Source of the DNA: Homoserinimonas sedimenticola
GTDB lineage: Bacteria > Actinomycetota > Actinomycetes > Actinomycetales > Microbacteriaceae
Reading direction: 5' to 3'
Assembly: GCF_026094475.1 (NCBI RefSeq)
Contig: NZ_JAPELL010000001.1
Coordinates: 1,264,326 to 1,328,325 of the forward strand
Length of the DNA stretch: 64,000 nucleotides
Shown here in pieces: positions 1 through 64,000 of this stretch (position 1 is its first letter; every line of letters starts with the position of its first letter). The position numbers were made by a program, and so were the translations under genes. Below the pieces are notes generated by a model. The model was not told the DNA's origin, searched no databases, and saw only the letters and a list, made by a program, of their open reading frames with translations.

Positions 1-54
1 CGTGATGGTGACACCCGAGGGGATGTCGATGGGGAGACGTCCGATTCGTGACAT
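1..54 (-). CDS. rplF: 50S ribosomal protein L6, N-terminal fragment
   Basis: Only the first 18 codons lie in the window; the gene continues beyond position 1. They read MSRIGRLPIDIPSGV and on, which is the conserved start of bacterial L6, a large-subunit protein near the factor-binding centre. The ATG lies 6 nt after the rpsH stop codon, so it is the next gene of the spc part of the ribosomal operon. The order rpsH-rplF is the usual one, which supports the call despite the short sequence. Confidence 0.9.
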   Translation of the reverse strand, partial: MSRIGRLPIDIPSGVTIT

Positions 55-60
55 GACGGA

Positions 61-459
61 TCACCACACGTAGGCGAGGACTTCCCCACCCACGCCCTTA
101 CTTGTTGCCTGGCGGTCCGTGAGGAGGCCAGAGGAGGTCGACAGGATGGCCACACCGAGTCCGCCGTGGACGCGCGGGATCTCAGTGGACTTCGCGTATA
201 CGCGGAGGCCGGGCTTCGAGACGCGCTTCACGCCCGCGATGGAGCGCTCGCGGTTCGGGCCGTACTTGAGGTCGAGCGTGAGCGTCTGTCCGACGCGCGC
301 GTCCTCGACCTTCCACCCGCTGATGTAGCCCTCCTTCTGGAGGATCTCGGCGATGTGGGTCTTGAGCTTGCTGCTCGGCATCGACACGGAGTCGTGGTGA
401 GCCGAGTTGGCGTTGCGCAGTCTGGTCAGCATGTCTGCGACCGGATCTGTCATTGTCAT
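61..459 (-). CDS. rpsH: 30S ribosomal protein S8
   Basis: S8 binds the central domain of 16S rRNA and is needed for assembly of the small subunit. The 132-residue product has the usual length and opens with [16 protein letters not shown], the typical S8 N-terminus. The C-terminal half carries the conserved segment [17 protein letters not shown] and ends GGEVLAYVW, as in most S8 proteins. It is separated from rplE by 99 nt that are too short for the S14 gene often found here. Transcription follows the operon from rpsJ; rplF follows after 6 nt. Confidence 0.97.
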
Positions 460-558
460 GAGTTCTTATTCCTTGTCTCGGCCGGTTTCGACATCCGTTA
501 CACGAATGCCGACCCTGCCGATCGATGCCCTCCGGCCCTGTGCCGGATGGCGGGGGTA

Positions 559-1152
559 TTACCGGGCGTTCGCCTCGTCGGACTTGAACGGGAACCCGAG
601 GGCCTTGAGGAGGGCGCGGCCCTCATCGTCGTTCTTCGCCGTCGTGACGATCGTGATGTCGAAGCCGCGGACGCGGTCGATCTTGTCCTGGTCGATCTCG
701 TGGAACATCGACTGCTCGTTGAGACCAAAGGTGTAGTTGCCGTGACCGTCGAACTGCTTGGGGCTCAGGCCACGGAAGTCACGAATACGCGGGAGCGCGA
801 GCGTGACGAGACGGTCCATGAACTCCCACGCGCGGTCGCCACGAAGCGTGACATGTGCACCGATCGGCTGGCCCTCTCGCAGCTTGAACTGCGCGATGGA
901 CTTGCGAGCGGCAGTCACCTGCGGCTTCTGGCCGGTGATCGCGACGAGGTCGCGCACGGCGCCCTCGATGACCTTGCTGTCACGCGCGGCCTCACCAACA
1001 CCCGTGTTCACGACGATCTTGACGAGACCCGGCACCTGGTGCGGGTTCGTGAATCCGAACTGCTCCTTGAGCTGCGCGGCGATCTCGTTGCGGTACTTCA
1101 GCTTGAGGCGCGGCTGGATTTTGCCAGTCGTCGCTGCTGCGGTGTCAGTCAT
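559..1152 (-). CDS. rplE: 50S ribosomal protein L5
   Basis: L5 binds 5S rRNA and forms part of the central protuberance of the large subunit. The 197-residue product has the family length with a short N-terminal tail ([17 protein letters not shown]). Conserved stretches are visible: [35 protein letters not shown] and [13 protein letters not shown]. Its ATG overlaps the rplX stop codon in a TAATG arrangement, indicating translational coupling. A 99-nt gap follows before rpsH. It belongs to the minus-strand ribosomal operon. Confidence 0.98.
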
Positions 1153-1502
1153 TACAGGTCCTTACCTGACTTCTTGGCGTAGCGAACGCGAACGGTCTTG
1201 CCGTCGGCGTTCGTCTCCACACGGTGGCCGACGCGAGTCGGCTTCTTGGTTTCGGGGTCGACCAGGGCGACGTTCGAGATGTGAAGCGGAGCCTCGTGCG
1301 TCTCGATGCCGCCGGTCTTGGTGCCGCGCTGGGTCTGGCCGACGCGAACGTGCTTCGTGACGAGGTTCACGCCCTCGACGACGACACGGTTCTTCTCGAC
1401 GATGACCTCGAGCACGCGCCCCTGCTTGCCGCGGTCGCCGCCACGAGCCTGGGTGCGGCCGCTGATCACCTGGACGAGGTCGCCCTTCTTGATCTTCGCC
1501 AT
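1152..1502 (-). CDS. rplX: 50S ribosomal protein L24
   Basis: L24 is an early assembly protein of the large subunit that binds the 5' end of 23S rRNA. The 116-residue product carries the N-terminal KOW motif ([29 protein letters not shown], cited here as a region near residues 5-33 with key glycines) and the later segment [21 protein letters not shown]. Length and motif order are normal. It starts 2 nt after the rplN stop and overlaps the rplE start, in the standard rplN-rplX-rplE order. Confidence 0.97.
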
Positions 1503-1504
1503 GA

Positions 1505-1873
1505 CTAAATAACCTCCGGGGCGAGCGAGACGATCTTCATGAACTTCTTGTCGCGAAGCTCACGGCCGACCGGCCCGAAGATGCGGGTACCACGCGGGTC
1601 CCCGTCAGCCTTCAGGATGACGGCGGCGTTCTCGTCGAACTTGATGTACGAGCCGTCGGGACGGCGCGTCTCCTTCTTGGTGCGAACGATGACTGCCTTG
1701 ACGACGTCACCCTTCTTCACGTTGCCGCCCGGGATCGCGTCCTTGACGGTCGCGACGATGACATCGCCGAGACCGGCGTAGCGGCGGCCCGAGCCGCCAA
1801 GCACGCGAATCGTGAGCAGCGTCTTGGCGCCGGTGTTGTCGGCAACCTTGACTCTAGATTCCTGCTGAAGCAT
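1505..1873 (-). CDS. rplN: 50S ribosomal protein L14
   Basis: L14 sits at the subunit interface and contacts 16S rRNA in bridge B5/B8. The 122-residue product has the exact family length and begins [17 protein letters not shown], the diagnostic L14 N-terminus. The basic loop [16 protein letters not shown] and the C-terminal [22 protein letters not shown] are also typical. It lies 55 nt after rpsQ and immediately before rplX in the ribosomal operon. Confidence 0.98.
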
Positions 1874-1928
1874 GTTGTGTCCTCTTTCGAAGCAAGTTGG
1901 CTGTTATCTCGAAACCGAGATAGAGGAC

Positions 1929-2219
1929 CTACTTGGCCTTTTCCAAAATTTCAACGAGGCGCCAACGCTTCGAAGCGCTCAGCGGGCGCGTCTCGGCGAT
2001 GACGACGAGGTCGCCGATGCCGGCCGTGTTGTTCTCGTCGTGAACCTTGCGCTTCTCCGTGCGGCGGATGACCTTGCCGTACAGGGGGTGCTTCACGCGG
2101 TCCTCGACCTCGACGACGATGGTCTTCTCCATCTTGTCGGAGACGACGTAGCCACGCTGAACCTTGCGGTAGCCGCGGACGACGGGCTCGACCGTGGCCT
2201 TCTCTTCTGCCTTAGCCAT
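1929..2219 (-). CDS. rpsQ: 30S ribosomal protein S17
   Basis: S17 binds the 5' domain of 16S rRNA. The 96-residue product shows the OB-fold landmarks [26 protein letters not shown] and [20 protein letters not shown]. It has a short charged N-terminal extension ([12 protein letters not shown]), common in actinobacteria. The ATG overlaps the last base of the rpmC stop codon (TAATG), so it is probably coupled to rpmC. rplN follows after 55 nt. Confidence 0.97.
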
Positions 2220-2545
2220 TACTTGGCCTCCTCGGTCTTGTCGGCCTCGGGAGCCGCGTCAGCAGCATCCTTCTTCGCCTTGGTCTTCTTCTCTGCCTTG
2301 GCGGGCGCCTCAACCGGGGCGGGGGTGGCACGGATGCCCAGCTCGCGCTCACGGATGACCGTGTAGATGCGGGCGATGTCGCGCTTGACGGCGCGGAGGC
2401 GTCCGTGGCTCTCGAGCTGGCCGGTGGCCGCCTGGAACCGCAGGTTGAAGAGCTCTTCCTTGGCCTTCTTGAGTTCGTCGACGAGACGCTCGTCTTCGAA
2501 AGTGTCGAGCTCGACGGTAGCGAGCTCCTTGGAACCGATCGCCAT
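2219..2545 (-). CDS. rpmC: 50S ribosomal protein L29 with acidic/lysine-rich tail
   Basis: L29 lies near the peptide exit tunnel and helps dock trigger factor and SRP. The conserved core is visible at residues 15-75 ([43 protein letters not shown]). The product is 108 residues, against about 65-75 for most L29 proteins; the excess is a C-terminal Ala/Lys/Glu-rich low-complexity tail from about residue 73. Such tails occur in actinobacterial L29 proteins, so this is real and not a frameshift. It overlaps rplP and rpsQ by one base each. Confidence 0.96.
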
Positions 2546-2964
2546 TATGCGTCGCCCTCCTCACGCGCGATGATGCGTGCCTTCAGTGGAAGCTTGTGGA
2601 TTGCACGGGTGAGTGCCTCGCGGGCGAGTGTCTCGTTGACACCCGCGACCTCGAAGAGCACGCGGCCCGGCTTGACGTTGGCGACCCACCACTCCGGCGA
2701 ACCCTTACCGGAACCCATTCGGGTCTCGGCCGGCTTCTTGGTCAGCGGACGGTCGGGGTAGATGTTGATCCACACCTTTCCACCACGCTTGATGTGACGG
2801 GTCATGGCGATACGAGCGGCCTCGATCTGCCGGTTGGTGACATACGCGGGCGTGAGCGCCTGGATGCCGAACTCGCCGAAGTTCACCTTCGTGCCGCCGG
2901 TGGCCTGTCCGCCACGGCCGGGGTGGTGCTGCTTGCGGAACTTGACCTTACGTGGGATCAACAT
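2545..2964 (-). CDS. rplP: 50S ribosomal protein L16
   Basis: L16 is essential for late large-subunit assembly and positions tRNA near the A site. The 139-residue product has normal length. It starts [19 protein letters not shown] and contains [37 protein letters not shown] and [19 protein letters not shown], which together identify L16. It begins 2 nt after the rpsC stop and overlaps the rpmC start by one base, so rpsC-rplP-rpmC are translated in tight succession. Confidence 0.98.
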
Positions 2965-2966
2965 TG

Positions 2967-3725
2967 TTATGCCTCAACTCCTGCTGCGACGGGCGCCTCA
3001 GCCTTGGGGGCCGCACCGCGACGCGGACGATCACCGCGCTCGGGGCGCGAAGACTTCTGGTTCGCCTGCTCGCGGGCGAGTTCCTTGTTGGTGATGTCAC
3101 CCTTGTAGATCCAGACCTTGACGCCGATGCGGCCGAAGGTCGTGCGGGCCTCGTAGAAGCCGTAGTCGATGTTCGCGCGAAGGGTGTGCAGCGGCACACG
3201 ACCCTCACGGTAGAACTCCGAACGGCTCATCTCGGCACCGCCGAGACGACCGGAGACCTGGATGCGCACACCCTTGGCGCCAGCACGCTGCGCGCCCTGG
3301 AGACCCTTGCGCATTGCGCGACGGAAGGCGACACGGGCGCTGAGCTGCTCCGCGATGCCCTGGGCGACGAGCTGCGCCTCAGCCTCGGGGTTCTTGACCT
3401 CGAGGATGTTGAGCTGGATCTGCTTGCCCGTGAGCTTCTCGAGGTCGCCACGGATGCGCTCGGCCTCGGCGCCGCGGCGACCGATCACGATGCCCGGGCG
3501 AGCTGTGTGGATGTCCACGCGGACGCGGTCACGGGTGCGCTCGATCTCGATGCGCGCCACGCCAGCACGGTCGAGGGACGTCTTGAGCAGGTTGCGGATG
3601 CGCACGTCCTCGGCGACGTAGTCGCTGTAACGCTGGCCCGGCTTGGTGCTGTCGGCGAACCACCGCGACACATGGTCGGTCGTGATTCCCAGACGGAAAC
3701 CGTAGGGGTTGACTTTCTGGCCCAT
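2967..3725 (-). CDS. rpsC: 30S ribosomal protein S3
   Basis: S3 forms part of the mRNA entry channel of the small subunit. The 252-residue product begins [14 protein letters not shown] and has the KH-type segment around [18 protein letters not shown] (GxxG loop) near residue 80. The C-terminal domain signature RREGRVPL-type stretch ([19 protein letters not shown]) is present. The last 40 or so residues are a basic, Ala/Pro-rich tail. Its start overlaps the last base of the rplV stop. Confidence 0.98.
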
Positions 3726-4120
3726 TACTTCTTCCCTGCCTTCGCAGTCGTCTTCTTCGCGTCGGCCTCGTCAGGCGTGGCCAGCACGACGGTGATGTGG
3801 CTCGTACGCTTGAGGATCTTGAACGCGCGGCCCTGAGCACGCGGCTGGAACCGCTTGAGCGTCGTGCCCTCGTCGACGTAGGCCTGGCTGATGTACAGGT
3901 CCTGCTCGTCGAGGAAGCTGTTGCTGGCATCCGCCTTGACCCGTGCGTTGGCGATCGCCGAGGCGACCAGCTTGTACACGGGCTCGCTCGCACCCTGCGG
4001 TGCGAACTTGAGGATGGCCAGGGCCTCGTGGGCCTGCTTGCCGCGGATCATGTTGACGACACGACGAGCCTTCATAGGGGTCACGCGGATGTGTCGCACG
4101 CGGGCGATCGACTCCACCAT
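3725..4120 (-). CDS. rplV: 50S ribosomal protein L22
   Basis: L22 spans domains of 23S rRNA and its beta-hairpin lines the peptide exit tunnel, where macrolide-resistance changes can arise. The 131-residue product has [22 protein letters not shown] at its N-terminus (quoted region about residues 6-27), and the hairpin [25 protein letters not shown] region near residues 84-108. A short lysine-rich tail ends the protein. It lies 25 nt after rpsS and overlaps rpsC by one base. Confidence 0.97.
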
Positions 4121-4145
4121 TTCTCTACCTCCTTCACCACCGCGA

Positions 4146-4427
4146 TTAGCGGCGGCGACCCTTCTTGTCGTCCTTCACGTGTCCACGGAAGGTGCGGGTG
4201 GGGGCAAACTCTCCGAGCTTGTGGCCCACCATGGTCTCGGTGACGAACACCGGGATGTGCTTGCGACCGTCGTGCACCGCGATCGTGTGGCCAAGCATGG
4301 CCGGGACGATCATGGAGCGGCGCGACCAGGTCTTGATCACGTTCTTGCTGTTGGCCTCGTTCTGCGCGGCAACCTTGCGGAAAAGGTGCTCGTCGACGAA
4401 GGGGCCCTTCTTGAGACTGCGTGGCAT
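4146..4427 (-). CDS. rpsS: 30S ribosomal protein S19
   Basis: S19 forms a complex with S13 in the head of the small subunit. The 93-residue product has the exact family length. It starts [15 protein letters not shown] and contains [19 protein letters not shown] and [20 protein letters not shown], which are diagnostic. It lies 27 nt downstream of rplB and 25 nt upstream of rplV in the standard S10-operon order. Confidence 0.98.
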
Positions 4428-4454
4428 TTTCTACCCTTTGTTCCTTTTCCTGGG

Positions 4455-5294
4455 CTACTTGCGCTTCTTGCCCGCGTTGCGGCGGCGAACGATGAGCTTG
4501 TCGCTCTCGCGGTTCGGCTTGCGGGTACGACCCTCGGCCTGGCCCCAGGGGCTGACCGGGTGGCGACCACCGGAGGTCTTGCCCTCACCACCACCGTGCG
4601 GGTGGTCGACGGGGTTCATCGCGACACCGCGGACAGTCGGGCGCACGCCCTTCCAGCGCATACGGCCGGCCTTGCCCCAGTTGATGTTCGACTGCTCGGC
4701 GTTGCCGACCTCGCCGATCGTGGCGCGGCAGCGAGCATCCACGTTGCGGATCTCGCCGGAGGGCATACGCAGCTGGGCGTAGGGGCCGTCCTTCGCGACG
4801 AGGCGCACCGAGGCACCGGCCGAACGAGCGATCTTTGCGCCGCCACCGGGCTTGAGCTCGATGGCGTGGACGACCGTACCGACCGGGATGTTCTTGAGCG
4901 GCAGGTTGTTACCAGGCTTGATGTCGGCACCGGCACCCGACTCGACGATGTCACCCTGCTTGAGCTTCTCGGGCGCGATGATGTAGCGCTTCGTGCCGTC
5001 GAAGTAGTGGAGCAGGGCGATGCGCGCCGTGCGGTTGGGGTCGTACTCGATGTGAGCGACCTTGGCGTTGATGCCGTCCTTGTCATTGCGACGGAAGTCG
5101 ATGACGCGGTACTGACGCTTGTGGCCACCACCGATGTGGCGGGTCGTGATACGACCCGAGTTGTTGCGACCACCGGTCTTGGGCAGCGGGCGAAGCAGCG
5201 ACTTCTCGGGAGTCGAGCGGGTGATCTCAGCGAAGTCTGCGACCGAAGAACCGCGACGACCGGGAGTCGTGGGCTTGTACTTGCGAATTGCCAT
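4455..5294 (-). CDS. rplB: 50S ribosomal protein L2
   Basis: L2 is a primary 23S rRNA-binding protein near the peptidyl-transferase centre. The 279-residue product begins [20 protein letters not shown]. The C-terminal signature [16 protein letters not shown] carries the conserved histidine needed for activity. Other landmarks are [18 protein letters not shown] and [14 protein letters not shown]. Length is normal. It lies 18 nt after rplW. Confidence 0.98.
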
Positions 5295-5312
5295 TGGTTA
5301 TTCCTCTGCTCC

Positions 5313-5612
5313 CTAGCCGACAGCCGTGAAGATGTCGATGGAACCGGACTTGAGCGTCACGATGGCGCGCTTGGTGTCCTTGCGCTTGCCGATGCCGAAG
5401 CGGGTGCGACGCGTCTTGCCCTGGCGGTTGAGCGTGTTAATGGACTCGACCTTGACACCGAAGATCTTCTCGATCGCGAGCTTGATCTCGGTCTTGTTCG
5501 AGCGGGGGTCCACCTCGAAGGTGTACTTGCCCTGGTCGATCAGGTTGTAGCTCTTCTCAGAGACGACGGGCGCGATGATGACGTCGCGCGGGTCCTTGTA
5601 TGTGGCGCTCAT
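5313..5612 (-). CDS. rplW: 50S ribosomal protein L23
   Basis: L23 sits at the exit of the peptide tunnel and docks trigger factor and SRP. The 99-residue product shows [20 protein letters not shown] and [20 protein letters not shown], the usual N-terminal half, and the extended loop [20 protein letters not shown]. The ATG overlaps the stop of rplD by four bases (ATGA), a coupled arrangement. rplB follows after 18 nt. Confidence 0.98.
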
Positions 5613-6262
5613 GCGCTCACCTTCTCTTCCTGCTTGGCCTTGGACGCGACGAATGCCTCGAGGGCGCCCTTGGTGAAGACGATGTCGTCGCTCACGAGCA
5701 CGTCGTACGCGTTGAGCTGGTCGTAGGGAAGGACGTGAACGGTCGGAATGTTCCGCACGCTCTTGAAGCTGACCTCGTCGCTGCGCTCCAGCACGATAAG
5801 CACGTGCTTGCTCGTCGCGATGCTCTCGAGCAGCGCCGCAACAGCCTTCGTCGAGGGCGCCTCGCCGAGGGCGAGCGACTCGATCACGTGGATGCGTCCG
5901 CCGCGGGCGCGGTCGGAGAGAGCACCACGAAGGGCTGCAGCGATCATCTTCTTGGGGGTGCGCTGCGCGTAGTCGCGCGGCGTCGGCCCGTGAACGATGC
6001 CACCACCGGTCATCTGGGGAGCGCGGATCGAGCCCTGGCGAGCACGACCGGTTCCCTTCTGCTTGAACGGCTTGCGGCCTGCACCCGAGACCTCGCCGCG
6101 ACCCTTGGTCTTGTGCGTGCCCTGGCGAGCGGCGGCGCGCTGGGCGACGACCACCTGGTGGATCAGCGGGATGTTGGTCTGCACATCGAACGTGTCGGCG
6201 GGAAGGTCGACCGAACCGACCTTCTTGCCCTTCACGTCGATGACGTCGATAGCGGTAGCCAT
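5609..6262 (-). CDS. rplD: 50S ribosomal protein L4
   Basis: L4 contributes a loop to the wall of the peptide exit tunnel; in enterobacteria it also autoregulates the S10 operon, which is not shown here. The 217-residue product includes the tunnel-loop region [20 protein letters not shown] and the segment [10 protein letters not shown]-like [18 protein letters not shown]. Length is normal. It begins 5 nt after rplC and overlaps rplW. Confidence 0.98.
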
Positions 6263-6267
6263 GAGGA

Positions 6268-6918
6268 TCAGGCTCCCTTCACTGCGTTACGAACGAAAAC
6301 GATGCGGCCGCGAGCGCCGGGAACTGCACCCTTGACGAGAAGGAGGCCCTTCTCTGCGTCGACGGCGTGGACCGTGAGGCCCTGCACCGTGACGCGGTCG
6401 CCGCCCATGCGGCCCGCCATGCGCATGCCCTTGAAGACACGGCTGGGGGTCGAGGAGGCGCCGATCGAGCCCGGCTTGCGGTGGTTGCGGTGCGCACCGT
6501 GCGAGGCGGAGACGCCCTGGAAGTTGTGGCGCTTCATGACACCGGCGAAGCCCTTGCCCTTGCTCGTGCCGACGACGTCGACCTTCTGGCCGGCCTCGAA
6601 GGTGTCGACCGCGAGCTCCTGACCGAGCGAGTACTCGGAGGCGTCGGAGGTGCGGAACTCGGTCAGGTGACGACGCGGCGTGACGCCCGCCTTCTCGAAG
6701 TGACCGGTCGCCGGCTTGTTGGCCTTGCGCGGGTCGATCTGGCCGTAGGCGATCTGCACGGCCTCGTAGCCGTCGACCTCGGGCGTGCGAACCTGCGTCA
6801 CGACGTTGGGCGTGATCTCGATGACGGTCACGGGGATGAGCTTGTTGTTCTCGTCCCAGACCTGGGTCATGCCGAGCTTGGTGCCCAGCAGGCCCTTTCG
6901 GGTCATAGTTGTAGCCAT
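6268..6918 (-). CDS. rplC: 50S ribosomal protein L3
   Basis: L3 is an assembly-initiating protein whose central loop approaches the peptidyl-transferase centre. The 216-residue product shows [20 protein letters not shown] near the N-terminus and the L3 signature [16 protein letters not shown] followed by [17 protein letters not shown]. The glutamine that is methylated in the family lies in the MKRHNFQG region. It lies 8 nt after rpsJ. The first residues MATTMT leave an alternative ATG at codon 5. Confidence 0.98.
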
Positions 6919-6926
6919 GGTGATCC

Positions 6927-7235
6927 TTACAGCTTGATCTCGATGTTGACGTCGGCCGGCAGGTCGAGACGCATGAGCGAGTCGACGGCCTTCGGAGTCG
7001 GGTCAATGATGTCGATCAGGCGCTTGTGAGTGCGCTTCTCGAAGTGCTCGCGAGCATCCTTGTACTTGTGAGGAGAGCGGATCACGACGACCACGTTCTT
7101 CTCAGTCGGAAGGGGCACCGGACCAACCACCGTCGCGCCTGCACGGGTCACCGTGTCGACGATCTTGCGCGCCGAGCTGTCGATGACCTCGTGGTCATAC
7201 GACTTAAGTCGGATGCGGATCTTCTGTCCCGCCAT
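6927..7235 (-). CDS. rpsJ: 30S ribosomal protein S10 (NusE)
   Basis: S10 is a small-subunit head protein and, as NusE, a transcription antitermination factor. The 102-residue product is of standard length. It starts [19 protein letters not shown] and contains [25 protein letters not shown] (region residues 36-60, with the conserved PLPT motif) and the C-terminal [13 protein letters not shown]. It is the first gene of the minus-strand ribosomal operon; the 399 bp upstream hold its leader. Confidence 0.98.
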
Positions 7236-7634
7236 GTCTGACTCTCTCTCTTTAGTACCAAGTGCGCAGTTTCACGCACACGCTGCGGAGCACTTCTGCT
7301 GTCGCACCACTGTTTTCATGTCAAACGCCAGGCCCTGTGGCCCGACACCGTCTCGACTCACGCGCTCCGGCATCCGCCGTCACAGGCACACGGCTATCCG
7401 GGTGTCTTTCGAGTGTCGATTAAGCTTTGTCCTGCTACCCGCGGCCTAGATGCTCACCCTGGCCGCTCGCATCAGCGAACCCGGCCCCGGCGTCAAATCT
7501 ATGCACTGCCTGGCAGTGATCCCAGCCCCGGTCGATCGTGCACCGGGCGGAAATGTTGAACTAGAAGAGTTTGCCACATCGGGCACGGTGCTGCAACCCG
7601 GGCGTGTCGCGCTTCGGCAGTCCACTGCGGATGC
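7236..7634 (-). promoter_or_regulatory. Leader and promoter region of the S10 operon
   Basis: This 399-bp stretch separates topoisomerase IB from rpsJ and contains no convincing gene. On the minus strand a TTGACA hexamer lies at 7319-7324, but no good -10 box follows at 16-18 bp. A 15-bp palindrome CACTGCC-T-GGCAGTG lies at 7504-7518. A weak CCCGGT/ACCGGG stem lies near 7527-7547. The region must carry the operon promoter and probably the end of the topoisomerase transcript, but I cannot place either exactly. Confidence 0.4.
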
Positions 7635-8597
7635 TCAGGAAAGCAGGTCCAGGAGCTCCGATTCAGCCGCGTTCAGGCGCCCCGGATCGATCGTCGACCC
7701 GCGCTCGAAGCGGTCGATGACGCGAGGGTCGATGTAGCTCGTGCGCGCGATCGCCGGAGTATTCCCCAGGACCTCGGCCGCAGCATCCGCGGCCTGTTTG
7801 ACAGCCCGCGCGCGCGCCCGCGCGGATGACTGCGGGCCGGACTTGGCGAGGCTCACGGCCGCGGCAACCGTGCCGTGCAGCGTGCGGAAATCCTTGGCGG
7901 TGAAGTCGCCGCCCGTGCGCCGACGCAGGTCCTCATTGATCTCCTCAGCCGACAGGGTGTGCCACGCGTCGCCGTCGCGCCAGGCAAGCAGGCGCTCGTC
8001 TCCCCCGCGCCGCTTCAGAGAGCGCAGCAGACGGGCAAGATCCGGATCCTGAAAACTCGACGACCATTCGATACCGCCCTTCGCGGGAAACTCGAGCGTC
8101 ACCTCATCGTCGCGGATCCGCGCATGCCTGCAGAGCAGGGTCGAAAGGCCGTGACTGCCGTTCGTCTCGGCATACTGCTCGGAGCCGACGCGCAGGCTCC
8201 CCCGGTCGAGCATCCGGAAGGCCCCCGCGAGCACGCGCTGCTTCGACAGCCCGTCGCCCCGCAGGTCAATCGTCACCTGCCGCCGCGCCGACGAGAGGGT
8301 CGCCGCCAGCTCGAGCGCGCGGTCGAACTTGACCCGATCCTTCTGCTCCCGCCACGCCGGGTGGTAGAGGTATTGGCGTCGACCCGCAGCATCCACCCCC
8401 GTCGCCTGGATATGCCCATTGTCGAAAGTGCAGATCCAGACATCCGTCCACGCGGGCGGGATCGCGAGGGATGCGATTCGCTCCCGCGTCGCCGCATCGA
8501 CCGGCGAACCGTCAGGGGCACGATAGGAGAAGCCCCGGCCCGCCCGGCGGCGAGTAATGCCGGGGGCAGCAGTCTTGGAACGCCGGAGTCGGGGCAT
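7635..8597 (-). CDS. Type IB DNA topoisomerase (poxvirus-like)
   Basis: A 320-residue eukaryotic/poxvirus-type topoisomerase that relaxes supercoils by a 3'-phosphotyrosyl intermediate without ATP. Conserved features are the N-terminal IPPAWTDVWICTFDNGHIQATG, the arginine in RVGSEQY (about R136) followed by HGLSTL, the FPAKGG lysine (K173), KDFRTLHGT (R238) and the LGNTPAIARTSYIDP segment with the nucleophile Tyr288. Size matches bacterial members. It is 45 nt downstream of the membrane protein gene. No Shine-Dalgarno is visible; TAGGTT lies 6 nt before the ATG, suggesting a leaderless mRNA. Confidence 0.93.
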   Translation of the reverse strand: MPRLRRSKTAAPGITRRRAGRGFSYRAPDGSPVDAATRERIASLAIPPAWTDVWICTFDNGHIQATGVDAAGRRQYLYHPAWREQKDRVKFDRALELAATLSSARRQVTIDLRGDGLSKQRVLAGAFRMLDRGSLRVGSEQYAETNGSHGLSTLLCRHARIRDDEVTLEFPAKGGIEWSSSFQDPDLARLLRSLKRRGGDERLLAWRDGDAWHTLSAEEINEDLRRRTGGDFTAKDFRTLHGTVAAAVSLAKSGPQSSARARARAVKQAADAAAEVLGNTPAIARTSYIDPRVIDRFERGSTIDPGRLNAAESELLDLLS

Positions 8598-8603
8598 GGC
8601 TCG

Positions 8604-8609
8604 AACCTA
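8604..8609 (-). promoter_or_regulatory. Candidate -10 box for leaderless topoisomerase mRNA
   Basis: On the minus strand TAGGTT is followed by six bases (CGAGCC) and then the ATG of the topoisomerase gene. No ribosome binding site precedes that ATG. TAnnnT boxes 6-7 nt before a start codon are typical of leaderless actinobacterial genes. No clear -35 box is present. Confidence 0.45.
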
Positions 8610-8642
8610 TGCCCGGCATCACGTCATGCACAGAGGAAGGCG

Positions 8643-9116
8643 CTACGCGGAGGGAGAACGGAATAGCCAGAACTGCACCAGCGTGGCCGCGAGGATGGCG
8701 GAAATGGCGAAGATGCCGGATGTCACGATCGAGATCGCCACCAGGAGGAGGGCCCAGCCGCCCTCGACCATCGCCACGACGAACCACGCCGCCGTCGCGA
8801 GCAGGGCACACCCGACTGCCACACCGGCCTGGAGCGCGAGCATCCGCAACCCGCGGAAGCGCCGCCAGCGGATCGACACGACCACGACGAGGATCGCCCA
8901 CGGCGGCACCATAAACCACAGCGTGCTGACGAGGAGCCGCGGCCCGCGCTCGAGGAAGGCCTGCGTGAGATCGCCCCCGTCGAGGAGCTGGAGGCCCCCT
9001 GCCCCAAGGGTCGCGAGGACGAGCGTCGCCGCGATCATCACGACCGCGCCCGCGGCAGCGCGCCGCGGCGATGGCTGCGCAGAGGGGACGCTCGCGTGCG
9101 TCATCGTTGCGCTCAT
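8643..9116 (-). CDS. Small four-helix membrane protein, unknown function
   Basis: I do not recognise the family. The start chosen is the ATG at 9116 (MSATMTHAS), because GAGGAGG lies a few bases upstream; an in-frame ATG 24 nt earlier has no such site. The 157-residue product has a short Ser/Pro/Ala-rich cytoplasmic start and then about four hydrophobic segments (GAVVMIAATLVLATLGAG, LVSTLWFMVPPWAILVVVV, MLALQAGVAVGCALLATAAW, ALLLVAISIVTSGIFAISAI). No catalytic motif is visible. It lies between the tuf terminator and the topoisomerase gene. Confidence 0.75.
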   Translation of the reverse strand: MSATMTHASVPSAQPSPRRAAAGAVVMIAATLVLATLGAGGLQLLDGGDLTQAFLERGPRLLVSTLWFMVPPWAILVVVVSIRWRRFRGLRMLALQAGVAVGCALLATAAWFVVAMVEGGWALLLVAISIVTSGIFAISAILAATLVQFWLFRSPSA

Positions 9117-9221
9117 CGGGGCCTCCTCGCCGACACGCATCGCCAGCGCTAGCGTGCGGCGTTCAGGCTAGCCCAGAGCGGAGGCCAGCAGGCAGCCCGC
9201 AAGCGGGGGTAGACGGGGCGC

Positions 9222-9259
9222 AAAAAGCGAAGGGGCCCGCGACCGAAGTCGCGGGCCCC
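9222..9259 (-). terminator. Intrinsic terminator after tuf
   Basis: A perfect 12-bp stem (GGGGCCCGCGAC with GTCGCGGGCCCC, loop TTCG on the minus strand) lies at 9232-9259. On the minus strand it is followed within a few bases by a run of five T at 9222-9226. It starts 18 nt after the tuf stop codon and ends the str operon. Confidence 0.9.
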
Positions 9260-9276
9260 TCCAGGAGCAACCGAAG

Positions 9277-10470
<1,194 letters not shown>

Positions 10471-10498
10471 TATGGTCCTCCTCAGGACAATGGTGCAG

Positions 10499-10519
10499 AC
10501 ATCCGAAATGATCGGATGT
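10499..10519 (-). repeat. Inverted repeat in the tuf leader
   Basis: ACATCCGA and TCGGATGT form an 8-bp stem around the 5-nt loop AATGA, about 30 nt upstream of the tuf start. It would form a hairpin in the fusA-tuf intergenic mRNA. A role in processing or translation control is possible but not shown. Confidence 0.5.
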
Positions 10520-10542
10520 GCTGCTGGGTGGAGTGTTTATCT

Positions 10543-10572
10543 ATGTTAGTCGGGGCGGGAGGCCCCTGCGAA
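10543..10572 (-). promoter_or_regulatory. Possible internal promoter for tuf
   Basis: On the minus strand TTCGCA (10567-10572) and TAACAT (10543-10548) are separated by 18 bp in the fusA-tuf gap. The -10 fits TAnnnT; the -35 is weak. tuf often has an extra promoter in actinobacteria, which makes this plausible but unproven. Confidence 0.35.
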
Positions 10573-10578
10573 CTGGGG

Positions 10579-12693
10579 CTATTCGCCCTTGTTCTTCTGG
10601 ACGATCTCGTCGGCAACAGCCTTCGGGACCTCCGCGTAGCTGTCGAAGGACATCGAGTACACCGCACGGCCGGAGGTCTTGGACCTCAGGTCGCCAACAT
10701 ACCCGAACATCTCTGACAGCGGAACCTTGGCCGAGACGACCTTGACACCCGTCGCGTCCTCCATGGACTGGATCTGCCCACGACGAGAGTTGAGGTCACC
10801 GATGACATCGCCCATGTACTCCTCGGGCGTACGCACCTCGACCGCCATGAGCGGCTCGAGCAGCACCGGGTTCGCCTTGCGCGCGGCCTCCTTGTAGGCC
10901 ATCGAGCCCGCGATCTTGAACGCCATCTCCGAGGAGTCGACGTCGTGGTAGGCCCCATCGAGGAGCGTCGCCTTGACGCCCACCGTCGGGAAGCCCGCGA
11001 GGATACCCGTCTGCATCGCATCCTGGATACCCGCGTCGACCGACGGGATGTACTCGCGCGGAACGCGACCGCCGGTGACCTTGTCCTCGAACTCGTAGGA
11101 CGTCTCCGGGGTGACCTCGAGCGGCTCGAGCGCGATCTGCACCTTCGCGAACTGACCGGAACCACCGGTCTGCTTCTTGTGGGTGTAGTCGTGCTTCTCG
11201 ACCGTGCGACGGATCGTCTCGCGGTAGGCCACCTGGGGCTTGCCCACGTTGGCCTCGACCTTGAACTCGCGCTTCATGCGGTCGACGAGGATGTCGAGGT
11301 GAAGCTCGCCCATGCCCTTGATGACGGTCTGGCCGGTCTCGTGGTTGAGCTCGACGCGGAACGTCGGGTCCTCTTCCGCGAGCTTCTGGATGGCCGTGCC
11401 CAGCTTCTCCTGGTCCGCCTTGGTCTTGGGCTCGATTGCCACCTCGATGACCGGCTCGGGGAACGTCATCGATTCGAGGACGACCTGCTGGTTCGGGTCA
11501 CAGAGCGTGTCACCCGTCGTCGTGTCCTTGAGGCCGATGACGGCGTAGATGTGGCCTGCCTGCACGCGCTCGACGGGCATCTCCTTGTTGGCGTGCATCT
11601 GGAAGATCTTTCCGATGCGCTCCTTCTTGCCCTTGGTGGAGTTGGCCACGGCGGAGCCACCCTCGATGGTGCCCGAGTACACGCGGATGTACGTGAGGCG
11701 ACCGAAGAAGGGGTGCACCGCGATCTTGAACGCGAGAGCCGCGAAGGGCTCGTCAGACGACGGCTTGCGGATGATGATGTTCTCCTCATCGCGCGGGTCG
11801 TGCGCCTCCATGGGAGGAACGTCGACCGGCGACGGGAGGTAGTCGATGACGGCGTCAAGCATGGGCTGCACGCCGCGGTTCTTGAATGCCGAGCCACAGA
11901 AGACCGGGTAGATCTCGCTGTTGACCGTGAGCTTGCGGATGGCGGCCTTGATCTCGTCGACCGTCAGCTCCTCGCCACCGAAGTACTTCTCCATGAGCTC
12001 GTCGGAGGTCTCGGCGACGGCCTCGAGCAGCGCGGTGCGGTACTCGTCGGCCTTCTCCTTGAGCTCCTCGGGGATCTCACGGGTCTCGTACTTGGCGCCC
12101 ATGGTCACGTCGCCCTTGGCGTCGCCGGGCCACACGAGAGCCTTCATCTCGACGAGGTCCACGACACCGATGAAGTCGCTCTCGGAGCCGATGGGGAGCT
12201 GCATGACGAGGGGCTTGGCACCGAGACGCTTGACGATCGTGTCGACCGTGAAGTAGAAGTCGGCGCCCATCTTGTCCATCTTGTTGACGAAGCAGATGCG
12301 CGGCACGTCGTACTTGTCGGCCTGGCGCCACACCGTCTCGGACTGGGGCTCGACGCCCTCCTTGCCGTCGAAGACGGCGACGGCGCCGTCGAGCACGCGA
12401 AGCGAACGCTCGACCTCGACCGTGAAGTCCACGTGGCCGGGGGTGTCGATGATGTTGATCTGGTTCTTGTTCCAGAAGCACGTCACAGCAGCGGACGTGA
12501 TCGTGATGCCACGCTCCTGCTCCTGCTCCATCCAGTCGGTCGTCGAGGCACCGTCGTGGGTCTCACCGATCTTGTGGTTGACGCCCGTGTAGAACAGGAT
12601 GCGCTCAGTGGTCGTGGTCTTGCCGGCATCGATGTGAGCCATGATGCCGATGTTGCGGACCTTCTTCAGGTCGGTGAGCACTTCCTGTGCCAC
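10579..12693 (-). CDS. fusA: Elongation factor G
   Basis: EF-G is the GTPase that drives translocation and ribosome recycling. The 704-residue product has the G1 region [19 protein letters not shown] near residue 19, the G2/G3 regions [13 protein letters not shown] and DTPGHVDF, the G4 motif NKMD, and the C-terminal domain IV/V segment [21 protein letters not shown]-type ([19 protein letters not shown]). Length is normal. The start is GTG with GGAGG upstream. It follows rpsG across a 126-bp gap that holds a pair of inverted repeats. Confidence 0.98.
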
Positions 12694-12731
12694 AGTGGTC
12701 CTCCGAAAATTGGGGATGAAAGGGTGAGTAC

Positions 12732-12767
12732 GGGTTGAGTAGGCCGCCCGCGGCCGTATTGAAACCC
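12732..12767 (-). repeat. Dispersed TTTCGATACGG...CTACTCAAC repeat, copy 1 (reverse)
   Basis: On the minus strand this reads GGGTTTCAATACGG, a GC-rich centre, then CCTACTCAACCC. It matches copies at 12775, 36037, 40005, 44088 and 53170. It lies in the rpsG-fusA gap and faces copy 2 in the opposite orientation, so the pair could fold as one long hairpin. Confidence 0.75.
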
Positions 12768-12774
12768 TGTGAGC

Positions 12775-12809
12775 GATTTCGACACGGCGCTGGCGCGCCT
12801 ACTCAATCC
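12775..12809 (+). repeat. Dispersed repeat, copy 2 (forward), paired with copy 1
   Basis: Reads GATTTCGACACGG, a GC-rich centre, then CCTACTCAATCC on the plus strand. With copy 1, 7 bp away and inverted, it makes imperfect arms of about 35 bp between rpsG and fusA. Confidence 0.72.
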
Positions 12810-12819
12810 GCAGAGTTTC

Positions 12820-13290
12820 TTACCAGCGGTAGTGCGAGAACGCCTTGTTGGCCTCGGCCATCTTGTGAGTGTCCTCACGGCGCTTGACCGCGGCACCGAG
12901 ACCGTTCGACGCGTCGAGGATCTCGTTGGTGAGGCGCTCGGTCATCGTCTTCTCACGGCGGCCCTTGGCGTAGGTCGTGAGCCAGCGGAGCGCGAGCGTG
13001 TTCGCGCGGTGCGGCTTGACCTCGACGGGCACCTGGTAGGTGGAACCACCGACGCGGCGGCTCTTGACCTCAAGGGTGGGGCGCACATTGTCGAGGGCCT
13101 TCTTGAGAGTCGTGACCGCATCCTGACCGCTCTTGGCCTCGACCGCCGCGAGCGCGTCGTAGACGATGCGCTCGGCGAGAGACTTCTTGCCGTCGAGGAG
13201 GATCTTGTTGACGAGCTGGCTGACGATCGGAGCGCCGTAGACGGGGTCGATCGCGACGGGACGCTTAGGAGCGGGACCCTTGCGAGGCAT
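12820..13290 (-). CDS. rpsG: 30S ribosomal protein S7
   Basis: S7 nucleates assembly of the small-subunit head. The 156-residue product has exact family length. Landmarks are [39 protein letters not shown] and [20 protein letters not shown] (near residues 95-115). It ends NKAFSHYRW, the usual C-terminus. Its ATG overlaps the last base of the rpsL stop (TAATG), so the two are translationally coupled. Confidence 0.98.
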
Positions 13291-13664
13291 TACTTCTTCT
13301 CCATCTTCGCGCCGTAGCGGCTGCGAGCCTGCTTGCGGTTCTTGACGGCCTGCGTGTCGAGGGCGCCGCGAACGATCTTGTAGCGAACACCGGGGAGGTC
13401 CTTCACACGACCACCACGCACGAGCACCATCGAGTGCTCCTGCAGGTTGTGGCCCTCACCGGGGATGTACGCGGTGACCTCGGTGCCGTTGGAGAGCTTG
13501 ACTCGGGCGACCTTGCGAAGCGCCGAGTTCGGCTTCTTCGGGGTCGTGGTGTACACACGCGTGCACACGCCGCGCTGCTGGGGGTTGGCCTTAAGGGCGG
13601 GAGCCTTGGTCTTGACGACCTTCGGCGAGCGACCCTTGCGGACCAACTGCTGAATAGTTGGCAC
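13290..13664 (-). CDS. rpsL: 30S ribosomal protein S12
   Basis: S12 is in the decoding centre and is the streptomycin-resistance locus. The 124-residue product has standard length. Lysines at the classical resistance positions are present in [14 protein letters not shown] and [12 protein letters not shown], so the sequence is of the sensitive wild-type form. The start is GTG at 13664 with AAGGAG eight bases upstream. It is the first gene of the str operon, downstream of a strong promoter and a leader of about 260 nt. Confidence 0.98.
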
Positions 13665-13932
13665 TGCTTACTCCTTGGATATCCTGCACGGTGACAGTTG
13701 TTGCTTGACGCATCCCCCGCTCTCCCGAAGTCCGGGAAAAGCCGTGATGCTTGCGTGACCCACCCGAGAAGACAGGACGAACCCTGCATTCATAAAGTGG
13801 TGGGTATGCCGTGGGAGCCCGGCGCGACCGTGAGGCCGCATCCGAAACTCGATTCCGGTTGGTGGCAGTACCTGCGAACCCCCGTCGCCGAGACGACATG
13901 CGGGCGCGCACAGCAAAGCGCACACCTATAAA

Positions 13933-13961
13933 AGGATAGTCGCCGGTAGTTATGCGGTCAA
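13933..13961 (-). promoter_or_regulatory. Promoter of the str operon (rpsL)
   Basis: On the minus strand TTGACC (13956-13961) and TATCCT (13933-13938) are separated by exactly 17 bp. This is close to the housekeeping sigma consensus. The -35 box overlaps the TGA stop codon of the upstream membrane protein gene at 13958-13960, so the promoter is partly inside that gene. Transcription would start near 13926 and give a leader of about 260 nt. Confidence 0.78.
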
Positions 13962-14920
13962 ATGGCGGTAGCGCTGTAGCGGGCGCGGTTCTCGGCGAGC
14001 TCCCGCTCATATGCCGCCTGCGCCTCCGCGTTGCGCGCCTTCACCTTCTTGCCCCGCGCGGCGATCGCCAGCCCGAACCAGACGGCGACCTCGCGCGCGA
14101 CGATCGCCGCGATGACCATGGGCGCGCTGAGCACGACACGGATCCACGTCTCCTGCGCCTGCGCAGGGGTCATCGCGACCACGTTCTCGAGCAGGAGGAT
14201 GATGCCGCTTGAGGCGAAGTAGGTCGCGGCTGCGACCGCAAGACTGCCCAGCACCCAGGCCCACCAGCCGGCGCGGTTGATGATGAGGACGGCGATCACG
14301 AAGACGACGGCGAAGACGATCGTGGGCACAAGGAACCCGCTGGAACCAAAGAAGCGCGCGAGGTCGAAGGACTGGCCGGCGCCGACGTAGACCAGCGCGG
14401 TGATGAGGCTGTAGAGCAGGCCGAATGCGATCGCCCCGAGCACGGCGAACACGATGCCGAGACCGCGGTTGCCGCGCTTCTTGGGCGGAGTGGGCGCTGT
14501 CACGTATACGGTCTGCGGTGAGGGCGCCGGGGACGAGCCGGCGACAACGGGGTCTGCGACCGGGTGGGCGGATGCCGCCGGTGCGGATGCCGCGGGCGCG
14601 GCACTCTCGTCCGCGGCCGTCCCCGCGATGCCGTGTGGCAGCGGCGCCGCCTCGGCCGCCGCCGTGGGCTCGTGCCGGGGGGCCTCGGCATCGTCACTGG
14701 CAGGCGCGGACGCCGGCGGTTCGACGAGGGGTTCCGGTTCGACGAGGGGCTCTGGCTCGGCGCGCGGTGCAGGTTCCGCCGGCTCCTCCGTGAGGCCCGA
14801 GTCCGCGTCAGCGGGAGTGGGAGCATCCGTCGCGGAGGTCTCCACGCCCGTCTCAGGGGCACCCGCAAGCTGATCTGCGACATCCGATGTGGGTCGCTTG
14901 TCGTCGGGGACGTTGCTCAT
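13958..14920 (-). CDS. Membrane protein with Ala/Pro/Glu-rich N-terminal half
   Basis: Unrecognised. I chose the ATG at 14920 (MSNVPDDKRPTS) because GAGGAG lies eight bases upstream; a reading frame extends further but its extra residues look random. The 320-residue product has a disordered acidic, Pro/Ala-rich half to about residue 150, including a doubled EPEPLVEP stretch. Four hydrophobic segments follow (LGIVFAVLGAIAFGLLYSLI, GFLVPTIVFAVVFVIAVLII, WVLGSLAVAAATYFASSGI, VVLSAPMVIAAIVAREVAV) and then a basic C-terminal tail. It lies 91 nt after pilO and may be the last gene of the pilus operon. Confidence 0.75.
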   Translation of the reverse strand: MSNVPDDKRPTSDVADQLAGAPETGVETSATDAPTPADADSGLTEEPAEPAPRAEPEPLVEPEPLVEPPASAPASDDAEAPRHEPTAAAEAAPLPHGIAGTAADESAAPAASAPAASAHPVADPVVAGSSPAPSPQTVYVTAPTPPKKRGNRGLGIVFAVLGAIAFGLLYSLITALVYVGAGQSFDLARFFGSSGFLVPTIVFAVVFVIAVLIINRAGWWAWVLGSLAVAAATYFASSGIILLLENVVAMTPAQAQETWIRVVLSAPMVIAAIVAREVAVWFGLAIAARGKKVKARNAEAQAAYERELAENRARYSATAI

Positions 14921-15011
14921 GGGACTCCTCACCGTCGGCTCGCCGTGGCGAACGCCCGGCGCGTGGCCCATGCTAGCAACGCCCCCGAATGCGGGACAGG
15001 CGGCGTGCCGA

Positions 15012-15680
15012 TCAGTTGGCGCTGACCGTCTCCCCCGGAACCTGCTCCGACTCGGGCGACGGCACCACCGCGGATGCGTCGCGGAGGATGAACAGCTGAC
15101 CCGTGAGAGTAGCTGTCGAGGGGGCATCCGCAGCAAGGAGGCCGTCCGGGAGAGCCACATCGTGGATCAGGACGTAACGCTGCGTCGCCTGCAGCCTCGA
15201 GATCGCGTCAAGCACGCCCGCGTGGGCGCCCTCGATCTCAAGCGTCACTGAGAGCGTCAGGAAGTTGTCCGGTGAGACGCTGCCGAGTGCGGCTTGAAGC
15301 TCCGCGTTGTCGGTCTGCGCCTCGGAGGGGACGTACAGCTCCGGTCCCTCGAAGCCGACGACTCGAGCCGTCACACCCGCTGCTGCAGCCACCGCCTCGA
15401 CCTCGCGGAAGTAGTCCGGGAAGCCGCTGTCTGCGGGGAACGCCGCGCGCAGCTCGTCAAGCTCCTCGAGCAGGGCCGGAAGCTCCGCGTCAAGCTCCTC
15501 CAGCCGCTTCAGCGTCGCCTCATGACCTGCGTTGAGCGTCTCGACAGACTCGCGCTCCGCGTCCGCGGCCGCAGCCTCCGAAAGGCGGGGGCCAATCCCC
15601 ACAAACCAGGTGCCGGCTAGAAGGGCGACGATAACGACGACAGCGACGAGCATGCCGAGTCGAGCACTTGTGTTGTTCAC
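15012..15680 (-). CDS. pilO: Type IV pilus assembly protein PilO-like
   Basis: PilO pairs with PilN to form the inner-membrane alignment complex. The 222-residue product has a single N-terminal membrane helix (LGMLVAVVVIVALLAGTWFV), then a coiled coil (about residues 33-80, rich in Glu/Leu), then a ferredoxin-like periplasm-side domain. This topology, plus its place directly after pilM and pilN, supports PilO; sequence similarity alone would be weak. Its start overlaps the pilN stop by four bases. In a monoderm the globular domain would face the outside of the membrane. Confidence 0.8.
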   Translation of the reverse strand: MNNTSARLGMLVAVVVIVALLAGTWFVGIGPRLSEAAAADAERESVETLNAGHEATLKRLEELDAELPALLEELDELRAAFPADSGFPDYFREVEAVAAAAGVTARVVGFEGPELYVPSEAQTDNAELQAALGSVSPDNFLTLSVTLEIEGAHAGVLDAISRLQATQRYVLIHDVALPDGLLAADAPSTATLTGQLFILRDASAVVPSPESEQVPGETVSAN

Positions 15681-16396
15681 TGCTGGACCTCCTCGCCGGA
15701 CTCACCGTCGGCTGATTCACCCTCGCCTGACTCGCCTTCGCCTGCCGAGCTCTCGAAGTACAGGAGCTCGCTCGCACCCTCGTCGAGGTGCAGCGAAAGC
15801 TCAATCGTGTAGCGTGCCGCCTCATCGAGCTGGGCCTGACTGATGGTGTAACCCGCGAACCCGCGGAGCGACTCAACGTTCTCGAGCCAGGCCGCGATGT
15901 CGGAGAGGGAGGCGAAGTTGCCGGTAAGGACGATGGTTCCCGTGCGCGGTGCCTCGACACCCTCCTTCGGGACGGGAGGAGCCTCAATGGCCGTGACCGA
16001 ATCGATCGACACATTGGTGATGACGCCGTCGCCGGGCAGAGTCTGGACGACGGCCGCGAGGTACGGCACCCAGAGCACCTCTGGGGCCGAGGCCACGAGC
16101 CGAGCATCCTTAGCCGCCTCGACTGTCGCCGAAACCGAACGCGCCTCGGAGTACTCGGACTGCTGGCGGAGAAGTTCCGTCGTACGGTCACGCTCGATGT
16201 CGAGGTTCACCTGGCTCGCGATCGCGAGAGTGGTGGTAGCCGCGTAACCAGCCACACACACCGCGATCACCACGATGACGAGCATGACGAGCCCACGGAT
16301 CGTGCGTCGGGTCTGCTTCTTCTGCCGGATCTCGGGCGGCAGGAAGTCGATGCGCGGCTCTCCGCCGACGGTCACGACGTTGTCCTTTGCGCTCAT
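15677..16396 (-). CDS. pilN: Type IV pilus assembly protein PilN-like
   Basis: PilN links cytoplasmic PilM to PilO. The 239-residue product has the short cytoplasmic segment RIDFLPPEIRQKKQTRR at residues 15-31, matching the N(L)LPxE motif that binds PilM. A membrane helix (IRGLVMLVIVVIAVCVAGYA) and a coiled coil follow. The last 30 residues are a Gly/Glu/Ser repeat tail (GEGESGEGESADGESGEE), unusual for the family. Four-base overlaps with pilM and pilO show tight coupling. Confidence 0.83.
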   Translation of the reverse strand: MSAKDNVVTVGGEPRIDFLPPEIRQKKQTRRTIRGLVMLVIVVIAVCVAGYAATTTLAIASQVNLDIERDRTTELLRQQSEYSEARSVSATVEAAKDARLVASAPEVLWVPYLAAVVQTLPGDGVITNVSIDSVTAIEAPPVPKEGVEAPRTGTIVLTGNFASLSDIAAWLENVESLRGFAGYTISQAQLDEAARYTIELSLHLDEGASELLYFESSAGEGESGEGESADGESGEEVQQ

Positions 16397-17436
16397 GCCT
16401 TGCTCCCCAGGGCGAGACCGAGAGCCACGGAGTAGCTGTCGGAGTTACCAATGCCCGATTCAGCCGTCTTCGCGACCTTTACGCTGCTGAAGGAGTCGTG
16501 GGCGACGACCGAGACGCGCGTCAGCTCGAAGAGCGCCGATGCGAAGCCCGGAAGGCGGGAGGCTCCTCCCGTGAGCACGATGCGCACGATCGGGTCATTG
16601 GGGTGGGAGTTCACGAAGTAGTTGAGCGTGTTGCGCAGGCCGTTGAGCAGCTGACCCGTGGACTCATAGATGACCTCGATTGCGGGGCGATGCTCAGGGG
16701 CGGCACCCGCCGTGATGATGCCTAGCCCTCGCTTGACCTGCTCTGCGAGGTCGCGCGTCATATCGAGCCGCTCGACGAGGGCGTTCGTGATGTCGTCGCC
16801 GCCGGCGGGGATGATGCGCACGAACTGCGGGATGCCGTTGGTCACGATGACGACGTTGGTCGTCGTCGCCCCGATGTCGACGAGGGCGGTCGTGCCCTGG
16901 GCGTTCTCGCCGCGCACGTGGACGCGCGTCAGGGCGAACGGAATGAGGTCCACCTCGACCGGGGCGAGGCCCGCGAGTTCGACGGCGTTGACGTTGGCCA
17001 TGACCGCCTCCTTGATGGCGGCGACCAGAAGGCCGTGAATGACGGGGCCGTTCTCGCTATCTGCCTCAGAGACGGGGTAGAAGTCGAGCAAGGCATCCGC
17101 GACAGGCACGGGAAGCATCTCCTGCACCTGGAACGGCAGGGACTCACGGATGCGCGCAAGCGGCATCCGAGGAACCGTGAGGTCTCGGGCGAGCACACGC
17201 TGGTTTCCCATGCCGAGGGCGACCGACTTGCTCTTGAAGCCGCCCTCGCTCCACAGTCGCTTGAGGCTGGCGGAGACCGTGTGCACCTCGAGGACATCGC
17301 CGCTCTTGGCGGCACCCTCGGGGAGCGCGACCTCGTGGAAGCGCTCGATTGTGGGGCGCGCTCCCGCAGGATCGAGCACCTCGACGGCGCGGATCGCATC
17401 GTTGCCGATGTCCACTCCGACAATTCGTTTGGCCAT
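16393..17436 (-). CDS. pilM: Type IV pilus assembly ATPase-fold protein PilM
   Basis: PilM is an actin-like cytoplasmic protein that binds the PilN tail. The 347-residue product has the ASKHA phosphate-1 motif IVGVDIGNDAIRAVEV at residues 5-20, the phosphate-2 region ALVDIGATTTNVVIV near residue 190 and the adenosine motif VLTGGASRLPGF near residue 290. Length is normal for PilM. It lies 32 nt after pilD and overlaps pilN, so pilM-pilN-pilO is one coupled unit. Confidence 0.92.
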   Translation of the reverse strand: MAKRIVGVDIGNDAIRAVEVLDPAGARPTIERFHEVALPEGAAKSGDVLEVHTVSASLKRLWSEGGFKSKSVALGMGNQRVLARDLTVPRMPLARIRESLPFQVQEMLPVPVADALLDFYPVSEADSENGPVIHGLLVAAIKEAVMANVNAVELAGLAPVEVDLIPFALTRVHVRGENAQGTTALVDIGATTTNVVIVTNGIPQFVRIIPAGGDDITNALVERLDMTRDLAEQVKRGLGIITAGAAPEHRPAIEVIYESTGQLLNGLRNTLNYFVNSHPNDPIVRIVLTGGASRLPGFASALFELTRVSVVAHDSFSSVKVAKTAESGIGNSDSYSVALGLALGSKA

Positions 17437-17468
17437 AGTTCAGCCTTCCCCCAATACCTGCCCCGCGC

Positions 17469-18326
17469 TCACGCGAGGCCGAAAAGCGACAGATACGACT
17501 GCCACAGGATCTCCCCCATGAAGATCCCCACCCAGGCGCCCCCCAGCATCCAGGGCCCGAATGGAATTCCACTCTTGCGGTTCACCCTGCGAAGCGCAAG
17601 TAGAACTATCGAAAAGAGACCCCCCAGAACGAAGGCCGCGAAGGCTCCCACGAGCAGGGCGCCCCACCCGATCCAGGCGAGGTAGAGGCCCAGCACACCC
17701 GCGAGCTTGACGTCTCCGAGGCCCATGCCGCCGGGGTAGGCGAGCGCCATCACGAGGTAGGCGGCGAACATGGCCGCCATCCCGATCGCGGCACGCAGGA
17801 GTGCGGCCCAGTCACCCGCGAACACAGAGGCGATGAAGAGGAGCACCGCGCCGACGACGTAGGCAGGCAGCACCAGTCGATTGGGGAGGGTGTGCGTGTC
17901 GAGGTCGATGAGGGTGAGGGCGACCGAAATCGCCGCGAGGTAGAGGAACGCCGCGAGCGTCGCGAGCTGTGCAGGTAGTGCATGCGGCGGCACGGGACCG
18001 ATGGGGCTCAGCACCCACGCCGTCACTCCAGCGAAGAAGAGGCCCGTCAGCGCCTCGACCAGCGGATACCGAGGCGAAATGGGCTCGCCACAGTCCCGGC
18101 ACCGTCCGCGGAGGGCCAGCCAGGAGATCACGGGCAGATTGTCGTACCAGCGGATTGGGTGGCCGCACTTCGGGCAGGCGCTGCCGGGGTGGCTGAGCGA
18201 CTCCTTGCGCGGAAGGCGCCACACAACGACGTTGAGGAAGGAGCCAATCAGGAGCCCGAGCACGCCCGCGAGCACGATGATGGTGGCCGCTACCACGGGG
18301 TCAGCGGCCAGCGCGAGTGCTGTCAT
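17469..18326 (-). CDS. pilD: Prepilin peptidase / N-methyltransferase
   Basis: A bifunctional A24 aspartyl peptidase that cleaves prepilin leaders at the cytoplasmic membrane face and methylates the new N-terminus. The 285-residue product has two CxxC pairs (CPKCGHPIRW and CRDCGEPI, residues about 47-75), the first catalytic aspartate in LIDLDTHTLPNRL, and the second in GGMGLGDVKLAG (GxGD). About eight hydrophobic segments are present. It overlaps the preceding minor pilin gene by four bases, within the pilus operon. Confidence 0.95.
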   Translation of the reverse strand: MTALALAADPVVAATIIVLAGVLGLLIGSFLNVVVWRLPRKESLSHPGSACPKCGHPIRWYDNLPVISWLALRGRCRDCGEPISPRYPLVEALTGLFFAGVTAWVLSPIGPVPPHALPAQLATLAAFLYLAAISVALTLIDLDTHTLPNRLVLPAYVVGAVLLFIASVFAGDWAALLRAAIGMAAMFAAYLVMALAYPGGMGLGDVKLAGVLGLYLAWIGWGALLVGAFAAFVLGGLFSIVLLALRRVNRKSGIPFGPWMLGGAWVGIFMGEILWQSYLSLFGLA

Positions 18327-20140
18327 CGATAGGTGCCATCGGCACTGAAGACGGGACTGATCTCGATCCAGATATTGACGCCATACGTCGAGGTTACGGG
18401 CGAGAGGAACTTGGGCGGTGCCTTGTACTTGAAGCGGTCATCGTAGACGTAGTTCTTGAGGTAGCCCGTCTCCCAGCCGTTGGAGTAGGACGCGCCGACG
18501 GCGCCGCGGAACTTCTGCGCGATTGCGCCGTTGACGGTCAGCGTGCCCCTGATGCCAGGGTCCTTCTCATAGTTCTGCACCATGAACGTGTGTTCGAGCG
18601 AGAGGATAGCGGCGTCGATGCGGTCGACCACGCTCGCCCCCGTCAGGAGAGCGTTGTAGTTGCCTATGTTGCTACAGTCGCTGCTACAGCTCATCGGATT
18701 CCACACCCAGACGGCGTTGCGCCCGATGAGTCCAAGCATGTCATTGTCTGCGTCGTCGTATCTGATATCACCCACTACGTAGATGTAGTTCTCCGCTCCC
18801 ACCGTCAGCGTGGTGCCGCTCAGTTCGCCCGAGATGAAGACGTCGCCGTTGCGGCATCCATAGGAGGCATCCGCGCCCGTTCCCGAATCGGGCACTCGCT
18901 CGTTGCTGTGCTTGGGGTACCCGACAGCGTTGGTCGAGATGCGAGCGCCGTTGCCGGAGCTCGCGTACTGCCTACACTGCGAGCTGTTGTAGGTCGTCGC
19001 CGACGTGCTCGAGCCGTTCGCACCCGAGGTGGGGATGTTCTGCACGTAGATCACGTTGTTCTCGGGCACGGCGACGGTCGCCCCTCCACTCGAGCGGAGG
19101 GCGGAGATGGTGCCGCACGCGTTGTTGGTGACCCCGACGGAGAGGTCTTCACCCTGAGCATTCGTGTACTTGGTCCACGGCGACTTCACCGTCATGGTGC
19201 CGTCCGAGTTGAGGGTTATCTCGGTCGGGCCAGTGTAGAGGCAGCCCGGCGTCACGACCCCCTCGGAGGCCAGGTCGGTGCGCGTTTGCCGTGCAAGATC
19301 CTTATTGGTGTCGGGCATCTCGATGCTCGCATCCGTCACCGGCGGGCCCTGCTCCCACACGGGCGCGCTCGCACAGTCACCGTAGCCGAGGAAGTCGTAG
19401 TTGGCGGTGGGATCCGCGGTGGTCACCTTGCCCTTGAAGGTCGCGCCACAGGTGCGGATCGTGTCGTTCGTGTGCAGCGGACCGTCGATGACGTCCCCGT
19501 CGGCGAAGCGGATGAGGGAGCAGTCATCGCGGTCGTTCCACGACGTCTCCTCCCAGCCGTGGATTACGTTGCAGGAGGGCCGGTTGGTGACCTCGGGGTC
19601 GCCGATCTCATAGTCGGTGAAGTAGAGGAAATCGATGAAGCCCGTCTGCTTGAGGTCGGCGACGAGGGACCGGGTCGAATCGCCCACCTTGCCCGTCACG
19701 CGGACCTTGATGATTCCCGTCGTGCCGTAGACCTCGTTGCTGACTTCGTAACGGAACTGCGCCTCACCATCGCTGCCGGCTACGGTCGCCCAGGTTCCCG
19801 TTGCGCCAAGCCCGAATGCGGGGTTCTCCTGGCCTGCGGGTGGCAGTTCGACCCCGGCTGCACCGCCGTCCGGATTGCTGAATTCCGACGCGGGGTTCCC
19901 ATAGCGCAGGTAGTCGGGATCGTCGGCAAGGCGGCTCTGGTATTCCTCGATGCCCGCGTATGCGGCAGCGAGGGCAGCGTTCCAGTCGCGATCGTTGCCG
20001 GACTTCTGCAAGCCGCCGACGGCGAAGGACACGGCAGCCACCATGAGCAGCGCGAGTACGGCGCTGATGCCGATGACCATGACCATCGCGATTCCGTCGT
20101 CGCCGCCCGCGCGCAGGCGAGCCCTCAGTAGTGTCAGCAT
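18323..20140 (-). CDS. Large PilX-like minor pilin, putative pilus-tip protein
   Basis: The 605-residue product has a prepilin-like start: a basic leader, Gly16, then IAMVMVIGISAVLALLMVAAV, resembling the PilX N-terminal region. There is no glutamate at position 5 of the mature form; in type II secretion the tip pseudopilin GspK also lacks it. The remaining roughly 560 residues are extracellular, rich in Thr/Ser/Gly/Asn and contain ten cysteines, an even number that would suit disulfide bonds. Its start immediately follows the stop of the pilW-like gene (TAG-ATG), and its end overlaps pilD. The tip role is an inference from position and architecture. Confidence 0.72.
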   Translation of the reverse strand: MLTLLRARLRAGGDDGIAMVMVIGISAVLALLMVAAVSFAVGGLQKSGNDRDWNAALAAAYAGIEEYQSRLADDPDYLRYGNPASEFSNPDGGAAGVELPPAGQENPAFGLGATGTWATVAGSDGEAQFRYEVSNEVYGTTGIIKVRVTGKVGDSTRSLVADLKQTGFIDFLYFTDYEIGDPEVTNRPSCNVIHGWEETSWNDRDDCSLIRFADGDVIDGPLHTNDTIRTCGATFKGKVTTADPTANYDFLGYGDCASAPVWEQGPPVTDASIEMPDTNKDLARQTRTDLASEGVVTPGCLYTGPTEITLNSDGTMTVKSPWTKYTNAQGEDLSVGVTNNACGTISALRSSGGATVAVPENNVIYVQNIPTSGANGSSTSATTYNSSQCRQYASSGNGARISTNAVGYPKHSNERVPDSGTGADASYGCRNGDVFISGELSGTTLTVGAENYIYVVGDIRYDDADNDMLGLIGRNAVWVWNPMSCSSDCSNIGNYNALLTGASVVDRIDAAILSLEHTFMVQNYEKDPGIRGTLTVNGAIAQKFRGAVGASYSNGWETGYLKNYVYDDRFKYKAPPKFLSPVTSTYGVNIWIEISPVFSADGTYR

Positions 20141-20854
20141 CTACAGCTCCAGCCGGGAGATTCCGAGGTTGGGAAGACCCACGCGGTTTGTGATCGTGAC
20201 CGGATCGGCCCGCTCTGTAATGTCCGCCTGCACCTTCATGCGCACCTCGACGACCGCGATCTCGCCGAAGAGGGAACTACTCACTCCTCCCGAACCGATC
20301 GAAATCTCCTGCGGTTCGCCCGCAACGATCCGGTAGTAGGTGAACAGGCTCGCCTCACCGCCAGCGGGGACAACGATCTTGCGGGCGATGACGCGGGACG
20401 AATCGGGCGTGCTGTTGAACACCCAGGCGCCGGGCACGGTGGGATGCGGGGTCGAGAGCCAGCGGGTCTCGACGAGATCCCGCGTCGCGGGGTCGATCGC
20501 GAAACGGACACGAAGGGGGCGCGGCGTGGAGGAGCTCGTATCGATGTAGGCGTGAAGCGTCACCGACTCCTTCTTCGCCTCAGCGAAGACCGGCAGGTCA
20601 TTGCCGGAGGCCTGGGGCACGAGGGTGCCGGCGCGGATGATGCGCGTCACCTCGTTCATGCCTACCGCCGCAACATTCGTGCTATCGGTTGCGGCTCGCT
20701 CGCGCATGAAGGCCTGCGACACTGTGACCACGAGAGTGACGGCGAGCGTCGAGACGATGCTGAAGAGGAACATCGCGACGATGAGTTCAGGCAGACTGAA
20801 GCCTGCCTCGCCGGAGCCGCCACGCATGAGGCGCGTCCTGATCCTCGCTAGCAT
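20141..20854 (-). CDS. PilW-like minor pilin (prepilin)
   Basis: The start chosen is the ATG at 20854, which overlaps the previous stop (TGATG); the frame continues upstream but without prepilin character. The 237-residue product has a class-III-like leader, Gly18, then FSLPELIVAMFLFSIVSTLAV with Glu at +5, so PilD should cleave before Phe19. The rest is a soluble beta-rich pilin domain with a C-terminal RVGLPNLGISRLEL. It sits between two other minor pilins, the usual place for a PilW/GspJ-type subunit. Confidence 0.82.
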   Translation of the reverse strand: MLARIRTRLMRGGSGEAGFSLPELIVAMFLFSIVSTLAVTLVVTVSQAFMRERAATDSTNVAAVGMNEVTRIIRAGTLVPQASGNDLPVFAEAKKESVTLHAYIDTSSSTPRPLRVRFAIDPATRDLVETRWLSTPHPTVPGAWVFNSTPDSSRVIARKIVVPAGGEASLFTYYRIVAGEPQEISIGSGGVSSSLFGEIAVVEVRMKVQADITERADPVTITNRVGLPNLGISRLEL

Positions 20855-22251
20855 CACGGCGCCCTCGGGTCGAGCACGATCGTGGTGCCGCTCAGGCTGT
20901 CGCCACCCGTCACCGTGATGCGGCTCGATGTGACGAGCGTCGAGGTCGACCCCGCGCTCGTACCCGTGTAGAGCTGCCACACCCCATAGGGCAGGGCGAT
21001 GGTCGCCGAGTTGGCCGAGTTTGAGAGCGAGTTGAAGCGATAGCTGAGGTACGGCGTGCCGGAGCCGTTGACGGCGCACTCGGCGTCGGGGTTGACCGGT
21101 ACCGCGGTGATGTAGCGATTACGGTCGCCGCTGGACCAGGAACCTCCCCACCAGCTGCCCGAGTATGTCGCGAACCCACTCAGACTCACCCGGCGCACGG
21201 GGATGTCGATTGATTGAGTGCCACCGGGGGCAACCGTCACGACGGGCTGCCGCTCACCGGCAGAGTGGGCGGCATCCTCCGGCCACCACTGTGGGTCGAT
21301 CGCTTCGCACTGGGTGGTGTCGCCAGCGACGACGGCGTAGCCGTCGGGAAACGGGTAGACGGGCATTGTCGAGGCGCCGTTGTTCTCAACCGCCACGACA
21401 CCATAGGTGCTGATCGTCGTCGCGTGCATGTTGGCGGGCAACTCACTCGACGGCACGTCCACGCCGTCCGCCACGAAGTCGACATCGAGGTTACCGGCGA
21501 CGGCAATCGTGAAGCTCGAGGCGACGGAGGCTCCTGCAATGACCGACGCGCTCTTGCTCGGCGTCGTGTCCTGATTGACATCGATGTAGCCCCCGCCCGT
21601 GGAGATTTCGACGTCGTAGGTTCCCGGCGGGATGCGCAGAAGGTAGGCGCAGCCCTGGGAGTCGGTGGTGCCCGTGTAGAGCGTGCCGGAGGGCGAACCG
21701 CTCGCTCGCGCGCTCACCGCGATGCTGCCGATCCCCGCACCGTTGAGGTCGGCGACCGAGACCATGATGGTGCCAAGTGTCGGATCGTTGAGTCGCTCAT
21801 TGGGGTTGAGCAGCGTCGTCGACTCGACGCTTCGGCGATTGTCGCCGCTGCCCCACTCGACCGTGACAGTCACCGACTTGTATTTGAGGGTGCCTCCGCC
21901 GGCACCGCAGGTCTCCAGCTCCCCCTCGGGGTTGGTCACCCAGTCGGCCGTGCGGGTGATCGTGTAGACCTCGCTGTTGAGGCTCACCTCGCGAGCCGGG
22001 TCGCCCACGCCGGGAGCGTCCGTGACGGCGAAGACGTCCTCGACGTCCCGCACGAAGTCGATCTCCTGGGCGGCGAGGTTCGCGGCGACCTGACGGGCGC
22101 GCGAGTCGCGGGTCACCACGAGGACCTGCATCATCGAGTAGATGACGCCGGTCGCAATGAGGCCGAAGATGAACATCGCGACGATGACTTCAATGAGCGA
22201 GAAGCCCTCATCGGCTCGCGCGTCAAGTCTTTGGCGAATCGCCCTAATCAT
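20854..22251 (-). CDS. PilV-like minor pilin with carboxypeptidase-regulatory-like domain
   Basis: The leader ends at Gly16, followed by FSLIEVIVAMFIFGLIATGVI with Glu at +5, a clear prepilin signal. After a pilin core of about 130 residues comes a stretch resembling a beta-sandwich of the carboxypeptidase-regulatory/SpaA type: TGTTDSQGCAYLLRIPPGTY and DVEISTGGG near residues 190-220, and another related stretch beyond. At 465 residues it is two to three times the size of ordinary PilV. An extended beta-domain on a minor pilin suggests an adhesive or tip role. A hairpin separates it from pilA upstream. Confidence 0.75.
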   Translation of the reverse strand: MIRAIRQRLDARADEGFSLIEVIVAMFIFGLIATGVIYSMMQVLVVTRDSRARQVAANLAAQEIDFVRDVEDVFAVTDAPGVGDPAREVSLNSEVYTITRTADWVTNPEGELETCGAGGGTLKYKSVTVTVEWGSGDNRRSVESTTLLNPNERLNDPTLGTIMVSVADLNGAGIGSIAVSARASGSPSGTLYTGTTDSQGCAYLLRIPPGTYDVEISTGGGYIDVNQDTTPSKSASVIAGASVASSFTIAVAGNLDVDFVADGVDVPSSELPANMHATTISTYGVVAVENNGASTMPVYPFPDGYAVVAGDTTQCEAIDPQWWPEDAAHSAGERQPVVTVAPGGTQSIDIPVRRVSLSGFATYSGSWWGGSWSSGDRNRYITAVPVNPDAECAVNGSGTPYLSYRFNSLSNSANSATIALPYGVWQLYTGTSAGSTSTLVTSSRITVTGGDSLSGTTIVLDPRAP

Positions 22252-22295
22252 CCTTCACCCCCCGGTTGCGGATCTCGTGTTGCCCGAAGACACGA

Positions 22296-22327
22296 ATGCG
22301 GGCCGCCGCCGAAGCGACGGCCCGCAT
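22296..22327 (-). terminator. Strong hairpin between pilA and the minor pilin genes
   Basis: A 14-bp stem (ATGCGGGCCGTCGC and GCGGCGGCCCGCAT on the minus strand, TTCG loop) lies 16 nt after the pilA stop. Its one irregular pair is a U-G wobble on the minus strand and a mismatch on the plus strand, so it acts in the pilA direction. No T-run follows, so partial termination or mRNA protection, giving more pilA than downstream product, is more likely than full termination. Confidence 0.65.
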
Positions 22328-22343
22328 CAAGCGCTACCCGAGC

Positions 22344-22772
22344 TTACGGGCTGACGATCACGCCGTCGGTGCTGTTGTAGGTCCAGGTGTCGCCCGTGCG
22401 CTGAGCGTGAACGCCCTGGAGCGCGTAGCCGGAGGCGTCCGGCGTGCCGGTGATCGTAATGGTCACGTCGTCCGTGGGGTTGAAGCCGTAGTCCGTCAGG
22501 TCATCGTCGGTTCCTGCGCCGCCCGACACCTGCATGCTGGCGTAGGAGCCGTTGTGGTCAACTGCGTACTGCTCCGCGGCGATGGCCGCGTTCTTGAGGT
22601 CCGATTCGACCTGCGAAGCCCATGCGCCCTGGCGCTGGTTGAGGAACGCCGGAATGGCGATCGCGGCGAGGACGCCGATGATGAGGATGACGACGAGGAG
22701 CTCGATCAGGGTGAAGCCCTTCTCGCCGTCCTCGCGCTTCTTGGCGATTGCGTTGTTGATCGTGGTGATCAT
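22344..22772 (-). CDS. pilA: Major type IV pilin
   Basis: The structural subunit of the pilus. The 142-residue precursor has a 19-residue charged leader ending in Gly, then FTLIELLVVILIIGVLAAIA with Glu at +5, the classic type IVa signal. It continues with the helix IPAFLNQRQGAWASQVESDL and a small beta domain without cysteines. RBS AGGAAGAG lies just upstream of the ATG. It is preceded by 194 bp without a gene, which should hold its own promoter, and followed by a strong hairpin. Its size suits an abundant small pilin. Confidence 0.95.
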   Translation of the reverse strand: MITTINNAIAKKREDGEKGFTLIELLVVILIIGVLAAIAIPAFLNQRQGAWASQVESDLKNAAIAAEQYAVDHNGSYASMQVSGGAGTDDDLTDYGFNPTDDVTITITGTPDASGYALQGVHAQRTGDTWTYNSTDGVIVSP

Positions 22773-22942
22773 GATGATCTCTTCCTGTCTGTGGATACTG
22801 CGGACAGGTGGCCCCCCAAAAAGTTCAGACCCCCTGTAGAGAATTCTTGCGGATGCCGCACCCCTCCGGAATACCCCCGAACGGGCAAATCCTCAGCAAC
22901 ATGCCCCCAGTTGTAGGGGTGCAAGTTTGGGCACAGGCCCGC

Positions 22943-22957
22943 GCGGCAATTTGCCGC
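22943..22957 (-). repeat. Short palindrome after pilC
   Basis: GCGGCAA-T-TTGCCGC is a 7-bp stem with a single central base, about 10 nt beyond the pilC stop codon. It may be a weak hairpin at the end of pilC or an operator near pilA. The remaining pilC-pilA gap (22773-22942) shows no clear promoter and no cyclic-di-GMP riboswitch consensus. Confidence 0.4.
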
Positions 22958-22966
22958 TCGCAGCAC

Positions 22967-24199
22967 CTACTGAATCTGCTCGAAGATGCTGAAGATCGGC
23001 AGGTACAACGCCACGATCATGCCGCCGACGACCAGGCCGATGATTCCGATCATGAGCGGCTCGATGAGCGCGGTCAGCTGCTCCGCCGTCGCCTCGACCT
23101 CCTGGTCGTAGAAGTCGGCGATCTTGTTGAGCATCGTCTCGAGCGCACCGGAGTCCTCGCCGACAGCGATCATCTGGGTCACCATCGACGGGAACACCGG
23201 CTCGAGGGCGAGCGGCCCGGCGACCGACTTGCCGGAGCGCACCGAATCCGCGACCTTCTTGAGCGCGCCCTCGATCACAGCGTTGCCCGAGGCCTCCCCC
23301 ACGATGTTGAGGGACTGCAGGATCGGCACGCCCGCGCCCATCATCGTTGCGAAGTTGCGGCTGAAGCGCGCGATCGCGACCTTGGCGAAGAGCGGCCCGA
23401 AGACGGGGATCTTGAGTTTCAGCGGGTCGACGACGTTGCGCACCCTCTCGGTGTTCTTGTTGGCGCGCCACCAGAACACGAAGATCACGAGCAGCACAAG
23501 CCCCAGGGGGCCCGCCCACACCATGTTCTTCGAGAGCAGCACGAGGAACTGGGTGGGCAACGGGAGGTCGCCCCCGAGATCGGCGAACATCGTCTCGAAG
23601 ACCGGCACGATGAAGATCAGCATGCCGATGACCGCAACGAAGGCGATGCACAGCACCGCGATGGGGTAGGTCAGCGCCGACTTGATCGTCGCCCGCAGCT
23701 TGACCTCGTTCTCGTAGTTCTCGGCGATCGATACGAGCGTGTCCTCAAGGAAGCCGCCCGCCTCCCCCGCGCGCACCAAATTGATCAGCAGCGGGGGGAA
23801 ATGTTTCGGATGCTTCGCCATTGCCGCCGAGAGCGCGAAACCGGCCTCGACATCCGATTGAACGATCGCCAGCGTGCGCCCGAGTGTCTTGTTCTCCGTC
23901 TGCTCCGACAGGATCGTGAGCGTGCGGATGAGCGAGAGGCCCGAGGAGGTCATGGTCGCCATCTGGCGCGCCATGATTGCCAGATCCTTGAGACCTACGC
24001 CCTTCTCCATCCCCGGGATGGAGAGCTCCTTCTGCAGGCCCGTGCCGCCCGTGGCCTCCTCAATCGAGAGCGGGGTGACGTTCATCGCTCGCAACTTCGA
24101 GGTTACGGCGCCTTCTGACGCACCCTCGAGCCGTCCCTTGACGACCTTGCCCGCAGCATCCCGGCCACGGTACGCGAACTCGCGCGTCGCGGTGGCCAT
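22967..24199 (-). CDS. pilC: Type IV pilus inner-membrane platform protein PilC
   Basis: PilC is the membrane platform on which the PilB and PilT motors act. The 410-residue product begins with a soluble region (REFAYRGRDAAGKVVKGRLE), then two T2SSF domains: the first around LKDLAIMARQMATMTSSGLSL and the second around FSRNFATMMGAGVPILQSLN. Three membrane segments are visible, including YPIAVLCIAFVAVIGMLIFI and the C-terminal PLMIGIIGLVVGGMIVALYL. Length is that of PilC. Its ATG overlaps the pilT stop by one base (TGATG). Confidence 0.95.
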   Translation of the reverse strand: MATATREFAYRGRDAAGKVVKGRLEGASEGAVTSKLRAMNVTPLSIEEATGGTGLQKELSIPGMEKGVGLKDLAIMARQMATMTSSGLSLIRTLTILSEQTENKTLGRTLAIVQSDVEAGFALSAAMAKHPKHFPPLLINLVRAGEAGGFLEDTLVSIAENYENEVKLRATIKSALTYPIAVLCIAFVAVIGMLIFIVPVFETMFADLGGDLPLPTQFLVLLSKNMVWAGPLGLVLLVIFVFWWRANKNTERVRNVVDPLKLKIPVFGPLFAKVAIARFSRNFATMMGAGVPILQSLNIVGEASGNAVIEGALKKVADSVRSGKSVAGPLALEPVFPSMVTQMIAVGEDSGALETMLNKIADFYDQEVEATAEQLTALIEPLMIGIIGLVVGGMIVALYLPIFSIFEQIQ

Positions 24200-26358
24200 C
24201 AGCGCTGACCCGAGTAGGCGTCGCTGAAGTTGAGGCCGTCACTCATGGTCGCCCCGAGGGCACCCGTCGAGTCCACGCGGGTGACGAGGCGCTTGAGCGT
24301 CTCGTAGTCGTGTGCCTTCTCGACCGCCGACTCGAAGGAGATCTGTCCGCTGTTGACGAGGTCGGCGAGGTGCTGGTCCATCGTGTGCATGCCGACCTCG
24401 CGGCCCGCCTGCATGGCCGAGTGCACCTGGTAGGTCTTGCCCTCGCGGATGAGGTTCGCGACCGCGTGGGTCGCCATGAGCACCTCGGTCGCGACGACAC
24501 GGCCCTTGCCGCTCGCCCGCTTGACGAGGGTCTGACAGACGACACCCTGCAGGGTCGCGGCCAGCTGAGCGCGCACCTGGTTCTGCTGGTGCGGCGGGTA
24601 GACGTCAATGATGCGGTCGATCGTCTGCGGCGCATCCTGGGTGTGAAGGGTCGCGAAGACGAGGTGGCCGGTCTCGGCTGCCGTCAGGGCCACCGAGATC
24701 GTCTCGAGGTCACGGAGCTCGCCGACCAGAATGACATCCGGGTCCTGACGCAGCACATGCTTGAGCGCGGCCGCGAAGCTATGGGTGTCGTGACCGACCT
24801 CGCGCTGGTTGACGAGCGACTTCTGGTTGGCGTGGAGGAACTCGATGGGGTCCTCGACCGTCATGATGTGGTCGCTGCGCGTCTTATTGACGAGGTCGAT
24901 GAGCGCGGCGAGCGTCGTCGACTTTCCAGAACCGGTCGGACCCGTCACGAGCACAAGTCCGCGCGCAAGCTTCGCGAAGGAGCCGATCGACTCCGGCACG
25001 CCGAGGGCCGAAAGCGGCTTGATCTCGGTCGGGATGAGACGGAACGCCGCACCCATGTTGTGCCGCTGCTGGTAGAGGTTCACACGGAATCGCGCGTTCT
25101 CCGACAGCGTGTAAGCGAAGTCGAACTCCAGGTGCTCCTCGAAAGCCTCGCGCTGCTTGGGTGTGAGGATGCTCGTCAGCGCCGACGTCACCTTGTCCCG
25201 GCTCCAGACCGGGGCATCCTTGATCGGCTTGAGCGCGCCATCGACACGGATCATGGGCGGGGCGCCCGCTGAGATGTGAAGGTCGGAGCCGCTCGTCAGC
25301 AGCACCTGCTGCAGCGCCGCGTCCAAATCGGGATCGGCGTCGAGCGAGGTGTCGCGCTTCGAACCGAAACCGGCCGGTACGGATGCCGCGGCCTCCGTCT
25401 GCTGCGGTGCGGGTACGGCGGGCGCGGCCTTCGCCTCGGGCAGCTTTGCGTCCGGCTGCTTCGCCTCGGGCTGCTTCGGGGCCTCGGGCTGCGCCACTGG
25501 GGCCTTGGGCGCCGCCGGCACGACGGGGACAGGACCCGGCAGCGTGTGCACGGTCGCCTCCGAGGGGGCGGATGCCGCGGGCGGAGGAGTCGGGGCCGAA
25601 GCGGGCGGGTGCGTGGCGGGTGCCGCGGGCGGAGGCATGGTGGCCGACACCGACGAAGCTGCGGCCGGAGTAGTCGGGACGGCCGACGGTGCGGAGGCTG
25701 CGGGCGACGCGCTTGGCTGCGGGGCGGGTGCGCTCTGCGGGGCGGGTGCACCCTGCGGTGCGGATGCGCTCACCTGAGGCGGGGTCGCCGGGGCGGGCTG
25801 CTGCGCCGCACGCGCCGCCGCGCGCGATCCAGGCGCGGGAGCCGCAGACGGAGCGGGCGCCGCCGCTGAGCTCGCCGGGGCTGAGGGTGCCGATGCGGAG
25901 GGCGCCGCTGCGGCAGACGACACAGAGGCCGTCGCGGCCGGCACTGCGGGCGGCGGAGCGCTAGCGACAGCGCCGGGCACGCTCGCCGCACCCGAGGGTG
26001 CCGCGGTCGCGGGCGACGGCGCGGGCATGCTCGAGAGTGTCGCCGCCGAGGGCGCCGCCATGGCGGATGCTCCCGCCATCGCCGGCTCGGGAGCCGACTG
26101 TGTCACGGGCGCCTGTGTGGGCGCAGGCAGGTTCTGCAGGAAGTCCGCCATCGACTCCGAACCTGCTCCCGCGGGCGCGGAAGCCTGCGCGGGCGGCACG
26201 GACGAGTCGAACTGCGGCACGAGGTTCACCTGCTCCTCAACAGGCTGGTAGCTCGAGGGCAGGTACCCCGGCGGCTCGTACATCGGCTCCTGCTCCGGGG
26301 CCTGCCCGTTCGGTGCCGCATCGATCGACGCCGAAAGGTCGTAGACCGGATCATTCAT
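24199..26358 (-). CDS. pilT: Pilus retraction ATPase PilT with long disordered N-terminal extension
   Basis: PilT powers pilus retraction. The catalytic part, from about residue 336, is complete: Walker A GPTGSGKSTT, the Asp box TVEDPIEF, Walker B DVILVGELRD, the His box FATLHT and the PilT-specific AIRNLIRE-like stretch AVANLIREGKTYQV. The 719-residue product is about twice normal size because residues 1-335 are almost entirely Ala, Pro, Ser and Val with Glu/Gln patches, with no visible domain. The frame and GC-rich codon use continue without a break, so it looks natural. It lies 77 nt after pilB and overlaps pilC. Confidence 0.92.
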   Translation of the reverse strand: MNDPVYDLSASIDAAPNGQAPEQEPMYEPPGYLPSSYQPVEEQVNLVPQFDSSVPPAQASAPAGAGSESMADFLQNLPAPTQAPVTQSAPEPAMAGASAMAAPSAATLSSMPAPSPATAAPSGAASVPGAVASAPPPAVPAATASVSSAAAAPSASAPSAPASSAAAPAPSAAPAPGSRAAARAAQQPAPATPPQVSASAPQGAPAPQSAPAPQPSASPAASAPSAVPTTPAAASSVSATMPPPAAPATHPPASAPTPPPAASAPSEATVHTLPGPVPVVPAAPKAPVAQPEAPKQPEAKQPDAKLPEAKAAPAVPAPQQTEAAASVPAGFGSKRDTSLDADPDLDAALQQVLLTSGSDLHISAGAPPMIRVDGALKPIKDAPVWSRDKVTSALTSILTPKQREAFEEHLEFDFAYTLSENARFRVNLYQQRHNMGAAFRLIPTEIKPLSALGVPESIGSFAKLARGLVLVTGPTGSGKSTTLAALIDLVNKTRSDHIMTVEDPIEFLHANQKSLVNQREVGHDTHSFAAALKHVLRQDPDVILVGELRDLETISVALTAAETGHLVFATLHTQDAPQTIDRIIDVYPPHQQNQVRAQLAATLQGVVCQTLVKRASGKGRVVATEVLMATHAVANLIREGKTYQVHSAMQAGREVGMHTMDQHLADLVNSGQISFESAVEKAHDYETLKRLVTRVDSTGALGATMSDGLNFSDAYSGQR

Positions 26359-26435
26359 GTGCTTCCCCCTTGCTCACTGCCACCGGCGCGTCCGCCGGCC
26401 CTTGTCCCGCCACAGGCTGTCCCCCGCCCATGACG

Positions 26436-28103
26436 TCACACCACCACGCGCAGAATCTCTTCCACCGCGGTGTGGCCCATGAGGGCCTTCGTCCAGCCAT
26501 CCTGCCGCAGCGTCGCCATTCCCTGCGACACCGCGAGCTTCGAGATCTCGATGCTGGATGCTCGTGCCACCGCCAAACGCTCGATCTCCTCCGTCACGAT
26601 CATGACCTCGTGGAGCGCGATGCGACCCCGGTATCCCGTGTTGGAGCAGTGCTGACATCCGACCGGCCTGTAGAGCATCGGCGCGGGCTTGCTCGGGTCG
26701 AGGAAGAAGCCCAGGTTGGCGAGGCCCTCGATCGTGCTCTGGTACTGCTCCTTGCAGCGGTCGCAGAGGCGGCGTGCGAGGCGCTGTGCGACAACCGCCT
26801 CGAGGGCCGAGCCGACGAGGAAGGGCTCGATGTCCATCTCGATGAGACGGGTGATCGCGGCGGGCGCGCTGTTGGTGTGCAGGGTCGAGAGCACGAGGTG
26901 ACCCGTGAGCGACGCCTCGATCGCGATCTGCGCCGTCTCCTTGTCACGGATCTCACCGAGCAGCACGACATCCGGGTCGGAACGCAGGATGGAGCGCAGC
27001 GCCGCGGCGAAGGTCAGGCCCGCCTTGACGTTGACCTGCACCTGGCTGATGCCCTCCATGCGGTACTCGACCGGGTCCTCGACCGTGATGACGTTGACCT
27101 CGGGCTTCGCGACCGCGTGCAGTGTCGTGTAGAGCGTCGTCGACTTACCGGAACCGGTCGGCCCCGTCACAAGGATCATGCCGTTGGGCTTGACGAAGGA
27201 GCGGCGGTACTTGTCAAGGTTCGCGTCGAGCATGTTGAGGTCGCTCAGGCTCAGCGTCGTCCCCGAGTTGTCGAGGATTCGCATGACGACCTTCTCGCCC
27301 CACACCGTCGGCAGGGTCGCGACGCGGAGGTCGATCTGGCGGCCGCCGTGGTTGACCGAGATGCGGCCATCCTGCGGCTTGCGACGCTCCGCGATGTCGA
27401 TGTCGGCCATGATCTTGAGGCGCGAGATGACGCCGTTCTGGATCGCCTTCGGCGCCCTCTGCACCTCGTGCAGCACACCGTCGATGCGGTAGCGCACGCC
27501 CATGTCGTGCTGGCCCGGCTCGATGTGAATATCGGATGCCTTGTCCTGGATTCCCTGGCCGATCAGCAGGTTCACGAAGCGCACGATCGGCGCATCATCC
27601 TGCCCCGGCTCGTTCTCGGCGAGTGCGAGCTCCTGCCCGCTGCTCTCCTCCTCCAGCACCGTCGTGAGCGAGTTGATCTCGCTGTCGGCGCGGTGGTAGC
27701 GGTCGATCGCGGCAATGAGGTCGGCGCGCTCCGCGACGACCAAGTTGACCTGCATGCGCACGGCCGCGCGCACATCGTCGATCGCGAAGACGTTGCCCGG
27801 GTCGACGACCGCGAGAGTCAGTGTGTTGCCGATGTTGGCGATCGGCAACACCTCGTGCCGGCGGCAGATCGCGGCGGGCACCTGCGAGACGGCCATCTTG
27901 TCGACGGGGTACTCGGTCAGCTCGACGAAGGGAAGGCCATGCTGAGCGGCCCGCGCCGAGGCGTAATCCTTCGCTGAAATGGTGCCGTCGGCGACGAGCT
28001 GGCGCACCATCTCGTCATCGCCCTTCCAACCGTCGACGACATTGTCGAGCGCCTCGATCGGCATGACACCACGGATGATGAGAATCTCGGTAAGAGATGA
28101 CAT
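26436..28103 (-). CDS. pilB: Pilus extension ATPase PilB
   Basis: PilB powers pilus assembly. The 555-residue product has an N-terminal MshEN/GspE-type domain (residues about 1-150), the arginine-rich linker region, then a motor domain: Walker A GPTGSGKSTTLYTTL, Asp box VEDPVEYRMEG, Walker B VVLLGEIRDKETA, His box LSTLHTNSA. The tetracysteine zinc site CDRC...CQHC is present near residues 455-490, typical of assembly and not retraction ATPases. It is the first gene of the pilus operon, 243 nt from the rpoC stop. Confidence 0.95.
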   Translation of the reverse strand: MSSLTEILIIRGVMPIEALDNVVDGWKGDDEMVRQLVADGTISAKDYASARAAQHGLPFVELTEYPVDKMAVSQVPAAICRRHEVLPIANIGNTLTLAVVDPGNVFAIDDVRAAVRMQVNLVVAERADLIAAIDRYHRADSEINSLTTVLEEESSGQELALAENEPGQDDAPIVRFVNLLIGQGIQDKASDIHIEPGQHDMGVRYRIDGVLHEVQRAPKAIQNGVISRLKIMADIDIAERRKPQDGRISVNHGGRQIDLRVATLPTVWGEKVVMRILDNSGTTLSLSDLNMLDANLDKYRRSFVKPNGMILVTGPTGSGKSTTLYTTLHAVAKPEVNVITVEDPVEYRMEGISQVQVNVKAGLTFAAALRSILRSDPDVVLLGEIRDKETAQIAIEASLTGHLVLSTLHTNSAPAAITRLIEMDIEPFLVGSALEAVVAQRLARRLCDRCKEQYQSTIEGLANLGFFLDPSKPAPMLYRPVGCQHCSNTGYRGRIALHEVMIVTEEIERLAVARASSIEISKLAVSQGMATLRQDGWTKALMGHTAVEEILRVVV

Positions 28104-28301
28104 AGAGCTGGACCCCCCTGCTTGCTACCGCCCCCGGTAAAGCTCCGCCCGTGCCGGAAGGCACGATCGGTCTTGTCAAATTACCCTACGGATGCCCGGA
28201 TCGCCATACCCGCATTCGGGCCCCAATGGGGGACAACACGCCGCTGATTACGCAGCCACCACATCTAGTGGTCGGATGCCGCATCCGCCCCCAGACACGA
28301 C
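28104..28301 (-). promoter_or_regulatory. Upstream region of the pilus operon
   Basis: The gap between rpoC and pilB must hold the pilus promoter. On the minus strand TAGGGT (28183-28188) is a possible -10 box without a good -35. A TTGACA (28174-28179) has no matching -10. A small hairpin CGTGCC-GGAA-GGCACG lies at 28150-28165, and a 13-bp palindrome GGATGC-C-GCATCC at 28274-28286. None can be assigned with confidence. Confidence 0.35.
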
Positions 28302-28335
28302 GAAGGGCCCGCCACCGTGAGGTGACGGGCCCTTC
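28302..28335 (-). terminator. Terminator after rpoC
   Basis: A 15-bp stem (GAAGGGCCCGTCACC and GGTGGCGGGCCCTTC, loop TCAC on the minus strand) lies 11 nt after the rpoC stop. Its one irregular pair is a U-G wobble in the minus-strand RNA, which fits the rpoC direction. Only a mixed T/C/G tail follows. Confidence 0.85.
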
Positions 28336-28346
28336 GGCTGAGCAAC

Positions 28347-32198
<3,852 letters not shown>

Positions 32199-32242
32199 TT
32201 TCTCTCCTTGGAAATGAAAACTGTGTGTCGTCTGGCCTGGGA

Positions 32243-35200
32243 CTAGATCTCGTCGATCGACGAGTTCTCGAACCGGGAGGAAATGTTGATGCCGAGCTCC
32301 TCCGCCGCGCGGAAGACCTCGTCGTCCGTGTCCCGAAGGCTCACGGCGGTACCGTCGGCCGAGAGCACCTCGACGTTCAGGCAGAGCGACTGCATTTCCT
32401 TGATGAGCACCTTGAAGCTCTCGGGGATGCCGGGCTCCTGGATGTTCTCGCCCTTGACGATCGCCTCGTACACCTTGACGCGGCCGAGGATGTCGTCGGA
32501 CTTGATCGTGAGGAGCTCCTGGAGGGCGTAGGCGGCACCGTATGCCTCGAGCGCCCACACCTCCATCTCACCGAAGCGCTGGCCACCGAACTGCGCCTTA
32601 CCACCGAGCGGCTGCTGCGTGATCATCGAGTACGGACCCGTCGAGCGCGCGTGAATCTTGTCGTCCACGAGGTGGTGCAGCTTGAGGATGTACATGTAGC
32701 CGACCGAGATCGGGTCCGGGAAGGGCTCACCCGAGCGGCCGTCGAAGAGACGCGCCTTACCGGTCGAGCCGATCAGGCGGTCGCCGTCGCGGGTCGGGTT
32801 CGTCGAGTCGAGCAGACCCTCGATCTCCTCCTCCGTCGCACCGTCGAACACGGGCGTCGCGACCTTGGTGCCGGGCTCGGCCGAGAACGCCTCCTTGGGG
32901 AGCTTGGCAGCCCACTCCGGGATGCCCTCGACGTTCCAGCCCTGCTTGGCGATCCAGCCGAGGTGGATCTCGAGCACCTGGCCGAAGTTCATTCGACCGG
33001 GCACGCCGAGCGGGTTCAGGATGATGTCGACCGGGGTGCCGTCCTCAAGGAACGGCATGTCCTCGACCGGCAGGATCTTGGAGATGACGCCCTTGTTGCC
33101 GTGGCGACCGGCGAGCTTGTCGCCCTCCGTGATCTTGCGCTTCTGGGCGATGTAGACGACCACACGCTGGTTGACGCCCGAGCCGAGCTCGTCGTCGCCG
33201 TCCTGCGCGTCGAAGACCTTGACACCGATGACCGTGCCCTCTTCACCGTGAGGAACCTTGAGCGAGGTGTCGCGCACCTCGCGGCTCTTCTCGTTGAAGA
33301 TCGCGCGGAGCAGGCGCTCCTCGGCGCTCAGCTCGGTCTCACCCTTCGGCGTGACCTTGCCGACGAGGATGTCACCGGGGCGCACCTCGGCACCGATGCG
33401 GATGATGCCGCGCTCGTCGAGGTCGGCCATCAGGTCGGGGCTGACGTTGGGGAGGTCACGCGTGATCTCCTCCTTGCCGAGCTTCGTGTCGCGAGCATCC
33501 ACCTCGTACTCCTCGATGTGGATCGACGAGAGCACGTCGTCCTTCACGAGGTTCTGGCTGAGGATGATCGCGTCTTCGAAGTTGTGACCCTCCCACGGCA
33601 TGAACGCCACGAGCAGGTTCTTGCCGAGCGCGAGCTCGCCGTTCTCCGTCGCGGGACCATCAGCGATGACCTCGCCGGCCTCGACGCGGTCACCCGCGCT
33701 CACGACGACACGGTGGTTGTAGCTCGTGCCCTGGTTGGAGCGGTCGAACTTGCGGAGGTAGTACTCCTGCGTGCCGCCCTCGTCGAGCTGCACCGTGACG
33801 ACGTCGGCCGAGACCTCGGCGACGACACCGGCCTTGTCGGCCGTGATGACGTCACCCGCGTCGATCGCCGCGTAGTTCTCCATACCCGTGCCGACGAGCG
33901 GGGACTCGCTGCGCAGCAGCGGCACCGCCTGACGCTGCATGTTGGCACCCATGAGGGCGCGGTTCGCGTCGTCGTGCTCGAGGAAGGGGATGAGCGACGT
34001 CGCAACCGACACCATCTGGCGCGGCGAGACATCCATGTAGGCGACCTCGTCGACGGGGATGAGGTCGACCTCGCCGTCCTTCTTGCGAGCGAGCACGCGG
34101 TCCTCGACGAAGCTGCCGTCGGCCTTGAGGGGCGCGTTGGCCTGGGCGACGTGGAAGTCGTCCTCCTCGCTCGCCGTCAGGTAGTCGATCGTCTCCGTGA
34201 CCTTGCCATTCACGACGCGGCGGTACGGCGTCTCGATGAAGCCGAAGGAGTTGATGCGCGCGAAGGAGGCGAGCGAACCGATGAGACCGATGTTGGGGCC
34301 TTCCGGCGTCTCGATCGGGCACATGCGGCCGTAGTGCGAGGGGTGCACGTCGCGAACCTCGACGCCCGCGCGCTCACGGCTCAGACCACCCGGGCCGAGC
34401 GCCGAGAGACGACGCTTGTGGGTGAGACCCGCGAGCGGGTTGTTCTGGTCCATGAACTGCGACAGCTGCGAGGTTCCGAAGAACTCCTTGATCGCGGCGA
34501 CGACGGGACGCACATTGATGAGCGTCTGCGGCGTGATCGCCTCGATGTCCTGCGTCGTCATGCGCTCACGAACGACACGCTCCATGCGGGAGAGACCCGT
34601 GCGCACCTGGTTCTGGATGAGCTCGCCGACCGCGCGGATGCGGCGGTTGCCGAAGTGGTCGATGTCGTCGACGTCGAGGCGGATGTCCACCTGCTTGCCG
34701 TCACGGACGCCCGGCACCGTCGTGCGCTCGTCGTGGAGGGCCACGAGGTAGCGGATGGTCGCGACGATGTCCTCGCGCGTCAGCACGGAGGAGGTCAGGG
34801 GCGCATCGATGCCGAGCTTGCGGTTGATCTTGTAACGACCGACCTTGGCGAGGTCATAGCGCTTCGGGTTGAAGTAGAAGTTGTCGAGGAGCGCACGCGC
34901 AGCCTCCGCGGCGACCTGCTCGCCCGGACGCAGCTTGCGGTAGATGTCCTTGAGCGCCTCCTCCTTCGTGAGGATGTTGTCCTTCTCGAGGGTCGCCTCG
35001 ATCGACGCGTAGCCCTTGAACTCCTCGAGGATCTCCTCGCTCGACATTCCGAGCGCCTTCAGGAAGACCGTCACCGACTGCTTGCGCTTGCGGTCGATGC
35101 GCACGCCGACCTGGTCGCGCTTGTCGATCTCGAACTCGAGCCACGCACCGCGGCTCGGGATGATGCGGGCCGAGTAGAGGTCCTTGTCGGAGGTCTTCTC

Positions 35201-35752
35201 GGGCGCGCGGTCGAAGTAGACGCCGGGGCTGCGTACGAGCTGCGAGACGACGACACGCTCGGTGCCGTTGATGATGAACGTGCCCTTGTCGGTCATGAGC
35301 GGGAAGTCGCCCATGAAGACCGTCTGAGTCTTGATCTCACCCGTGAGGTGGTTCATAAACTCGGCCTCGACGTAGAGGGGCGCCGCGTAGGTCTTGCCCT
35401 TCTCCTTGCACTCGTCGATCGAGTACTTCTTCTCCTCGAGGAACGGGTTGGTGAAGGAGAGCTGCATCGTCTCGCCGAGGTCCTCGATGGGCGAGATCTC
35501 CTCGAAGATCTCCTCGAGTCCCGTCATGGAGGGCAGGTCATCGCGGCCGGAAGCGTTCGCCGCCTCGGCACGCTCCTTCCACGCGTCGTTGCCGACGAGC
35601 CAGTCGAAGCTCTCCGTCTGGAGGGCGAGCAGATCGGGGACGGTCAGGTTGTCCGAGATCTTGGCGAAGGAGAGCCGAGAATGGTTGCGACCGTTCTTCG
35701 GCTGTCCCTTCTGTGATGAGTTCGTGGTGGATGCGTTGCGCGCAGCAGCCAA
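32243..35752 (-). CDS. rpoB: DNA-directed RNA polymerase subunit beta
   Basis: Large subunit forming the catalytic pincer and rifampicin pocket. The 1169-residue product starts at TTG (35750-35752) with GGAGG about eight bases upstream; no ATG is near. The rifampicin region reads [20 protein letters not shown] followed by [18 protein letters not shown], with the key Asp, His and Ser residues of the sensitive form; Ala replaces the Ser found in mycobacteria. It is transcribed from a strong promoter at 35957-35986 with a leader near 200 nt. Confidence 0.98.
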
Positions 35753-35956
35753 GGGAATAACCTCCGTGACCCACAGGGGGTCAATACAGTCGGGCGTTGC
35801 CAGCCGGTTGGTGTCTGTTGGGTGTGCTTGTTGTGGAGTTGCTTACGAGAGAAGCGCACGCCAGAACCTACATTTGGGTTACCGGACCGAAGAGGACCGA
35901 TACGCACAGGCCGACCGCAATATGAAGGCAGAGCAATTCTGGGAGCGCAAAGGTCA

Positions 35957-35986
35957 ATCATAGGCGGCAGACACGCGCGTTGTCCA
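35957..35986 (-). promoter_or_regulatory. Promoter of rpoBC
   Basis: On the minus strand TGGACA (35981-35986) and TATGAT (35957-35962) are separated by 18 bp. Each differs from the sigma-70 consensus at one position. Transcription would begin near 35950. It lies back to back with a plus-strand promoter 8 bp away. Confidence 0.72.
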
Positions 35987-35994
35987 GTCGATTC

Positions 35995-36023
35995 TTGACC
36001 TGAATCCGGAATTGGACTATAAG
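35995..36023 (+). promoter_or_regulatory. Promoter of the spermidine-synthase-like gene
   Basis: TTGACC (35995-36000) and TATAAG (36018-36023) are separated by exactly 17 bp on the plus strand. Transcription would start near 36030, just ahead of a copy of the dispersed repeat, and reach the gene at 36096. Confidence 0.72.
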
Positions 36024-36036
36024 AGCGGCGCCGAGG

Positions 36037-36070
36037 GGTTTCGATACAGCCCGGGCAGGCCTACTCAACT
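36037..36070 (+). repeat. Dispersed repeat, copy 3
   Basis: Reads GGTTTCGATACAGCC, a short centre, then GGCCTACTCAACT. It lies in the 5' untranslated region of the spermidine-synthase-like gene, between its promoter and start codon. Confidence 0.72.
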
Positions 36071-36095
36071 CACGCAGAGGTGGGATGATTCGGGG

Positions 36096-36950
36096 ATGGC
36101 CCAGCACGAGCATCCGTCGACCGTGCTCTCCCTGAGCGGCTACCGCGCCGTCATCGAGCCCGAACGGTGGATGGAGGGCAGCTACACACTCGTCGTCGAC
36201 GGCACCCCGCAGTCCAATGTGCACCTCGACGACCCCACGCGCCTTTTCTTCGAGTACGTGCAGCGCATCGCCCACGTCATCGACCAACTGCCCGCGGGGC
36301 CGCTCACGGCGGTGCACCTGGGGGCGGGGGCGCTGACGCTCCCGCGCTACGTCGAGGCGACGCATCCGGGATCCCGGCAGCAGGTCATCGAACTCGAGAG
36401 CGACCTCGTCGACTTCGTGCGCGAGCACCTGCCCTGGCCGAAGAGCGCGTCGATCCGGGTGCGGCACGGCGACGCGCGGGCGGTGCTCGAGAAGCTGCCG
36501 CAGGGGCTGCACGGCTCGGTCGACCTCGTCGTCGTCGACGTCTTCGGGGGTTCGCGCATCCCCGCGCACGTGACAAGCGTCGAGTTCTATCGGGCCGCCG
36601 CCGCGCTGCTCGCCCCCGGCGGCATCATCGCCGTCAACGTCGCCGACGGGCCGGGCCTCGCCTTCGCGCGCGGGCAGGCCGCGACCCTCATGGCGGCGAC
36701 GGGGGATGTCGCGGCCCTGGCTGAAACCCAGATCCTCAAGGGGCGCCGCTTCGGCAATGTCGTGCTCGTCGGCTCGGCTGCTCCCCTCCCCCTCGAGTGG
36801 ATGCCGCGGCTCCTCGCGGGCGGACCCCACCCCGCCAAGGTCGTCTCGGGGCGCGAGCTGCGCGACTGGATCGCCGGCGCGCCCATCGTGACCGACCAGA
36901 CGGCGATCCCCTCGCCGCCGCCGGCCAAGAACACCTTCGGGGCGAGCTGA
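36096..36950 (+). CDS. Spermidine-synthase-like methyltransferase-fold protein
   Basis: A 284-residue Rossmann-fold protein of the spermidine synthase family. The glycine-rich loop HLGAGALTLPRYVEA, the acidic end of the next strand (IELESDLVDFV) and DLVVVDVFGGSR, plus the later ALLAPGGIIAVNV, match the nucleoside-binding core. Actinobacteria have many such proteins that are not proven polyamine enzymes, so the substrate is open. I chose ATG 36096 because the upstream extension would translate the promoter and repeat. It is divergent from rpoBC. Confidence 0.82.
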   Translation: MAQHEHPSTVLSLSGYRAVIEPERWMEGSYTLVVDGTPQSNVHLDDPTRLFFEYVQRIAHVIDQLPAGPLTAVHLGAGALTLPRYVEATHPGSRQQVIELESDLVDFVREHLPWPKSASIRVRHGDARAVLEKLPQGLHGSVDLVVVDVFGGSRIPAHVTSVEFYRAAAALLAPGGIIAVNVADGPGLAFARGQAATLMAATGDVAALAETQILKGRRFGNVVLVGSAAPLPLEWMPRLLAGGPHPAKVVSGRELRDWIAGAPIVTDQTAIPSPPPAKNTFGAS

Positions 36951-37076
36951 GCCCTCGCCCCAGCCCTCCCTCCGACTCGCGCCGAATTGTCGCGCGCGGT
37001 GCGCGCAGGCGGCGATCGGGCGCGGTTCGGTGGATGCGCTGAGCACGGGTGTTGGCGCGCAGCGGGCGGTGGTGAG

Positions 37077-37107
37077 ATGGCAGGCAGGTCACATGGCAGG
37101 CAGGTCA
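37077..37107 (+). repeat. 15-bp tandem direct repeat before the dehydrogenase gene
   Basis: ATGGCAGGCAGGTCA occurs at 37077-37091 and again at 37093-37107, just upstream of the ribosome binding site of the gene at 37123. It may be a slippage duplication. No function is evident. Confidence 0.7.
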
Positions 37108-37122
37108 GGGAGAGGAACCAGC

Positions 37123-38271
37123 ATGCGAGCATCCGTTGCCGCAATCGCCGCGAGCGCCCTGCTGCTCGCGGGGTGCGCGAGCGAACCCGACCCGGCGCCC
37201 ACGCCGGATGCGACGACCACGCCCTCACTGTCGGCGAGCGCGGAGGCATCCGAGTTCCCCGGACCCGTAGTGCCGACGGGAGAGGTGAGCGTCATCGCGG
37301 AGGGGCTCGACGCACCGTGGTCAATCGTGCGGCTCGCGGAGGACGTGCTGCCGGGCGGCTCGACCCTCGTGAGCGAACGCGACACGGCGGTCGTGCGCGA
37401 GATCACGGCGGAGGGCGAGGTGCGCGCGGCGGGCACCGTGCCGGGGGTCGTGCCGGGAGGCGAGGGCGGCCTGCTGGGGCTCGCCACACTGCGGGACGGC
37501 GACACGGTCTGGCTTTACGCCTACCACACCGCGGCATCCGACAACCGGATCGTGCGGATGCCGCTGCAGGGCGCCGCGGGAAGCCTCGCGCTCGGCGCAC
37601 CCGAGCCGGTGCTGACGGGCATCCCCAAGGCGGGGAATCACAACGGCGGGCGGATCGCCTTCGGCCCCGACGGAATGCTCTACGCGACCGCCGGAGATGC
37701 CGGCCGCTCCTCGCTCGCGCAGGACAGCACATCGCTCGCGGGCAAGATCCTGCGGATGACTCCCGAGGGCGCTGAGCCGCCCGACAGCCCTTACGGCACC
37801 GTCGTGCACAGCATCGGCCACCGCAACCCGCAGGGCATCACCTGGGGCGACGACGGCACCATGTATGCAAGCGAGTTCGGGCAGAACACCTGGGACGAGC
37901 TCAACATCATCGTCGCCGGGCAGAACTACGGCTGGCCCGAGGTCGAGGGCATCGCCAACGTTGCGGGGTACGTCAACCCCATCCAGCAGTGGTCGCCCGC
38001 CGAGGCGAGCCCGTCTGGCCTGACGCACACCCGCGACACCCTCTTCATGGCGGCACTGCGCGGCGAGCGACTCTGGTCCATCGTCGTGGGGCCGGAGTCG
38101 GTGGATGCGACCGCCCACTTCACGGGCGAGTTCGGCCGCCTCCGGGACGTCACAGCCGGACCCGATGGCACCCTGTGGGCGGTGACCAACAACACGGATG
38201 GCCGCGGTTCGCCCCGGCCGGGCGATGACAGGCTGCTCCAGATCCAGCTACAGGAACGGACGCCGGGATAA
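37123..38271 (+). CDS. PQQ-type glucose/sorbosone dehydrogenase-like lipoprotein
   Basis: A 382-residue extracytoplasmic lipoprotein. The start at 37123 gives MRASVAAIAASALLLAGC, a lipoprotein signal with lipidated Cys18, and AGAGGA lies upstream. A Ser/Thr/Ala/Pro linker follows, then a six-bladed propeller with NHNGGRIAFGPDGMLYATAG and SIGHRNPQGITW, the active-site His and Arg regions of soluble-glucose-dehydrogenase-like enzymes, and EFGQNTWDELN. Oxidation of a sugar or aldose is the family role; the substrate and the use of PQQ here are unproven. No PQQ synthesis genes are in the window. Confidence 0.88.
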   Translation: MRASVAAIAASALLLAGCASEPDPAPTPDATTTPSLSASAEASEFPGPVVPTGEVSVIAEGLDAPWSIVRLAEDVLPGGSTLVSERDTAVVREITAEGEVRAAGTVPGVVPGGEGGLLGLATLRDGDTVWLYAYHTAASDNRIVRMPLQGAAGSLALGAPEPVLTGIPKAGNHNGGRIAFGPDGMLYATAGDAGRSSLAQDSTSLAGKILRMTPEGAEPPDSPYGTVVHSIGHRNPQGITWGDDGTMYASEFGQNTWDELNIIVAGQNYGWPEVEGIANVAGYVNPIQQWSPAEASPSGLTHTRDTLFMAALRGERLWSIVVGPESVDATAHFTGEFGRLRDVTAGPDGTLWAVTNNTDGRGSPRPGDDRLLQIQLQERTPG

Positions 38272-38298
38272 CCTGAAGGAAACCGATCGGGGCAGCAC

Positions 38299-38811
38299 GT
38301 GAGCATCATCCTGGGCTACGACCCAACCACCCTTCGCGAGAAGGTCGACCTGAACGGAGTCGCGGCGCGACTCGAGGAACTCGGCGAGCTGCGCAGCTCA
38401 AGCGCACTCAATGAGAAGGTCGAGCTGCTGCGTCTCGTGGGCCGCCTCGACGAGGCGTGGGACCTCGCCAACCAGACGCTGCGGACGGCACGATTCTCGA
38501 CCACCCGCGACGAGATCTGCCTCGCGCGCATCCGCCGGGCCATGGTGCAGCGCGACCTCGGCAAGCCCGAGCAGGCACTCGCCGAACTCACCTCCTGCGT
38601 CGACGAGGCACGGGCGCACGAGTGGGCCGCGATCGAGGCGCGGGCCCTGCTCGAGCGCGGGCGCGCGCAGTTCGACCTGGGCGAGTACAAGGCGGCGCTT
38701 CTCGACTTCCGCGCGGCCGTGACCATCCGGGTGCGCATCAACGCGAGCGCCGTCGACGTCGACCACGCCATGATGGCGACCGCCATCGCCGAGTCCTTCG
38801 TGGAGCCTTAG
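38299..38811 (+). CDS. TPR-like helical protein, unknown function
   Basis: I do not recognise a specific family. The 170-residue product starts at GTG 38299 and is almost entirely helical, with tetratricopeptide-like pairs: EKVELLRLVGRLDEAWDLAN, ARIRRAMVQRDLGKPEQALA, and ARALLERGRAQFDLGEYKAA. Such proteins mediate protein contacts. There is no signal or membrane segment. It lies 27 nt after the dehydrogenase gene and 34 nt before the SprT-like gene. Confidence 0.75.
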   Translation: MSIILGYDPTTLREKVDLNGVAARLEELGELRSSSALNEKVELLRLVGRLDEAWDLANQTLRTARFSTTRDEICLARIRRAMVQRDLGKPEQALAELTSCVDEARAHEWAAIEARALLERGRAQFDLGEYKAALLDFRAAVTIRVRINASAVDVDHAMMATAIAESFVEP

Positions 38812-38832
38812 GGCACTGTCGCACCCGCCGCG

Positions 38833-38838
38833 TAGGCT
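38833..38838 (+). promoter_or_regulatory. Candidate -10 box for leaderless SprT-like mRNA
   Basis: TAGGCT is followed by seven bases (CTTCTTC) and the GTG start at 38846. No Shine-Dalgarno is present. The identical TAGGCT-N7 arrangement precedes the GNAT gene at 41890. Confidence 0.5.
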
Positions 38839-38845
38839 CTTCTTC

Positions 38846-39310
38846 GTGGCGGATCTGGCTCGAGTGCGCGTGTGGGCGGATGCCCTCATCCGACTCCACC
38901 TCGACCCCTCCTGGACCTTCGGCTTCGACCACGCGCGGCGACGTGCCGGCCTCTGCAACTACACCGAGAAGCGCATCACGGTGTCTCGGCACCTCGCCGG
39001 GATGTTCGAGGACGACGACATCCACCAGGTGCTCCTGCACGAGGTCGCCCACGCGATCGCCGGGCCCGGCACAGGGCACGGCCCCAAGTGGAAGAAGGTC
39101 GCTGCCGAACTCGGCTACGTCGGGGGCACGACCCACGACGGACCGACCGCCGACCACCTCGCGCCCTGGGTCGGGCACTGCCCCGGCGGGCACGTCTACT
39201 ACCGCCACCGTCGGCCTAAGCGGCCGCAGTCCTGCGGCAAGTGCGCGCGGGGCTACAGCGCGCGGCACGCCATCACCTGGGCGCGGCGCGAGGAGGCGCT
39301 GAGCGCCTAG
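38846..39310 (+). CDS. SprT-like zinc metalloprotease-fold protein
   Basis: The 154-residue product has the metalloprotease motif HEVAH at residues 65-69 followed by HGPKW (third ligand His78), as in SprT/Spartan-like proteins that act on DNA-protein crosslinks in eukaryotes. A C-terminal zinc-ribbon-like region has Cys112, Cys130 and Cys133 with nearby His residues. The start is GTG 38846, with no Shine-Dalgarno and a TAGGCT box 7 nt upstream. The bacterial role is not known. Its stop lies close to the convergent 39323-39844 gene. Confidence 0.88.
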   Translation: MADLARVRVWADALIRLHLDPSWTFGFDHARRRAGLCNYTEKRITVSRHLAGMFEDDDIHQVLLHEVAHAIAGPGTGHGPKWKKVAAELGYVGGTTHDGPTADHLAPWVGHCPGGHVYYRHRRPKRPQSCGKCARGYSARHAITWARREEALSA

Positions 39311-39322
39311 CCCGCGAAGTCG

Positions 39323-39844
39323 CTAGTCGCTGAAGCCGCGGAGCACCGTGACATCCGTCGACGGAGTGAAATCCGGATGCACTCCCCCGAGCTCGCGCGC
39401 CGAGACCGACGCCCCCACGAGGTGCTTGACCGCCCGGCGCAGGCCCTCATAGGCGGCGGATGCTGCGGCCGCCTCGGGCGAGTTGTGGTCGATGCCGACG
39501 GCCGTGAGCGCGTCGATGACGGCGCCGGCCCCCAGAAGGTCCTCGACGGCGAACCGCAGGCTGCCGTCCCCCCGAGGTTCACCCGCCGCCACGACGGCGA
39601 TGCGGAAGCGGTCACCACGCTCCGCCTGCTTCGCGATGACCCAGTCGGCGACGGCGGCCGAATTGGCGATGCCGCCCGCGACAACGGCGGCCGTGACATC
39701 CGGAAGCTCCTGCTGCTCCCCCAGCTCATCGACCCACACAATGGCATCCGCGCCCTCGGCGATCGCCGCGGCGCCGGTGAGGCCCCAATCGAAACGGACC
39801 TGGTACATCTGCTGCGAATCGGGCCGAAGGGAAGAGCTGCTCAC
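39323..39844 (-). CDS. 2-phosphosulfolactate-phosphatase-like protein (ComB fold)
   Basis: The 173-residue product resembles the ComB family: RFDWGLTGAAAIAEGADAIVWVDEL, GGIANSAAVADWV and FAVEDLLGAGAVIDAL. ComB itself acts in coenzyme M synthesis, which actinobacteria lack, so the true substrate is unknown. The GTG at 39844 is taken as start; TACGAT lies 6 nt upstream with no Shine-Dalgarno, so the mRNA may be leaderless. An internal ATG (MYQVRFDW) is an alternative start. It is convergent with the SprT-like gene. Confidence 0.65.
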   Translation of the reverse strand: MSSSSLRPDSQQMYQVRFDWGLTGAAAIAEGADAIVWVDELGEQQELPDVTAAVVAGGIANSAAVADWVIAKQAERGDRFRIAVVAAGEPRGDGSLRFAVEDLLGAGAVIDALTAVGIDHNSPEAAAASAAYEGLRRAVKHLVGASVSARELGGVHPDFTPSTDVTVLRGFSD

Positions 39845-39850
39845 CCTCGC

Positions 39851-39856
39851 ATCGTA
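39851..39856 (-). promoter_or_regulatory. Candidate -10 box for leaderless ComB-like mRNA
   Basis: On the minus strand TACGAT is followed by six bases (GCGAGG) and GTG. The spacing fits a leaderless transcript. A GCGAGG could also act as a very close ribosome site, so this is uncertain. Confidence 0.4.
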
Positions 39857-40004
39857 TCGTCAGCACGCCACCTGATAGGGTGGAGGTACTTGCGAACGCG
39901 ATTCTCGTGTTCCCTGCGTCGTAGAACGCATCACTCGCCGCACTCGCGGTTGACATCTTCTTACGGCGAACGGATGTGGCCATCGCCACCTTCGCCCAAC
40001 TCCC

Positions 40005-40040
40005 GGGTTTCGATACGGCCGTGGACGGTCTGCTCAACCC
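40005..40040 (+). repeat. Dispersed repeat, copy 4
   Basis: Reads GGGTTTCGATACGGCC, a short centre, then GGTCTGCTCAACCC. It ends 21 nt before the helicase start codon. The rest of the 217-nt gap (39845-40004) has a TTGACA at 39951 without a good -10, so the helicase promoter is unplaced. Confidence 0.75.
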
Positions 40041-40061
40041 GCTTCGTGTGAAAGAAACATT

Positions 40062-41582
40062 TTGACTGACATCACCTTCGGCGCGCTCGGCGTGCCCGCA
40101 GCCCTCGTCACCGCCCTTGAGAAGGTCGGCAAGACGACGGCGTTTCCCATCCAGGTCGACACGCTCCCCGACACCCTCGCGGGTCGCGACGTGCTCGGTC
40201 GCGGCAAGACCGGCTCGGGCAAGACCCTCGCCTTCTCCATCCCCATGGTCGCCCGCCTCGGCGGCGCGCTCGCGGGAGGCAAGCGCCGCCCGGGTCGCCC
40301 GCTCGGCCTTGTGCTCGCCCCGACCCGCGAGCTCGCGACGCAGATCAGCGCTGTCATCGACCCGCTGGCCGAGGCCTACGGCCTCAAGACGACCACGATT
40401 TTCGGCGGCGTCTCGCAGAAGCGCCAGGAGCAGGCCCTGAACGCGGGCGTCGACATCGTCGTCGCCTGCCCCGGCCGCCTCGAGGACCTCATGAAGCAGG
40501 GCTTCGTGACCCTTGACGCCGTCGAGATCACGGTGCTCGACGAGGCCGACCACATGGCCGACCTGGGCTTCCTGCCCGTCGTGACGCGCATCCTCGACAA
40601 GACACCCAACAACGGTCAGCGCCTGCTCTTCAGCGCGACCCTCGACAACGGTGTTGACAAGCTCGTCAAGCGCTTCCTCCACAACGAGGTGCTGCACTCG
40701 GTCGACGAGGCCACCTCGCACGTCGCCGACATGACCCACCACCTCTTCGAGGTCGAGACCCCCGAGCAGAAGACCGCCCTCGTGCGCGCCCTCGCCTCGG
40801 GCACGGGTCGCCGCATCCTCTTCATGCGCACCAAGCACCACGCCAAGAAGCTCGCCAAGCAGCTCACCGAGTCGGGCATCCCCGCTGTCGACCTGCACGG
40901 CAACCTCTCGCAGCCCGCCCGCGACCGCAACCTCGCGGCCTTCGGCGAGGGCTCCGTCAAGGTGCTGGTGGCGACGGATGTCGCGGCGCGCGGCGTGCAC
41001 GTCGACAACGTCGAACTCGTGATCCACGTCGACCCGCCCGCCGAGCACAAGGCCTACCTGCACCGCAGCGGCCGCACCGCCCGCGCCGGCTCCTCCGGTG
41101 ACGTCGTGACGCTCATGATGGCGTCGCAGAAGAAGGACACGCTCGCGCTGCTGCGCAAGGCCGCTATCGACGTGCAGCCGCAGCGCGTGACATCCGAGTC
41201 GCCCGCCGTCGTCGAGCTCATCGGCGAGGTTGCGGCCTACGTGAAGCCCGCCCCCAAGCAGGAGCAGCAGCAGGGCGGCGGACGCTCGCAGGGCGCCAAT
41301 GCGCAGCGCAAGCGTGCCGCTCGGGCGGAGGGCGCTCGTTCGGGTGCGCCGCGCAAGGACCGTTCGGGTCGGCCGGCGCGCTCTGGCGCTGCCGCCTCGA
41401 CCGACGCCGTGCGCTCGGGCGGCTCGGGTCGGTCCGGCCGACCCGCCCGCGCGGGCTCGGGTTCCGGCTCGCACGCCCCCCGCACCCGCGGCGGCAGCAC
41501 CACGAGCTACAGCACCTCGACGCCGGGCACGGCCACGAGCGGTGGCGGGCAGCGCCGCACCGGTCGCCGCGCGCAGGGCTGA
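40062..41582 (+). CDS. DEAD-box RNA helicase
   Basis: An ATP-dependent RNA helicase for RNA remodelling or ribosome assembly. The 506-residue product has Q-motif context FPIQVDTLPDTLAGRD, motif I GKTGSGKT, motif Ia PTRELATQ, motif II LDEADHMADLGF, motif III SATLDN and motif VI HRSGRTARAG. The last 110 residues are a basic Arg/Ser/Gly tail for RNA binding. The start is TTG at 40062; upstream sequence has only a weak GAAAGAAA. A repeat copy lies in its leader, and a terminator follows its stop. Confidence 0.94.
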   Translation: MTDITFGALGVPAALVTALEKVGKTTAFPIQVDTLPDTLAGRDVLGRGKTGSGKTLAFSIPMVARLGGALAGGKRRPGRPLGLVLAPTRELATQISAVIDPLAEAYGLKTTTIFGGVSQKRQEQALNAGVDIVVACPGRLEDLMKQGFVTLDAVEITVLDEADHMADLGFLPVVTRILDKTPNNGQRLLFSATLDNGVDKLVKRFLHNEVLHSVDEATSHVADMTHHLFEVETPEQKTALVRALASGTGRRILFMRTKHHAKKLAKQLTESGIPAVDLHGNLSQPARDRNLAAFGEGSVKVLVATDVAARGVHVDNVELVIHVDPPAEHKAYLHRSGRTARAGSSGDVVTLMMASQKKDTLALLRKAAIDVQPQRVTSESPAVVELIGEVAAYVKPAPKQEQQQGGGRSQGANAQRKRAARAEGARSGAPRKDRSGRPARSGAAASTDAVRSGGSGRSGRPARAGSGSGSHAPRTRGGSTTSYSTSTPGTATSGGGQRRTGRRAQG

Positions 41583-41602
41583 GCCGCAGCATCCGCTGAA
41601 TA

Positions 41603-41645
41603 GCGCGCCGTCCCGGAATCTCGGGGCGGCGCGCCTTCGCGTTTT
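41603..41645 (+). terminator. Terminator after the DEAD-box helicase gene
   Basis: GCGCGCCGTCCCG and CGGGGCGGCGCGC form a 13-bp stem with the 6-nt loop GAATCT. The one irregular pair is a U-G wobble on the plus strand, so it reads in the helicase direction. TTTT follows at 41642-41645. Confidence 0.85.
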
Positions 41646-41824
41646 CATCATTCAGGAATCTGCGGCGACACTGCCCTTCAGAATTCAGGAACGGGCGCAT
41701 CGACACCCGTCTAGTGGCACCACACCAGCCTCACAGCCCCCACCAGCCCCGGCTGCAACCGAACGTTCCTGAATGATGAAGAGGGCGACGGATGCTCGCA
41801 GGCCGAATGTTCCTGAATGATGAG
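41646..41824. repeat. Cluster of four ATTCAGGAA motifs in both orientations
   Basis: CATCATTCAGGAATC (41646-41660) and CAGAATTCAGGAAC (41679-41692) lie on the plus strand. Their inverse, GTTCCTGAATGATGA, occurs at 41765-41779 and 41809-41823. The 307-bp gap between helicase and GNAT genes (41583-41889) otherwise has no gene, only the terminator and a GNAT -10 box. Meaning unknown; see findings. Confidence 0.65.
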
Positions 41825-41876
41825 CACGATGGGCGGATGCCGCGGCACAGGATTTCTCTTCGACGGCGGGCAGTTC

Positions 41877-41882
41877 TAGGCT
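41877..41882 (+). promoter_or_regulatory. Candidate -10 box for leaderless GNAT mRNA
   Basis: TAGGCT is followed by seven bases (CAACATC) and ATG 41890. No ribosome binding site is seen. The same box and spacing precede the SprT-like gene. Confidence 0.5.
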
Positions 41883-41889
41883 CAACATC

Positions 41890-42393
41890 ATGAGCACCAA
41901 CGATGTTGCCGAAGTACTGATCCGCCCCATTCGCGACTCTGATGTCGAGGACCTCGGTCGCGTCCACGCCACCTGCTGGCACGAAACCTACGACCACCTC
42001 ATCAGCAAGGCCGCCCTCGAGAACCTGTCGCCGCGCCGCATGGCCGAGCTCTGGTCGCGGATGGCGACCCGGGGCGAGGAATACAACCAGTTTGCCGCAC
42101 TCGTCGACGGCGAGATCGTCGGCTTCGTCGGCTCCGGCCCGGCGCGCGACGAGGAGCCGCCGCGCGAGCGTGAGCTCTACTTCATCTACCTGCTCGCCAA
42201 ATATCAGGGCACCGGCATCGGCCAGAAGCTCTTCGATGCGGCCTGCGCGACCCGCCCCGGCTACCTCTGGGTGGCCAAGGACAATCCGCGCGCCCACGCC
42301 TTCTACCGCCGCAACGGTATGGAGCTCGACGGCGCCGAGGTGACCCGCCCCTTCCTGGGCGAGGATCTCACCGAGGTGCGCTTCGTGCGGTAG
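41890..42393 (+). CDS. GNAT-family N-acetyltransferase
   Basis: The 167-residue product carries the acetyl-CoA-binding core of GNAT enzymes: ELYFIYLLAKYQGTGIGQKL (motif A, Q/RxxGxG/A as YQGTGIG near residue 110), and the later YLWVAKDNPRAHAFYRRNGM. N-terminal IRPIRDSDVEDLGRVHATCW is also typical. The acceptor substrate cannot be told. It begins with ATG 41890 and is convergent with the Nudix-like gene across a large inverted repeat. Confidence 0.9.
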   Translation: MSTNDVAEVLIRPIRDSDVEDLGRVHATCWHETYDHLISKAALENLSPRRMAELWSRMATRGEEYNQFAALVDGEIVGFVGSGPARDEEPPRERELYFIYLLAKYQGTGIGQKLFDAACATRPGYLWVAKDNPRAHAFYRRNGMELDGAEVTRPFLGEDLTEVRFVR

Positions 42394-42414
42394 TCGCTCG
42401 CAGCATCCGCCTCA

Positions 42415-42486
42415 CAACAGCGCGGTGTTCTCTGCTTGCCGCGGCCATTTCGGATGCAGCGCTGAGCAGAAAACACCGCGCTGTTG
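42415..42486. repeat. 22-bp inverted repeat between GNAT and Nudix genes
   Basis: Arms 42415-42436 and 42465-42486 (CAACAGCGCGGTGTT... and ...AACACCGCGCTGTTG) are complementary over 22 bases with one irregularity, a U-G pair in the minus-strand RNA and a mismatch on the plus strand. The loop is 28 nt. It lies between two convergent genes and could be a bidirectional terminator or a mobile palindrome. No T-run is present. Confidence 0.8.
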
Positions 42487-42538
42487 CTAAAGCGAGGGCG
42501 CGGGATGGTGCTGCGTGGTGGGACGCGGGCGCCGGATG

Positions 42539-43081
42539 CTACGGCAGCACGCCCACGTGGGCGAGGGCCGCACGCAGCAGGGTCGCGCGTCCGCCCTCCA
42601 TCTCGTCGGCGACGATGTAGCTCGTGGCCTCTTCTGGCGTCATCCAGGTGATCTCGAGGGCGTCCTGCCGGGGCTCGCAGGTGCCCGTGACGGGGACGAC
42701 GTAGGCGAGCGAGACGGCGTGTTGGCGATCATCCGTATACGGACTTATGCCGGGCATGGGGAAGTACTCTGCGACCGTGAAGGGCACGGGGCTCGCCGGA
42801 AGCTGCGGGAACGCCATCGGCCCGAGGTCCTTCTCCAGGTGGCGGAAGAGCGCCTCGCGCACCGTCTCGCCATACATGACACGGCCCGATACGAGCGTGC
42901 GCGTCATCTCCCCTGTGACGGATGCCCGCAGCAGCACCCCCACCTCGGTCACGACGCCGAGCGGGTCCACTCGCACGGGCACGGCCTCGACGTAGAGGAT
43001 GGGCATGCGTCGACGCAGCTCGAGAAGCTCCACATCGGAGAGCCATGCGCTGCCAGGATCGGGGGTTCCGGTTGAGCTCAT
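42539..43081 (-). CDS. Divergent Nudix-fold protein (DUF4916-like)
   Basis: The 180-residue product resembles DUF4916/Nudix proteins of actinobacteria: WLSDVELLELRRRMPILYVEA, VGVLLRAS and HAVSLAYVVPV. The Nudix box region GRVMYGETVREALFRHLEKDLG (residues about 66-87) keeps the first Gly, Glu and Arg but not the metal-binding REUxEExGU core: Glu after Arg is His and the catalytic Glu pair is Lys-Asp. Ordinary pyrophosphatase activity is therefore doubtful. It is divergent from lhr across 61 bp. Confidence 0.72.
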   Translation of the reverse strand: MSSTGTPDPGSAWLSDVELLELRRRMPILYVEAVPVRVDPLGVVTEVGVLLRASVTGEMTRTLVSGRVMYGETVREALFRHLEKDLGPMAFPQLPASPVPFTVAEYFPMPGISPYTDDRQHAVSLAYVVPVTGTCEPRQDALEITWMTPEEATSYIVADEMEGGRATLLRAALAHVGVLP

Positions 43082-43142
43082 GCTTCATTGTGTCCCACCG
43101 CAAGGGGGAACTCTGTCAGTGGCATCGGCGAGGATGAACCAC

Positions 43143-46100
43143 ATGGCAGGTGCCCTCGACGTCTTCAGCGCGGCGACGCGCGAGTGGTTCGAGGGTGCGT
43201 TCAGCGGGCCGACGGCCGTGCAGGAGGGTGCCTGGCGTGCGATCTCGAGAGGCGGGCACGCCCTCGTCGTCGCGCCGACGGGTTCGGGAAAGACGTTGGC
43301 CGCGTTCCTGTGGGCACTCGATCGCCTCGCGGCGCAGAGCTCCGCGGAGCGGGCTCCCGGCACGCGCGTCCTCTACATCTCACCCCTCAAGGCGCTGGGC
43401 GTCGACGTCGAGCGGAACCTCCGCTCGCCGCTCGTGGGGATCGCCCGCACGGCGACAGCCCTCGGGATGCCCGCACCCGAGGTCACGGTCGGGGTGCGCT
43501 CAGGCGACACCCCCGCCGGCGAGCGCCGCGCGATGCAGCGCACCCCGCCCGAAATCCTCATTACGACCCCCGAGTCGCTCTACCTCATGCTGACGTCGTC
43601 GGCGCGGGACACCCTGCGCACGGTCGACACCGTCATCGTTGATGAGATTCACGCCGTGGCCGCGACGAAGCGGGGTGCCCACCTCGCCGTCTCGCTTGAG
43701 CGTCTGGACTCCCTCCTCGAGAAGCCCGCCCAACGCATCGGACTCTCCGCGACCGTGCGACCGCGAGAGGAGGTCGCGCGATTCCTCGCGGGCACGGCCC
43801 CCGTCACGATCGTCGCCCCCGAGTCCTCAAAGCGTTTCGACCTGGCCGTGAGCGTCCCCGTCGACGACATGAGCGAACTCGGATCGGCGCCCCAACGAGA
43901 GGGAGCGACATCCACCGCTCCGGCGCAATCGTCGATCTGGCCGCACGTCGAGGAACAGATCGTCGACCGCATCCTGGAGTGCCGCTCCACCATCGTGTTC
44001 GCGAACTCGCGCCGGCTCGCCGAGCGGCTGACCGCACGCTTCAACGAGATCTACGACGAGCGGTTGGGGGTGGATGTCACGGGTGCAGGTTTCGATACGG
44101 GCGCTGCGCGCCCTACCCAACCGGCAGGCGGCGGTGGCGACTCCCGCCCCGCGATTCCAGCTCAGCTGATGGGGGCGTCAGGGTCGACGGGAGCGTCCGC
44201 CGGGTTGCTGGCAATGGCCCACCACGGCTCCGTGTCGAAGGAGCGCCGAGCCCTCATCGAGGACGAGCTCAAGTCAGGCCGCCTGCGCTGCGTCGTCGCG
44301 ACCTCCTCGCTCGAACTCGGCATCGACATGGGGGCGGTCGATCTTGTGATCCAGGTCGAGTCACCGCCGTCCGTGGCATCCGGCCTGCAGCGCATCGGGC
44401 GCGCGGGGCACGGCGTCGGGGAGGTCTCGCGCGGCATCCTGTTCCCCAAGCACCGCACCGACCTGCTGCACGCGACCGTGGCGACCGAACGGATGACGCA
44501 GGGGCTCATCGAAGAGATCAGGGTGCCGCAGAATCCGCTCGACATCCTCGCCCAGCAGACCGTCGCGGCGGTCGCGCTCGAGCAGCTCGACGTGGAGGAC
44601 TGGTTCGACACAGTGCGGCGTAGCGCGCCCTTCGCCTCTCTGCCGCGCAGCGCCTTCGACGCGACCCTCGACCTGCTGAGCGGGCGCTACCCCTCCGACG
44701 AATTCGCGGAGCTGCGGCCACGCATCGTGTGGGATCGGGTCGCCGGCACCCTCACGGGACGCCCCGGAGCCCAGCGCCTCGCGGTCATGTCGGGCGGCAC
44801 GATCCCGGACCGCGGCCTGTTCGGGGTCTTCATGGTGGGCGACGAGGGCGGCGGCAGGCGTGTCGGCGAACTCGATGAGGAGATGGTCTACGAATCGCGC
44901 GTCGGGGATGTCTTTGCACTCGGCGCAACGAGCTGGCGCATCGAGGACATCACGCACGACCGCGTCGTGGTCTCCCCAGCCTTCGGGCAGCCGGGGCGCG
45001 TGCCGTTCTGGAAGGGAGACGGCCTCGGCAGGCCCGCCGAGCTCGGCCGGGCGATCGGAGAGTTCACGCGCGAGGTTGCCGCTGGCCGCGAGGATGCGCT
45101 CCGGGAGCGGCTCGACCGAGTGGGGCTCGACGAGCGCGCCGCCCAGAACCTCATCGCCCTCGTACGGGAACAGCGGGAGGCGACGGGCCACGTGCCGAGC
45201 GACCGCACGCTCGTCGTCGAACGCTTCCGCGACGAGCTCGGCGACTGGCGACTCGTGCTCCACTCCCCCTACGGCATGCCCGTGCACGCCCCGTGGGCGC
45301 TCGCCGTGAGCGCGCGCATCCGCGACAGCCTCGGCGTTGACGGCGGGGCGATGGCGGCCGACGACGGAATCGTCGTGCGCATCCCCGATACGGATGCTCC
45401 GCCCCCCGGCCCCGAACTCTTCGCCTTCGAGGCGGCCGAGTTGGGCGACATCGTCACTCGTGAGGTCGGCGGCTCCGCGCTCTTCGCCTTGCGGTTTCGC
45501 GAGTGCGCCGCCCGCGCCCTCCTCCTGCCGCGCTACAACCCCGCGCGCCGCTCGCCCCTCTGGCAGCAGCGACAGCGCGCCGCCCAGCTACTCTCGGTCG
45601 CCTCGAAGTATCCGACGTTCCCGATCGTGCTCGAGACGGTGCGCGAGGTGCTGCAAGACGTGTACGACCTGCCCGCGCTGACGGAGATCGTGCGCGAGAT
45701 CGAGAGCCGCAGCATCCGCATCGTCGAGGTCGAGACGGCATCGGCGTCGCCCTTCGCACGGTCGTTACTCTTCGGCTACGTCGCGGCCTTCATGTATGAG
45801 GGGGATGCGCCGCTTGCGGAGCGACGGGCCGCCGCGCTCTCGCTCGACTCCTCTCTGCTGGGCGAGCTGCTCGGCCGCGCGGAGCTGCGGGAACTGCTCG
45901 ACGCGGACGTCATCGAACAGAGCGAGCGCGAGCTGCAGCGTCTCACGCCGGAGCGGCGCGCCCGCGACCTCGAGGGGGCGGTCGACCTGCTGCGCAGCCT
46001 CGGCCCCATGACGCTCGAAGAGTTGCAGGAGAGGACGGATGCTCCCCTCACGAGCGAGGCGCTGCACGAGCTCGAGCGGGCGACCCGCCTACTGCGAGCG

Positions 46101-47699
46101 ACGATCGCGGGTGAGCAGCGATGGGCCGTCATCGAGGACGCATCGCGGCTTCGCGACGCACTGGGGGTGCCGCTGCCCGTCGGAATCCCCGAGGCGTTCC
46201 TGGAACCCGTGGAGGATCCGGTCGGCGATCTCGTGAGCCGCTACGCGCGCACACACGCGCCCTTCACCTCGGCGGAATGCGCGGCGCGACTGGGCCTCGG
46301 CGTCGCCGTCGTCGTCGACGCCCTGCGTCGCCTCGAACTGCAGCGGCGCGTCGTGGAGGGCGAGTTCCGCCCCGGCAGCAGCGGCGCCGAGTGGTGTGAT
46401 GCCGAGGTGCTGCGTCGCCTCCGCAGCCGCTCACTCGCGGCGCTCCGACAGGAGGTCGAGCCGGTCGACGGCCCCACCTTCGCGCGCTTCATGACCTCCT
46501 GGCAGCATCTGGATGAGCCGCTGCGCGGCGTCGACGGCGTCGCGCAGGTCGTCGAGCAGCTCGCGGGTGTGCCGGTGCCAGCCTCGGCGCTCGAGACCCT
46601 CGTTCTGCCCGCCCGCGTGCGCGACTACTCCCCCGCCATGCTCGACGAGTTGACGGCGACGGGCGAGGTGGTGTGGTCGGGCGTCGGCGCGCTCGGCTCC
46701 AACGACGGATGGCTCGCCCTCCACCATGCCGACACGATCGCGTTCACGCTGGCTGAGCCGGGCGAGCACGACGACAGCGAACTGCACCGCGGCATCCTGG
46801 GAGCTCTCGAGGGCGGCGGCGCCTTCTTCTTCCGCCAGCTCTCGAACACCGTCGGCAGCACCGACGACCAGGCGCTCTCCGCTGCGCTCTGGGACCTCGT
46901 GTGGGCGGGCCTCGTCACCAACGACACACTCGCGGCAGTGCGATCCTTCGCGGGCGGCACGGCTCGCCGGAGTGCTCCTCGCGCCAGATCCTTCCGCGGC
47001 CGCACGCGACTGACGATGCCGAGCCAGTCGGGCGGCCCCACGGTCGCGGGCCGCTGGTCGCTCCTGCCCCGCGAGGCGACGGTGGATGCGACGACGCGGG
47101 GCGTCGCCGTCGCCGAGGGGCTGCTCGAACGCCACGGGGTCGTCACGCGCGGTGCTGTCGCGAGCGAGGGCGTCACGGGCGGCTTCTCGCTCGCCTACCG
47201 CGTGCTCAGCCGCTTCGAGGAGAGCGGCCGGGCCAGGCGCGGCTACTTCGTGGAAGGGCTCGGTGCGGCGCAGTTCGCGACTGGGGCCACAGTCGACCGC
47301 CTTCGCAGCTTCGCGGTCGATCCGGATGCCCCGCCCCGCCTGCGTGCCGTCACTCTCGCGGCGACCGACCCCGCCAACCCTTACGGCGCAGCCCTGCCCT
47401 GGCCGAGCACCGACTCGACACACCGACCGGGGCGCAAGGCGGGCGCCACCGTCGTGCTCGTCGATGGCTCGCTCGCGCTCTACGTGGAGAAAGGGGGCAG
47501 GAGCATCTTGCTCTTCGATGACGAACCGGCCGTCGTCGAGGCCGTCGCGCAGAGCCTCGTCGCCTCACTCCGTGTGAGCGGGCGCCGTCTCAAAGTCGAA
47601 CGCGTCAATGGTGAGTTCATCGTCGGAACCCCGCTCGGCGAAGCCCTCGCCGCCGCCGGCTTCGGCGTGACACCCCAGGGGTTGAGCCTCCGTGCCTGA
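43143..47699 (+). CDS. lhr: Lhr-type ATP-dependent DNA helicase
   Basis: A large superfamily 2 DNA repair helicase. ATG 43143 is chosen because GAGGA lies upstream; an ATG 9 nt earlier has no space for one. The 1518-residue product has Walker A APTGSGKT (residues 44-51), DEIH (167-170), motif III SATVRP, and the later AHHGSVSKERRALIEDELK and LQRIGRAGHGVGEVSRG. The C-terminal half carries the Lhr winged-helix and C-terminal domains. A dispersed repeat is translated in frame at about residue 316. It overlaps nei by 8 bp. Confidence 0.95.
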   Translation: MAGALDVFSAATREWFEGAFSGPTAVQEGAWRAISRGGHALVVAPTGSGKTLAAFLWALDRLAAQSSAERAPGTRVLYISPLKALGVDVERNLRSPLVGIARTATALGMPAPEVTVGVRSGDTPAGERRAMQRTPPEILITTPESLYLMLTSSARDTLRTVDTVIVDEIHAVAATKRGAHLAVSLERLDSLLEKPAQRIGLSATVRPREEVARFLAGTAPVTIVAPESSKRFDLAVSVPVDDMSELGSAPQREGATSTAPAQSSIWPHVEEQIVDRILECRSTIVFANSRRLAERLTARFNEIYDERLGVDVTGAGFDTGAARPTQPAGGGGDSRPAIPAQLMGASGSTGASAGLLAMAHHGSVSKERRALIEDELKSGRLRCVVATSSLELGIDMGAVDLVIQVESPPSVASGLQRIGRAGHGVGEVSRGILFPKHRTDLLHATVATERMTQGLIEEIRVPQNPLDILAQQTVAAVALEQLDVEDWFDTVRRSAPFASLPRSAFDATLDLLSGRYPSDEFAELRPRIVWDRVAGTLTGRPGAQRLAVMSGGTIPDRGLFGVFMVGDEGGGRRVGELDEEMVYESRVGDVFALGATSWRIEDITHDRVVVSPAFGQPGRVPFWKGDGLGRPAELGRAIGEFTREVAAGREDALRERLDRVGLDERAAQNLIALVREQREATGHVPSDRTLVVERFRDELGDWRLVLHSPYGMPVHAPWALAVSARIRDSLGVDGGAMAADDGIVVRIPDTDAPPPGPELFAFEAAELGDIVTREVGGSALFALRFRECAARALLLPRYNPARRSPLWQQRQRAAQLLSVASKYPTFPIVLETVREVLQDVYDLPALTEIVREIESRSIRIVEVETASASPFARSLLFGYVAAFMYEGDAPLAERRAAALSLDSSLLGELLGRAELRELLDADVIEQSERELQRLTPERRARDLEGAVDLLRSLGPMTLEELQERTDAPLTSEALHELERATRLLRATIAGEQRWAVIEDASRLRDALGVPLPVGIPEAFLEPVEDPVGDLVSRYARTHAPFTSAECAARLGLGVAVVVDALRRLELQRRVVEGEFRPGSSGAEWCDAEVLRRLRSRSLAALRQEVEPVDGPTFARFMTSWQHLDEPLRGVDGVAQVVEQLAGVPVPASALETLVLPARVRDYSPAMLDELTATGEVVWSGVGALGSNDGWLALHHADTIAFTLAEPGEHDDSELHRGILGALEGGGAFFFRQLSNTVGSTDDQALSAALWDLVWAGLVTNDTLAAVRSFAGGTARRSAPRARSFRGRTRLTMPSQSGGPTVAGRWSLLPREATVDATTRGVAVAEGLLERHGVVTRGAVASEGVTGGFSLAYRVLSRFEESGRARRGYFVEGLGAAQFATGATVDRLRSFAVDPDAPPRLRAVTLAATDPANPYGAALPWPSTDSTHRPGRKAGATVVLVDGSLALYVEKGGRSILLFDDEPAVVEAVAQSLVASLRVSGRRLKVERVNGEFIVGTPLGEALAAAGFGVTPQGLSLRA
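44088..44122 (+). repeat. Dispersed repeat, copy 5, inside lhr
   Basis: Reads GGTTTCGATACGG, a GC-rich centre, then CCCTACCCAACC. It lies within the lhr reading frame between the two helicase core domains and encodes FDTGAARPTQP without breaking the frame. The flanking residues are Gly/Ala/Ser/Pro-rich, unlike the conserved sequence on both sides. Confidence 0.75.
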
Positions 47700-48468
47700 A
47701 GGCGACACCGTCTACCGCACCGCGAGGACTCTCGACGAGGCCCTTGCCGGGCGGATGCTCGAGAGCTGCGACATCCGCGTGCCCGCCTTCGCGACCGTCG
47801 ACCTGAGCGGGCAGCTCATCGACTCGGTCGTCGCGCGCGGAAAACACCTGCTGACCCGGGTGGGCGAGCACAGCATCCACACCCACCTCAAGATGGAGGG
47901 CGCCTGGCACCTCTACCGGCCCGGCAGCCGATGGCAGCGCCCCGAGTGGAAGGCGCGCATCATCCTGGGCACGGCCGAACATGTCGCGGTCGGCTTCGAG
48001 CTGGGGCTCGTGGAGGTCATCCGGCGCGACGACGAACAGTCGGTGCTCGGCCACCTGGGGCCGGACCTGCTCGGACCCGACTGGGACGCCGACGAAGCGC
48101 TGCGCCGCCTGCTCGAACGGCCCGAGCGTCCCGTCTTCCTCGCCCTGCTCGACCAGAGAAACCTTGCCGGTCTCGGCAACGTCTACGCCAACGAGCTCTG
48201 CTACCTGCGAGGCGTGCTGCCCACGAGAGCGGCCGGCGAGGTGTCCCATCCTGAGAAACTCGTAGACCTGGCACACCGGCTCATCGACGCCAACAGGGAT
48301 CGCTCCGTGCGCACCACCACGGGGCGCCTGCGCGGGGGCACCTCCCACGTGTACGGACGAGGCGGACGCCCCTGCCTTCGCTGCGGCACGACGATACAGA
48401 CCGCCCCGCTCGGCGCCACCGGGGAGCTCGCCCGAGACAGCTACTGGTGCCCGCACTGCCAGAGCTGA
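47692..48468 (+). CDS. nei: Endonuclease VIII-type DNA glycosylase (Fpg/Nei family)
   Basis: A base-excision repair enzyme that removes oxidised pyrimidines. The 258-residue product starts GTG with PEGDTVYRTA; Pro2 and Glu3 are the catalytic residues. The H2TH segment LLDQRNLAGLGNVYANELCY lies near residue 160, and the C-terminal zinc finger has RPCLRCGTTI and YWCPHCQ. The PEGDT start is that of Nei and not Fpg. Its start lies 8 bp inside lhr, so both repair genes share an mRNA. Confidence 0.93.
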   Translation: MPEGDTVYRTARTLDEALAGRMLESCDIRVPAFATVDLSGQLIDSVVARGKHLLTRVGEHSIHTHLKMEGAWHLYRPGSRWQRPEWKARIILGTAEHVAVGFELGLVEVIRRDDEQSVLGHLGPDLLGPDWDADEALRRLLERPERPVFLALLDQRNLAGLGNVYANELCYLRGVLPTRAAGEVSHPEKLVDLAHRLIDANRDRSVRTTTGRLRGGTSHVYGRGGRPCLRCGTTIQTAPLGATGELARDSYWCPHCQS

Positions 48469-48534
48469 CACGCTCATAGGGCCCTCATAGCTTTGGCCAA
48501 TGCTGCGCTAGGCAGACCAGCGGATGCTGCTGCC

Positions 48535-48948
48535 ATGAGCACACACGACGACACCAGCACCCCTGACAACGCGAGCACCCCCGAGACCACCGGCACCCCC
48601 GAGACCACCGGCGCCCCCGACACCACGAGCACGCCCGCCGCACCAGCTGCATCCGCTGCGCCCGCCGCATCCGCTGCGCCCGCTGCATCCGCTGCGTCCG
48701 CTGCAGTCACGGGTTCGTCACAGTGGCGCACAATCGGCGTGCCCCTCATAGCCGCGGGCGGTGCCCTCCTGATCGGGTTCATCGGCGGGGTCGCTGTCAC
48801 TCACCTTCCCTTCTGGCCGGGACAGGATCGCCCCGGGATTGTTGTGCAGGGCGACTTCCAGGGCGGACCGGGCGGCGGCCGCTTCGACCGGAACGCGCCC
48901 CAAGAGTCCGAGAGCGGTTCCGAAAGCGGGTCAGGCTCCGGTTCCTGA
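48535..48948 (+). CDS. Membrane-anchored protein with hexapeptide repeats
   Basis: Unrecognised. ATG 48535 gives a 137-residue product. Residues 5-34 are five hexapeptides of the type (D/E)(T/N)(T/A)(S/G)TP, followed by an Ala/Ser/Pro stretch with three 18-bp DNA units. One hydrophobic segment (IGVPLIAAGGALLIGFIGGVAV) follows, then a Gly-rich region and a Ser/Glu/Gly tail. It looks like a low-complexity, single-span protein. The region opposite also reads open but is repetitive and random-like. Confidence 0.6.
   Translation: MSTHDDTSTPDNASTPETTGTPETTGAPDTTSTPAAPAASAAPAASAAPAASAASAAVTGSSQWRTIGVPLIAAGGALLIGFIGGVAVTHLPFWPGQDRPGIVVQGDFQGGPGGGRFDRNAPQESESGSESGSGSGS
48547..48699 (+). repeat. 18-bp repeat arrays inside a coding region
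   Basis: Five imperfect 18-bp units at 48547-48636 encode Thr/Pro hexapeptides. Three further units, GCTGCATCCGCTGCGCCC and close variants, lie at 48646-48699 and encode AASAAP. They are direct repeats without spacers, so this is not CRISPR; copy number may vary between strains. Confidence 0.75.
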
Positions 48949-49058
48949 ACAAGTCCGCTCTCACATCCGTTCCGGAGGCGAAGCGCACTGTTAGGGTTGC
49001 CTAAGTGGGGCCGGTGTACGGTTGCCGGCCCTCCGGATCCGAAAGGGCACTCTCTCGA

Positions 49059-49835
49059 ATGAGCTACGTGAAGTCAGCAGCACTGGACGAGAAGGGTTTC
49101 GTGATCCTCGACCGCTACGAGCAGTCGAAGGACCCCAAGGAGTGGCTTGACCTCGAATACGTGGACTGGAGGTCGTCGGGCGAGACCCGCTTCGCGCCCC
49201 TCGCGAGCGCCAATGGGGAGATCGAGGTCAACGGCTTCTGGAACCATGAGCCACCCCGCACGGACAAGGACGGCGTGTGGATCCCGTCGCAGGTCGAGAA
49301 GGCCCCCACTCTGACCCGTCGCGCGCAGGAGCCCGGGGCGAACGTCGGGCGATGCCGCGTCATCGAGTTGAAACCGAACGACTATCCTGAGGCGCTCTAC
49401 AACCTCCACCAGGATGACAACAACCGCCTCAACCCGGACGGTTCGGGCTGGATCGTGCGCGGCTTCTTCAACCTGAGCGACGACGCCGACTCCTTCATGG
49501 TGCTTCGCGAGGAACGCTTCGACCCCGATACTGAGATTCGCATACCTCTTCCTGCAGGCACGCAGCTGATCGTCGACACGCAGCGTTTCTGGCATGCCGT
49601 CTGGCATCCAGGCCCGGAGAACCGCTACTGCCTCATCACCTCGTGGGAGTCGGGGCCCCAGCTTGACGCCTACATCGAGAGATGGAACGGCACAAGCGAA
49701 CACGAGAGCACGCCCCTCGAGGAGTCGTTCATGGACAACGCCCAGAACGAGGTTCAGCGCCGACTGGCCGAGCGGGCAGCCGCCCTCGCCTCGCGCGGCC
49801 GCGACGACGACGGCCCGGCGATGTCAGAGGTGTAG
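49059..49835 (+). CDS. Possible iron/2-oxoglutarate-type oxygenase
   Basis: I do not recognise the family. ATG 49059 gives 258 residues with no signal or membrane segment. A jelly-roll oxygenase-like triad is visible: His117-x-Asp119 in LYNLHQDDNNR, a distal His (His179 or His183) in DTQRFWHAVWHPGPENRY and Arg189 following it, which would bind 2-oxoglutarate. The spacing fits plant-type/phytanoyl-type dioxygenases, but this is inference from motifs. A terminator follows and a convergent TetR gene lies 71 nt away. Confidence 0.6.
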   Translation: MSYVKSAALDEKGFVILDRYEQSKDPKEWLDLEYVDWRSSGETRFAPLASANGEIEVNGFWNHEPPRTDKDGVWIPSQVEKAPTLTRRAQEPGANVGRCRVIELKPNDYPEALYNLHQDDNNRLNPDGSGWIVRGFFNLSDDADSFMVLREERFDPDTEIRIPLPAGTQLIVDTQRFWHAVWHPGPENRYCLITSWESGPQLDAYIERWNGTSEHESTPLEESFMDNAQNEVQRRLAERAAALASRGRDDDGPAMSEV

Positions 49836-49857
49836 CCCCCGCTCCACAGATGCGAAA

Positions 49858-49885
49858 CGCCCCCGGGCCAGACGGCTCGGGGGCG
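49858..49885. terminator. Hairpin between convergent genes
   Basis: CGCCCCCGGGCC and GGCTCGGGGGCG form a 12-bp stem around AGAC, with a G-U wobble on the plus strand. A short T-containing tail (CTGTGGTTT) follows. It would end the oxygenase-like gene and could also serve the convergent TetR gene. Confidence 0.75.
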
Positions 49886-49906
49886 CTGTGGTTTAACGAT
49901 CGGATG

Positions 49907-50530
49907 TCACTCCGCGAGCGCATTCTCGGTAGGCGCATCGCCCGCAGCTGTCACGTCGGCGGGCGTGTGCTCGGCGATGAGCCGCTCGGCCATGAGCTTC
50001 GCACGCGCCCCTGCGCCCACGTCGCCCATCGAGGCCGTGATGATGCATCCCTTCATGAGGATCTGCAGGGAGTGGGCGACGTCGTCGAGATCGGTGAGCC
50101 CGGCCCGCTCGGCGATATCCCGAATCATCGCCCGCACGTTGTTGAGGTGGTTGATGCTCGCCTTGCCGAGGGGATGCTCCGGCCCCATCTCGAGCAGCAC
50201 CTTGACGAAGGAGTCTCCCTCGAAGTGCTCGCTTTCGAACCACTCATCGAAGATGTCGAAGATTGCGAGGAGTTGGTCTTTGGGGGCCGCACCGCGTTTG
50301 ACCGCCTCGGCGACGAGGAGCTCTGAGGTCCACACCTCTTCACGCCGGTTGAGGAACGCTTCGGCGAGCTGATCCTTCGAGCTGAAGTGCCGGTAGAACG
50401 TGGCAATTGCGACTTTCGAGCGGCTGATGATCTCGTCAACACTCACATCTCGGATGCCGCGTCGTGAAAAGAGGTCATAGGCCGCCTCAAGGATGCGCTC
50501 TCGCGCGCCCTGCTTCGGTGACTCACTCAT
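49907..50530 (-). CDS. TetR-family transcriptional repressor
   Basis: The N-terminal helix-turn-helix is clear: ARERILEAAYDLFSRRGIRDV and the recognition helix SRSKVAIATFYRHFSSKDQL (residues about 12-56). The rest is a ligand-binding domain, including FDEWFESEHFEGDSFVKVLL. I chose ATG 50530 (MSESPKQ), but an ATG pair 15 nt upstream is equally possible; neither has a good ribosome site. It is divergent from a sigma factor gene, and the 219-bp gap between them carries repeated AGAACGCTCCCT-type sites, which it most likely binds. Confidence 0.9.
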   Translation of the reverse strand: MSESPKQGARERILEAAYDLFSRRGIRDVSVDEIISRSKVAIATFYRHFSSKDQLAEAFLNRREEVWTSELLVAEAVKRGAAPKDQLLAIFDIFDEWFESEHFEGDSFVKVLLEMGPEHPLGKASINHLNNVRAMIRDIAERAGLTDLDDVAHSLQILMKGCIITASMGDVGAGARAKLMAERLIAEHTPADVTAAGDAPTENALAE

Positions 50531-50554
50531 GACGGGGACCATCATAGCCAGATA

Positions 50555-50720
50555 AGAACGCTCTCTCTACTCATATACAGGGATTTACGCCCCCCGGATG
50601 GGTCACAGAACCTCCGTTCTCATGAAAGGGAGCGTTCTACCTCAACTCGCACTTGACAGAACGCTCCCTCTCCCCCCTAAATAGTCGTAGAGCGAACGTT
50701 CTCATGAGAAGGAGCGTTCT
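50555..50720. promoter_or_regulatory. Operator array and sigma-gene promoter
   Basis: AGGGAGCGTTCT or close variants occur four times, two in each orientation: 50555-50566 and 50658-50669 (reverse), 50627-50638 and 50709-50720 (forward). The 24-bp stretches at 50615-50638 and 50697-50720 differ at few positions. A 14-bp palindrome AGAACCTCCGTTCT lies at 50607-50620, and GAACGTTC at 50694-50701. A plus-strand -35 TTGACA (50653-50658) touches one site; the -10 is TAAATA or CTAAAT at about 50677-50683. Confidence 0.72.
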
Positions 50721-50749
50721 CTTTACATGCATCGACAGAGAGGGACATC

Positions 50750-51730
50750 GTGAACAACACTGCGACTGTGGCAGCACCATCGATCCCGCGCGCCGAAGCA
50801 GCATCCCGGCCCGCGTCAGACCCCGCCCGGGTCTCCGACGACGCCGTACGTGACTATCTGCAGGGGATCTCCGCCATCCCGCTGCTGCTCCCGGAAGAGG
50901 AGCCCGAACTCGCCCGCACCATCGAGGCGGGCGTCCTGGCCCGCGAGCAGCTCGACTCCGGTGTCGACGACGCGAAGCTCGCCCGCGAGTACAAGCAGCT
51001 CGTGCAGGACGGCGAGGCGGCCTACCGCCGCTTCGTGCGGGCGAACCTTCGCCTTGTCGTCAGCGTCGCCAAGAACTACCTGGGCCACGGCGTTCCCTTC
51101 ATGGACCTCATCCAGGAGGGCAACATCGGACTCGACCGTGCCGTCAAGAAGTTCGATTACGCGAAGGGCTACAAGTTCTCCACCTACGCGACCTGGTGGA
51201 TCCGCCAGTCCATAAGCCGCTGCATCGCGGACTCCTCGCGCCTCATCCGCATCCCCGTGCACGCCGCAGAGAAGGTTGTCACGGTGCGCAAGCTCTATCG
51301 TGAACTCGAGGCCGAGACTGGCCGGCGCCCCAGCGTCGAGGAGCTCGCGGCCCAGACTGGCTTCGCCCCGGAGAAGGTCCAGATCTATCTGGAGGTCGAC
51401 CGCGACCCCGTGAGCATCCACACGCCCGTCGGCGACGAGCAGGACACCGTGCTCGGCGACCTCATCGAGGATGAGCAGCACGCCCCCGTCGTGGACATCG
51501 TGAGCGCGGGCATCCGTCACGACCTTCTGCACAAGTGCATCGCCACTCTCCCCGACCGCGACGCCAAGGTGCTCAAGATGCGCTTCGGCATCGACGGCGA
51601 CGGCCCCATGACCTTCGACCAGGTCGGCGAGGTCTTCGGCATCTCTCGCGAGCGCGTGCGCCAGATCGAGCAGCGCGCACTCCGCGCACTGCGTGCGCGC
51701 GAGTTCCGAGGTGCACTCGCGGACGCATAG
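50750..51730 (+). CDS. Group-2 (SigB/HrdB-type) RNA polymerase sigma factor
   Basis: The 326-residue product has region 1.2 (VSDDAVRDYLQGISAIPLLL), region 2 (RANLRLVVSVAKNYLGHGVPF, DLIQEGNIGLDRAVKKFDY, YATWWIRQSISR), region 3 and region 4.2 (RFGIDGDGPMTFDQVGEVFGISRERVRQIEQRALRALR, key helix ISRERVRQIE). Region 2.4 reads IADSSRLIRIPVHAAEKV, differing from the DQARTIRIPVHMVE of main sigmas, so it may recognise a modified -10. The start is GTG with AGAGGG upstream. It is probably repressed by the divergent TetR. Confidence 0.9.
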   Translation: MNNTATVAAPSIPRAEAASRPASDPARVSDDAVRDYLQGISAIPLLLPEEEPELARTIEAGVLAREQLDSGVDDAKLAREYKQLVQDGEAAYRRFVRANLRLVVSVAKNYLGHGVPFMDLIQEGNIGLDRAVKKFDYAKGYKFSTYATWWIRQSISRCIADSSRLIRIPVHAAEKVVTVRKLYRELEAETGRRPSVEELAAQTGFAPEKVQIYLEVDRDPVSIHTPVGDEQDTVLGDLIEDEQHAPVVDIVSAGIRHDLLHKCIATLPDRDAKVLKMRFGIDGDGPMTFDQVGEVFGISRERVRQIEQRALRALRAREFRGALADA

Positions 51731-51805
51731 ACCCCCCGCGCAGCGCCGGCATTCACACCGGGCTGCACCGGCCGGGCGTTGTTCGGGTCAGCGCCCCGCC
51801 GGACG

Positions 51806-51840
51806 AAGCCCCGGAACCCCAAGGGTTCCGGGGCTTCTCT
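51806..51840 (+). terminator. Terminator after the sigma factor gene
   Basis: AAGCCCCGGAACCC and GGGTTCCGGGGCTT form a perfect 14-bp stem around CAA, 75 bp past the sigma stop. A CTCTCT tail follows. Confidence 0.85.
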
Positions 51841-51956
51841 CTGTGTGAAGCACGCTCAGACGCCCTCGCCACCCATTGCCCGCGACCGTCACCCCTGGCC
51901 CTGGACAGGAGGACGGCGCAGGGCGGGGTGCCGCGGATCGGACGGGCCACAGGCCG

Positions 51957-53144
51957 TCAGGAGCTGAGTCGCTGCCAGGCCAGGTCGGCGAGTGTCGCCG
52001 CCTGCAGCGCGAGCACCGAGTCGTCGAAGACGGCACGGTCGGAGTGCATCGCGGGGGCATCCGCGTCAGCGACATCCGCCGGCCGTGCACCGAGGAACAG
52101 GAGGGTTCCTGGCACCTCATCGAGCACGTACGCGAAATCCTCCGAAGCCATCGACGGGGCCTCGAGGCGGATGACGCGGCTCTCGCCGTGCAGCGCCTCA
52201 AGCCGCGCGAGCACTGCCGCGGTCTCCTGCGGGTCGTTGTAGGTAACGGGGTAGGAGGGGATGAATTCGCTCTCGACGCGGCAGCGATGGGCCTCGCCGA
52301 GCGCGATGGCGAGGGCCGGGATCTGCTCCCGCACGAGCGCGAGGGTCTCGCGCGAGAGAGTGCGGATGTTGAGGTCGATCTCGACCGAAGTCGCAAGCAC
52401 ATTCGGCGCATTGGAGTCAGTCGCGAGCCTCGTGACGGAGACGACGGCGGGGTCGGTCGCGGGCACACGGCGCGTGACGAACGACTGCAGCGCGAGCACG
52501 ATCTCCGCCGCGACGGGCACGGGGTCGATCGAGTGCTGCGGGAACGCGGCATGGCCGCCCGTCCCCGAGACGCGCAGGCGCAGGCCGTTCGCGCTCGCCA
52601 TCATCGAGCCCGATCGGGTGACGAAGGTTCCCGCGGGGGTCACGGAGTCCACGTGGATCGCGTATGCCGCGACAGGGCGTTCGCCCGTGGCATCCAACAC
52701 CCCCTCCTCGATCATGAGGCGACCGCCCGCGTGCCCCTCCTCGCCTGGCTGGAACATGAGGATGACGCTGCCCGCAAGTTCGTCGCGGCGAGCGGCCAGG
52801 AGCCGTGTCGCACCGACGAGTCCGGCGACGTGCATGTCGTGACCGCAGGCGTGCATCGTGCCGGTCTGCGCGGCATAGGGCAGCCCTGTTGCCTCGGTGA
52901 CGGGCAGTCCATCCATGTCGGCGCGGAGCAGCACTGTCGGGCCCGGTCGTGCACCGCGAAGCACCGCCGTGACGGAGGAGAGGGAGCCGCCCGTCGTGAT
53001 CTCGAGGTCGAGACCCGCAAGGGCATCGACGATGGTGGCCTGCGTGCGGGGAAGATCGAGGCCCAGCTCGGGGTGTGCGTGGAGCGCGCGGCGGAGTGCG
53101 ACGAGGTCGTCGAGGATCGCGGCGGCATCGGCGTGGAACGGCAT
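51957..53144 (-). CDS. M20-family amidohydrolase (hippurate/N-acyl amino acid hydrolase type)
   Basis: A cytoplasmic dinuclear metal amidohydrolase. The 395-residue product has the M20D motifs MHACGHDMHVAGL, PGEEGHAGG and SMASEDFAYVL near the C-terminus, and RRALHAHPELG near the N-terminus. Family substrates are N-acyl, hippuryl or similar amides; which one is open. It is the last gene of the operon that begins with the DUF917 gene, 89 bp after the second ABC ATPase, with a repeat copy in the gap. Confidence 0.9.
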   Translation of the reverse strand: MPFHADAAAILDDLVALRRALHAHPELGLDLPRTQATIVDALAGLDLEITTGGSLSSVTAVLRGARPGPTVLLRADMDGLPVTEATGLPYAAQTGTMHACGHDMHVAGLVGATRLLAARRDELAGSVILMFQPGEEGHAGGRLMIEEGVLDATGERPVAAYAIHVDSVTPAGTFVTRSGSMMASANGLRLRVSGTGGHAAFPQHSIDPVPVAAEIVLALQSFVTRRVPATDPAVVSVTRLATDSNAPNVLATSVEIDLNIRTLSRETLALVREQIPALAIALGEAHRCRVESEFIPSYPVTYNDPQETAAVLARLEALHGESRVIRLEAPSMASEDFAYVLDEVPGTLLFLGARPADVADADAPAMHSDRAVFDDSVLALQAATLADLAWQRLSS

Positions 53145-53169
53145 GGTGATGATGGTCTCCTTGAGCGCT

Positions 53170-53228
53170 GTTTCGACACGGCCCTGGCGGGCCTACCCGG
53201 CGGACACGGCCCTGGCGGGCCTACGACC
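53170..53228 (+). repeat. Dispersed repeat, copy 6, with internal duplication
   Basis: GTTTCGACACGGCCCTGGCGGG is the start of the family consensus. The 22-bp unit GACACGGCCCTGGCGGGCCTAC is present at 53175-53196 and again at 53203-53224, so a 28-bp segment has been duplicated. It lies between the ABC ATPase and M20 genes. Confidence 0.72.
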
Positions 53229-53233
53229 GGCCC

Positions 53234-54007
53234 TCACTCCTCGAATGTCATGCGGCGGCCGAGCACAGGAACGGCCTCGAGTAGTTCGCGCGTGTAGGGG
53301 TCTGCGGGGGCGGCAAGCAGCCCTTCCGTCTCACCCATCTCGACGACGCGGCCGTGCCGCATGACACACACTTCGTCGCTGATGTAGCGCACGACCGCGA
53401 GGTTGTGCGAGATGAAGAGGATCGAGAGGCCGAGCTGCGCCTGGAGTTCGCGCAGCAGGTTGAGCACGGCGCCCTGCACGGAAACATCGAGCGCGGAAGT
53501 GACCTCATCCGCGATCAGCACGGTCGGCTCCCCCGCGAGGGCTCGGGCGATCGTGATCCGCTGGCGCTGGCCGCCCGAGAACGCTCCGGGGAGCTCTCCC
53601 GCCCGCTCCGGATCGATGTGCACCTGGGCGAGGAGGGCCCGCACGCGTTCGACCTTCTCCTGGCGGCTCCAGCGGCGGCCGGTCGCCCGGGTCGCCTCCG
53701 CGATCGAGGCGCCAATCGTCATGCGTGGGTCGAGCGCGGAGAAGGGGTCTTGGAAGACGAGCTGCACCTTGCGCTGTGCCCGCACGGCCGCGCGCCCGCG
53801 GGCGAGCACAGTCTCTCCCCCGACCCGGATGTCTCCCCCGGCCGGTCGCACGAGCCCCACGACGGCATTCGCTACCGAGGTCTTGCCCGAACCGGATTCA
53901 CCGACCAGGCCGAGGGTGCGACCCTGCGGCACGGCGAGACTCACATCCGAGACGACCGTGTCCCTTCCGTAGCGGACGACGAGCCCGTCGACCTCGAGTG
54001 CGTTCAC
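53234..54007 (-). CDS. Dipeptide/oligopeptide ABC transporter ATPase (DppF type)
   Basis: The second ATPase of a peptide-type importer. The start chosen is GTG 54007, overlapping the previous stop by four bases, with GAGGAGG eight bases upstream; the frame continues upstream only as shadow sequence. The 257-residue product has Walker A GLVGESGSGKTS (near residue 40), Q-loop, signature FSGGQRQR (near 140) and Walker B VLIADEVTSALD. The C-terminal DPYTRELLEAVPVL is typical of Opp/Dpp ATPases. Confidence 0.92.
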   Translation of the reverse strand: MNALEVDGLVVRYGRDTVVSDVSLAVPQGRTLGLVGESGSGKTSVANAVVGLVRPAGGDIRVGGETVLARGRAAVRAQRKVQLVFQDPFSALDPRMTIGASIAEATRATGRRWSRQEKVERVRALLAQVHIDPERAGELPGAFSGGQRQRITIARALAGEPTVLIADEVTSALDVSVQGAVLNLLRELQAQLGLSILFISHNLAVVRYISDEVCVMRHGRVVEMGETEGLLAAPADPYTRELLEAVPVLGRRMTFEE

Positions 54008-55782
54008 TGGACGACCTCCTCGGGGAGCGTGATGTTCGTCGTGCCGATCGTCGGCAGGGGCACCGAGCGGTCGGACGTCATGTCGGGCAGACACGCGATC
54101 AGCGCTCGGGTGTACGGATGCGTCGCCTCCTCCCTTATGCGCTCGGCGCTGACGACCTCGACCACCTCGCCGCCGTTCATGACGACGACACGGTCGCAGA
54201 TCGCGGAGACGAGGGCGATATCGTGCGAGATGAAGACGATCGCCGCGCCCGTCGCGCGCTGCGCCTCCTTGAGCACCGAGATCACCTGCCGCTGCACCGT
54301 GACGTCGAGCGCCGTCGTCGGCTCGTCTGCGATGAGGAGGCGCGGCCTCGCGGTGAGCCCCATGGCGATCATGGCCCGCTGCCGCATGCCCCCGGAGAAC
54401 TCGTGCGGGTACTGGCGTAGGCGCCGACCCGGTTCGGGAATGTGCACGGAGGCGAGGGCGGCGGATGCCCGCTCGCGCGAGTCCCGCGAGTTCATGCCGA
54501 GGTGCACCTCGGGCACCTCGGTGAGCTGGCGGCCCACCGTGAGGGCGGGGTTCAGGGAGGTCAGCGGGTCCTGGAAGACCATGGCGAGTTCGACGCCGAG
54601 ACGAGATTGCTCCTCACGGCTGAGCGTGCTGCTCATGTCGATGCCGTCGAAGTGGTGGCGGGTCACCTGCACCTCCGCGGGCGATTCGAGGAGGCCCGCG
54701 AGGGCCATCGCCGTCAGCGACTTGCCGGAGCCCGACTCCCCCACGATCCCGACCACCTCACCGGGGGCGATCGTGAGGTCCACCCCGTGAACGCGCTCCA
54801 CCGTGCCGCCCTCGCCGTCGGGGAAGGCGACGCGGAGACCCCGCACCTCTGCAATGGTGTCGCTCGAGGCATCCGTCTGCTGCAGGGGCACGGCGGGCCC
54901 CCTGTCGACCGCGCGGCGCCGACCCGTGACGGATGCGGCGGCAAGAGCCCTCGTCGCCCGCACACCCTCACCGCTGCCGATCGCCAGCGCCTCGCTCGCG
55001 AGCGTGAAGATGAGGCCCGCAATGACGATCGCGAGGCCGGGCCCGATCGCCGACATCGGGTTGACGTAGATGCGCAGGATGCCCTCCTGCAGCAGACGAC
55101 CCCAGTCGTATTCGGGTGCCTGCACGCCGAGCCCGAGGAAGGAGAGCCCTGCGAAGGAGAGCAGCGTGACGCTCGCGGTCGCCGCCGTATTGACGAGAAG
55201 CGGGCCAGCGATGTTGGGCATCACATGGCGGGCGAGGATGCCGAAGGGGCCCACCCCGACGACCCGCGCCGCCCGCACGAAGTCGCGCCCCGAGACGGAG
55301 GAGGCGAGGTTGTAGACGAGGCGGGCGAGGCTCGGGACGCCCGCGAAGCCGATCGCCAGCATCGCGCCCATCGCGCTCGCTCCCCAGATGACGGAGAAGA
55401 AGAGCACGAGCAGCAGCCAGGGAAACGCGAGGAGGATGTCGATGAGGCCCGTGACAAGACGACGCGGATGCCGCGGCAGCACGGTCGCGATGAGCCCCAG
55501 TATGAGCCCGCCCACGACGGAGATCGCCGTCGCGCCGAGTGTGAGCATCATGGAGAGCTGGGTGGCGACCATGACGCGGGCGAAGACGTCGCGCCCGAGC
55601 TGGTCGGTGCCGAAGGGTGCGTCCCAGCTCGAGGGGGCGAGGCGGTCGGTGACGGAGGTCTGCCCCGCGGCATCCCCCCAGATGAAGGAGGCGAAGACGG
55701 AGATGAGCAGCAGGGCGATGGCGCCGAGAGTCGCCGCGATGCCCGCGGGACTCCGCAGCCGTGAGTGCTTTGTGGTGGCCAT
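54004..55782 (-). CDS. Fused peptide ABC permease-ATPase (DppC-DppD)
   Basis: One polypeptide of 592 residues carries two functions that are normally separate. Residues 1 to about 280 are a DppC-type permease with a first membrane helix, FGTDQLGRDVFARVM and the EAA-like loop FVRAARVVGVGPFGILARHV. A linker follows, then a DppD-type ATPase: Walker A GIVGESGSGKSLTA (about residue 345), signature FSGGMRQRAM, Walker B LLIADEPTTALD. ATG 55782 is chosen (MATTKHSRL), with GGAGGGG upstream. It overlaps dppB by no bases and the next ATPase by four. Confidence 0.92.
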   Translation of the reverse strand: MATTKHSRLRSPAGIAATLGAIALLLISVFASFIWGDAAGQTSVTDRLAPSSWDAPFGTDQLGRDVFARVMVATQLSMMLTLGATAISVVGGLILGLIATVLPRHPRRLVTGLIDILLAFPWLLLVLFFSVIWGASAMGAMLAIGFAGVPSLARLVYNLASSVSGRDFVRAARVVGVGPFGILARHVMPNIAGPLLVNTAATASVTLLSFAGLSFLGLGVQAPEYDWGRLLQEGILRIYVNPMSAIGPGLAIVIAGLIFTLASEALAIGSGEGVRATRALAAASVTGRRRAVDRGPAVPLQQTDASSDTIAEVRGLRVAFPDGEGGTVERVHGVDLTIAPGEVVGIVGESGSGKSLTAMALAGLLESPAEVQVTRHHFDGIDMSSTLSREEQSRLGVELAMVFQDPLTSLNPALTVGRQLTEVPEVHLGMNSRDSRERASAALASVHIPEPGRRLRQYPHEFSGGMRQRAMIAMGLTARPRLLIADEPTTALDVTVQRQVISVLKEAQRATGAAIVFISHDIALVSAICDRVVVMNGGEVVEVVSAERIREEATHPYTRALIACLPDMTSDRSVPLPTIGTTNITLPEEVVQ

Positions 55783-55786
55783 GTCG

Positions 55787-56830
55787 CTACCCCTCCGTGA
55801 TCGATGAGCGGGGGTCGATGGTGATGAGGATGAGGTCGACGACAAGATTGACCCCGAGCACGATGAGCGCGTAGACGAGCACGACGCCCTGGACCATGGG
55901 GTAGTCCTTCGTGCTCACGGCGGCGACCATGGTCGTGCCGAGGCCGGGAATCGCGAACACCGTCTCGACGAGCACGGTCGCGGCCGTCAGCCCGCTCAGG
56001 ATGAGCCCGCCGACCGTGAGGGTCGCGGTGACGATGTTGGGGAGGGCGTGCCTGAAGTAGACAAGCCGTGACGGAAGCCGCTTGGCGCGCGCGGTCGTCA
56101 TGTAGGTCGTGCCGAGCACCGTGATCATCTCGACCTGCACGATGCGGGCGAGGTAGGCCATCGGGCCGAGAGCAAGGGCGAGCACGGGGAGGATTCCCGA
56201 GCGGATGGTGCCCCACCCGGCAGCCGGAAGGAGCCCCAGTTGCACGCTGAAGAGGGCGATGAAACCCACCGCGAGCAGGAATCCCGGAATCGCGATGAGC
56301 ACGCCGAGCAGGGAGGAGAGCGCCGCATCGAGGCCGCGCCGGCGCCCGCCGCGCGAGGAGATCGCCATGCCCAGCCCGATGGGCAGCGCCCCCGCGATCG
56401 CGACCGCGAAGGCGGCCACCGCGAGCAGGAGCGTCGCGGGAAAGCGCTCCGCGATCGTCTGCGCCACCGGCCGGTGGGACTGGATCGAGGTGCCGAGATC
56501 ACCCGTCAGCAGACCCCCCAGGTAGTCGACGAACTGCTGGAGGATCGGCTTGTCGAGCCCGAGGCTCGCCTGCGTCGCCGCCACGAGCTCGGGCGAGGCG
56601 CTCGGCCCGAGTGCGGCGCGGACGGGGTCGCCCGGCACCAGGTGGATGAGAAAGAAGGATGCCAGGACAACGACGCACACGGAGGCGGCCAGCCGTCCCA
56701 GACGCCGCAGGAGGAACGAGGTTCTAGGAGAGAGCCTCTCCCCCAGGGAGAAACGCCCCTCCGCTCGCGCGGACCGGGTGCGCCCTGTGTCGTGCGACAC
56801 GCTGTCTGCTACGAGCGGAGGGGTAGACAC
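55787..56830 (-). CDS. Peptide ABC transporter permease (DppB type)
   Basis: The 347-residue product has six or so membrane helices, the first being LAASVCVVVLASFFLIHLVP with the following GDPVRAALG, typical of DppB. The EAA-type loop is TYMTTARAKRLPSRLVYFRHALPN near residue 245. The start is GTG 56830, 2 nt from the binding-protein stop, with no clear ribosome site, so translation is probably coupled. It pairs with the DppC part of the next gene to form the channel. Confidence 0.92.
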   Translation of the reverse strand: MSTPPLVADSVSHDTGRTRSARAEGRFSLGERLSPRTSFLLRRLGRLAASVCVVVLASFFLIHLVPGDPVRAALGPSASPELVAATQASLGLDKPILQQFVDYLGGLLTGDLGTSIQSHRPVAQTIAERFPATLLLAVAAFAVAIAGALPIGLGMAISSRGGRRRGLDAALSSLLGVLIAIPGFLLAVGFIALFSVQLGLLPAAGWGTIRSGILPVLALALGPMAYLARIVQVEMITVLGTTYMTTARAKRLPSRLVYFRHALPNIVTATLTVGGLILSGLTAATVLVETVFAIPGLGTTMVAAVSTKDYPMVQGVVLVYALIVLGVNLVVDLILITIDPRSSITEG

Positions 56831-56832
56831 GA

Positions 56833-58413
56833 TTACCCGAGCATCCTGATCGAGGTGGGCGTGATGTAACCGGGCTGCTCGAAGACGGCCCCGTTCATGT
56901 ACGTCGGGAGGATGTTGTCGGCGAGCGGCGCCACGTCGACGCGCTCGATGAGCTCCTTCTCCGCCTGCTGCCAGTAGTCGCAGGTCTCCTCAGGAGAGGC
57001 CGTCATGGCCTGCTGAGCAAGCGCCTCGTACTCCGGGTTCTCGACGAACATGAAATTGTAGCCGCCGTTGTCGGGGGTCTCCCCGCCGTAGAACATGTGC
57101 TGGATGAGCGGGCCGCCACTCGAGATCTGAATCCAGCCCGTGTCCCAGTCGAAGGTCGAGTAGAGCTGCTCCGACCACGCTGCGGCGTCGTTCGCCCGAA
57201 GCTCGGTCGTGATTCCGAGCTCGTTCCACATCTCCTGCACGAGTTCGGCGGCGGGAGCGTGCGTGGCCGTGCCCGCATCGTAGATGAAGACGATCTCGAG
57301 GGGCTCACCGTTCTTCTCGCGCAGCCCGTTCGAGCCGAGTTCCCAGCCGGCCTCGTCGAGGAGCTCACCTGCGCGCTCAACGTCGTACTCGGGCAGCTCG
57401 AGGGGCTCGTCTGTCACACACAGCAGTGGCGTCTTCGTGACGAGCGAGATCGGCTCCATGGGGGAACCATCCGCGATCACCTCAGCGGCGGCATTCTTGT
57501 CGATAGCCCGGACCAGAGCCTCACGCACCAGCGGGTCGGATGTCGGCCGGTCTTCCCGCTCGTTGAAGAGCATCTCGCCGACGGGGTTGCGGATGCCGAC
57601 GTACTCCAGCCCAGCGCCGTCGAGACGGGCGCGATCGGCACCCAGCACGACGCCAGCATTGATGTCGCCAGACAGCAGCAGGTTGGCCGTCGTGCTCTCC
57701 TGCGGGATGATGCGGATCTCGATCGTGTCGGGCAGACCGACCGTCTCGCTCGTGACATCCTGCGGACCCCACGTGTAGTCGTCACGCTTCTGGAAGGTGT
57801 AGGTCGACTGCGCCTCGATCGACTCGAGCGCGAAGAGACCCGTGCCGTTGGTCGTGTCCTGCAAGCTCTCCGGGTCGTCGAGGCCAGCCTGGCACACCAT
57901 CTCGATGAGGCCCATGTTCTCGAGGAGGAACGGGTCGTTCGCGGGAACCATCACCGTGACGTCGTTGCCCTCCGCGACCGCCGTGGTGCCCTCGGGAACG
58001 ACCGAGCCGAAGTAGAAGCTCGCGTTCTCCGCATTGCCGTGGAAGTTGAAGTTCGCGGCGGCCACCTCGGCCGTGAAGTCACTGCCGTCGGAACAGGTGA
58101 TGCCGTCGCGAAGAGTGAAGGTCACCTCCGTGCCCGTCGCGTCCCAGCTCTCGGCAAGCCACGGCACGATCTCGCCGTCGGGCGTCGCGTACACCATCGC
58201 CTCATACGCGTAGTTGATCATCTCCCGCTCGTCGGGGGCGACCGCCGACATGGGGATGAGCGAGCCGATCTCGCTTGCGGTGGCCTTGATGAAGGTGCCG
58301 CCGGAGACGTACTCGCCCGTCTCGCCGGCGTCACTCGAGCTCGCGCACGACGCCATCGTCATGGCGAGGACGACGGCACCGGCGACCGCCGGTACTGCTG
58401 TGCTGCGTTTCAT
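56833..58413 (-). CDS. Peptide/nickel-type ABC substrate-binding lipoprotein (DppA type)
   Basis: The 526-residue product is a family 5 solute-binding protein. Its signal ends TMASC, giving lipidated Cys23. Typical segments are LAESWDATGTEVTFTLRDGI, the disulfide-bearing loop with the cysteine of ITCSDGSDF, and LLDEAGWELGSNGLREKNG. It selects the substrate for import; this family takes peptides, opines, glycosides and other solutes, so the ligand cannot be named. It lies 33 nt after the HyuA-like gene. Confidence 0.92.
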   Translation of the reverse strand: MKRSTAVPAVAGAVVLAMTMASCASSSDAGETGEYVSGGTFIKATASEIGSLIPMSAVAPDEREMINYAYEAMVYATPDGEIVPWLAESWDATGTEVTFTLRDGITCSDGSDFTAEVAAANFNFHGNAENASFYFGSVVPEGTTAVAEGNDVTVMVPANDPFLLENMGLIEMVCQAGLDDPESLQDTTNGTGLFALESIEAQSTYTFQKRDDYTWGPQDVTSETVGLPDTIEIRIIPQESTTANLLLSGDINAGVVLGADRARLDGAGLEYVGIRNPVGEMLFNEREDRPTSDPLVREALVRAIDKNAAAEVIADGSPMEPISLVTKTPLLCVTDEPLELPEYDVERAGELLDEAGWELGSNGLREKNGEPLEIVFIYDAGTATHAPAAELVQEMWNELGITTELRANDAAAWSEQLYSTFDWDTGWIQISSGGPLIQHMFYGGETPDNGGYNFMFVENPEYEALAQQAMTASPEETCDYWQQAEKELIERVDVAPLADNILPTYMNGAVFEQPGYITPTSIRMLG

Positions 58414-58446
58414 GTCCTTACTCCTTATGTCGGGTGGTGCATGGGT

Positions 58447-60045
58447 TCACTGCGTGGTGCTGTGTGCCGTCACCGGCTGGTCGGCACTGAGCCTCGTGAG
58501 GGGCCCAGCAGCCTTGACCGAGACCTTCACCGTCGGGCGGGCGGTGTAGGAAACGGATGTCTCGAGCACGTCGACGACCGCAACGTGGAGGGGGTCGGCG
58601 CCCGCCTGGATGGCCTTCTCGATGGCCGCCTTGGACGCCGCTTCGATCGCGGCCTCGCGCTCCTCGAAGTCGCCGAGCTGGTCGGCCCGGCCGCTCGCGA
58701 GCGACATCGCCGCGCCGACCGCATTTGCGACATCACCATCGGAGGGGCGGATGACAGCGGATGCTCCCACCAGGCTGTCGGGCACGAGGAAGCCGCCGCC
58801 ACCCACCACGACGAGCGGCAGGTCCGCGCGGCCCAGGGAGAGCCGCTCGACGGCATCCTCGAGGTCGCGGTGGGACTTCTCGAGTGCAGCCTGGAGGGCG
58901 GTCCGGGTTGCGGCGGGGACGGCCGGCATGCTGCGACCGCCGATCGCCGTGCCGGCGAGAGCCGCGGCATCCGTCAGCGTGGGGGTCGAGCCGCCAAAGA
59001 GGAGCGCCTCGTCCGCGATGCGGTAGCCGACCGAAAGGGGGCCCACCGAGCCGGTCGCCGGATCGACGATCGTGCCGCCACCGATGCCGAGGCTCAGGAT
59101 GTCAGGCATGCGGAAGTTGGTGCGCACGCCACCGATCTCGCGGGGCAGCGTCGACTCGCGAGGGAAGCCGCCGACCAGCACGCCGAGATCACTCGTGGTG
59201 CCGCCGACATCGATCACGATCGCGTTGTCGACACCAGAGAGGTACGCGGCCCCTCGGATGGAGTTGGCAGGGCCCGAGCCGATCGTGAGCACGGGGTAGC
59301 GCGCCGCGAAGTCAAGCGTCATGAGGGTGCCATCGTTCTGAGCGAAGAACGTGACCGCGTCGAGGCCCTGCTCGGCGACGACCGTCTCGAGCGCGAGGGT
59401 GACATCCCGGGCGACGCCATACAGGGCGGCGTTGATGATCGTCGCGTTCTCACGCTCGACGAGGCCTATCGCGCCGATGTCCTGACTGAGTGAGATCGGG
59501 GTGCCGAGCCCGATGTGGTCCTGCACGAGGGAGGCGACCTCGAGCTCCTGCTCGGGGAACGAGGGGCTGAAGATACCGCACACCGCGACCGCGTCGAAGG
59601 CACCGTCGAGGCTGTCGATGAAGCGCAGCACGCCGTCGCGATCGAGCGGGGAGATGGGTGTGCCGTCGACCATGTGGCCGCCGCCCAGCATTGTCGAGCC
59701 AGCGAGCACACTGCTGCGGAGATCCCCCGGCCAATCCGTGACGGGAGGCAGCTCCGTGGCGGCGGGCGCCCCAAGGCGCACCATCGCGACGCGGCCGAGG
59801 CCCCGCCGGCTCACGATCGCGTTGGTCGCGTGGGTCGTGCCGAGCATGACGCGAGACACCCGGTCGCGGTCGGCACCGATCGCGTCGAGAACGGCAGCCA
59901 CACCCGCACGGATTCCCCCCGTGACATCCGTCGTCGTCGGCTGCTTCGTGCGAGCGATCACAGTGCCCGCACCATCGATGACAACCGCATCCGTGTTGGT
60001 GCCGCCGACATCGACACCGATCGAGAGATCCCGTGCCTCGCTCAT
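58447..60045 (-). CDS. HyuA-like hydantoinase/oxoprolinase family protein
   Basis: The ATG at 60045 overlaps the DUF917 stop by four bases; the long upstream open frame lies in the DUF917 gene and is not used. The 532-residue product begins LSIGVDVGGTNTDAVVIDGA, an ASKHA ATPase motif, and has IVIDVGGTTSDLGVLVGG mid-protein, both typical of the ATP-dependent hydantoinase/oxoprolinase A subunit. No B subunit gene is present; here the partner is the DUF917 protein, as is known for such pairs. Likely opens a hydantoin- or lactam-type ring. Confidence 0.87.
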   Translation of the reverse strand: MSEARDLSIGVDVGGTNTDAVVIDGAGTVIARTKQPTTTDVTGGIRAGVAAVLDAIGADRDRVSRVMLGTTHATNAIVSRRGLGRVAMVRLGAPAATELPPVTDWPGDLRSSVLAGSTMLGGGHMVDGTPISPLDRDGVLRFIDSLDGAFDAVAVCGIFSPSFPEQELEVASLVQDHIGLGTPISLSQDIGAIGLVERENATIINAALYGVARDVTLALETVVAEQGLDAVTFFAQNDGTLMTLDFAARYPVLTIGSGPANSIRGAAYLSGVDNAIVIDVGGTTSDLGVLVGGFPRESTLPREIGGVRTNFRMPDILSLGIGGGTIVDPATGSVGPLSVGYRIADEALLFGGSTPTLTDAAALAGTAIGGRSMPAVPAATRTALQAALEKSHRDLEDAVERLSLGRADLPLVVVGGGGFLVPDSLVGASAVIRPSDGDVANAVGAAMSLASGRADQLGDFEEREAAIEAASKAAIEKAIQAGADPLHVAVVDVLETSVSYTARPTVKVSVKAAGPLTRLSADQPVTAHSTTQ

Positions 60046-61160
60046 CGCGCCACCGCCTCTCCGCCGAAGGGCACATAGGGGAGGTCGTAGCCGAAGGCCT
60101 TCGGCCCCGCCAGTTCGAGACCGCGCTCCGTGCGCCACAGCGGATCGCAGGCCCAGGCGAGCACCGCGACACGCTGGCCGAAACGGAGCATCTCGGTGGA
60201 GATCGCGTGGCCCGTCTCCCCGTCGACGATCGTCACGAGGTCGGGCACGCTGACGATGACCTCGCCGTCCTCGATCACCACGAGGTTCTCGTTCTGCAGC
60301 TCGATGCGCTGCAGGCGGTCGCGGTCGCTGCCCGTGCCGGCGATCGTCACGGAGCCCCGCACGAAACCGCCATCCGTGTGACGGGCGACATCGATGACCT
60401 TGCCGTTGATGAGGACGGATGCCCCGAGCTCGTTCGCGACTCCGGCGACAGGCTCGGACGAGGAGAGAAGTGCGTGGCCCACCCGAATCGCCGTGCTGAC
60501 GGTGCCCTCGATGACGGCACCCTTGGCCGTCTCGGCCGTAAGCAGGTAGTGCGCGCCGAGGCAGAGTCCACCGCTCGCGACCGTGATGGCGCGGGCGTGG
60601 CGCTCGAGCCACGAGAGGTCGATCGTCTTCAGCACGGCAAGGTTGCCGACGACATCGCTCATGATGGCGAACTCGCAGGGCACCCCCGCGACATTCATCG
60701 CGATCATGGTCGCCTCGGGGAAGGCGCGGCCCATGCCGTCGGCGTCGAGGATCGCGACACCGAGGCGGGCGGCCCAGCCGACGGGCCCCACACCGTTGCT
60801 GCCGCCGATCTCGGCGGCCATGAGCGCCGTGATCCTGCGCCCGGCGACACGCTCGGCCTCGTCGAGCAGCGCCTGCACCTGGTGCGTCGAGGGCAGCATC
60901 TCGATACCGACGGTCGGGGCGCCGATGCCCGACATGACGATGACGGCGTCGTCCGGGCCGAGGTCGTCCACGGCGAGGAGCGGCACGGGGCCGTGCTGCG
61001 TGATCGCCGTGGCGACGCCGCGCTCAGCCGTGTAGACGGCCCCTCCACCGCCCGTGCCGAAGATCGCCGCGCCGGCCGCAAGAGCGGGGACGTCGTCAAC
61101 CGTGACGGAGGTGACGCGCGTCGGGGCTGGGGACGAGATCGGAGGTGCCTGTTGTGCCAT
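60042..61160 (-). CDS. DUF917-family protein (S-methylthiohydantoin desulfurase type)
   Basis: The 372-residue product has the DUF917 landmarks AAIFGTGGGGAVYTAERG near residue 30, AAEIGGSNGVGPVGWAARLG and the C-terminal LAWACDPLWRTERGLELAGP and FGYDLPYVPF. Members are often next to or fused with HyuA-like proteins, and some act on thiohydantoins. Here it is the first gene of the operon and overlaps the HyuA-like gene. TAGTGT 6 nt before the ATG suggests a leaderless mRNA. Confidence 0.87.
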   Translation of the reverse strand: MAQQAPPISSPAPTRVTSVTVDDVPALAAGAAIFGTGGGGAVYTAERGVATAITQHGPVPLLAVDDLGPDDAVIVMSGIGAPTVGIEMLPSTHQVQALLDEAERVAGRRITALMAAEIGGSNGVGPVGWAARLGVAILDADGMGRAFPEATMIAMNVAGVPCEFAIMSDVVGNLAVLKTIDLSWLERHARAITVASGGLCLGAHYLLTAETAKGAVIEGTVSTAIRVGHALLSSSEPVAGVANELGASVLINGKVIDVARHTDGGFVRGSVTIAGTGSDRDRLQRIELQNENLVVIEDGEVIVSVPDLVTIVDGETGHAISTEMLRFGQRVAVLAWACDPLWRTERGLELAGPKAFGYDLPYVPFGGEAVAR

Positions 61161-61166
61161 GTTCCG

Positions 61167-61195
61167 ACACTAGGGATCCCGGAATGCCCGAACAA
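61167..61195 (-). promoter_or_regulatory. Leaderless promoter of the DUF917 operon
   Basis: On the minus strand TTGTTC (61190-61195) and TAGTGT (61167-61172) are separated by exactly 17 bp. The -10 ends 6 nt before the ATG at 61160, so transcription should start at or next to the start codon. Confidence 0.6.
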
Positions 61196-61223
61196 TGTGC
61201 CCCTACGCCAGTGTTTGGGTCAG

Positions 61224-61244
61224 TATTGTGCTGTGAGCACAATA
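61224..61244. promoter_or_regulatory. Palindromic operator centred on the PucR start codon
   Basis: TATTGTGCT (61224-61232) and AGCACAATA (61236-61244) are perfect 9-bp inverted arms. The 3-bp centre, 61233-61235, is the GTG start codon of the regulator gene. The site is 29 bp from the -35 box of the divergent operon and would control both directions. No Shine-Dalgarno precedes the GTG. Confidence 0.8.
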
Positions 61245-62732
61245 TCTTCGGCCGAGATCTTCACCCAGTCGACCCGCTTGGGCCTCAACCACATTGCGGG
61301 TCCGCTCGCGGGCACGCCCATCACCCGAGTCGACGTCGTCGAGCTCGACGCCCTCGATGCCCTCGCGGAAGGCACCCTCGCGGTCATCGCCGCCACGACG
61401 GATCCCGCCCCCTATCGCATCGACATCGCCATTCGACAGGCGAGCGCGCGAGGCCTCGGCGGGCTGCTCTTCACGACGGGCATCCGGCTCACCGAGACCG
61501 CCGTCGTGCTCGCCACGCGCGGCGGAATGCCCGTCTTCACCGCCCCCGGCGTCAAACCCTCCGAGCTTGCCGTGACGATCGACCGCATCCTCGTCGGCGG
61601 GGCCTCGGAGAGCATGACTCGCTCCGCCTACGCGATCGAACGGGCTACGGAAGCCGCCGCCGAGGCGGAGGAGGCGCCCATCGAGGCCATCCTCGCCGCC
61701 GCGGGCGACGCCCTCGGCCACCGGCTGACCGTTGACGAGAGCGCACCCGTCGCCTGGAGCGACAGCGACGCCGTGTGCGTGGGAGAGGTGCCCATCGGCC
61801 GCCTCGTCGCCGACGGAGACGACCCCGCCGTGGCGATCGCGCTGCCCGTCATCGCCTCGATCGTCTCCCGCTCCATCTACCGGCAGATGCGTGACCGCCA
61901 GGCACCCCGGCAGTCCCGCGCCGACCTCATCGTCGAACTCGTGCTCGCCGAATCCTCCCGCGTTGAGGGCTTCACCGGCCAGGCGGCCGCGCTCGGCCTG
62001 CCGCTCCAGCTCTCCCACGTCGTGGGCTGGATCAAGCCCACCCACCGTGCCGACTCCACCCGCCGCCCGCCGCACAGCGTCGAACCCGCACTCGAACTCT
62101 TCGCGCTGGAGCTCGTCGATCATCGCGACGAGATGTGGCACGTGGCCTTCATCCGCGACGACATCCTCATCGTCTCGACCGAGGAGCATGGGGCGGGGCA
62201 CCACCAGCGACGGCTGCGCGAGGTCGCGACCGAGATCCGCGATCACGCCCGCACCCTCGCCGGTGAGTCCTGGGAGTACACGCTGGGCCTCGGCACTCCC
62301 CAGTCGGGCGCCTCCGGGCTGCGGCAGTCCGCCGCCGAAGCGCGCGTCGCCGCGGAGTCAGCGATTGCGGCAGGGCGCGCCGGTGCTGTCGAGGTGACGG
62401 ATGTCACGGGCCTCCGCCGCGTGCTGCTCGACTTCTACGCCTCCCCCATCAGCCGCAACCTGCTCGACGACGTGCTGCATCCGCTCGACGCCCTCGGCCG
62501 GGAACGCTCCACAACGGCCGTGCGCACCCTGCTCGCCTACCTCAGCCACCGCAACTCCCTCGCCCAGGCCGGGCGGGAGCTCACACTGCATCCGAATGCG
62601 GTCGCGTATCGGCTCAAGCGCATCCGCGAGGCGCTGCAGGTCGACCTCGACGACCCCGACACCCGCTTCGCGGTGGAGCTGGCCTGCCGCGTGCGACTAC
62701 TCGGGGCAAGCCGGTCCTCCGCGCCGGACTAG
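61233..62732 (+). CDS. PucR-family transcriptional regulator
   Basis: The start GTG 61233 gives 499 residues; the open frame continues far upstream but antisense to the DUF917 gene. The N-terminal 130 residues resemble the PucR-type sensor domain (LAGTPITRVDVVELDALDAL, RGLGGLLFTTGI). The C-terminal helix-turn-helix is LAQAGRELTLHPNAVAYRLKRIRE, typical of PucR/CdaR regulators. It is divergent from the DUF917-HyuA-transport operon, so it probably senses a substrate of that system and regulates it and itself. Confidence 0.88.
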   Translation: MSTISSAEIFTQSTRLGLNHIAGPLAGTPITRVDVVELDALDALAEGTLAVIAATTDPAPYRIDIAIRQASARGLGGLLFTTGIRLTETAVVLATRGGMPVFTAPGVKPSELAVTIDRILVGGASESMTRSAYAIERATEAAAEAEEAPIEAILAAAGDALGHRLTVDESAPVAWSDSDAVCVGEVPIGRLVADGDDPAVAIALPVIASIVSRSIYRQMRDRQAPRQSRADLIVELVLAESSRVEGFTGQAAALGLPLQLSHVVGWIKPTHRADSTRRPPHSVEPALELFALELVDHRDEMWHVAFIRDDILIVSTEEHGAGHHQRRLREVATEIRDHARTLAGESWEYTLGLGTPQSGASGLRQSAAEARVAAESAIAAGRAGAVEVTDVTGLRRVLLDFYASPISRNLLDDVLHPLDALGRERSTTAVRTLLAYLSHRNSLAQAGRELTLHPNAVAYRLKRIREALQVDLDDPDTRFAVELACRVRLLGASRSSAPD

Positions 62733-62844
62733 GCGACGCCACTGGGGCAACACCACACTCCCGGCCCGCACCCGTGTGGCCCCTCGCCTGCCGCCGGGGC
62801 GGCGAGAGCGTCAGACTGGACGGACAGCTGATCTGAGGAGACCC

Positions 62845-63696
62845 ATGCCGCACGCGCGCCGCGACAACGTCGAGATCTACTACGAGACGATGGGTGAGGC
62901 ATCCGGCGTGCCACTCGTGCTCCTGGAGGGCACCGGCGCGCAACTGATCGGCTGGCGGGAGGAGTTCTGCCGGATGCTCGTGGCGCAGGGCTTCCACGTC
63001 ATCCGCATGGACAACCGTGACGTTGGCCTGTCGCAGAAATTCGGCGGCCCGGAGGACATCGACGGCGGCTACGAGCTGAGCGACATGGCCGAAGACGTGA
63101 CCCGGGTGCTCGACGACCTCGGGCTGGCGAGCGCCCACATCGCCGGCCGCTCGATGGGCGGGATGATGGCGCAGATGCTCGCGATCGAACACCCGGAGCG
63201 CGTGCGGAGCCTGGCGCTGCTGTACTCGACCCCCGGCAAGGACCGGCGGTGGGTGCTGCACGGCGAGCTCCCCGCACTGCAGGCCGTGCAACCGCGCATC
63301 AGCCGTGAGGAGGCGATCGAATTCGCCGCGCTCATCGAGCGGCCCACCGCCCCGGGGCCCTACGCGTGGGACGAGGCGTGGACGCGCGAGGCCGCCGCGA
63401 CCGCGTACGACCGCTGTTACGCGCCCGACGGAGTGCCCCGCCAATGGGCTGCGCTCATGCGCGCGCCAGAACGCCTCGAGCGGCTGCGCGCCGTCACGGC
63501 GCCGACCGTGCTGCTCCACGGGCGGGAAGACCCCGTGCTGAGCTGGCGCGCCTCCGCCGACATGGCTGAGGTCATCGTCGGCGCCGAGCTGCACGTCTAC
63601 CCGGGCATGGGGCACGGCCTGCCGCGCGAGCTATGGCCTGAGATGGTGCAGGCGATCACGCGCACGGCGCTACGGGGCGAGAAGCCGCTCGTTTAG
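62845..63696 (+). CDS. Alpha/beta hydrolase
   Basis: The 283-residue product starts at ATG 62845 with GAGGAG upstream. It has the alpha/beta-hydrolase fold: nucleophile elbow GRSMGGMMAQ (Ser in GxSxG), the oxyanion region LEGTGAQLIGW, HGREDPVL (acid) and the catalytic His in YPGMGHGLP. The family includes esterases and C-C bond hydrolases, so the substrate is unknown. It lies 112 nt after the regulator gene and may be independent of it. Confidence 0.88.
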   Translation: MPHARRDNVEIYYETMGEASGVPLVLLEGTGAQLIGWREEFCRMLVAQGFHVIRMDNRDVGLSQKFGGPEDIDGGYELSDMAEDVTRVLDDLGLASAHIAGRSMGGMMAQMLAIEHPERVRSLALLYSTPGKDRRWVLHGELPALQAVQPRISREEAIEFAALIERPTAPGPYAWDEAWTREAAATAYDRCYAPDGVPRQWAALMRAPERLERLRAVTAPTVLLHGREDPVLSWRASADMAEVIVGAELHVYPGMGHGLPRELWPEMVQAITRTALRGEKPLV

Positions 63697-64000
63697 AGGG
63701 TGCTCCACGTGAAGCGGCCGGCGAGGAGGGTCGCCGCCACGGGCATCCGCCGCAGCTCGTCGCGTGACGCCGAGAGCGGGTCGCGCTCGACGACCACAAG
63801 GTCCGCCGCCTCGCCCGCCGCGATGCCCGTGCGCCCACGGCTGCTCGAGGAGAGCGCAACGTCGAGGGGAAGGCACTGCTCCGGATGCCACGGCTCCCGC
63901 TCGTCGCGGCTGCGGGCGGTCGCCGACGCGATGGCGTGCCACGGGTCGAGCGGGGCGACGGGTGCATCCGAACCGAGCCGGAGTTCCGCTCCCGCGGCGT
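63693..64000 (-). CDS. Amidohydrolase family protein, C-terminal fragment
   Basis: Only the last 102 residues are in the window; the gene continues past position 64000. The visible part reads LRLGSDAPVAPLDPWHAIAS at the start and GEAADLVVVERDPLSASRDE near the end. The SDAPVxxLDPW and GxxADLVVLxxDP features are typical of the YtcJ-like metal-dependent amidohydrolases. It is convergent with the alpha/beta hydrolase gene, and their stop codons overlap by four bases. Confidence 0.8.
   Translation of the reverse strand, partial: AAGAELRLGSDAPVAPLDPWHAIASATARSRDEREPWHPEQCLPLDVALSSSSRGRTGIAAGEAADLVVVERDPLSASRDELRRMPVAATLLAGRFTWSTL

Follow-up and report, generated by a model that had tools for sequence, protein, structure and literature searches.

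A putative operator pair between a probably leaderless regulator gene and a divergent S-Me-THD operon in Homoserinimonas sedimenticola

In the 64,000-nucleotide stretch of Homoserinimonas sedimenticola DNA analysed here (the window), the GTG codon that opens a regulator gene lies in the middle of a perfect inverted repeat. This locus raises the question of what such a repeat does at a start codon, and whether it acts on the regulator gene, on the operon that diverges from it, or on both. The features of the region are as follows.

56833–58413, reverse strand: solute-binding protein SBP_bac_5 of an ABC transporter, identified by family search
58447–60081, reverse strand: hydantoinase/oxoprolinase-type gene, likely in the same operon as the next; the limits, and with them the provisional start, are those of the stretch put to the family search
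60042–61160, reverse strand: S-Me-THD (DUF917) gene, the likely target, identified by family search; beside the regulator gene and divergent from it in 29/29 aligned ortholog loci
61167–61172, reverse strand: TAGTGT, the −10 hexamer for the divergent gene, 6 nt ahead of the ATG
61190–61195, reverse strand: TTGTTC, a −35-like hexamer for the divergent gene, at a spacing of 17 nt from the −10
61196–61210, no strand: proposed operator O1, TGTGC cccta CGCCA, degenerate in the window; the second-best place for the motif, 31 bp from O2
61221–61226, forward strand: −10-like hexamer of the regulator gene, CAGTAT, 6 nt before the GTG, inferred from layout
61224–61244, no strand: perfect 21-bp palindrome, containing the core of proposed operator O2, TGTGC-N5-GCACA, at 61227–61241
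61233–62732, forward strand: regulator gene, 499 amino acids, with GGDEF_2 and PucR C-terminal HTH_30 domains by family search; 29 orthologs aligned at its start

The regulator gene, its neighbours and its start codon

The GTG at 61233–61235 opens a 499-residue frame, in which the PucR C-terminal helix-turn-helix HTH_30 (PF13556) was found at residues 430–487 (E 2.1e-19, 69.5 bits, cut-off 27), together with a GGDEF-like domain, GGDEF_2 (PF17853; E 1.5e-08, 35.3 bits, cut-off 24.5). The latter domain occurs in part of the regulators that carry the PucR C-terminal helix-turn-helix. The N-terminal domain PF07905 was absent from the matches to the window protein at E values up to 10, and the regulator is therefore not classed as a PF07905 member; among three orthologs tested, PF07905 appeared in L008 alone, at E 0.0017 and 19.1 bits versus a cut-off of 33.5. 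A previous reading of the sequence alone had called the gene PucR-type; the definition of the PucR family in PMC7652997 rests on PF07905. Against the NCBIfam models for AdeR, CdaR and PmfR proper the protein scored 31.5 of 700, 21.3 of 612 and 16.8 of 800 bits, all far below the curated cut-offs. Downstream in the divergent direction, a permease and an M20-like enzyme were named from their reading frames rather than by family search. DUF917 proteins are termed likely hydantoinases in PMC11055893, which describes them as lacking experimental characterisation.

Matches to the regulator were found in 21/398 genomes of the family and 10/396 of the order (E ≤ 1e-30), in 9/394 of the class (E ≤ 1e-60), and in 1/5 of the genus, the own genome being included in each count and the four samples overlapping. 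The single genus match is the own genome, and since none of the other four carries the gene (0/4), a nearer comparison is impossible; a scan of genome contigs confirmed no relative. The absence of the gene from these four genomes, and its patchy occurrence in the family (21/398), suggests gain or loss of the whole cluster.

Thirty start regions were aligned, comprising the window and 29 orthologs whose start codons were picked by eye, partly by the −10 layout. Left out were L030 (a second piece of the L032 gene), the remote homologs L031 and L057 (32–35% identity), and L053, which lies at a contig end. A nonredundant set of 22 rows was obtained by removing eight hand-picked near copies (L009–L012, L014, L019, L021 and L024). 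The sites in L053 read TGTGT/GTCCA and TGTGC/ACACA, and no operator pair was seen by eye in L031 or L057. The L057 gene (about 34% identity) is also divergent from an S-Me-THD gene, and it has an AGGAGG-like ribosome site.

Because the regulator frame is open far upstream within the window (60033–62732, forward strand, antisense to the S-Me-THD gene), the GTG start rests on comparison, and a wrong start could be chosen by automatic gene calling. In one set, an in-frame stop occurs no more than about 100 nt from the aligned region in 19/20 orthologs; two orthologs, L032 and L056, have an in-frame stop at −12 and no alternative start after it. On this comparison the GTG at 61233 is likely to be the regulator start codon.

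The layout of both genes points to promoters placed immediately before their start codons. On the regulator side, a −10-like hexamer whose second letter is A and whose sixth is T stands 6 nt ahead of the start codon in 26/30 rows; in the remaining 4, a reading of the rows puts the distance at 7 nt. These counts are partly circular because the ortholog starts were partly chosen by that layout. On the divergent side, TANNNT precedes the ATG by 6 nt in 26/30 rows and by 7 nt in the other four (also read from the rows), and a −35 starting TTG stands at the exact 17-nt spacing in 19/30. A scan for the sigma-70 consensus found no promoter. The regulator and the divergent S-Me-THD gene are probably both leaderless, and the earlier proposal of leaderless messages in both directions fits the promoter layout of the two genes. 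The divergent gene begins ATGGCACAA (window 61152–61160, reverse strand), and the same letters open the regulator gene in some orthologs.

A palindrome over the start codon and a second copy of its motif

The inverted repeat reads TATTGTGCT-GTG-AGCACAATA at 61224–61244, with arms of 9 nt that are 100% complementary and 3 nt between them, exactly as had been noticed from the sequence: the GTG is the 3-bp centre of a perfect 9-bp repeat. Such repeats are not rare in a stretch of this size: perfect 9-bp inverted repeats with 0–10 nt between the arms gave 14 hits (nested ones included, at 6 places) in the 64-kb window and 4–19 hits in six shuffles of it. Within the 93 bp from 61161 to 61253, a 9-bp inverted repeat was present in just 10/3000 dinucleotide shuffles. 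With up to three mismatches allowed, the longer pattern ATTGTGCTNNNAGCACAAT has a single match in the window, against a mean of 0.05 in shuffles; in the 2.84-Mb genome it matches this locus and one place with three mismatches, and the reversed control pattern also matches one. The genome thus holds no second good copy of the longer pattern, and the exact 15-bp core TGTGC-N5-GCACA occurs at 3 places in it, compared with 4 for the reversed control. The exact 17-bp core TTGTGC-N5-GCACAA was found at one further place, in one genome, among 20 of the 30 aligned genomes. We considered a wider regulon for the motif and rejected it, the search of the own genome having given no support.

Comparison of the regions upstream of the orthologs shows what is kept. 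The elements are present throughout in degenerate form, and the perfect 17-bp core occurs in 1/30 rows, which is the window itself. The exact centring on the start codon, to which the sequence-only reading gave weight, is peculiar to the window. There the 5-bp centre of O2 reads T-GTG-A, whereas orthologs have, for example, TC-ATG: in 29/29 of them the start codon comes one base later, so that the start in the window is shifted one base upstream within O2. Exact centring as a functional rule was rejected on this ground. The window row is anchored one base differently in the alignment so that O2 aligns, which is this same one-base shift.

The motif TGTGC-N5-GCACA was then scored along the 22 nonredundant rows, counting matches out of 10. 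The mean is 9.00 over the regulator start (O2; 8.95 without the window) and 7.09 exactly 31 bp upstream of O2 (O1; 7.10 without the window), and the next best place reaches 4.73 (4.76 without the window), the rows being related, so that their counts are not independent. When all 1024 palindromic 5-mers were scored in the same way with N5, TGTGC was the best on the first peak (O2) and on the second (O1), a ranking that uses the same related rows and is therefore not a probability. The exact 15-bp O2 core is found in 7/30 rows, the window included, and changes in one half-site of O2 occur without a matching change in the other. O1 is poor in the window, where its right half matches at 2 of 5 positions.

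O2 overlies the −10 region and start codon of the regulator gene, and O1 adjoins the −35 box of the divergent gene. The palindrome had been placed close to that −35 box; it is 28 bp away, and it is the weaker copy O1, previously unmentioned, that adjoins it. Across the 22 nonredundant rows, two inverted repeats lie between the regulator and its divergent target, upstream of the target −35 (O1 being degenerate in the window). The sequence itself shows the motif in two copies, how far apart they lie, that they are conserved and which genes surround them. The divergent start and O2 are separated by a constant distance in 24/30 rows and by one base more or less in the remaining 6, and the spacing of divergent start, O1 and O2 is kept in the window despite its shifted start codon. 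Since the spacing is constant while the start codon shifts, the operator pair appears to be tied to the divergent promoter and not to the start codon.

Between O1 and O2 (about 61211–61219 in the window) there is a further conserved stretch, in which ortholog positions −21 to −18 are G, A, A and T in 15, 14, 16 and 15 of 19 rows; exact GAGAAT is present in 8/30 rows and fits neither an operator nor a −10 or −35 box.

Rare codons are used under O2. Alanine at codon 2 is written GCA in 13/15 nonredundant rows (14/21 among all rows) and glutamine at codon 3 is written CAA in 10/19 nonredundant rows, against a background, in 800 kb of three genomes, of 6–10% GCA among alanine codons and 5–8% for CAA. 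At other leaderless-like starts in the same 800 kb, GCA was used for a codon-2 alanine in 0/11 cases, a small sample obtained with a simple start rule. GCACAA is retained in the window even though it is read there in another frame, as STI and not AQ. Judging from this codon usage, the translated half of O2 is under constraint at the DNA level.

A model for the operator pair, and its rivals

We propose, with a probability of about 0.62, that the regulator acts through two operators, activating the divergent operon and repressing transcription of its own gene. The 21-bp palindrome would be the distal operator (O2) of the encoded regulator, and the weaker O1, 31 bp or about three helical turns off, would be a second operator adjoining the −35 of the S-Me-THD/hydantoinase operon. 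We picture the regulator, probably oligomeric, as bound to O1 and O2 along the same face of the helix, from where it would aid RNA polymerase at the divergent promoter, probably together with a hydantoin-like effector; the same binding would repress transcription of the regulator gene. What we infer in this scheme is binding by the encoded protein, activation, autorepression, the oligomer, the effector and the leaderless starts. Measured from the divergent start, the centres of O1 (spanning −36 to −50) and O2 fall at −43 and −74, positions that resemble activator geometry and are close to those of GabR of Corynebacterium glutamicum. Autorepression is proposed because O2 covers the regulator −10, the presumed transcription start and the first codons, and the start codon would come to lie inside an operator because the gene is leaderless. 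Several observations weigh against the model: the poor O1 of the window, the exact O2 core in 7/30 rows, the half-site changes that lack a counterpart, the GAAT-like stretch, for which it offers no role, the lack of a PF07905 match in the window protein, and the ATG inside O1 from which 23/29 orthologs could begin translation.

The regulator had been suggested to block either its own translation start or its own transcription. The site does overlap both the regulator promoter and the start codon, which suits a transcriptional effect. That binding should block translation directly is unlikely, given that the left arm of the palindrome would be missing from an mRNA beginning at the GTG. Translational control by an mRNA hairpin was rejected on the same anatomy, the left arm being outside the leaderless transcript.

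The same two sites could serve repression of both promoters, with O1 blocking the divergent −35, O2 blocking the regulator −10 and start, and an effector releasing the protein. The places of O1 beside the −35 and of O2 over the regulator −10 and start agree with this, and the account of the family in PMC7652997 has Bacillus subtilis PucR as both activator and repressor. O1 lies at −36 to −50, however, just upstream of the −35 hexamer and not over it, and the other characterised members named in that account are activators; we consider dual repression unlikely, though it is the strongest of the rivals. Somewhat less probable is the reading that no operator exists, the conserved letters reflecting nothing more than a pair of leaderless promoters set back to back, together with N-terminal codons, and the perfect palindrome of the window being a chance match. 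Much of the conserved sequence does coincide with the −10, the −35 and the start codons, the perfect 17-bp core is confined to 1/30 rows, and a repeat of this kind does arise in 10/3000 shuffles of the region. What speaks for operators instead is that the motif occurs twice, 31 bp apart, and is the best of 1024 on both peaks, and that the rare GCA and CAA codons are in use. We know of no promoter-related reason for TGTGC to stand between a −10 and a start codon.

A global nitrogen or carbon regulator, or some other protein, might bind TGTGC-N5-GCACA here in place of the encoded regulator, our candidate for binding the motif. A global regulator is expected to have many sites, yet the exact 15-bp core is no more frequent in this genome (3 places) than its reversed control (4), and the longer pattern is well matched at this locus only; this makes another protein improbable. 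Least probable of all is translation of the regulator from an ATG inside O1, 13 codons upstream, in which case O1 would be conserved as a start codon and O2 would be intragenic. This ATG, at −39, is in frame in 29/29 orthologs and the frame from it is open in 23/29, so that a longer protein may be made from it in some orthologs. A stop follows in the other 6/29, and likewise in L053, and in the window the ATG falls in another frame. That these letters are kept even where translation could not begin from them argues for a function at the DNA level.

Returning to the activating, self-repressing operator pair, a further and tentative step, for which we put the odds somewhat below even, is that selection accounts for the position of the distal operator, across the transcription start and opening codons of an activator gene without a leader. 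The second and third codons (often Ala-Gln, as GCA CAA or GCA CAG) would then be kept for DNA binding and not for the protein, and the start codon and N-terminus would evolve under the operator.

Comparison with known systems

The closest parallel is GabR of C. glutamicum, as described in PMC7652997. GabR likewise has a PucR-kind C-terminal helix-turn-helix, is a local regulator divergent from its catabolic target (gabTDP), and has two inverted repeats between the genes, at least one of which overlaps a possible promoter of gabR. These 21-bp repeats lie just upstream of the −35 of gabT, which GabR activates; its binding region extends from −87 to −23 relative to the start of the target, and binding is strong only when both repeats are present. 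GabR differs in lacking the GGDEF-like domain that the window regulator has, in the 5′ ends of gabR mRNA, which lie 59 and 11 bp upstream of the start codon, and in its pathway. A further difference is that gabR mRNA rose 4-fold with GABA and did not fall, which by analogy counts against the autorepression part of our model.

Three other systems share parts of the arrangement. AcuR (TetR family), from the leaderless acuR-acuI-dddL operon of Rhodobacter sphaeroides, has a leaderless regulator gene with an inverted-repeat operator over its own promoter, which it represses; it differs in its family, in having one operator and in having its targets in the same operon, not divergent (PMC3017554). 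CrtR of C. glutamicum, a MarR-type regulator, is actinobacterial, is reported to have a leaderless transcript, is divergent from its target and is negatively autoregulated about 2-fold, but it represses the target, belongs to another family, and the site shown to matter is a TTAA motif (PMC5401885). The leaderless regulator genes cI and cro of phage PY54 diverge from each other around an intervening operator; their products are phage repressors, and Cro has just one operator and is presumed not to act as its own repressor (PMC4488713).

The sequence-only reading had taken the locus for a compact autoregulatory switch of a kind not known to have been described. The general kind is known, as GabR (PMC7652997) and AcuR (PMC3017554) make clear, whereas this operator pair was not found described: titles and abstracts in the open-licence PMC literature gave, among the matches listed, no description of the pair or of a regulator of S-Me-THD operons. 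For leaderless together with PucR, the GabR paper (PMC7652997) was the sole match in that literature. We therefore regard the arrangement as a tidy form of a familiar self-controlling, divergent, two-operator switch, probably autoregulated, whose unusual look would follow from the leaderless nature of the regulator gene.

The analysis provides a testable motif, two copies of TGTGC-N5-GCACA 31 bp apart, for actinobacterial regulators tied to S-Me-THD/hydantoinase operons. It also offers an example of how an operator may determine both the sequence around a start codon and the first few codons of a gene transcribed without a leader; in the window strain, the start codon would have moved by one base inside an operator whose position is fixed by the divergent promoter.
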